Positions 1 through 23,849 of a stretch of 23,849 bases of DNA are shown piece by piece (the first letter of the stretch is position 1; each line of letters starts with the position of its first letter). The DNA comes from a virus, in IMG/VR virus record IMGVR_UViG_3300008106_000032, positions 1-23,849 of that record; one strand, written 5' to 3'. The notes beneath the pieces are model-generated. The model worked only from the letters and a program-made list of their open reading frames with translations, was not told where the DNA came from and ran no database searches. A program made the position numbers and the translations under genes.

Positions 1-99
1 GTAATTGAAGATGTTCACACCCTTAAGGCTGGTTTGGTGTTCGATCTTGGCTTCCAGATTCAGGATTTGGCAGCGTTACGTTTAGGAAACCAAGCCTAA
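1..99 (+). CDS. C-terminal end of an upstream phage virion gene (partial)
   Basis: The window opens inside a reading frame that gives 32 residues before TAA at 97-99. The visible tail is mixed hydrophobic (LKAGLVFDLGFQIQDLAAL) and ends LGNQA. It is followed nine bases later by the next gene on the same strand. Its position ahead of small virion genes suggests the end of a structural protein, possibly the major capsid protein, but 32 residues are too few to name it. The frame is open to the left edge, so the start is outside the window. Confidence 0.6.
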   Translation, partial: VIEDVHTLKAGLVFDLGFQIQDLAALRLGNQA

Positions 100-108
100 C
101 CCATAAAG

Positions 109-306
109 ATGGCAGGAAAGAAAAAAGCAGGGGTAAAGAGCTTAGAGTTCGCTACCCCTGCCTTTCTACACCACGGCAAAGAGTATGTCTCTGCCGAGTT
201 TGAGAAAGAGATAGAAGCCGGCAACGAAGAGTATGTGGCACTGGTGCCAGAACTCATTAAGCTCGGCCAGATTGTAGAAGTAGAAACCACTCCAACCGAA
301 GAGTAA
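109..306 (+). CDS. Small hypothetical phage protein, 65 aa
   Basis: Starts at ATG 109 nine bases after the preceding stop and ends one base before the next start, so it is tightly packed in the same operon. The protein begins with a lysine-rich stretch (MAGKKKAGVK) and then becomes acidic, with EFEKEIEAGNEEY near residues 30-42 and an ETTPTEE tail. No signal peptide or membrane segment is visible. I do not recognise the family. Placement between two virion genes suggests a small head or head-tail protein. The long opposite-strand frame covering 96-323 is a shadow of this gene. Confidence 0.7.
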   Translation: MAGKKKAGVKSLEFATPAFLHHGKEYVSAEFEKEIEAGNEEYVALVPELIKLGQIVEVETTPTEE

Positions 307-307
307 A

Positions 308-859
308 ATGACAGACTTACCATACACCCAAGGGCAAGATAACCTGAGCGGGTTATCTGATGCGCTCTACATTGTAGAGTATGATGCTATTGATTTGGCC
401 TCTCTTCCTGTTATGTCGGCAGTGGGCAGCTTGATCATCAACGCCAACATTGTGCTGCTTGCAGGAAGAAAGTTTGGCAAGATATACTTCACGCAAGAGG
501 AAGGAAGTCTGGAAGGAAAATCCATAGGCGGTATTGATGGCAAAGGCTTGGAGTTTATGCTGAAAGGCAAGTATCCTCGATTGGATGCAGCCTTTTGGGT
601 ATGGTTCAGGTCTGTGCAAAACGGTCCTCTGTTAGTAATCTACCAGCAGGCAAATACCGGCAAGAAATACGTGCTTGGCCTTGTCAATTTTGACAGGACT
701 ACCACTGCCGTGCAGGCTACGTTGCCTGTGTACATGGAAACGCTGGAAGCCAACACAGGCGCAAAGCGTGGCGATGGCAGCGGTGGCACACTCACATTAA
801 AGTGGACATGCACACACGGGCCAATCGAATACAACGGAGTAATTGATCTCACGCCCTAG
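308..859 (+). CDS. Putative phage tail tube or major tail protein, 183 aa
   Basis: The 183-residue protein has beta-rich composition, with alternating short hydrophobic runs and glycine turns. A central part reads GKGLEFMLKGKYPRLDAAFWVW, and the C-terminal half has GPLLVIYQQANTGKKYVLGLVNF and GDGSGGTLTLKWTCTHGPIEYNGVIDL. A 'G-x-x-G-T-L-T' strand followed by a final 'Y-x-G-x-I' strand resembles the layout of tail tube proteins of siphoviruses. This is a fold-level impression, not a motif match. A capsid decoration protein or other beta-sandwich virion protein is also possible. It ends before a cluster of hairpins, so it is likely the last gene of its transcription unit. Confidence 0.45.
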   Translation: MTDLPYTQGQDNLSGLSDALYIVEYDAIDLASLPVMSAVGSLIINANIVLLAGRKFGKIYFTQEEGSLEGKSIGGIDGKGLEFMLKGKYPRLDAAFWVWFRSVQNGPLLVIYQQANTGKKYVLGLVNFDRTTTAVQATLPVYMETLEANTGAKRGDGSGGTLTLKWTCTHGPIEYNGVIDLTP

Positions 860-869
860 CAGTGATTAA

Positions 870-895
870 CCCTCCTTCGCTAAAGCTATGGAGGG
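870..895. repeat. Palindromic interspersed element, inverted copy
   Basis: CCCTCC pairs with GGAGGG around TTCGCTAAAGCTAT. Read on the minus strand it is CCCTCC-ATAGCTTTAGCGAA-GGAGGG, which matches the element at 988-1011 and the two intragenic copies at 14211-14236 and 20068-20093 (core GTAGCYTTRGCGAA). It lies 11 bases after the stop of the preceding gene. Confidence 0.65.
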
Positions 896-951
896 CAAGA
901 AAAACATTGGCAGACGGCCAATTCATGCAATAGTTTTAGGTTTAAGTTTAA

Positions 952-983
952 CGCGAAAGCCCCACGAGTTGGGGCTTTTTGCG
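952..983 (+). terminator. Rho-independent terminator
   Basis: AAAGCCCCA (956-964) pairs perfectly with TGGGGCTTT (970-978) around a five-base loop and runs directly into extra T residues. The stem can be extended with CGC (952-954) and GCG (981-983). This is the strongest terminator-like structure after the operon ending at 859 and should separate it from the portal operon. Confidence 0.75.
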
Positions 984-987
984 TAGT

Positions 988-1011
988 ACCCCGTAGCTTT
1001 AGCGAAGGGGT
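988..1011 (+). repeat. Palindromic interspersed element CCCC-GTAGCTTTAGCGAA-GGGG
   Basis: ACCCC (988-992) pairs with GGGGT (1007-1011). The core GTAGCTTTAGCGAA differs at two positions from the copies inside the genes at 14132 and 19911. It is followed by TGTTTT and could act as a second terminator, but its family membership suggests a mobile palindrome. Confidence 0.65.
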
Positions 1012-1040
1012 GTTTTCGTTAGGCTTACTTGTGAGCCTTA

Positions 1041-1062
1041 GCCCCGATGAACTAATCGGGGC
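1041..1062. repeat. Perfect stem-loop GCCCCGAT/ATCGGGGC
   Basis: Eight bases (1041-1048) pair perfectly with 1055-1062 around GAACTA. A weaker AGGCT/AGCCT hairpin sits just before it at 1021-1038. No T tract follows, so it is more likely a repeat or RNA-stabilising hairpin than a terminator. It ends 49 bases before the next start codon. Confidence 0.55.
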
Positions 1063-1111
1063 GAAGGCTTGCGTCCTACCCAACCCCTTTCATGCGCTCT
1101 AATTTAGTAGC

Positions 1112-1417
1112 ATGAAATCCATAGCCGAGGTACTGCAGAAGTTCAACGACACGTATGACGAGCAGCGCTTTGAGGTAAGAGAATATGGCATCCGCTTTAT
1201 TACAGCCGATGGCAAGCTGCGCACCATGCAGGCGCGCAAAAACATAAAGCCACCCGGCAGCGGATTGCGCAAGCCCGTAGGCAATGCCTTTGCCCACTTG
1301 CAGCGCTCTGGCATTATGCTCGTGAGCGAAGGCGCCCAGCAGCGCAGCGTAAAGCCTGCCACTATTTGCGCTTTCAAAGATTATAAGGCTGAAACCTGGC
1401 AAACGGTATATCACTAA
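1112..1417 (+). CDS. Hypothetical phage protein ahead of portal, 101 aa
   Basis: ATG 1112 opens a 101-residue basic protein whose stop (TAA 1415-1417) shares a base with the portal start, so the two are probably translationally coupled. The N-terminus looks helical (MKSIAEVLQKFNDTYDEQRFEVREYG), followed by a strand-turn region and a basic middle (MQARKNIKPPGSGLRKPVGNAF). No membrane segment is seen. I do not recognise the family; its place directly ahead of portal and after the terminator makes it the first gene of this transcription unit. Confidence 0.7.
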   Translation: MKSIAEVLQKFNDTYDEQRFEVREYGIRFITADGKLRTMQARKNIKPPGSGLRKPVGNAFAHLQRSGIMLVSEGAQQRSVKPATICAFKDYKAETWQTVYH

Positions 1418-2805
1418 TGCAAGGCACACTAAACATACCCTCTGCCAAAAGCAAAGATCAATTTAGGCGCATTGAAACGGGCATCCACATCAGCGCGAGC
1501 GGTGGCATCTACGAGACTACTAAAAAAGAGATTGAGCCCGATAGTTATAACACCAGCAGCTCAGGTGGCACTAATTACCCGTGGGCGAAGTGGGGAAGAA
1601 AAGATGATTACCCGCAGCAGCTGATCGATGCCGTAAGTGCCGACCCTGCCGCTACATTGCTAGAAAAAAGAGCAGCTCTCCACTGGGGCGCTGGCCTTAT
1701 GTTCTACAATAAAAAGGTAGACGAGAAAGGCAACGAGCGCATTGAGATAGTACCCGAAGAGAAAGTACCTGCCGAGATTCAGGACTTCATGTGGATGAAC
1801 GACTGGCCTAATTTTCAGCAGGGCATCATCAACGATTTTGAGTGGTGGCACCAACTGGCCGTGCAGTACATCACCAACTACAAAGGCAAGGTGCTGCAGG
1901 TAAAATGGCAGCGCAGAAAAGATGTGCGTGCAGAGCTGCGCAACATTAACGTAAGTGGCGAGATTGAAAACTACTATCTGAGCGGCCGCTTTGGTATGGG
2001 CAATATGTCTATCAGCGAAGCCGCCAAGGTTCCTGCCTTCAATAAGTTTGCGCCCACTCAATCGGGCATATACATGCACCGGCTGGTGAGCATCGATAAA
2101 GATTACAATCCGCAGCCTGCGTGGCATGGCATTACGCGGTGGCTAAACATTGCGGCCAAGATACCAAGATGGATCCTCGCCAACATCGACAACTCCATCA
2201 ACATCAAGTACCATGTAAAAATACCGATGGAGTATTTTTTGAAGCGCCACCCTATTGAGGCGTACAAGACCGGATCGGACGAGCGCAACGCGGCCATCCA
2301 AAAAGATGAGACAGAGTTGTATCAGAAAATTGATCAATACCTGGCTGGCGAAGCCAACGTTGGTAAAGCCTTCTACAGCAAGGTGGCCATGGGCGAAGAT
2401 GGCAAGCCGCTACCGGGCTGGGAGATAATCCCTATCAACAACGAGATCAACCACGAGGCATGGCTTAAAGCGTATGGCACGGCCAGTATGGCCATCACCA
2501 GCGGCATGGCCTTGAGCCCTTCTATATCCGGGCAGATATTGCCCAATGGTCTTGGCAGTGGCAGTGGCAGCGACCTGCGCGAGCAGTTTAACTTCTACAT
2601 GCAGGTGATGACGGCCATGCCACGCCAAACGACTTTAGAGCCTTGGGAGATGGTGAAGCGATTGAACGGGTGGCCGAAGGAGTTACACATGGGCTACAAG
2701 GATGTGATCCTGCAAAGCACCGACCAAAGCAAGGGCGGCTTTGCAAAACAGAATGAGCAAGCGCCTACCAGTGATTCGCAACAAAACAATAAGACACAAC
2801 CCTGA
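1417..2805 (+). CDS. Phage portal protein
   Basis: The portal forms the ring at one capsid vertex through which DNA enters and leaves, and binds the terminase and tail. The 462-residue length fits the family. Near the N-terminus (residues 50-68) it has the NYPWAKWGRKDDYPQQL stretch typical of Bacteroidota phage portals, where a tryptophan-rich 'P' motif precedes long helices. The middle has a helix-rich stem region around WRKDVRAEL and an aromatic stretch DFEWWHQLAVQY. The C-terminal part carries LGSGSGSDLREQFNFY (residues 379-394), like the Ser/Asp-Leu-Arg helix of crown domains, and ends in a glutamine/asparagine-rich tail (SDSQQNNKTQP). It overlaps its downstream neighbour by one base (TGATG). 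The call rests on these features and position, without a database match. Confidence 0.75.
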   Translation: MQGTLNIPSAKSKDQFRRIETGIHISASGGIYETTKKEIEPDSYNTSSSGGTNYPWAKWGRKDDYPQQLIDAVSADPAATLLEKRAALHWGAGLMFYNKKVDEKGNERIEIVPEEKVPAEIQDFMWMNDWPNFQQGIINDFEWWHQLAVQYITNYKGKVLQVKWQRRKDVRAELRNINVSGEIENYYLSGRFGMGNMSISEAAKVPAFNKFAPTQSGIYMHRLVSIDKDYNPQPAWHGITRWLNIAAKIPRWILANIDNSINIKYHVKIPMEYFLKRHPIEAYKTGSDERNAAIQKDETELYQKIDQYLAGEANVGKAFYSKVAMGEDGKPLPGWEIIPINNEINHEAWLKAYGTASMAITSGMALSPSISGQILPNGLGSGSGSDLREQFNFYMQVMTAMPRQTTLEPWEMVKRLNGWPKELHMGYKDVILQSTDQSKGGFAKQNEQAPTSDSQQNNKTQP

Positions 2806-3851
2806 TGCCGCTGATCAACATCATATCGGAATACAAAAAGTACATCGTCATAGATGCGAATACGAAGGTGGCATCGCTCAACCCTTTTCGGGATGAAGCC
2901 GAGCAGCTTTACATGGTCGATCTACTAGGGCAGTCGTTCTATGATGAGCTTGCTGCGGCCTATGCTGCGGCTGCGGTTATCACTCCCAATGATCCTTTCG
3001 CCAGCCTTAGCGCACCTAACAAGTTATTGTTTCCGCTTATACAGCGCGCACTTGCTTACTACACGCTATTGCTGGCCATGCCGCACTTGAATGTAACGGT
3101 GGGCGAACTGGGCACACGCCAGCACCGTGGCGAAGATAGTGACCCAGCCCCCCGCTGGAAGGAAGAGAAGATGCTGATCAGCTACCTGAAAAGTGCCGAC
3201 ACGCATGCCGACAAATTGTTGGCCTATCTGGAAGCCAACGCCAGTGGATCTAATTATGCCACATGGTTCAACAGCGCATCCAATACCAAAAAGAGCGGCA
3301 TAGTAGTTTACTCCACGGCCATTGCCAGCAAGCACATCGATATCAACGAGAGTAGGCGCATCTACAAAAAGCTGCTGCCCAAAATAAAAGAGGTAGAAGT
3401 GCGCATAGTAGCCAAGCAATTGGGCGATGCGCAATACCAGCAGATTGTGACACAGTTGAAGGCAGGTACTTTATCGGCTAACAACAAGCTACTCACCGAC
3501 CTGATGGAGCCCATCATTGCCAAGCGGGCGCTCTACATGCAGCTGCCCTTTATGCGGGTGCAGATAGATGGTGGTGGCCTATGGCTTTACAGCGATTTGG
3601 ATGAAGTAAGGAAGAAGGATTTTCTAGCCGATAAAGATTCTATTGAAGAGCTGCGCGAGCAGCTGGAGGGCGATGAGGATGACGCCATTGGCTTTATTGC
3701 TGATGAAGCGCGGCTCAACCAATACCTACTCGATAACATCGATACTTACCCGCTGGTGAAGGCCAGTGGCATTTATACAAGCCAACCCGATCCGGGGCCT
3801 ACTTGGCGCCCGGCAGATCCTAACCCTGACGATAAGTTTTTTGTGGTATGA
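2805..3851 (+). CDS. Probable head-tail connector or head completion protein (DUF6712-like)
   Basis: A 348-residue, mostly helical protein immediately after portal. The start (MPLINIISEYKKYIVIDANTKVASLNPFRDEAEQLYMVDLLGQSFYDEL) is what I recall of a Bacteroidota-phage family catalogued as DUF6712: an opening 'ii..yk.yv..d.n..f..l.pyi..Ae...i...lG...y..L'. A second similar start-like segment appears mid-protein (IASKHIDINESRRIYKKLLPKIKEVEVRIVAKQLG), suggesting an internal duplication of a helical adaptor domain. The C-terminus is proline/aspartate rich (SQPDPGPTWRPADPNPDDKF). Its place between portal and lysis genes supports a neck or connector role, which is inference. It overlaps the next gene by four bases. 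Confidence 0.55.
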   Translation: MPLINIISEYKKYIVIDANTKVASLNPFRDEAEQLYMVDLLGQSFYDELAAAYAAAAVITPNDPFASLSAPNKLLFPLIQRALAYYTLLLAMPHLNVTVGELGTRQHRGEDSDPAPRWKEEKMLISYLKSADTHADKLLAYLEANASGSNYATWFNSASNTKKSGIVVYSTAIASKHIDINESRRIYKKLLPKIKEVEVRIVAKQLGDAQYQQIVTQLKAGTLSANNKLLTDLMEPIIAKRALYMQLPFMRVQIDGGGLWLYSDLDEVRKKDFLADKDSIEELREQLEGDEDDAIGFIADEARLNQYLLDNIDTYPLVKASGIYTSQPDPGPTWRPADPNPDDKFFVV

Positions 3852-4054
3852 CAGCAAGAGAGCGTGAAGACCTTCTTTTACAAATGCATGAACAGCTCAA
3901 GCACATTTCCGAGCGTTCAGTTAAAACTCTTAATCAAGTGGAGAAAACAAATGGACGCGTTTCTAAACTTGAAAGGTGGAGAGACTATTTAGTTGGCGGT
4001 GGAATTGTGGTTGTAACTGTCATTAGTTGGATTGTATCTACTCTAGGAAGATGA
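3848..4054 (+). CDS. Small membrane protein, probable holin-like lysis protein
   Basis: A 68-residue protein with a charged, coiled-coil-prone N-terminal part (residues 4-45, REREDLLLQMHEQLKHI...RVSKLERW) and one C-terminal membrane helix (about 48-66, LVGGGIVVVTVISWIVSTL). Known phage proteins of this plan, such as the XhlA/hemolysin-type holins, sit in the inner membrane and work with a lysin. The next two genes encode a peptidoglycan-acting enzyme and a spanin, which is the main support for the holin role. It overlaps both neighbours (ATGA at each end). Its base composition is visibly more AT-rich than the flanking genes, suggesting separate acquisition. Another membrane-anchored virion protein cannot be excluded. 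Confidence 0.6.
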   Translation: MTAREREDLLLQMHEQLKHISERSVKTLNQVEKTNGRVSKLERWRDYLVGGGIVVVTVISWIVSTLGR

Positions 4055-4599
4055 AAAGCTACTCTTACATAGAGCTAAAAAACAGGTTCATCAAATTTAA
4101 CCTTGGCTGGTATCCCTTTCACCTGATAGGCATACGCAGTGCGGCCGATGCACCCAATGAATTTGATGACAAATTCTACACCGTGCATGATAAGTCGGTA
4201 ACAGAATTCTCTTGCACTACCAACCCGGGCATAAGCTGGCTCACAAAAGTATTGAACCCTAAAGGCGCGGCAGTGCTAAAGGCAGACAAGCAATACATCA
4301 ACTGCTGGCAGATAGGCAAACACCGTGGCCGCTACGAGGCACTGGTGCAGACTCGCCCCGTTACCGTGCACCGCGATAACAACCGCGATGGCAAGAGCGA
4401 TGAAACGCAGGCGCTTGAGGTGGGTCTCTTTGGCATCAACATCCACCGCGCCAGTGAGAATGCGATCAGCAAAAATATTGATAGCTGGAGCGCAGGCTGC
4501 CAGGTGCTGAACGACCCCGCGCAGTTTGCCGAGCTGATGGCGCTGTGCAAGATGAGCGGCCAGAAAGAGTTTACCTACACACTTTTAAAACAATTCTGA
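4051..4599 (+). CDS. L,D-transpeptidase-like peptidoglycan enzyme, probable endolysin
   Basis: With ATG 4051 (overlapping the upstream TGA) the protein is 182 residues; a TTG eight codons upstream is possible but lies inside the previous gene. The C-terminal half shows GLFGINIHRA with H132 and, 15 residues later, the S147-A-G149-C150 cluster. This is the His ... S-x-G-C arrangement of the YkuD-type L,D-transpeptidase fold, with a catalytic cysteine. Conserved-looking IGKHRGRYEALVQ and HRDNNRDG (a calcium-loop-like DNNRDGKSD) lie upstream. In a holin-lysin-spanin cassette such a protein would cut or modify peptidoglycan during lysis. No signal peptide is visible, so it would need the holin to cross the membrane. 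Whether it hydrolyses or transfers crosslinks cannot be read from sequence. Confidence 0.65.
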   Translation: MKSYSYIELKNRFIKFNLGWYPFHLIGIRSAADAPNEFDDKFYTVHDKSVTEFSCTTNPGISWLTKVLNPKGAAVLKADKQYINCWQIGKHRGRYEALVQTRPVTVHRDNNRDGKSDETQALEVGLFGINIHRASENAISKNIDSWSAGCQVLNDPAQFAELMALCKMSGQKEFTYTLLKQF

Positions 4600-5051
4600 T
4601 GCGGCTACTACTCTTCATTTTATCGGTGATGGTGCTAAGCAGCTGCGGCCCCGCTTACCATTTGCGCAAAGCAAAAAAACACTTGCTGCTGGCCGAGGCG
4701 AAGGGCGCAAGCATTACGGCAGACACCATCTTTAGAGATGTGCCAGTGCCACAGGTGAGGGTAGACACCACCGTCAAATTCATCACGCTCGAAAAACTGT
4801 TGCACGATACGATCACCGTGGTGCAAAACAAGACGGTGGTGAAAATCAAATACCAAGAGAAAGAGAAAACGATCTATGTAAACGTAGAGCCGGAAAAGAA
4901 GAAAGAGACCATGCGCGTACCGGTGATTGTAAACAAAAAGATCGTGTCGGGGCATACAAATTTTAGGTTGATCATGGCCTCGTTGTTAGCACTCATTATT
5001 GGCTTTGTGGTAGGCGTAATCTATAAAAGCAGACGAGGGAAAAGCGAATGA
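4599..5051 (+). CDS. Unimolecular spanin (u-spanin) lipoprotein
   Basis: Starting at ATG 4599 (overlapping the lysin stop) gives 150 residues; the longer frame from 4545 lies inside the lysin and would bury the signal. The N-terminus MRLLLFILSVMVLSSC is a lipoprotein signal with lipobox L13-S-S-C16. The C-terminus has one membrane helix (about 124-142, LIMASLLALIIGFVVGVIY) followed by a basic tail KSRRGK. Between lies a periplasmic region of short beta-type segments and charged KYQEKEK. A lipidated outer-membrane end plus an inner-membrane C-terminal helix is the defining layout of u-spanins such as phage T1 gp11, which fuse inner and outer membranes after the wall is degraded. Position after holin and lysin genes agrees. 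Confidence 0.8.
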   Translation: MRLLLFILSVMVLSSCGPAYHLRKAKKHLLLAEAKGASITADTIFRDVPVPQVRVDTTVKFITLEKLLHDTITVVQNKTVVKIKYQEKEKTIYVNVEPEKKKETMRVPVIVNKKIVSGHTNFRLIMASLLALIIGFVVGVIYKSRRGKSE

Positions 5052-5533
5052 TAACGATACCCGTACAACAACTACCCGAGGTGGTGCCGCAAAGCGAAAT
5101 TGAGGCATGGAAAAAAACCGTGCGCACCGATATGCCTAAGCTGGTGAAAGACACGCCTCCGGAGGTAACTTCATTTATTGCTGCCCTTGCCGAGAAGATG
5201 GGCAACATGACTAAGGTGGGGCAATACATGACGGGCATACTGGGGAGTGACTTGCTGCTATGTATGGAGCGCTACAACGGTGAGCCGATTGATAAGTACT
5301 CGGTCTATCAACTGCCCATGCCCAAGCTAATGGCCACCGACCACGTGATTACCATGCACCGCATCTACTTCAGAAAGGGCAAGCAGGGGCTTATCGACTA
5401 TTGCAAAACGCACACCAAAGGCACCGCGCTTGAGCGGTTGCTGCAGGTGTTAACCGTGCACGTATTTCATGAAGAGAGCATTCGCATCACTAACCTATTG
5501 AACGAATGGAAAAGCCAAGAGAGTACCAGGTAA
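5048..5533 (+). CDS. Hypothetical phage protein, 161 aa
   Basis: Starts with ATGA overlap to the spanin gene and runs 28 bases into the next gene. The protein is helical, with MPKLVKDTPPEVTSFIAALAEKMGNMTKVGQYMTGI in the first half and a C-terminal helical stretch LERLLQVLTVHVFHEESIRITNLLNEW. No membrane segment or known motif is seen. The pair of overlapping genes 5048-5533 and 5506-6264 upstream of tail genes has the position expected of tail assembly chaperones, but they lie about 5 kb before the tape measure gene and no good slippery heptamer is visible in the overlap. Function left open. Confidence 0.7.
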   Translation: MITIPVQQLPEVVPQSEIEAWKKTVRTDMPKLVKDTPPEVTSFIAALAEKMGNMTKVGQYMTGILGSDLLLCMERYNGEPIDKYSVYQLPMPKLMATDHVITMHRIYFRKGKQGLIDYCKTHTKGTALERLLQVLTVHVFHEESIRITNLLNEWKSQESTR

Positions 5534-6264
5534 CGGATTTGTTCTATACGCAATGGAGCGAGCTGAGCGTAAGCCAGCGCGTGAAAATTCATGAGCTAAA
5601 CGTGGCGCGCAACGAGCAGCCACTAGAGCAACAGGGCACGTATATTATTTTGATCATGCGCGAGCTGCGCAAGCGGCCGCTATTGGTAGATAGATTGAAC
5701 GAGGCGCAGGTGGTAGACATCTTCAACAGCCTTACTTTTTTAGCTAAGCCATGGCTATTTTTTGCGGCACCACCCACACGGCTTGCGCTGCGTGGGTATG
5801 CCGCGCCAGATGCCAAGATGGGGAACCTCACATTTGACCACTTCATCTATGCCGATAGTGAGTTTACGCAATGCGGTGGCGATGAGAAGGCAGCCCTGCA
5901 GCACATGGAAACACTGGCGGCCATACTCTACTCACCGGGCAAGCTGGTAACCAATAAAAGCTACAAGCTGCCTGCGGCCAATGCCCTATTTGTAAAGCAG
6001 GCCTTCTACACGTTTGGCAATGTGCGCGATTACATTGTGAGCGCCTGCACCCATTTGTTTCCGGCACCGGCAGAAGATGCCAAGCCTATGCCGCGCAATA
6101 CATCAGCACTGCAGCTATGGACAGACATGAAGTATGCACTTGCCGAGCAGGGCGTATTTGGCACTTACAAGGAAGTGGGCGAGCAGCCATTGTATGAGGT
6201 GATCACTTATTTGGAGAAGCGAGCGAAGGACCCTAAACCAACACCACATGCCCACGGTTCTTAA
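5506..6264 (+). CDS. Hypothetical phage protein, 252 aa
   Basis: ATG 5506 lies 28 bases inside the preceding gene in another frame; the reading frame is supported by the coherent protein and by its own 17-base overlap with the next gene. The protein is helical and rich in aromatic residues, with HELNVARNEQPLEQQGTYIILIMRELRKRP in the N-terminal part, AKPWLFFAAPPTRLALRGY in the middle and a C-terminal LWTDMKYALAEQGVFGTYKEVGEQPLYEVITYLEKR. It ends in a proline/histidine tail. I do not recognise it. The site between lysis and tail genes suggests a tail assembly or head-tail role. Confidence 0.65.
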   Translation: MEKPREYQVTDLFYTQWSELSVSQRVKIHELNVARNEQPLEQQGTYIILIMRELRKRPLLVDRLNEAQVVDIFNSLTFLAKPWLFFAAPPTRLALRGYAAPDAKMGNLTFDHFIYADSEFTQCGGDEKAALQHMETLAAILYSPGKLVTNKSYKLPAANALFVKQAFYTFGNVRDYIVSACTHLFPAPAEDAKPMPRNTSALQLWTDMKYALAEQGVFGTYKEVGEQPLYEVITYLEKRAKDPKPTPHAHGS

Positions 6265-6760
6265 ACTCACCAACCTACTCAGCTACAAAACCTACGCGCA
6301 GGCGCTGGCCACTAGCCATAAGCAGATAACGGGCTTTAAGTGGGGCGATGCCGATGTAGTGCGCAACGACAACCGCAGCGACATTGACAGCAACTTTTTG
6401 TGGGCATTGCCATACGAGGAGATCACCTACGATGTGGTAGATGGCGATCATCAACTGAAAGTAAAAGAGGTGGTGATGGTATACCTCGAGGCGCGCAACA
6501 GCGAACTCTTTGCCGATGAAGATGCGCAATATCAGGCATGCGAAACACGGGCAGAAGAAATAGTGGCTCGCATAGAGCGCGACATCCGTGGCGTAACGGT
6601 GGGCAACGACTGGGTGCAGATCATCAGCCGGCTAAACAGCAAGCGGCTAAAGCCCGTGCAGCACAAAATAGGAGCTACGCCCTATGTGGGCTTTGAGATA
6701 CGGCTTGAGTTTATGGACAACACCGGAATGAATTACGATGCAAACCTTTGGAATGATTAA
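6248..6760 (+). CDS. Hypothetical virion protein, 170 aa
   Basis: ATG 6248 lies within the end of the previous gene, and the stop is three bases before the next start. The protein mixes beta and helix: YEEITYDVVDGDHQLKVKEVVMVYLEARNSE, then a helix RAEEIVARIERDIRG, then strands ending GFEIRLEFMDNTGMNYDANLW. The final 'Y-V-G-F-E-I-R-L-E-F' strand pattern is common in small tail terminator or minor tail proteins, so a tail completion role is reasonable but unproven. No membrane or signal segment is seen. Confidence 0.6.
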   Translation: MPTVLKLTNLLSYKTYAQALATSHKQITGFKWGDADVVRNDNRSDIDSNFLWALPYEEITYDVVDGDHQLKVKEVVMVYLEARNSELFADEDAQYQACETRAEEIVARIERDIRGVTVGNDWVQIISRLNSKRLKPVQHKIGATPYVGFEIRLEFMDNTGMNYDANLWND

Positions 6761-6763
6761 GCT

Positions 6764-8929
6764 ATGGCTATCAATATAATTTCTGGGAACTTAAACGAGT
6801 GGGGGGACCAAGGCAGGTATGAAACAGACCCCAGCACGTGGGGGTATAATCTATCTATTTATGGTAATCTGTTTAGAGAGTTTCTTTCGTTTGAGGGGTT
6901 ATACAGCCAACGGTTTGTTCCATTCTCAAACTTTGTTCTGGGTTCCATACCTGTAGCGCAGGCAAGGTCTGCGGCTTTAGTAAATGGCAGGAAGTACCTT
7001 TTAAGAGCGCGTGTATTTGTGTTGAACGGATCACCGATTGCGCCAGATACCTGTGAGTTCAGTTGGGACAATCCTATAATTGGATTTGTTTCGAGCGAAA
7101 CAAGAAGGACAGTACTAGAGGCAAGGACGTCATGGGTAGAAGTAGAAGCACGTTTTACAAAAAATCTATTTGTTGGGAATGAGTTTACGCTGAGTCTTCT
7201 ACAAATCAATGGTGCTAACAACGTTTCAATTCTCTCTCCAGCATTTGTTGACAAGGTTGAAATTTTCGAGTACGAGGATGTACCGGTTGTCTGCTCACTT
7301 GATGGCACCATTTCCACCACTAACGCCTCCGGGCCGGCTAATCCTGATGGCACCGCAACAATAACCGTAACGGCAGGCATCCCAGGCTATGAATATAGTA
7401 AGGACAATGGAGCCACTTGGCAGGGAAGCAATTTCTTTAGTGGGTTGCTTTCTGGTGTGTACACGTTCAAGATCAGGGAGGTAGGAAATAACTCATGCCA
7501 AAAAACATTAGCCACTACGATCAACAGCGCAAGCGCGGCATTTGATTGGTCGTTTGTAAAGCAAGATGAATCGGTAAGCGGTGCGGCAGACGGAAGCATT
7601 GCCATAACGCCTACAGTGGTTGACGTTTACACATTCAGTAAGGATTCCGGAGTTACTTTTCAGGCGGGTAACTTGTTTAGCAATTTGGCAGCAGGCGCCT
7701 ACAATGTTGTAGTCAAGAAAACCAGTGACAACACTATTGTGGGCAAGAGTATAACTATTGCCCCCGGTGCAGTGATTGCTGAAAAAATATTCTTTAGCAA
7801 AAACTTTATTACAAAGTCTGTACAGGCCGCCACCAACTGGCTAAGCCTAACAAACTACAAGCTATATGATGATGTGCGCGTGGAAGATGTGGCTGACAGC
7901 GGTATCTATAATAGCAAGCTAAAAGTAGCTATTGAGCCGGAGGCGAACGGAACTGTGCTGTTTCAGATACGGCAGGCGTTTCGCCAGTTGATGGAGCCTG
8001 TGCCACCTGCCTACAATCAGTCGGCTATTATTAGGGTAACTGATCGAATAAAATTCTTTAAGCACTTTACCGGTGAAACCACTGGCACGCAAGAGGTGCC
8101 ATCGGTGCTTACCGGAAGTCTGCCAAGCCTTGTAATATGGGGCGGGGTGGATAAACTAAGCTACCCCTCATTAGATTTTTTTGGCACGTACCCCACACAC
8201 AAAAAGTTTATGAGCTGGGCGCCATTGTTAAAAACGGTAGACCCTAACCAGGAGGATTACCTCACCTTCTGGATGTACAAATCGGTAAGCACATTACGCC
8301 TGAAAGGCACTGCCTACTTTAGCGATGGAACCAACCAAACAGCTACGCTCAGTAGCTACGCCAATGCACTTATATCTCAGTTGGTTCAGGTGCCTGCAGG
8401 GCCGCTTAACTCGGGAATAAAACTCGTGAACGCAGCAAAAACGCTGGTACGCTACGACCTGTGGCTGGCCGATGGTGCAGATGTTTTATTGAGTGAAACA
8501 CGTAGCTATGAGTTAGACGCTATCAGCTACCCGAACACGCGCTTTTTTATGTTTTTAAATTCTATCGGTGGCTTTGAGGTAATGCGCTTCTATGGTATAG
8601 CCGAGCAGACGGCAAGCTATGGGCGCGAGTTGGTACAGGCATACCTGGCCACAGACTATAACCCATTAAAAGGCGAGAAGCAAATGGGCGAATCGCTGCG
8701 CGTAGATACCGCAAGCCACTCGAGCGGATACTTTCAGGGGGCAAACGGCAAGGCATGGCTTGAGTACATGAAAGACTTTTTGGGAACGACTCAGTTATTT
8801 GAACTAAAAGGAACGCAGCGCCTGCCGCTGGTGATCACTGGAGGAAGCCTATCGGTAGAAGACAAGAATTACGAGTACGCCTTTCAGTTTGAAGTAGAGA
8901 GCGGATTTAACAACACCTCGTACACATGA
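6764..8929 (+). CDS. Tail protein with two SprB-like adhesin repeats
   Basis: A 721-residue protein between virion genes. Residues about 1-170 form a beta-rich N-terminal domain. Two consecutive repeats follow (about 176-255 and 258-334), with the SprB pattern: 'D-G-T/S-I ... G-Y-E-Y-S-K-D-N-G-A-T-W-Q ... N-F-F-S-G-L-L-S-G-V-Y-T-F-K-I' and 'Y-T-F-S-K-D-S-G-V-T-F-Q ... N-L-F-S-N-L-A-A-G-A-Y-N-V-V-V'. SprB repeats are known from large cell-surface gliding adhesins of Bacteroidota. The remaining ~380 residues are beta-rich and aromatic and may form the trimeric or receptor-binding part. The likely role is an exposed tail or baseplate protein contacting the host. The first ~500 bases look less G+C-rich than the rest, consistent with domain swapping. 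Confidence 0.65.
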   Translation: MAINIISGNLNEWGDQGRYETDPSTWGYNLSIYGNLFREFLSFEGLYSQRFVPFSNFVLGSIPVAQARSAALVNGRKYLLRARVFVLNGSPIAPDTCEFSWDNPIIGFVSSETRRTVLEARTSWVEVEARFTKNLFVGNEFTLSLLQINGANNVSILSPAFVDKVEIFEYEDVPVVCSLDGTISTTNASGPANPDGTATITVTAGIPGYEYSKDNGATWQGSNFFSGLLSGVYTFKIREVGNNSCQKTLATTINSASAAFDWSFVKQDESVSGAADGSIAITPTVVDVYTFSKDSGVTFQAGNLFSNLAAGAYNVVVKKTSDNTIVGKSITIAPGAVIAEKIFFSKNFITKSVQAATNWLSLTNYKLYDDVRVEDVADSGIYNSKLKVAIEPEANGTVLFQIRQAFRQLMEPVPPAYNQSAIIRVTDRIKFFKHFTGETTGTQEVPSVLTGSLPSLVIWGGVDKLSYPSLDFFGTYPTHKKFMSWAPLLKTVDPNQEDYLTFWMYKSVSTLRLKGTAYFSDGTNQTATLSSYANALISQLVQVPAGPLNSGIKLVNAAKTLVRYDLWLADGADVLLSETRSYELDAISYPNTRFFMFLNSIGGFEVMRFYGIAEQTASYGRELVQAYLATDYNPLKGEKQMGESLRVDTASHSSGYFQGANGKAWLEYMKDFLGTTQLFELKGTQRLPLVITGGSLSVEDKNYEYAFQFEVESGFNNTSYT

Positions 8930-10722
8930 TAGGTATAAAGGCAGCCGGAAAACTATTAAAGCTAGAGCCGGAGACTACCATTAGTCTGGAACTCAATAAC
9001 CCATTGCTACGAGAGGATAACCTGAGCCCCGGAAGTCTCAGCTTTCCTTTTGATTTGCCCGTGAGCGAAAATGCGGACGTGATTGGGCACGTGGATATGG
9101 TAGAGGCGAAAGGTGGTACTGAAATAGACTCTCAATTGTTTTTTGATGACTTGCCGTTTAAAAAAGGGAAGCTAAAAACAAAGTCTATAAAAGGAGACAG
9201 GGCAAGCGCAAATTACACGTTTGGGCTTAATGCTCTGGCCGATGACTTTAAAACAAAAAAAATCCGCGACCTGTTAAACATTCCGCAGATTATTTCAACG
9301 GTGTCGGGCTACCAGCCTATTAGAATTTTTATAAAGCCAAATGGTTCATCACCCTACAAGGTGAAGGTAAACAAGGAAAACTTTGAACAAACAACACTGG
9401 CTTTTTTAGCAACCGCCATCAACAACCGCCTCACCCAAAATGGAGCCTTTGCCGTTCATTATCCTACTGGGGCGGCCAGCCCGCTTGGGTACGTGACAGC
9501 TCCTTACATTATCCTTACCGCTTACTCCACCGATCCTATTGCGCTTCTTTCTTTCGACTCAGAAGATAGCTGGATCGTGGAAGTGGATATGACCGACTAC
9601 AAACAGAGTTTTACCAACTACCTGGCTAACTTCTTTGTCTCTGGCGCTGATAACAACAACTGGAATTTTCCGCTTGTATTTAACGATGATATTCTAGGCA
9701 CCAAAAAAGCACCCACACTAGACATACCCGGCACATTGGTAAATGCAGCGGTAAACAGCACTGTAGTGCATAACGACCCGAACTATGGATTGGTCACCGG
9801 CACAGGGCTAAAGACACAAAATATTAACAGCCTGCAACCTTTTTTGAAGGTTGTTTTTGTACTTAACAAGATCGCTGAGTACTTCAACTTTGAGTGGGGC
9901 GGCACATGGATAACCGAGGCAGACACAACGGCCATGCTGCTGGATAACACGGCTATGCTAGATGTCTATCAGCCATTGGTGGGGAAGGAAAACTACCTGA
10001 TGTGGCGCATGAATTTCAATTTGAATGAACTTGTGCCCGATATATCAGTTGTCGCTTTTTTGAAAGGATTGCAGAGCAGATACAATCTGTGTATGTACGT
10101 AAATGAAGTCTCGGGCAAGGTTATGGTCGAAAAGCTTGAGCCAGTAGCCGTTGCTAAATCGTACATAGACCTAACCAACATAGCAGGGCCTATACAAGAA
10201 ATATTGAGCGAACAGACGGACGGCTTTACGCTTACCGCAGCAAAAAAAGAATATGACCGCGAGCATCTGCGCGACCAGAAAATAATTGATGGAGGGGAAA
10301 AAGAAGTTGCCATTATGATGGGCGCCTTGCAGCGCAATGCTACCTATCAAAACTACACGGGGCCCGTGGTGGCGCAAAAGGCTGGCGATAAGTTTGACCT
10401 GCGCGTGTTCTATTACCGAGGCATAGTAAGCAACGGCACGTTTACCTACGCGCAGGCTAACATTAACGCCACACAGTATAACGAGCAGCTAGACGGTGTG
10501 GACGGCATCTATGAAAAATTTTGGAAGTACTGGCTGCTGTATAAAGGCAAGCGGAAAATCGTATCACTGCCTATGCGTTTTGAATTCCGCAATTTAAACA
10601 GGTTGAATTTCGCCCAGAAAATCCGAGTTGATAACGTGCAATACCTGATCAAAAAAATAAAGGTGACTTTGACTATGAAGGGGATAAAAGAAAGCCTTGT
10701 TGAACTCTACACCATGATATGA
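8926..10722 (+). CDS. Tail hub-like or baseplate protein, 598 aa
   Basis: Starts with an ATGA overlap to the SprB-repeat gene and ends with an ATGA overlap to the next. The N-terminus reads KLLKLEPETTISLELNNPLLREDNLSPGSLSFPFDLPVSENADVIG, a pattern I associate with a Bacteroidota phage tail protein in which an opening ligand-like strand pair is followed by a phrase about fitting 'SFPF' loops. The C-terminal third, RFEFRNLNRLNFAQKIRVDNVQYLIKKIKVTLTMKGIKESLVELYTM, ends in the type of strand set seen in hub proteins that define the tail tip ring. Residues 375-395 (VVAFLKGLQSRYNLCMYVNEVSGKV) resemble the hub domain that packs against the tube. This is a structural guess, with position as the best evidence. 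Confidence 0.55.
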   Translation: MIGIKAAGKLLKLEPETTISLELNNPLLREDNLSPGSLSFPFDLPVSENADVIGHVDMVEAKGGTEIDSQLFFDDLPFKKGKLKTKSIKGDRASANYTFGLNALADDFKTKKIRDLLNIPQIISTVSGYQPIRIFIKPNGSSPYKVKVNKENFEQTTLAFLATAINNRLTQNGAFAVHYPTGAASPLGYVTAPYIILTAYSTDPIALLSFDSEDSWIVEVDMTDYKQSFTNYLANFFVSGADNNNWNFPLVFNDDILGTKKAPTLDIPGTLVNAAVNSTVVHNDPNYGLVTGTGLKTQNINSLQPFLKVVFVLNKIAEYFNFEWGGTWITEADTTAMLLDNTAMLDVYQPLVGKENYLMWRMNFNLNELVPDISVVAFLKGLQSRYNLCMYVNEVSGKVMVEKLEPVAVAKSYIDLTNIAGPIQEILSEQTDGFTLTAAKKEYDREHLRDQKIIDGGEKEVAIMMGALQRNATYQNYTGPVVAQKAGDKFDLRVFYYRGIVSNGTFTYAQANINATQYNEQLDGVDGIYEKFWKYWLLYKGKRKIVSLPMRFEFRNLNRLNFAQKIRVDNVQYLIKKIKVTLTMKGIKESLVELYTMI

Positions 10723-11264
10723 GCACACCCGCGCACATTATAGCCTCACTCAACACCCTTGCCGAGCAAAAGGCGCAAGAGCTACTGGCGCGTGCCAAAA
10801 AAATACTCGACACGCCCAAGTACCGCAACTCGGGCGAGCTGGTAGATAGCCTAGAGGTAAGCGTTGAGAAAGGCACAGAAACGGAGCCACCTGTTATCAC
10901 ACTCACCTTTAGCGATCAGGGCTTTTTCCTGAGCATGAAAAACCCGAGCTGGAGCAAGGTGCCGTGGCGAAGTGGTAAGCGTGGCTTGGTGGAGTGGGTG
11001 CGCAAGCGGGGCTCTTCTTCCTTTGCTTATGTGAGCGGCTATGGCCGTGGGCAGTCTAGCAGCCTTAGCGAAGATGCCAAGGTGAAAAAGATTGCCAGTG
11101 GTATAGCGTGGGCATATCGCAACCACTCTTTGAAGTGGAAACCCAAGACGTGGAAGAAGCAAACACTGGTGAGCCTGCTTACCGAACTAAACGAACAAAC
11201 CGCCCGCGTGTGGGAAGATGGGATAGTGGTGGGGGTGGAGAGCGAGCTTTATAATAAGACGTGA
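10719..11264 (+). CDS. Putative tail completion / HK97 gp10-like protein, 181 aa
   Basis: A 181-residue basic protein placed directly before the tape measure. The N-terminal helix (IIASLNTLAEQKAQELLARAKKIL) is followed by 'NSGELVDSLEVSVEKG' and a glycine-rich loop WSKVPWRSGKRGLVEWVRKRGSSSFAYVSGYGRGQ. An N-terminal helix followed by 'S-G-x-L-x-x-S-I/L' is typical of HK97 gp10-type proteins that close the head-tail joint or the tail end, which suggested the label. The later segment (KKIASGIAWAYRNHSLKWKPKTW) is tryptophan-rich. Confidence in the family is modest; confidence that it is a real gene is high, because it overlaps the upstream gene by ATGA. Confidence 0.55.
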   Translation: MSTPAHIIASLNTLAEQKAQELLARAKKILDTPKYRNSGELVDSLEVSVEKGTETEPPVITLTFSDQGFFLSMKNPSWSKVPWRSGKRGLVEWVRKRGSSSFAYVSGYGRGQSSSLSEDAKVKKIASGIAWAYRNHSLKWKPKTWKKQTLVSLLTELNEQTARVWEDGIVVGVESELYNKT

Positions 11265-11276
11265 GATGTTAGACGT

Positions 11277-11312
11277 GAGATATGAGAGGGCGAGGCGTAT
11301 GTCTCATATCTC
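11277..11312. repeat. 11-bp perfect inverted repeat in the gap before the tape measure gene
   Basis: GAGATATGAGA (11277-11287) pairs with TCTCATATCTC (11302-11312) around 14 bases. The same gap holds a 10-base direct repeat AGACGTGAGA at 11257-11266 and 11271-11280, and TCTCAC at 11316-11321, which can pair with either copy. There is no T tract, so it may be an mRNA processing or translation-control hairpin, or simply a repeat remnant. The gap of 80 bases is one of the few in this tightly packed operon. Confidence 0.6.
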
Positions 11313-11344
11313 CTGTCTCACTACTCAATACTTGATTAAATTTT

Positions 11345-13258
11345 ATGGCCAAAGAAATTGTAGTAACCCTCGCCAATGGCGATAAAGCCGGAGAGACGCT
11401 AAAGCAGCTCACTCACCAGGCGGCAGCGTTGAAAAAAGAAATCAGCGGACTAAAGCCCGGCACGGAAGACTTTGCCAAAAGTGCGGCCAGCCTTAACAGC
11501 GTTAAGGACCGAATGGCCGACATTGATAAGCAGGTGAAGAGTACCACGCAAAGCAGCAACGCCTTCAAAGGTGCGCTGGGCGGAGTATTGAATCAGATAC
11601 CGGGCTTCTCGCAGTTAAGTGGTGCATTGGGTGCAGCGCGTGGTGGCGTGGGTGGGCTGACGAGTGGGTTTGGATTACTAAAGGGCGCCATCATTGCCAC
11701 AGGCCTTGGCGCGCTGGTTATTGCCATTGTTGGTTTGGTGAGCTGGTTTAGCAAAACAGAGGCTGGCGCCAACATGATAAGCGGAGCCATGAAAGGCATG
11801 GGCGCTGTGATCGACACGCTCATGGGCAGGCTTTTTAATTTGGGCGATACGCTAAAGCAACTCTTCTCAAACCCTATTCAATTTTTTAAGGATCTGGGCA
11901 AAGACATTGCCGAAAGCGCAAAGGAGGGCTACAATTTTGTGCAGGTGATGGATGATATCGAAGATAGGCAGAGAGACCTATCTGTACGAACAGCCGAAAA
12001 CGAATTGGCAATTGATCGCATGCTTACGCAAGCAAAAAATGTTGGCAAGAGTTATGAAGAAAGATTAGGAATATTAGATCGGGTTACAAAATTAACCCGA
12101 GAGACTTACCAAGAAGAGCTGAAGTTATCAAAGGAATCTCTTGACGCCATTGAAGCAAATATCAAAGCTGAAATGAAAAGGCAAGGTGTTACTGAAATGA
12201 CTGGTGAGAATGCGCAGAAAATTACAGATGCCAAATTAGCTTACATAGCATTGCTTGGAAAAGAACAGCAGATCGAAGATAGAGTTGCCAACTTCAAGGA
12301 GAAACTTTTTGATAAGGAAGAAAAAGCACAATTGAAATCCGCCAAGGATGCTGCTAAAAATGTCGAGAATCAAGACCTTGCCTTACAAGGAGAAATAGAA
12401 CGTGCAGACCTTGCAAATGCCCAGGAACTTGAACGCACCCAAAAACAAGAGGATGCGCTTAATGCAATTTATGACGCTAGCAGAGCCAAGAAAGCAGCCG
12501 AAGACCAAATAGCGTTTGATAAGCAAAAGGCGTTAGACGATCAGGCCATTCAAGAGAGAATGGCAAAGGCTCAGTTCGAAAAGCAGCTGGGAGATTTTAA
12601 TCTTGAAACGCAGAGACAGGTAACGGCAGGATTAGGAGACCTTATTGCTCAAAACATAAAAGACGAACAGGCCGCGAAGGTCGTAAAGAAATCTTTTGCC
12701 TTGATTGATATAGGCATACGGTTAAGCCAAGAGCTTTCTGCTAATGCTCTATCTGCGGCAGCAAACCCACTAAATGCAGTTTCATTTGGAGCTGCAGGCG
12801 CGGCTCAGTTAGCCGCGTCTAATGCTAGGTCACTGATTTTAGCGGCTATAAACACTGCAAAGGTTTTGGCTTTTGATAAGGGTGGCTATACCGGAGATGG
12901 TGGAAAGTATGACCCTGCCGGTGTGGTGCACAAGGGCGAGGTGGTGTGGAGCCAGGCGGATGTTGCACAGTTTGGTGGGGTGCGTGCAGTGGAAGCCATA
13001 CGGCCTACCTCTCGCATGAATGGCTACTACAATGGCGGGCCGGTGAGTCCTTTTAAAAACAACACTGGCAGAGCGCCTATACCTAGCGGAAATGCGGGGG
13101 GCGGCTCACCGATGGGCTTTGATATGGATGGGCTGATCGATGCAATAGACAAGAGAATTATAAGAACTGTGGGTACGCTAAAGGTGCAAAACGTGGTGAC
13201 CGAAACGCAGGATGCTATGAAGGTGGTGAACAGCATCAGGGACGAGGCGAATGTATAA
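11345..13258 (+). CDS. Tail tape measure protein
   Basis: The tape measure sets tail length and is threaded inside the tail tube. The 637 residues show the expected plan: an N-terminal coiled-coil region (residues 15-70, LKQLTHQAAALKKEIS ... MADIDKQVK), a strongly hydrophobic glycine-rich stretch (about 111-136, LLKGAIIATGLGALVIAIVGLVSWF), a long alpha-helical, charged middle (residues 200-450) and a glycine-rich C-terminal domain (FDKGGYTGDGGKYDPAGVVHKGEVV). The latter phrase is typical of tape measure C-termini. Length would predict a short tail, around 80-100 nm by the usual 1.5 angstrom per residue rule. The middle, about 11950-12870, is clearly more AT-rich and differs in codon choice from both ends, which suggests recombination within the gene. 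Confidence 0.85.
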   Translation: MAKEIVVTLANGDKAGETLKQLTHQAAALKKEISGLKPGTEDFAKSAASLNSVKDRMADIDKQVKSTTQSSNAFKGALGGVLNQIPGFSQLSGALGAARGGVGGLTSGFGLLKGAIIATGLGALVIAIVGLVSWFSKTEAGANMISGAMKGMGAVIDTLMGRLFNLGDTLKQLFSNPIQFFKDLGKDIAESAKEGYNFVQVMDDIEDRQRDLSVRTAENELAIDRMLTQAKNVGKSYEERLGILDRVTKLTRETYQEELKLSKESLDAIEANIKAEMKRQGVTEMTGENAQKITDAKLAYIALLGKEQQIEDRVANFKEKLFDKEEKAQLKSAKDAAKNVENQDLALQGEIERADLANAQELERTQKQEDALNAIYDASRAKKAAEDQIAFDKQKALDDQAIQERMAKAQFEKQLGDFNLETQRQVTAGLGDLIAQNIKDEQAAKVVKKSFALIDIGIRLSQELSANALSAAANPLNAVSFGAAGAAQLAASNARSLILAAINTAKVLAFDKGGYTGDGGKYDPAGVVHKGEVVWSQADVAQFGGVRAVEAIRPTSRMNGYYNGGPVSPFKNNTGRAPIPSGNAGGGSPMGFDMDGLIDAIDKRIIRTVGTLKVQNVVTETQDAMKVVNSIRDEANV

Positions 13259-13264
13259 GGTTGT

Positions 13265-13287
13265 GTAAGGTTGCGAAGCTACCTTAC
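13265..13287. terminator. Hairpin between convergent tape measure and moron genes
   Basis: GTAAGGT (13265-13271) pairs with ACCTTAC (13281-13287) around nine bases. It lies in the 20-base gap between two convergent stops and overlaps the moron stop codon (13279-13281). No long T tract follows on either strand, so a bidirectional terminator is suggested by position more than by strength. Confidence 0.45.
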
Positions 13288-13662
13288 TACGCAATAAAGG
13301 ATGGATAGCGCTTGAGGGGTAGCGCTGCTTTTCATTACTAGCTGGTGGGTATGTTGAAACCCTTTTTTGCTTCCAGTTGATTCGTACAGCTCAAGTAAGT
13401 TTGTCACCACTCCATCGGTAAAGTAAATGCCCTGATCACTCTTTACTCTTTTCGAGCTATTTGTTTTCCCATTGGTGATGAAAACCACAGTGCTGTCGGT
13501 AACGTTTACTCGAGTACTGAATTTATAAGTGACGTTTCCGGATGTGCTTACCTCGCATTGGTATGTTTGCCCAAAACAACTTCCAGCCATAACCAACAAT
13601 GCGGCTATCAGGCCGAGCATTAATTGGGCTTTGTAGGGGCGGAGTGGGTTGGGGTACTTCAT
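13279..13662 (-). CDS. Secreted moron protein (probable lysogenic conversion gene), 127 aa
   Basis: On the strand opposite to all surrounding late genes. I chose the ATG at 13662 because it opens directly into a signal peptide; the open frame continues upstream to 13833 but crosses the promoter and repeats. Residues 1-31 have a basic start (MKYPNPLRPYKAQ), a hydrophobic core LMLGLIAALLVMAGSCFG and then QTYQC, fitting signal peptidase I cleavage before Q32 in Bacteroidota style; the AGSC sequence is a weaker lipobox alternative. The mature part is small and beta-rich (VTYKFSTRVNVTDSTVVFITNGK). A consensus Bacteroidota promoter lies about 50 bases upstream. An independently promoted, reverse-oriented gene between late operons is the definition of a moron. 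The function of the secreted protein is unknown. Confidence 0.75.
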   Translation of the reverse strand: MKYPNPLRPYKAQLMLGLIAALLVMAGSCFGQTYQCEVSTSGNVTYKFSTRVNVTDSTVVFITNGKTNSSKRVKSDQGIYFTDGVVTNLLELYESTGSKKGFQHTHQLVMKSSATPQALSILYCVVR

Positions 13663-13714
13663 AGTGTAATACAGTTGGTGTTTTGAAATCTCAAACTTTT
13701 TGGCGACAATTGCA

Positions 13715-13881
13715 ATGTCAACAAAGTTATTCTTCAATTGTATACCCAAAAAATCAAAGAAAAAAGCAGGATGCCGATACCCGTAAGGGTCGGAACTAAA
13801 GACTATTCTACGAGTAGCACTTTGTTGACACATCCTGCCCTTTTTCTTGGTTTACAAACAAAACTTTTATGTCAACAAAGT
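13715..13881. repeat. Control region with three copies of a 12-13 base sequence
   Basis: ATGTCAACAAAGT occurs directly at 13715-13727 and at 13869-13881, and 12 bases of its complement (ACTTTGTTGACA) lie at 13819-13830. The last copy begins with the start codon of the following gene. Between them are an imperfect 23-base inverted repeat (13751-13773 with 13831-13853, 18 of 23 matching, including GCAGGATG/CATCCTGC) and an inner hairpin CCGATACCC-GTAA-GGGTCGG (13774-13793). T tracts follow the large arms on both strands. The arrangement allows several mutually exclusive stems; see findings. Confidence 0.7.
13722..13750 (-). promoter_or_regulatory. Bacteroidota consensus promoter for the moron gene
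   Basis: On the minus strand: TTTG (13750-13747), 17 bases, then TAACTTTG (13729-13722), matching the known Bacteroidota -33 TTTG and -7 TAnnTTTG boxes perfectly with normal spacing. Predicted transcription start is near 13715, giving an untranslated leader of about 50 bases before ATG 13662. The -7 box lies inside one copy of the ATGTCAACAAAGT repeat. It is expected to use the primary sigma factor and to be active in the lysogen. Confidence 0.75.
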
Positions 13882-14135
13882 CAGAAACACCGACCACCAT
13901 GCTATCTGCATGGAATGAACCCGATTTTAGCCCCACGGGCATGAAAAGCACACTGGTGCGCACCATGCTGGCTGCCGCACGGCACCCCGAGCAACTGTGC
14001 CTAACCAGCGCAGATTTTGACAATGTGGCCTACCTTACAGATTTCCTTGAGAAGGTAGAAGCCTACCAAGCCGCCCAACCCAACAAGGGCAAAATGCTAG
14101 ACGAGATGTACTCGGTCGCCATTTTTGCTTTATGA
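13869..14135 (+). CDS. Hypothetical phage protein, 88 aa, first gene of the terminase operon
   Basis: ATG 13869 opens an 88-residue protein whose stop overlaps the next start (ATGA). The sequence is MSTKSETPTTMLSAWNEPDF, then helical segments (STLVRTMLAAARHPEQLCLTSADF, YLTDFLEKVEAYQAAQ), with no membrane or signal segment. Its start codon and first four codons lie in a 12-base repeat that can pair with an upstream complement, so translation may be controlled by RNA folding. I do not recognise the family; it leads the operon that ends in large terminase. Confidence 0.65.
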   Translation: MSTKSETPTTMLSAWNEPDFSPTGMKSTLVRTMLAAARHPEQLCLTSADFDNVAYLTDFLEKVEAYQAAQPNKGKMLDEMYSVAIFAL

Positions 14136-14809
14136 TCACGCTAGAATTTGATGATGAGGGCAATGTGGTGCGCAAGCCCAAGGAAAAGAAGAGCCAGAGC
14201 TTTCACTTTGTCCCCCGTAGCCTTGGCGAAGGGGGAAAGCCACCTGCAACCGGAAACCCGCAACCGGAAACCACCAACCCATCAAACCTTGAACTTGCCA
14301 CACTGCAAGCACAGTACGCCAGCATAAAGCTGCAGCGCGATAGGCTCAGCACCAGCATTGCGCCAATGGTAGAGAGCATCCGCGTAAAGCTATTGGCCGA
14401 AAGCCCGGAACTGGCAGCGGCCTTTATGCGTGGCGATATGCCCATGCCTGAGTTGCGCGAACTGCGCGGCAAGATTGATGCCGTGCAAGAGCAGATGATG
14501 GAAGTGTTTGACAAGATTGAACACGTGAAAAAGTACGGCACGCTGCCACCACCTGCCGAGCATAAAGTGCTGAGTGGCGAAGGTGACGATATCAAGGCCA
14601 CTCGCCATGACATACGCAGGCTAGATGACCTGATCTACAAAACCAACAAAAAGCTGGAAGATGCCGTGGGCAAAACCGTAAAGGCCGACCGCAAGCTGGA
14701 TTGGATAGAAAAGAAAGCACTGGCCGAGGCACAGCGCGATGAGTTGAAGCATAAAATTAAACGATTGGAGTATGAGCAAAGAGCTAAGGCAAGCCAACAA
14801 AACGGCTGA
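14132..14809 (+). CDS. Coiled-coil phage protein carrying an in-frame palindromic insertion, 225 aa
   Basis: A 225-residue highly charged protein. Residues about 52-95 and 107-135 (RGKIDAVQEQMMEVFDKIEHVKK) and the C-terminal 170-225 region (IYKTNKKLEDAVGKTVKADRKLDWIEKKALAEAQRDELKHKIKRLEYEQ) are coiled-coil-like. Residues 24-50 (FHFVPRSLGEGGKPPATGNPQPETTN) do not resemble the rest; they are encoded by the 36-base palindromic element plus a CAACCGGAAACC tandem. The gene sits directly before small terminase, overlapping it by 38 bases. It might be a packaging accessory or scaffold-like protein, but this is only context. The frame stays open through the repeat, so the insertion appears tolerated in a low-complexity linker. 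Confidence 0.65.
   Translation: MITLEFDDEGNVVRKPKEKKSQSFHFVPRSLGEGGKPPATGNPQPETTNPSNLELATLQAQYASIKLQRDRLSTSIAPMVESIRVKLLAESPELAAAFMRGDMPMPELRELRGKIDAVQEQMMEVFDKIEHVKKYGTLPPPAEHKVLSGEGDDIKATRHDIRRLDDLIYKTNKKLEDAVGKTVKADRKLDWIEKKALAEAQRDELKHKIKRLEYEQRAKASQQNG
14201..14236 (+). repeat. 36-bp palindromic element, intragenic copy 1
   Basis: The 36 bases beginning TTTCACTTTGTCCCCC and ending GCGAAGGGGGA are identical to 20058-20093. Inside, TCCCCC (14211-14216) pairs with GGGGGA (14231-14236) around GTAGCCTTGGCGAA. In both copies the element is read in the same frame as FHFVPRSLGEGG. Related shorter copies lie outside genes at 870-895 and 988-1011. Confidence 0.85.
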
Positions 14810-15323
14810 TAGCGTCTTCGATCGGATTTATAAGTTCCACCACTCTTCAAAATCGAAAGTTGAGCTAACAGCCGAAGAAAAAGGTATCTGCGAGCGATGG
14901 GAAAAGGCTTGGCTGTTGCTCACCACTGCCAATCCAGATAAAAAGGTAGCCGATGAGATAAAAAATATCTACGACATCAGCATATCTACTGCCTACGATG
15001 ATCTTCGTCATGCCAAAATGTTGTATGGAGATCCGCGCATAGCTACCAAGCAAATGAGTCGATCGATAGCTGCATCGATGGCCCTCACCAAACACAAAGA
15101 GGCCGATGAAAGAGGTGACCATGACATGGCGGAGCGGTACTTCAACCGTTGGCTGGAAATCACCGGAGTGAAAGATCACTCAGATGGCGAAACGATGGGC
15201 GATATGGTGAAGAAGTTTAAGGCTCACCAAATAGTGATCGTGAGCAACATGAACGACTTGCAAGCCGAGGCAGAGAAGCTAAGAGACCAGATTACGATCG
15301 ATATCCCTCATGCGGAAGGCTAA
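14772..15323 (+). CDS. Terminase small subunit (putative)
   Basis: The small terminase recognises phage DNA for packaging and regulates the large subunit. The 183-residue protein contains a helix-turn-helix-like segment at about residues 58-82 (KVADEIKNIYDISISTAYDDLRHAK), in which a phage-type 'xxxVAxxIxxxYxISxxTAYxDLxxA' pattern is clear, followed by helical segments suited to oligomerisation (AASMALTKHKEADERGDHDMAERYFNRWLEITG). It lies directly before large terminase and overlaps it by 14 bases. It overlaps the upstream gene by 38 bases. The small subunit diverges fast, so the name rests on the helix-turn-helix and on gene order. Confidence 0.7.
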   Translation: MSKELRQANKTADSVFDRIYKFHHSSKSKVELTAEEKGICERWEKAWLLLTTANPDKKVADEIKNIYDISISTAYDDLRHAKMLYGDPRIATKQMSRSIAASMALTKHKEADERGDHDMAERYFNRWLEITGVKDHSDGETMGDMVKKFKAHQIVIVSNMNDLQAEAEKLRDQITIDIPHAEG

Positions 15324-16821
15324 GCCCACAGTGATACAGCGCTACCTTAACCCGGTGGCGCAAATGTATTTGATCAGCCAAATACCTTACTCGGTGTTGT
15401 TGGCAGGCCGTGGCTTTAGTAAGAGCTTTACCAATGGGCTAAGCCAGGCAAACAAGGTGGCCCTTATGCCGCGCAGTGTAGGGCTTTTTACCAGTCCCAC
15501 GTATTCGATGATCTACACCAAAACGCTCATACCAATGAAGGCCGCTTGGGAGCAGCACCTTGGCTACATTGAGGGCGTGCATTATGTAGTGGGCAAAACC
15601 CCGCCAAACCATTTTGCAAGGCCGTGGCACAAGCCGCACAGATATGAGAATGTAGTCACTTTCTGGAATGGTAGAACAGTTGTTTTCGGTAGCTTCGATA
15701 GGCCCGCGCTCATCAGCGGTGGATCTTACGATGATGTGGAGAATGATGAGTGTTATCTGATCGACAAAGAAGATTATGATAACTATGTGATCCCAACTGT
15801 GAGGGGCACGCACCCGAGTTTCAAAGATGTACCAATACACCTGCAGCAAAAGTTTAGCAGCTCACTGCCCTTTAAAAACCAAGGGGAGTATCTGTTTGAT
15901 TTTTACGCCAAGAGCAAGAGCAACCCGGAGATGTATTTTTTTATTGGCTGGGAGCCAAACGCAAAGGTGCAACTGGGCAGCACGTGGATGAACGTAAACG
16001 TGCTGGGCAAAAAGGCCATTCTACAAATGGAGGCCGAGATGATGGAGACATCGGCTAAAATCATGATCCACAACCAGAAGATTGCCAATTGGGGCAATGT
16101 GTTTTATCCTAACCTGGATAAGCGGCACTGGTACACGCCTATTGCAAATGATAAGGTAATCAGCGCGCCTTTGGGTGCATCAGTTAAGCGAGATGCCACG
16201 TATGATATCGGCACAGATAACTATGACCCTACCATGCCGCTACACATTAGCCATGATTGGGGTTGGTTCAATTGTATCACCATTGATCAGCAATACCCTA
16301 AGGAGATCCGCTTTGTCAATACCATGCACGTGCGCAACCCCAAGACTATTGATGATCTGGCAGATGAGTTCATTGAGTACTACCGCATGCACCAATACAA
16401 GCGCGTGTATCAGTGGGGTGATAAGAGCGGCAATGATGTGAAGGCTAACAATAAGCTCAACTACTTCGAACAGTTTGCCGATCGATTGATAGCTAAAGGC
16501 TGGGCAGTATATAGGCAGAAGGTAGGTGATGTCGAACACATGGAGCGGCACCGCTTCATTGCCAACCTACACGCAGAAGAAGACAAACGCTTCCCACGCA
16601 TCAGGTACAGCACACGCTGCGCTGATCTGCGCGTTGCATTGGAGTCTACCCAAATCAATAAGGATGACAAGAAGGATAAGAGTAGCGAGGATCCTAAGAG
16701 TGGCATCAAGCCAGAGCATGCCACCCACTACACCGATGCACATGACTATCGCATCTACCATGCGCTCAAGTCCCTCGAAAGTAAGGACCATGGAGTAGAT
16801 CAATACTCCATCAGCATTTAA
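15310..16821 (+). CDS. terL: Terminase large subunit
   Basis: The large terminase is the ATPase that pumps DNA into the procapsid and the nuclease that cuts the concatemer. Length (503 aa) fits. Motifs: a Walker-A-like loop at residues 32-40 (AGRGFSKSF), with serine where a glycine is usual; a Walker-B-type acidic cluster around 141-147 (DDVENDE); and in the C-terminal nuclease domain acidic residues D316 (HISHDWGWF), D371 (WGDKSGND) and D476/D479 (HYTDAHDY) fitting an RNase-H-like catalytic triad. The start ATG 15310 overlaps small terminase. It closes the operon, being followed by 122 bases of non-coding sequence and the convergent integrase gene. Confidence 0.85.
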   Translation: MRKAKPTVIQRYLNPVAQMYLISQIPYSVLLAGRGFSKSFTNGLSQANKVALMPRSVGLFTSPTYSMIYTKTLIPMKAAWEQHLGYIEGVHYVVGKTPPNHFARPWHKPHRYENVVTFWNGRTVVFGSFDRPALISGGSYDDVENDECYLIDKEDYDNYVIPTVRGTHPSFKDVPIHLQQKFSSSLPFKNQGEYLFDFYAKSKSNPEMYFFIGWEPNAKVQLGSTWMNVNVLGKKAILQMEAEMMETSAKIMIHNQKIANWGNVFYPNLDKRHWYTPIANDKVISAPLGASVKRDATYDIGTDNYDPTMPLHISHDWGWFNCITIDQQYPKEIRFVNTMHVRNPKTIDDLADEFIEYYRMHQYKRVYQWGDKSGNDVKANNKLNYFEQFADRLIAKGWAVYRQKVGDVEHMERHRFIANLHAEEDKRFPRIRYSTRCADLRVALESTQINKDDKKDKSSEDPKSGIKPEHATHYTDAHDYRIYHALKSLESKDHGVDQYSISI

Positions 16822-16943
16822 ATTCATATTTCTCTAAAAAATCAAATTGGCGACCGCCATATAGGGCAAGGCACGGGCTTCGGAAGGACTTGCAACCTTG
16901 ACAAAATGGATTTTAAAAGGCAATTTTTTGACAGTCAACGGAA
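16822..16943. other. Non-coding gap between terminase and integrase, possible attP region
   Basis: 122 bases between two convergent genes. It holds the near-palindromes GGCGACCGCC (16850-16859) and TTGACAGTCAA (16928-16938). No clear rho-independent terminator is visible. Integrase-adjacent gaps often carry attP, but no core can be identified without the bacterial sequence. Confidence 0.35.
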
Positions 16944-18095
16944 TCACCCGTTTTTTATCGGAATTGAGAACATTTTTTTCTTCGCTTGGATTAGATTTTT
17001 GTGAGATGTGTGGATATAACCCATAGAGGTTTTAATACTCCCGTGGCCCATCATCTTTTGAGTTTCTGCAAGGTGTCCGGTTTCTGCCATTAGCGTTCCA
17101 AAGGTGTGGCGGCTGGTGTGGTAACTTACTTTTTTGGGAATGTCGAGAGCGGCCGCAATTTTTTTGAGCGTCCTATTCACTACTTGGTCGGCATACGGGC
17201 GAAATATTCTACCTGTTGTTTGTTTAGGTAGGTATTGCATCTCGCTACCGAGTGGAACGATCACAGGTTCATTCTTGCTTTTCGTTTTTTCAGGTATGTA
17301 AGAGAGCAACCCATCGTTTACATTTTCCCAGGTCAATAGCTTAACATCTGAAATGCGAACGCCAGTGAAACAACTAAACAAAAAGTATTGCAATACCTTT
17401 CGGTGGCCGGCCTTGCAATCTTCGCTCAGGTAATAAGCGTGTAGTCTTGTCAGCTCATTCTGCGAAAGCGCCACTCTATTGCTTTTGAATTCCTTAATCC
17501 GTATCTGAACAAACGGATCTTCTTTGATTCGCTTTTCACGAATGGCCGCTTGCGTGTAATGCTTAACAATTTTTAACAGCTTGTTAACCGTGGCCAATGA
17601 GTTGGCCTCTTTTTTCAACAGGAAAACTTTGAAGGCCTCAATAAATTGGCCGTCAACTTCTGCAAAATCAATTAACCCTCTGAACTTGGCGAGCTTGTTG
17701 ATTACCGTCACGTGTTGCTTAACCGTGTTAGGGGCCAACAACTGCCGCGATGACTCAAGGCGGGCTTTAAAGAACTTGGTAAAATCGAGCCTATCACTGG
17801 GCCGCGAGAACTCCGCTTTAAATATTTTAGTGGTCAACCTCTTCTTTTCAATCCGGAACTGAGAGGAGATATTGTTTGCGTTGGTGAGAGCGATAGCAAT
17901 CTCAGCGTTGTAAGTTTCATGGTTGGTGCAAGTTTGCCTCACCATTTGGCCACGGTTGTCGAAATCTTTCTCGTTTAAGTAGAAGCCAACCGGCACAATT
18001 ACCCTAGCACGGTCGATGATAGCCTGCAGATAGACCCTCTTTTTGCCATCCTCCTTGATGTGATCCGATAGAATTATTTTGCAGCTAAAAGCCAT
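16944..18095 (-). CDS. int: Tyrosine recombinase, phage integrase
   Basis: Catalyses integration and excision between attP and attB. The 383-residue protein has the N-terminal arm-binding domain of Bacteroidota integrases (MAFSCKIILSDHIKEDGKKRVYLQAIIDRARVIVPVGFYLN), a SAM-like core-binding domain (about 100-200) and the catalytic domain (about 205-380). Active-site residues are visible: R247 in FTGVRISD, a candidate beta-hairpin K270 or K272, H326 and R329 in HTSRHTFGT, H351 in MMGHGSIKTS and the nucleophile Y360 in SMGYIH. All needed residues are present, so it should be active. It is transcribed toward terminase from the immunity side. The likely start is ATG at 18095. Confidence 0.92.
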   Translation of the reverse strand: MAFSCKIILSDHIKEDGKKRVYLQAIIDRARVIVPVGFYLNEKDFDNRGQMVRQTCTNHETYNAEIAIALTNANNISSQFRIEKKRLTTKIFKAEFSRPSDRLDFTKFFKARLESSRQLLAPNTVKQHVTVINKLAKFRGLIDFAEVDGQFIEAFKVFLLKKEANSLATVNKLLKIVKHYTQAAIREKRIKEDPFVQIRIKEFKSNRVALSQNELTRLHAYYLSEDCKAGHRKVLQYFLFSCFTGVRISDVKLLTWENVNDGLLSYIPEKTKSKNEPVIVPLGSEMQYLPKQTTGRIFRPYADQVVNRTLKKIAAALDIPKKVSYHTSRHTFGTLMAETGHLAETQKMMGHGSIKTSMGYIHTSHKNLIQAKKKMFSIPIKNG

Positions 18096-18145
18096 GGCGG
18101 TTCTTTTTTACTGTTTGTAAGCTATTTTGAAGCGAGACTCCCAAA

Positions 18146-18180
18146 AAATACCCGCTTTCTGTATTGGAAAGCGGGTATTT
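18146..18180 (-). terminator. Strong terminator between repressor and integrase
   Basis: A perfect 14-base stem, AAATACCCGCTTTC (18146-18159) with GAAAGCGGGTATTT (18167-18180), and a seven-base loop. On the minus strand it ends in TATTTTTT, a good U tract, so it stops leftward transcription after the repressor, before integrase. Integrase then needs its own promoter between about 18096 and 18145. Confidence 0.85.
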
Positions 18181-18187
18181 GATAAAA

Positions 18188-18232
18188 TTAGGCGTTCTTG
18201 TAGTCCGTACGGAACTCCACACCACCGCCCAT
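18188..18232 (-). CDS. Possible 14-residue small ORF ending just before the terminator
   Basis: An in-frame ATG to TAA encodes MGGGVEFRTDYKNA, with the TAA seven bases before the terminator stem. It lacks a visible ribosome binding site and is preceded by an in-frame stop. The arrangement (reading frame directly followed by a perfect terminator) resembles the 3' end of a gene. It may be a tiny peptide gene, a trapped gene end or chance. Confidence 0.25.
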   Translation of the reverse strand: MGGGVEFRTDYKNA

Positions 18233-18299
18233 TTTCTACCAGATAACCCATCATTCATGCCATTTTTATAAATCCCTTGAAGCCATTGTGAAGCAAGAG

Positions 18300-18653
18300 T
18301 CATCCCTTCCTCAGTTTAGTTTTTCCTTCATTACTTCTAGCAAAATTTTTTAGCGCATCGCGCTCCTCCATACATTCAATCAGTTTCTTGCGGCACTCGG
18401 CCAGTTCGGCCACCACGCCATAGGCTGGCGTAGGCTCTTCTTCCACTGGCGTAGGCTTCTCTTCAAACATCATGCTGATCAGGTTCTCCCCAAAAACCTC
18501 CTTCCATTTGATGGCAACATCAAATGAGGGCATTCTTCCTTCCGTATATTGACGAATACCTGACCCAGTTATACCGCCCAGCAATCTTCCAAGAGCTGCC
18601 TTACCTCCTACTTTTTCAATTTTTTCTATCAGAATATCAGATAGTTGTCTCAC
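18300..18653 (-). CDS. Phage repressor with N-terminal DNA-binding domain, 117 aa
   Basis: Probable lysogeny repressor. The start is GTG at 18653; an in-frame stop lies four codons upstream, so no ATG start is possible there. Residues 5-62 (DILIEKIEKVGGKAALGRLLGGITGSGIRQYTEGRMPSFDVAIKWKEVFG) form a helix-turn-helix of lambda/XRE type, where 'KAALGRLLGG ... SGIRQYTEG' is the recognition pair. A proline/glutamate linker (EEKPTPVEEEPTPAYG) leads to a C-terminal charged helix (ELAECRKKLIECMEERDALKNFAR) for dimerisation. No peptidase domain is seen, so RecA-stimulated self-cleavage is unlikely; inactivation probably needs the antirepressor. It diverges from the Cro-like gene across palindromic operators. 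Confidence 0.75.
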   Translation of the reverse strand: MRQLSDILIEKIEKVGGKAALGRLLGGITGSGIRQYTEGRMPSFDVAIKWKEVFGENLISMMFEEKPTPVEEEPTPAYGVVAELAECRKKLIECMEERDALKNFARSNEGKTKLRKG

Positions 18654-18656
18654 AAA

Positions 18657-18719
18657 CGAAAATTAATTACTGTTTTTTCTTGCGTATCGGTAATTAATTA
18701 CCGACCATTGTATTACCAA
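18657..18719. promoter_or_regulatory. Operator region of the repressor/Cro switch
   Basis: The divergent gap holds a perfect 18-base palindrome TCGGTAATTAATTACCGA (18687-18704), a second related site CGAAAATTAATTACTG (18657-18672) next to the repressor start, and a partial third TATTACCAAT (18710-18719). Multiple graded operators in such a gap are typical of phage repressor/Cro switches. The centre sites lie about 30 bases apart. The likely ligands are the products of 18300-18653 and 18735-18965. Confidence 0.8.
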
Positions 18720-18721
18720 TT

Positions 18722-18729
18722 CAAATATA
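18722..18729 (-). promoter_or_regulatory. Putative -7 box of the repressor promoter
   Basis: On the minus strand TATATTTG matches the TAnnTTTG box. It lies about 70 bases upstream of the repressor GTG, so the operators at 18657-18719 would sit downstream of it or cover the start. No clear TTTG at the usual upstream distance was found, so the promoter call is weak. Confidence 0.4.
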
Positions 18730-18734
18730 ACAAT

Positions 18735-18965
18735 ATGACAATTAGCGAAGAACAGCGCAAGAGAATTTCTATGCACCTGCCAGATACCTTTCGCGCCATC
18801 ATTGCCGAAAAGACAGGCTACAGCCAAAGTATGGTTAGCAAGGTGCTGCACAATGGCCAACCAAATGCCGTGGTGGCCGAGGCACTTATAGAGCTGGCCA
18901 TGAAAACCAAGTTGGAAAAAGAAAAAGAGCATAAGCGCTTGAGCCGTTTGGCAGAGCAATTATAG
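18735..18965 (+). CDS. Cro-like DNA-binding protein, 76 aa
   Basis: I chose ATG 18735: the longer frame (from 18645) would run across the operators and overlap the repressor start. The 76-residue protein has a helix-turn-helix (residues 18-45, TFRAIIAEKTGYSQSMVSKVLHNG) of the Cro/XRE type and a lysine-rich C-terminal helix (MKTKLEKEKEHKRLSRLAEQL). It is the first plus-strand gene after the divergent switch, so it most likely represses the lysogenic promoter and begins early transcription. Confidence 0.75.
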   Translation: MTISEEQRKRISMHLPDTFRAIIAEKTGYSQSMVSKVLHNGQPNAVVAEALIELAMKTKLEKEKEHKRLSRLAEQL

Positions 18966-19000
18966 CCTACACCCTTTTATCAAAAATTAAAATCAACCCA

Positions 19001-19028
19001 GTGGGCGCACATAGGTGATAACGCCCAC
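19001..19028 (+). terminator. Stem-loop before the antirepressor gene
   Basis: GTGGGCG (19001-19007) pairs perfectly with CGCCCAC (19022-19028) around 14 bases, in the 80-base gap between the Cro-like stop and the antirepressor start (ATG 19046). No T tract follows, so it may be an attenuator, a processing site or a binding site for a regulator instead of a simple terminator. Confidence 0.5.
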
Positions 19029-19045
19029 GCACTAAACCTTACATC

Positions 19046-19576
19046 ATGCAAACACCAACCGACAAATTTCTAGAGTTCAACGGCAAGGTCATCTACTTCC
19101 TAGCCAAAGATGGCCAGTATTGGATTGCCTTAAGGCCAATATGTGAAGCCCTTAATGTTGATTATAACCGCCAGTTTCAGAACCTAAAAAATGACGAAAT
19201 ACTAAATCAACTGTTTGCTAAACAGCAAATGGTTGGGGCCGATAACAAGCTCCGCAAAATGGTGAGTTTGCCCGAGCGGTACATCTACGGCTGGCTCTTC
19301 TCCATCCGCAGCGAAAGCCCCGAGCTGCTGCAATACAAGCGCGAGTGCTACAACCTTTTGTTCGAACACTTCCACGGCAAAATAACCAGCCGCGAAACGC
19401 TCATCGGCAAAAAAACGCAGAGCAAGCTAGAGCATGACAAGCTAATGGCCGCCATACGCGCCATGCCCGAAGGCCAAAAAGCGTTTGAGCTAGAGAAGAT
19501 CATCCGCCTGTGCAATGCCGGGTTAAAGGAGTTAGACAACGAGATAGTACAAAATCAACTCCCTCTTTTTGTATGA
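19046..19576 (+). CDS. Phage antirepressor (P22 AR_N-type N-terminal domain)
   Basis: A 176-residue protein with the antirepressor N-domain pattern at residues about 6-112: FLEFNGKVIYFLAKDGQYWIALRPICEALNVDYNRQFQNLKND, then MVSLPERYIYGWLFSIR and ELLQYKRECYNLLFEHFHGK. Proteins with this domain bind and inactivate phage repressors, or act as regulators in early lysis. The C-terminal part (SRETLIGKKTQSKLEHDKLMAAIRAMPEGQKAFELEKIIRL) is helical and charged. The location next to the switch strengthens the call: with no cleavable repressor domain, induction would depend on this type of protein. It ends in an ATGA overlap with the next gene. Confidence 0.8.
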   Translation: MQTPTDKFLEFNGKVIYFLAKDGQYWIALRPICEALNVDYNRQFQNLKNDEILNQLFAKQQMVGADNKLRKMVSLPERYIYGWLFSIRSESPELLQYKRECYNLLFEHFHGKITSRETLIGKKTQSKLEHDKLMAAIRAMPEGQKAFELEKIIRLCNAGLKELDNEIVQNQLPLFV

Positions 19577-19908
19577 AAACCCGCACCATACTCAACCCAA
19601 AAAAGATCGACTACCTCATGTACCATCTGGTCGATGGCTTTGAAGTAACGCGCAGGGGCCTAAAGCAAACACTCATGCAGGGCGCCATCACACTCGATGA
19701 GTATCACGATCTCGTAGAGCGCAACCAAGATCGCCTCATTGCACGCATCAAAGACTTTCGCATTGCCAATAAGCTGCTCTCTATACTTTTCGCCTGCATC
19801 TTCTCCTACATGCAAGTCAATGGCGATGACCTTGACATGCGCAGAAGCAGTCGCGCACGCGGCAGAAGGAGAAACGAGAGCAATCAAATCTTAAATCAAA
19901 AATCATAG
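19573..19908 (+). CDS. Small phage protein with a hydrophobic segment and arginine-rich tail, 111 aa
   Basis: The start is ATG 19573, overlapping the antirepressor stop; the longer frame from 19510 is unlikely. The first 70 residues are helical and charged (PKKIDYLMYHLVDGFEVTRRGLKQTLMQGAITLDEYHDLVERNQDRLIARIKDFRIANK). A hydrophobic stretch follows (LLSILFACIFSYMQV, about residues 73-87), then a basic tail MRRSSRARGRRRNESN. Membrane association with the arginine-rich end in the cytoplasm is possible. Function unknown; early-region context. Confidence 0.65.
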   Translation: MKTRTILNPKKIDYLMYHLVDGFEVTRRGLKQTLMQGAITLDEYHDLVERNQDRLIARIKDFRIANKLLSILFACIFSYMQVNGDDLDMRRSSRARGRRRNESNQILNQKS

Positions 19909-19910
19909 AT

Positions 19911-20159
19911 ATGTACATCGTAAAATTTGAAACCCGCAAGTACGAATTCACCGACAAAGTATATGCCGATGGCCTCGCCAAAACATGGGGTGGAACCGTA
20001 GAGTACAAATCCATCTGCGGAGACCCCAACTGCCACTGCGAAACACCCTGCAAAAGTTTTCACTTTGTCCCCCGTAGCCTTGGCGAAGGGGGATCACCAG
20101 CAACTGGCAACCGGCCAGCTATTGACGAGCCTATCGATGAAATGTATTACATCAAATAA
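19911..20159 (+). CDS. Small early protein with four-cysteine cluster and palindromic insertion, 82 aa
   Basis: Two bases after the preceding stop. Residues 1-47 read MYIVKFETRKYEFTDKVY followed by GGTVEY and a cysteine cluster, C36, C41, C43 and C47 (C-x4-C-x-C-x3-C), which could bind a metal. Residues 49-60 (SFHFVPRSLGEG) come from the 36-base palindromic element at 20058-20093, and the remainder (PATGNRPAIDEPIDEMYYIK) resembles a low-complexity tail. The protein is likely 50-60 residues in its original form, extended by the repeat. Function unknown. Confidence 0.6.
   Translation: MYIVKFETRKYEFTDKVYADGLAKTWGGTVEYKSICGDPNCHCETPCKSFHFVPRSLGEGGSPATGNRPAIDEPIDEMYYIK
20058..20093 (+). repeat. 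36-bp palindromic element, intragenic copy 2
   Basis: Identical over 36 bases to 14201-14236, in the same orientation and in the same reading frame (SFHFVPRSLGEGG). TCCCCC and GGGGGA arms flank the core GTAGCCTTGGCGAA. After the element both copies continue with CCA-rich and GCAAC/TGG-type sequence, so homology extends weakly beyond it. Confidence 0.85.
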
Positions 20160-20166
20160 AAACCCT

Positions 20167-20322
20167 ATGAACATCCGCATCCTCACCCGCAAAGATTGGG
20201 TACAGTTCGCCAGCATCATGCTCTTACTTCTTGCATTCGGCTTTAGCTCGTTTGCCTTTGGCGCACTCATGCAATACAAACACCGCCTCGTCCAAAAACA
20301 CCTACACCATGCAAGCTATTGA
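20167..20322 (+). CDS. Small membrane protein, 51 aa
   Basis: ATG 20167 follows the previous stop by seven bases; the longer frame from 20065 overlaps the palindromic element and is less likely. MNIRILTRKDWVQF leads into one membrane helix (about residues 15-34, ASIMLLLLAFGFSSFAFGAL) and a basic end (QYKHRLVQKHLHHASY). It overlaps the next gene by 14 bases. Function unknown. Confidence 0.6.
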   Translation: MNIRILTRKDWVQFASIMLLLLAFGFSSFAFGALMQYKHRLVQKHLHHASY

Positions 20323-20470
20323 ACTCAAAGAGCTGAAAGACGAGATCACCAAGCGCAAGGCATACCACAGCCCCTTTCAGCTGCGTGCCTACCGCAAGCT
20401 CTACCGAAAATTGAAAAAGAAACTTTTGCAAACACCACCAACATCCACCAACCAACTTAAACTACTATGA
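20309..20470 (+). CDS. Small basic early protein, 53 aa
   Basis: ATG 20309 lies within the preceding small gene and the stop overlaps the next start (ATGA). The protein is lysine/arginine-rich (MQAIELKELKDEITKRKAYHSPFQLRAYRKLYRKLKKKLLQ) and predicted helical, with a PPTSTNQLKLL tail. The composition could suit nucleic-acid binding, but there is no motif. The longer frame from 20231 runs through the neighbour. Confidence 0.5.
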   Translation: MQAIELKELKDEITKRKAYHSPFQLRAYRKLYRKLKKKLLQTPPTSTNQLKLL

Positions 20471-20880
20471 TCTTCGTCCAACAACTCACCGACTGCGAGC
20501 TGCTCGAAGTCTACACCAACAGCTGCCGCGCCATAGAAATAGCCAGGCGCTGCGGCAAGATCACCGCCACCGATGGCGATAGCGTATCACTAGAACAATT
20601 ACAACTAGACCAAGACCAAATCATGCGCGAAGTAAACAACCGCTTATCGTTCGATTACAAGTGGGAGATCGACAAAATCAAATCACCACCCGCCAACACC
20701 AGCCAAGGCATCAAGCCCGGCAATATGTACAAGCACCTGCTCATGGCCAAGGTGCAAATACAGATTGTAGAAGACTACTATAACCAGTGGAGCTGCCGCC
20801 TATACGTGGCCAACTTCTACCTCTGCCGCGTCATCCTCAAGCAGTCTACCATCCTCGAGCATTTCTCACGGCTGTCTTAG
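20467..20880 (+). CDS. Hypothetical early phage protein, 137 aa
   Basis: ATGA overlap with the preceding gene. The 137 residues are helical, with CELLEVYTNSCRAIEIARRCGKITATDGDSVSLEQLQLDQDQIMREVNNRLSFDYKWEIDKIK in the first half and a tyrosine/cysteine-rich end (VEDYYNQWSCRLYVANFYLCRVILKQSTILEHFSRLS). Not recognised. Context: early operon before the replication genes. Confidence 0.65.
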   Translation: MIFVQQLTDCELLEVYTNSCRAIEIARRCGKITATDGDSVSLEQLQLDQDQIMREVNNRLSFDYKWEIDKIKSPPANTSQGIKPGNMYKHLLMAKVQIQIVEDYYNQWSCRLYVANFYLCRVILKQSTILEHFSRLS

Positions 20881-20916
20881 TCTTAAGTCTTATGTCTAAC
20901 ATATAACGTCTATTTT

Positions 20917-21246
20917 ATGCCCAAGCGCTTCCTCCAAACCGAATACGAAAAGCTCACCAAAGCCGAGCTGATCAAAGCCATATACACCATAGGCGACAAG
21001 CACGATAAATTGACCATGGCCAATCAAATCAATTGCCATCAACTGCGCGAAGCTCGCTTCAAGCTGCGTCAATACAAGCTACGCAATGCAAAACTCAACC
21101 AATCCATACGCACCATGCGCCAGCGCGTGGTAGAGCTTACACCATCCAGCCATAGCGTTGAAAAAATATCATCTGAACAGGCGCTTGAGTATGTGATCGA
21201 TAGTTTGGGCAGAGCAATCAATAACCCTCAAACCAATGCCCTATGA
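20917..21246 (+). CDS. Hypothetical early phage protein, 109 aa, basic and helical
   Basis: Follows a 36-base gap rich in TCTTA and GTCTTA units. The protein is basic and helical (EYEKLTKAELIKAIYTIGDKHDKLTMANQINCHQLREARFKLRQYKLRNAKLNQSIRTMRQRVVEL), with likely coiled-coil heptads around 40-70 and an acidic C-terminal helix (SEQALEYVIDSLGRAI). ATGA overlap with the next gene. Function unknown. Confidence 0.6.
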   Translation: MPKRFLQTEYEKLTKAELIKAIYTIGDKHDKLTMANQINCHQLREARFKLRQYKLRNAKLNQSIRTMRQRVVELTPSSHSVEKISSEQALEYVIDSLGRAINNPQTNAL

Positions 21247-21467
21247 AAAACAAACCCAACCACGATCAACTGCTTCAAAGGTTAAAGCCTGTAATTGATT
21301 ACATGACAGAAAACCGAATACATCACTTCCTGATCGCAGGCAAAGACGGCACCTGCTCCCGCTTTTTGCTCGGCAACTTCGATGATCTTTCCGCCATGCT
21401 CGAAGACATGGCCAACAAAAACCCCGATGTAAAAAAGCTCATCAAAACCGTAGCCGATAAGTTATGA
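21243..21467 (+). CDS. Hypothetical early phage protein, 74 aa
   Basis: Start overlaps the preceding stop and end overlaps the next start, so it is coupled at both sides. The protein (RLKPVIDYMTENRIHHFLIAGKDGTCSRFLLGNFDDLSAMLEDMANKNPDVKKLIKTVADKL) reads as a small alpha/beta fold: helix, strand with a GKDG turn, strand, helix. Not recognised. Confidence 0.6.
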   Translation: MKNKPNHDQLLQRLKPVIDYMTENRIHHFLIAGKDGTCSRFLLGNFDDLSAMLEDMANKNPDVKKLIKTVADKL

Positions 21468-22105
21468 AAGAAACCCCTATACTCTTCTCCACGCCAATGG
21501 TGCAGGGCATACTGCAAGGCCGCAAAACGCAAACTCGTAGGATAGTAAAAGACTTGATTGGCTTAAATAGAACCAATGCCAAGATAGCAGCACTAGAAGA
21601 ATACAGCCTTTGCCCATTTGGCAAAGAAGGAGACATCCTTTGGGTGCGCGAGGCTCATAAAATTGTTTACAACAAGCAAACGGGAAACTTCTCCGTCTTC
21701 TTTCGAGACGATAATGTATTCCATTTCTACTACAAAAAGCTTTCACTCAATCTTGTTAAAAAGCTAAAGAAGCGGAAGAGCCTAAACAAAAGATGGGTCT
21801 CAGCCCGCTTCCTTCCAAAAGAACTCTCCCGCATCTGGCTGCAAAACACAGGCTACAAAATAGAACGCCTAAACGATATCACCGAAGATGATGCTATTGC
21901 AGAAGGCGTGCAGGAGCATGAGGGCACCTGCTTTTGGAAGGATTACAACCACCCAGAAAAATCAGTTCTGGAAGCTGGCTACTTCAATCCAATATCATCT
22001 TTCGAATCCCTCTGGCGCTCCATCCACGGCCCCGAGAGCTGGCACGAAAACCCCTGGGTGTGGGCAGTATCATTCAAAGTAGTAGCCACTAACGGCAAGC
22101 CTTAA
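21464..22105 (+). CDS. ASCH-like (PUA-fold) phage protein, 213 aa
   Basis: The N-terminus PILFSTPMVQGILQGRKTQTRRIVK contains the G19-R-K21-T-x-T-R25-R26 signature of the ASCH domain (pattern G-x-K-x-x-x-x-R), a PUA-like fold that binds RNA or modified nucleosides. A later segment (GDILWVREAHKIV, PKELSRIWLQNTGYKIERLNDITEDDAIAEGV) matches the second half of the fold, and the end, NPISSFESLWRSIHGPESWHENPWVWAVSFKVV, is typical of phage members with this 'F-x-x-L-W-x-x-I-x-G' closing. ASCH proteins have been linked to RNA binding and, in some cases, to hydrolysis of modified cytidines; the phage role is unknown. It is the last gene before the primase-helicase. Confidence 0.7.
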   Translation: MKETPILFSTPMVQGILQGRKTQTRRIVKDLIGLNRTNAKIAALEEYSLCPFGKEGDILWVREAHKIVYNKQTGNFSVFFRDDNVFHFYYKKLSLNLVKKLKKRKSLNKRWVSARFLPKELSRIWLQNTGYKIERLNDITEDDAIAEGVQEHEGTCFWKDYNHPEKSVLEAGYFNPISSFESLWRSIHGPESWHENPWVWAVSFKVVATNGKP

Positions 22106-22136
22106 TTTTTAATCCACTATTTTTTTATCTGTTCTC

Positions 22137-23849
22137 GTGACCGACACCACTACCAAAGACACCACCTACCTCACCGAGCGCCTGCAGCAGCTCGGCATCA
22201 CCCAGGCACAAAACACCTTCCTACGAAAGTGGTCGCAAGAAACCAGTGAGATCGTTGATGGTAAAACCATAACTAAAGTTCACGAGCAGCAGCGCGACTA
22301 TCAAATCCTCGATGCCGATCAGCACGGCAACATTGTCATTCATTATTTCAACCAGCACGGCCAGCCCTACCGGTGGAAAGATGAAGAACACAAATGGACT
22401 CGCGACTTTACGCGCAAGCGCCTGAAAGTGCAGAAGGGCGATATGAAGTACTATCAGGATCCAGGCTCTCCGCAGTTTCCTTTCTTTCCTAAAAGCATAA
22501 TCGAGAAGTATAGCCAGGCAACTGAGTGGAAAGAAAAAAAGCAAGGCGATAATCCCGGGCAGATCCACACGCTATTCCTGTTAGAAGGTGAATTCAAGTC
22601 TATCAAAGCAAGCATTTGCGGAGTGGATATAATCGGGCTGCCATCCATCCACGGCTTTTACAATGGCGATGTAAAAGGTCGCTTGCACGAAGATATCGAA
22701 GACATCATCATCACCTGTCAGGTGCAAAAAATTGTTTTTCTGGTAGATGCTGATTTGCTCAGCGTAAAGTGGGCCGAAGGAAAGGATCTCTCCAAGCGCC
22801 CCAACACCTTCTATGGATCAGTGAAAGCTTTCCGCGAAAGCCTGCAGTTGCTGCTCGATAATGAAGCGGTACCACTGCAGTACGTCTACTTCATGTATAT
22901 CAAAAGCAAGTTCATGAACGATGCCAAGGGCCTCGATGATTTGCTGATTAAGTATGAAGCCAAGACAATCGAAATCATTGAAGATCTTCACACACTCAAT
23001 TTTGCGCGCAAGTATTTCGATGGCATGGCCATCAACGATCTCAGTAAAGATGTGCAAGGGCGATTGTACAAAGAGCTGGGCCTTGTCAACGAAGATGATT
23101 TTTACAAAACCTATGGCGATTTTATTGGCGATCGCGAATTCCGATTCAAGCGCAGGCGCTACATCTACGATAAAGAAAAGAAGGAAGTCGTTTTTGTAAA
23201 GCACGAAGATGCCGAGAAGTTCATGCGCATCGGTCCCGACTGGGTAAAGGTGATCAGCACCGTCAACAAACATGGCGAGCCCGAAGAGGAGCTCGTGCCT
23301 TGGAAGATCAGCGAGATCCAGCGCGACTATGCCAAACGCTATCCGGACTTCATCGATACCATTACCCGCTATGATGGTTTTTGCAACGAGCCTAATTGGA
23401 ATGGCCAGTATCAGCAAAGCCTGCTCAACTGCTATAATGTTTGCCGCCCACTCAAGTGGCAAGCCACCGAGGGCAGCATCGCCAATACGCTTGGCTTTAT
23501 CAAGCACCTGTTCGGTGGCCAGGGCAACATCATTTTAGACGACAAGGGCCGCTTCGAAAGAGAAGAAGCCTACAAAGGCGATCAGTTTACCGTGGCGCTC
23601 GATTGGCTCACTATTCTTCTCAAGCATCCTAAACACATGCTGCCGGTACCATGCCTGGTATCTCCGGAGAACGGTACCGGCAAGTCTACCTTCCTCAAGT
23701 GGCTGCAAATGATCTTTGGCGATAACATGTGCATTCTGGGCAACGCACAGTTTCAAATGAAATTCAACGGCCACTACGCCACCAAGTTTATCATCAGCAT
23801 CGATGAAGGCTTTCTGGAAGTAGATAAGAAAGCCGAGAAAGAGCGCCTC
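22137..23849 (+). CDS. Primase-helicase, Toprim-like and SF3-type ATPase (partial at right edge)
   Basis: The frame opens at GTG 22137 (no ATG upstream; first in-frame ATG is 22443) and runs off the window after 571 codons. Residues 148-206 form a Toprim-like fold of the DUF3854 type: L148-L-E150-G-E152-F-K then 55 residues later L202-V-D204-A-D206, matching the E ... D-x-D metal-binding pattern of primases. The later part carries an SF3/D5-type ATPase: Walker A S509-P-E-N-G-T-G-K516-S517 and Walker B I-S-I-D556-E557-G. Such proteins couple primer-making to unwinding at phage origins. The remainder (arginine finger and C-terminal part) is beyond the window. The 31-base gap upstream has a T run, but no clear promoter. 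Confidence 0.8.
   Translation, partial: MTDTTTKDTTYLTERLQQLGITQAQNTFLRKWSQETSEIVDGKTITKVHEQQRDYQILDADQHGNIVIHYFNQHGQPYRWKDEEHKWTRDFTRKRLKVQKGDMKYYQDPGSPQFPFFPKSIIEKYSQATEWKEKKQGDNPGQIHTLFLLEGEFKSIKASICGVDIIGLPSIHGFYNGDVKGRLHEDIEDIIITCQVQKIVFLVDADLLSVKWAEGKDLSKRPNTFYGSVKAFRESLQLLLDNEAVPLQYVYFMYIKSKFMNDAKGLDDLLIKYEAKTIEIIEDLHTLNFARKYFDGMAINDLSKDVQGRLYKELGLVNEDDFYKTYGDFIGDREFRFKRRRYIYDKEKKEVVFVKHEDAEKFMRIGPDWVKVISTVNKHGEPEEELVPWKISEIQRDYAKRYPDFIDTITRYDGFCNEPNWNGQYQQSLLNCYNVCRPLKWQATEGSIANTLGFIKHLFGGQGNIILDDKGRFEREEAYKGDQFTVALDWLTILLKHPKHMLPVPCLVSPENGTGKSTFLKWLQMIFGDNMCILGNAQFQMKFNGHYATKFIISIDEGFLEVDKKAEKERL

Follow-up and report, generated by a model that had tools for sequence, protein, structure and literature searches.

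A repeated gene-start segment in the leader of a phage accessory gene is probably part of a new on/off switch

Why does a phage gene carry an upstream copy of its own start and, between the two copies, a segment complementary to both? The question was raised by IMG/VR virus record IMGVR_UViG_3300008106_000032, of which positions 1 to 23,849 (the whole stretch of 23,849 nucleotides, hereafter the window) were analysed. The initial annotation had described a three-copy repeat around a start codon together with a large stem, and had proposed an RNA switch or, instead, DNA inversion. The repeat proved to be exact, with segments A and C identical in letters and B the exact complement of 12 of their bases (Table 1). 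Three matches to the 12-mer arose in none of 100 dinucleotide shuffles of the whole window, no A-B-C triad of 11 bases arose in 200 whole-window shuffles, and the longest triad in 2000 local shuffles reached 8 bases, compared with the 12 observed. The arrangement is not due to chance. The stem, whose arms had been placed at 13751-13773 and 13831-13853, was also present as a long and imperfect pairing around B. Judged from the sequence, the leader is probably a new on/off switch: positions 13691-13881 would form the structured 5' leader of a phage accessory gene and would act as a two-way (dual) attenuator.

Table 1. Positions of the leader parts, the controlled gene and neighbouring features in the window.
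Feature	Position	Strand	Remarks
Box 1, TCAAACTTTTTGGCGACAATTGCA	13691-13714	+	Left end of the cassette; candidate promoter or 5' RNA end
Segment A, ATGTCAACAAAGT	13715-13727	+	Upstream copy of the gene start (ATG and 10 bases); proposed antiterminator/decoy strand
Candidate promoter of the divergent gene (TTG, 17 bases, TAACTTTG)	13722-13749	-	Overlaps A; -7-like box at 13722-13729
Box 2, AAAATCAAAGAAA	13750-13762	+	13/13 identical in L005; also found in L194
P1, left arm of the terminator-like stem	13757-13773	+	Partner 13831-13848
Hairpin 1	13774-13793	+	GNRA tetraloop (GUAA in the window, GUGA in L005); minimum-energy folds of both phages; three two-sided pair changes
Hairpin 2	13794-13826	+	5' part of B lies in its 3' strand, and the remainder of B (GACA, 3' part) is free beside P1; seen in the minimum-energy fold of each phage
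Segment B, ACTTTGTTGACA	13819-13830	+	Complementary to A and C; no spacer to the P1 right arm in both phages
P1, right arm CATCCTGC and U-rich tail CCTTTTTCTT	13831-13848	+	Terminator-like; L005 equivalents CTTCCGGC and CTTTTCTT
A-rich leader, GGTTTACAAACAAAACTTTT	13849-13868	+	ACAAATAAAAAAAAC at the same place in L005
Segment C, letters identical to A	13869-13881	+	Contains the start codon and opening codons of the controlled gene
Controlled accessory gene (88 aa here)	13869-14135	+	Shortened form of a 126-aa orphan in L002
Junction, 174 L002 bases missing	14111-14112		Gene end and left arm of the family hairpin; from comparison with L002

Relatives of the window phage, which is a Bacteroidetes phage, were collected by the large terminase; they comprised 12 phage contigs (L002-L010, L026-L028) and two genomes that carry prophages, one labelled Cyclobacteriaceae (L030) and the other Cytophagales (L031, whose contig agrees with L006 in length and coordinates). 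The most informative was L005, the terminase of which is 72% identical to that of the window. It carries the same element anatomy in the same place in other letters, in the order TTGGCGACAATTGCA, A ATGCGAAACAACA (2854), stem GCCGGAAG/CTTCCGGC, B TGTGTTGTTTCGC (2948) directly abutting the right arm of the stem, an A-rich leader, and C ATGCGAAACAACACA (2992), which begins a 132-aa gene. The check for compensatory changes in related phages, suggested by the initial annotation, turned out in favour of pairing, since L005 alters A, B and C together: six of the 13 repeat positions (4, 5, 8, 9, 12 and 13) were changed alike in A, the reverse complement of B and C, every pairing was kept, and the gene behind them differs. 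Two-sided changes were additionally seen at five pairs, in hairpin 1 and in P1, where both sides of pairs 12-87 and 16-83 (model numbering) had changed. What the two phages have in common is P1 with a U-rich tail, the GNRA hairpin 1, a hairpin 2 that holds part of B, and a B-P1 junction of zero bases. We regard an RNA-level function of some kind as likely. The whole insert was absent from L006, the terminase of which is 89% identical to that of L005.

The 88-aa gene had been thought to lead the terminase operon, and this assignment did not survive the comparison with L002. Over the 6.3 kb compared, L002 showed no substitutions relative to the window, except for a few mismatches bordering one indel, and the two differed in their indels. 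After window position 14111, L002 holds an extra 174 bases, which comprise the remainder of a 126-aa gene and the left part of a terminator-like hairpin (GTCCTACTCAATGGCGGCTTCGGTCGCCATTTTTGCTTTATG), which precedes the next gene. In the window, the 88-aa gene is thus a deletion fusion, whether real or produced by assembly. As the L002 gene and hairpin lie between the element and the operon, and the hairpin of L005 likewise follows accessory genes, the element would control the accessory gene and not the terminase operon itself. The accessory proteins of the window and L005 had no relatives outside their own phage and were not alike, and their single-sequence structure models were too poor to use (pLDDT 61 and 52).

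In most relatives, a short terminator-like hairpin (GTCCTAAAAWTGGCGAC-loop-GTCGCCAWTTTTT) is followed by the start codon of the first terminase-operon gene, with no triad. This family hairpin (GTCCTA...GGCGAC/GTCGCC...TTTTT) was located a few bases before the start codon of that operon in L003, L006, L008-L010, L026-L028, L002 and at L005:3622. In L007, a different stem occupies the same site with matching changes (GGCCAG/CTGGCC), a compensated variant which indicates that the hairpin is conserved as a structure. It is a candidate attenuator that may keep terminase expression low. The family hairpin resembles the element in placing a terminator-like stem just before a start codon, and its letters TGGCGAC are common with box 1. 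In contrast to the element, it has no A-B-C segments, and in L005 and L002 it is present additionally, downstream of the accessory gene.

Scanning for box 1 with box 2 behind it brought to light a third homolog (L194), which sits at the end of a phage contig, L028. Only the left half is present, consisting of 24 bases before A that are all identical to box 1 of the window, A itself (GTGCAAACAGTAG), box 2 and the P1 left arm; the contig ends within the stem, and the missing half was not found at the other end of the contig. The copy lies after another gene and a terminator-like hairpin, away from the terminase operon. In L005, the last 15 bases of box 1 (18 including the ATG) are identical to the window, and a terminator-like hairpin closely precedes box 1 in both L194 and L005. 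The left half at another genome site in a third phage identifies the element as a cassette and not a terminase feature; box 1 is part of this cassette, which thus reaches beyond A and can occupy other genome sites.

This location argues against two explanations of the repeats. The first is that A and C are a target-site duplication left by a small mobile element inserted at the gene start, with B as its guide. In both phages, A matches the gene start letter for letter from the ATG onwards, as such a duplication would, yet the conserved cassette runs 24 bases to the left of A and those bases are identical at the different genome site of L194, which puts A inside the cassette. Moreover, A has similar letters in all three phages (NTG..AACA), and no empty site with a single gene-start copy was found among the relatives compared. 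A mobile element bounded by a duplicated target was therefore rejected as a candidate, the cassette extending 24 bases outside A, and we consider the duplication very improbable. The second, for which we see hardly any chance, is that the repeats are terminase binding sites or another packaging site. They do lie upstream of the terminase genes in the window, but they are absent from most related phages and prophages, a gene and a hairpin intervene between them and the terminase operon in L005 and L002, and L194 has the element elsewhere.

The initial proposal that the inverted copies are recombination sites between which the DNA flips fared no better and is, in our view, extremely unlikely. 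The A/B and B/C pairs are perfect 12-base inverted repeats, as inversion would require, but a single orientation was observed in the window, L002 and L005. The only recombinase recognised was the phage integrase, 3 kb away, and none was identified next to the element. The arms diverge between relatives, which is unexpected for recombinase sites, and flipping of the A-B segment would destroy P1 while switching no promoter or coding sequence.

The minimum-energy folds of the window and L005 leaders gave the same three-way junction, formed by P1, hairpin 1 and hairpin 2. Compared with shuffles, the whole leader of the window had a z-score of -3.2; the L005 leader showed no stability beyond that of shuffles (z = -0.41), which is a weak point. 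P1 looks like a terminator when read from either strand, and the call of the sense strand consequently depends on the GNRA loops, on the start codon and on the window z-scores (-3.2 versus -2.5). Its terminator form consists of GCAGGATG/CATCCTGC followed by CCTTTTTCTT in the window, and of GCCGGAAG/CTTCCGGC followed by CTTTTCTT in L005, with a loop of more than 50 bases that is large for an intrinsic terminator; a terminator scan covering loops of 3-8 bases did not list P1. The order and competition of the pairings were computed by nested prefix folding. When the RNA ended at B, the A:B pairing had a probability of 0.955 in the window and 0.951 in L005. Once the U-tract had been included, P1 reached 0.99 in the window and 0.83-0.93 in L005 (0.88-0.96 for longer prefixes). 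In this computation, which allows no pseudoknots and excludes P1 by A:B only for that reason, the two are mutually exclusive in both phages, the earlier pairing opposing the terminator-like stem as in an attenuator.

B:C comprises 12 pairs in the window and 13 in L005 and has zero spacer to P1, an arrangement consistent with a pseudoknot that would hide the start codon. The helix energies of A:B and B:C were approximately -15.6 kcal/mol each in the window, and -15.7 and -20.0 kcal/mol, respectively, in L005 (helix only). The pseudoknotted state of the window was estimated to be about equal in energy to the best nested fold, as a switch needs, when helix energies were combined with a penalty of 7-10 kcal/mol, our own estimate of the usual value.

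We propose the following mechanism. During RNA synthesis, B would pair first with the upstream copy A; this pairing crosses P1 and would act as an antiterminator, and would also hold B off the start codon (ON). Occupation of A, or loss of A:B, would let P1 form, and we infer that transcription would then tend to stop in the U-rich tail. In transcripts that read through, B, abutting P1, would pair with C in the cell, and the resulting H-type pseudoknot would cover the start codon together with codons 2-5 (OFF). The resemblance of A to C would follow from the need of both to pair with B, and from the fact that both outcomes of A:B loss are OFF for the gene. A signal acting on A is part of the proposal; it could conceivably be a ribosome initiating there or some other factor, since an NTG opens A in all three phages (ATG in the window, ATG in L005, GTG in L194), yet the reading frame from A is not shared, spanning 23 codons in the window and running open into C in L005. 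That the start codon is hidden by pairing seems fairly probable to us, and the complete dual-attenuator model comes slightly short of an even chance. The RNA-switch reading of the initial annotation therefore gains support from the concerted change of A, B and C, but it needs transcription attenuation by P1 to be added and a different gene to be placed under control.

A simpler version, with translation as the only controlled step, would have A:B free and B:C hide the start codon, and P1 would be a passive stem and no terminator. The concerted change of A, B and C speaks for it, as does the zero B-P1 spacer, which is found in coaxial H-type pseudoknots. Bacteroidetes have no Shine-Dalgarno sites and tune initiation by structure around the start codon (PMC6847099), which makes start-codon pairing a sensible control point and also speaks for this version. 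It is nevertheless rather unlikely, as P1 resembles an intrinsic terminator, its GC-rich stem running into a U-rich tail in each of the two phages, and as A:B competes with it in the manner of an antiterminator; because of this competition, transcription attenuation is likely besides the hiding of the start codon.

The leader might otherwise serve mainly as a small RNA ended by P1, in which B would be antisense to the start codon and act in trans on full-length transcripts, with A restraining B from within the same RNA. B can pair with the start codon and the codons after it, a usual target of bacterial small RNAs. P1 with its U-rich tail also resembles the 3' end of a small RNA, and such terminated RNAs are produced from SAM-II leaders (PMC9373788). 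However, A, which lies 90 bases upstream in the same leader, is complementary to B and would disable it, and a separate promoter was not found, so we hold this role to be improbable. On the plus strand, no TANNTTTG promoter was detected close upstream of the element (consensus TTTG/TANNTTTG, PMC6847099). The sequence that had been reported within A as the -7 box of a moron promoter is present on the minus strand as a -7-like box, with a TTG 17 bases upstream of it, but it has no counterpart in L005 and L194 and is accordingly specific to the lineage.

Under the dual-attenuator model, the element would work like known attenuators combined with leaders in which a pseudoknot hides the start. Leaders of the trp type are attenuators with mutually exclusive antiterminator and terminator. 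The same applies to ribosomal-protein leaders such as rplJL (PMC4538822). In all of these, as in the element with its A:B, an early pairing excludes a later stem with a U-rich tail. The element differs from them in having no conserved leader peptide and in that its antiterminator strand repeats the gene start, so that termination would be linked to start hiding. SAM-II riboswitches have a pseudoknot fold. In the SAM-II leaders of Sinorhizobium meliloti metA and metZ, a leader terminator is present and both transcript length and translation are controlled; in metA, the terminator lies between two AUGs (PMC9373788). The element shares these traits, the terminator and the double control in its case as predictions. 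Unlike SAM-II, it would pair the start codon itself and not a Shine-Dalgarno site, it has no Rfam match, and no ligand is known, so membership of a riboswitch class cannot be claimed. A search with Rfam 15 gave no match in the window at gathering thresholds, and none up to E 5 in 13650-13950.

Complete members were limited to the window and L005, together with the near-identical L002, and L194 was the one half member. Searches of viral contigs with the box-1 16-mer and relaxed box-1 patterns returned the triad only in the window/L002 and L005, the remaining matches being due to chance, and triad scans of the retrieved related loci yielded no further member. A covariance model of the leader core, run against 13 related records and 291 Cytophagales genomes, matched only L002 and L005, a negative result that is weak because the model was built on two rows. 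Pattern searches gave one match, taken as chance, in 390 genomes and none in 118 genomes, and a sequence search of phages and plasmids gave nothing convincing. We tentatively suggest, at somewhat less than an even chance, that the element belongs to an undescribed class of phage leader RNAs: a cassette which brings its own start codon and first codons, in which one 12-base segment couples termination to start hiding by means of a decoy, and behind which non-homologous genes can be placed. Leader-RNA control is little charted in phages of Bacteroidetes, the hosts being those without Shine-Dalgarno sites. If the model is true, a single strand decides both whether the transcript is completed and whether the start codon is open, and the element shows how such phages keep cargo genes quiet. 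The leader is compact and simple enough for direct testing and for reuse as a genetic part in laboratory strains.

Several further observations were made at these loci. In L028, which carries the third element elsewhere, a box-1-like sequence (TTTTTTTGGCGACAATTAGACCTATGGAGGTC) lies at 3343-3490, directly before a small membrane-protein gene and without A-B-C. The divergent accessory gene of the window (13279-13665, minus strand) has the tape measure gene on one side and the terminase operon on the other, and it differs in many relatives; this site, with the matching place in L004-L007, L010 and L030, appears to be a cargo hot spot. Across 11250-14350, the indels between the window and L002 comprised 96 bases in the tape measure gene, the 174 bases after 14111, and 103 bases beside a palindromic repeat, and they reflect either fast indel variation or assembly faults. 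The palindromic repeat (TTTCACTTTGTCCCCCGTAGCCTTGGCGAAGGGGGA) occurs at 14193-14236 and 20050-20093 (93% identical), within two unrelated reading frames, in both of which it is translated in frame as FHFVPRSLGEGG. A looser copy is found at 969-1012, and the repeat resembles palindromic elements that insert into coding genes.
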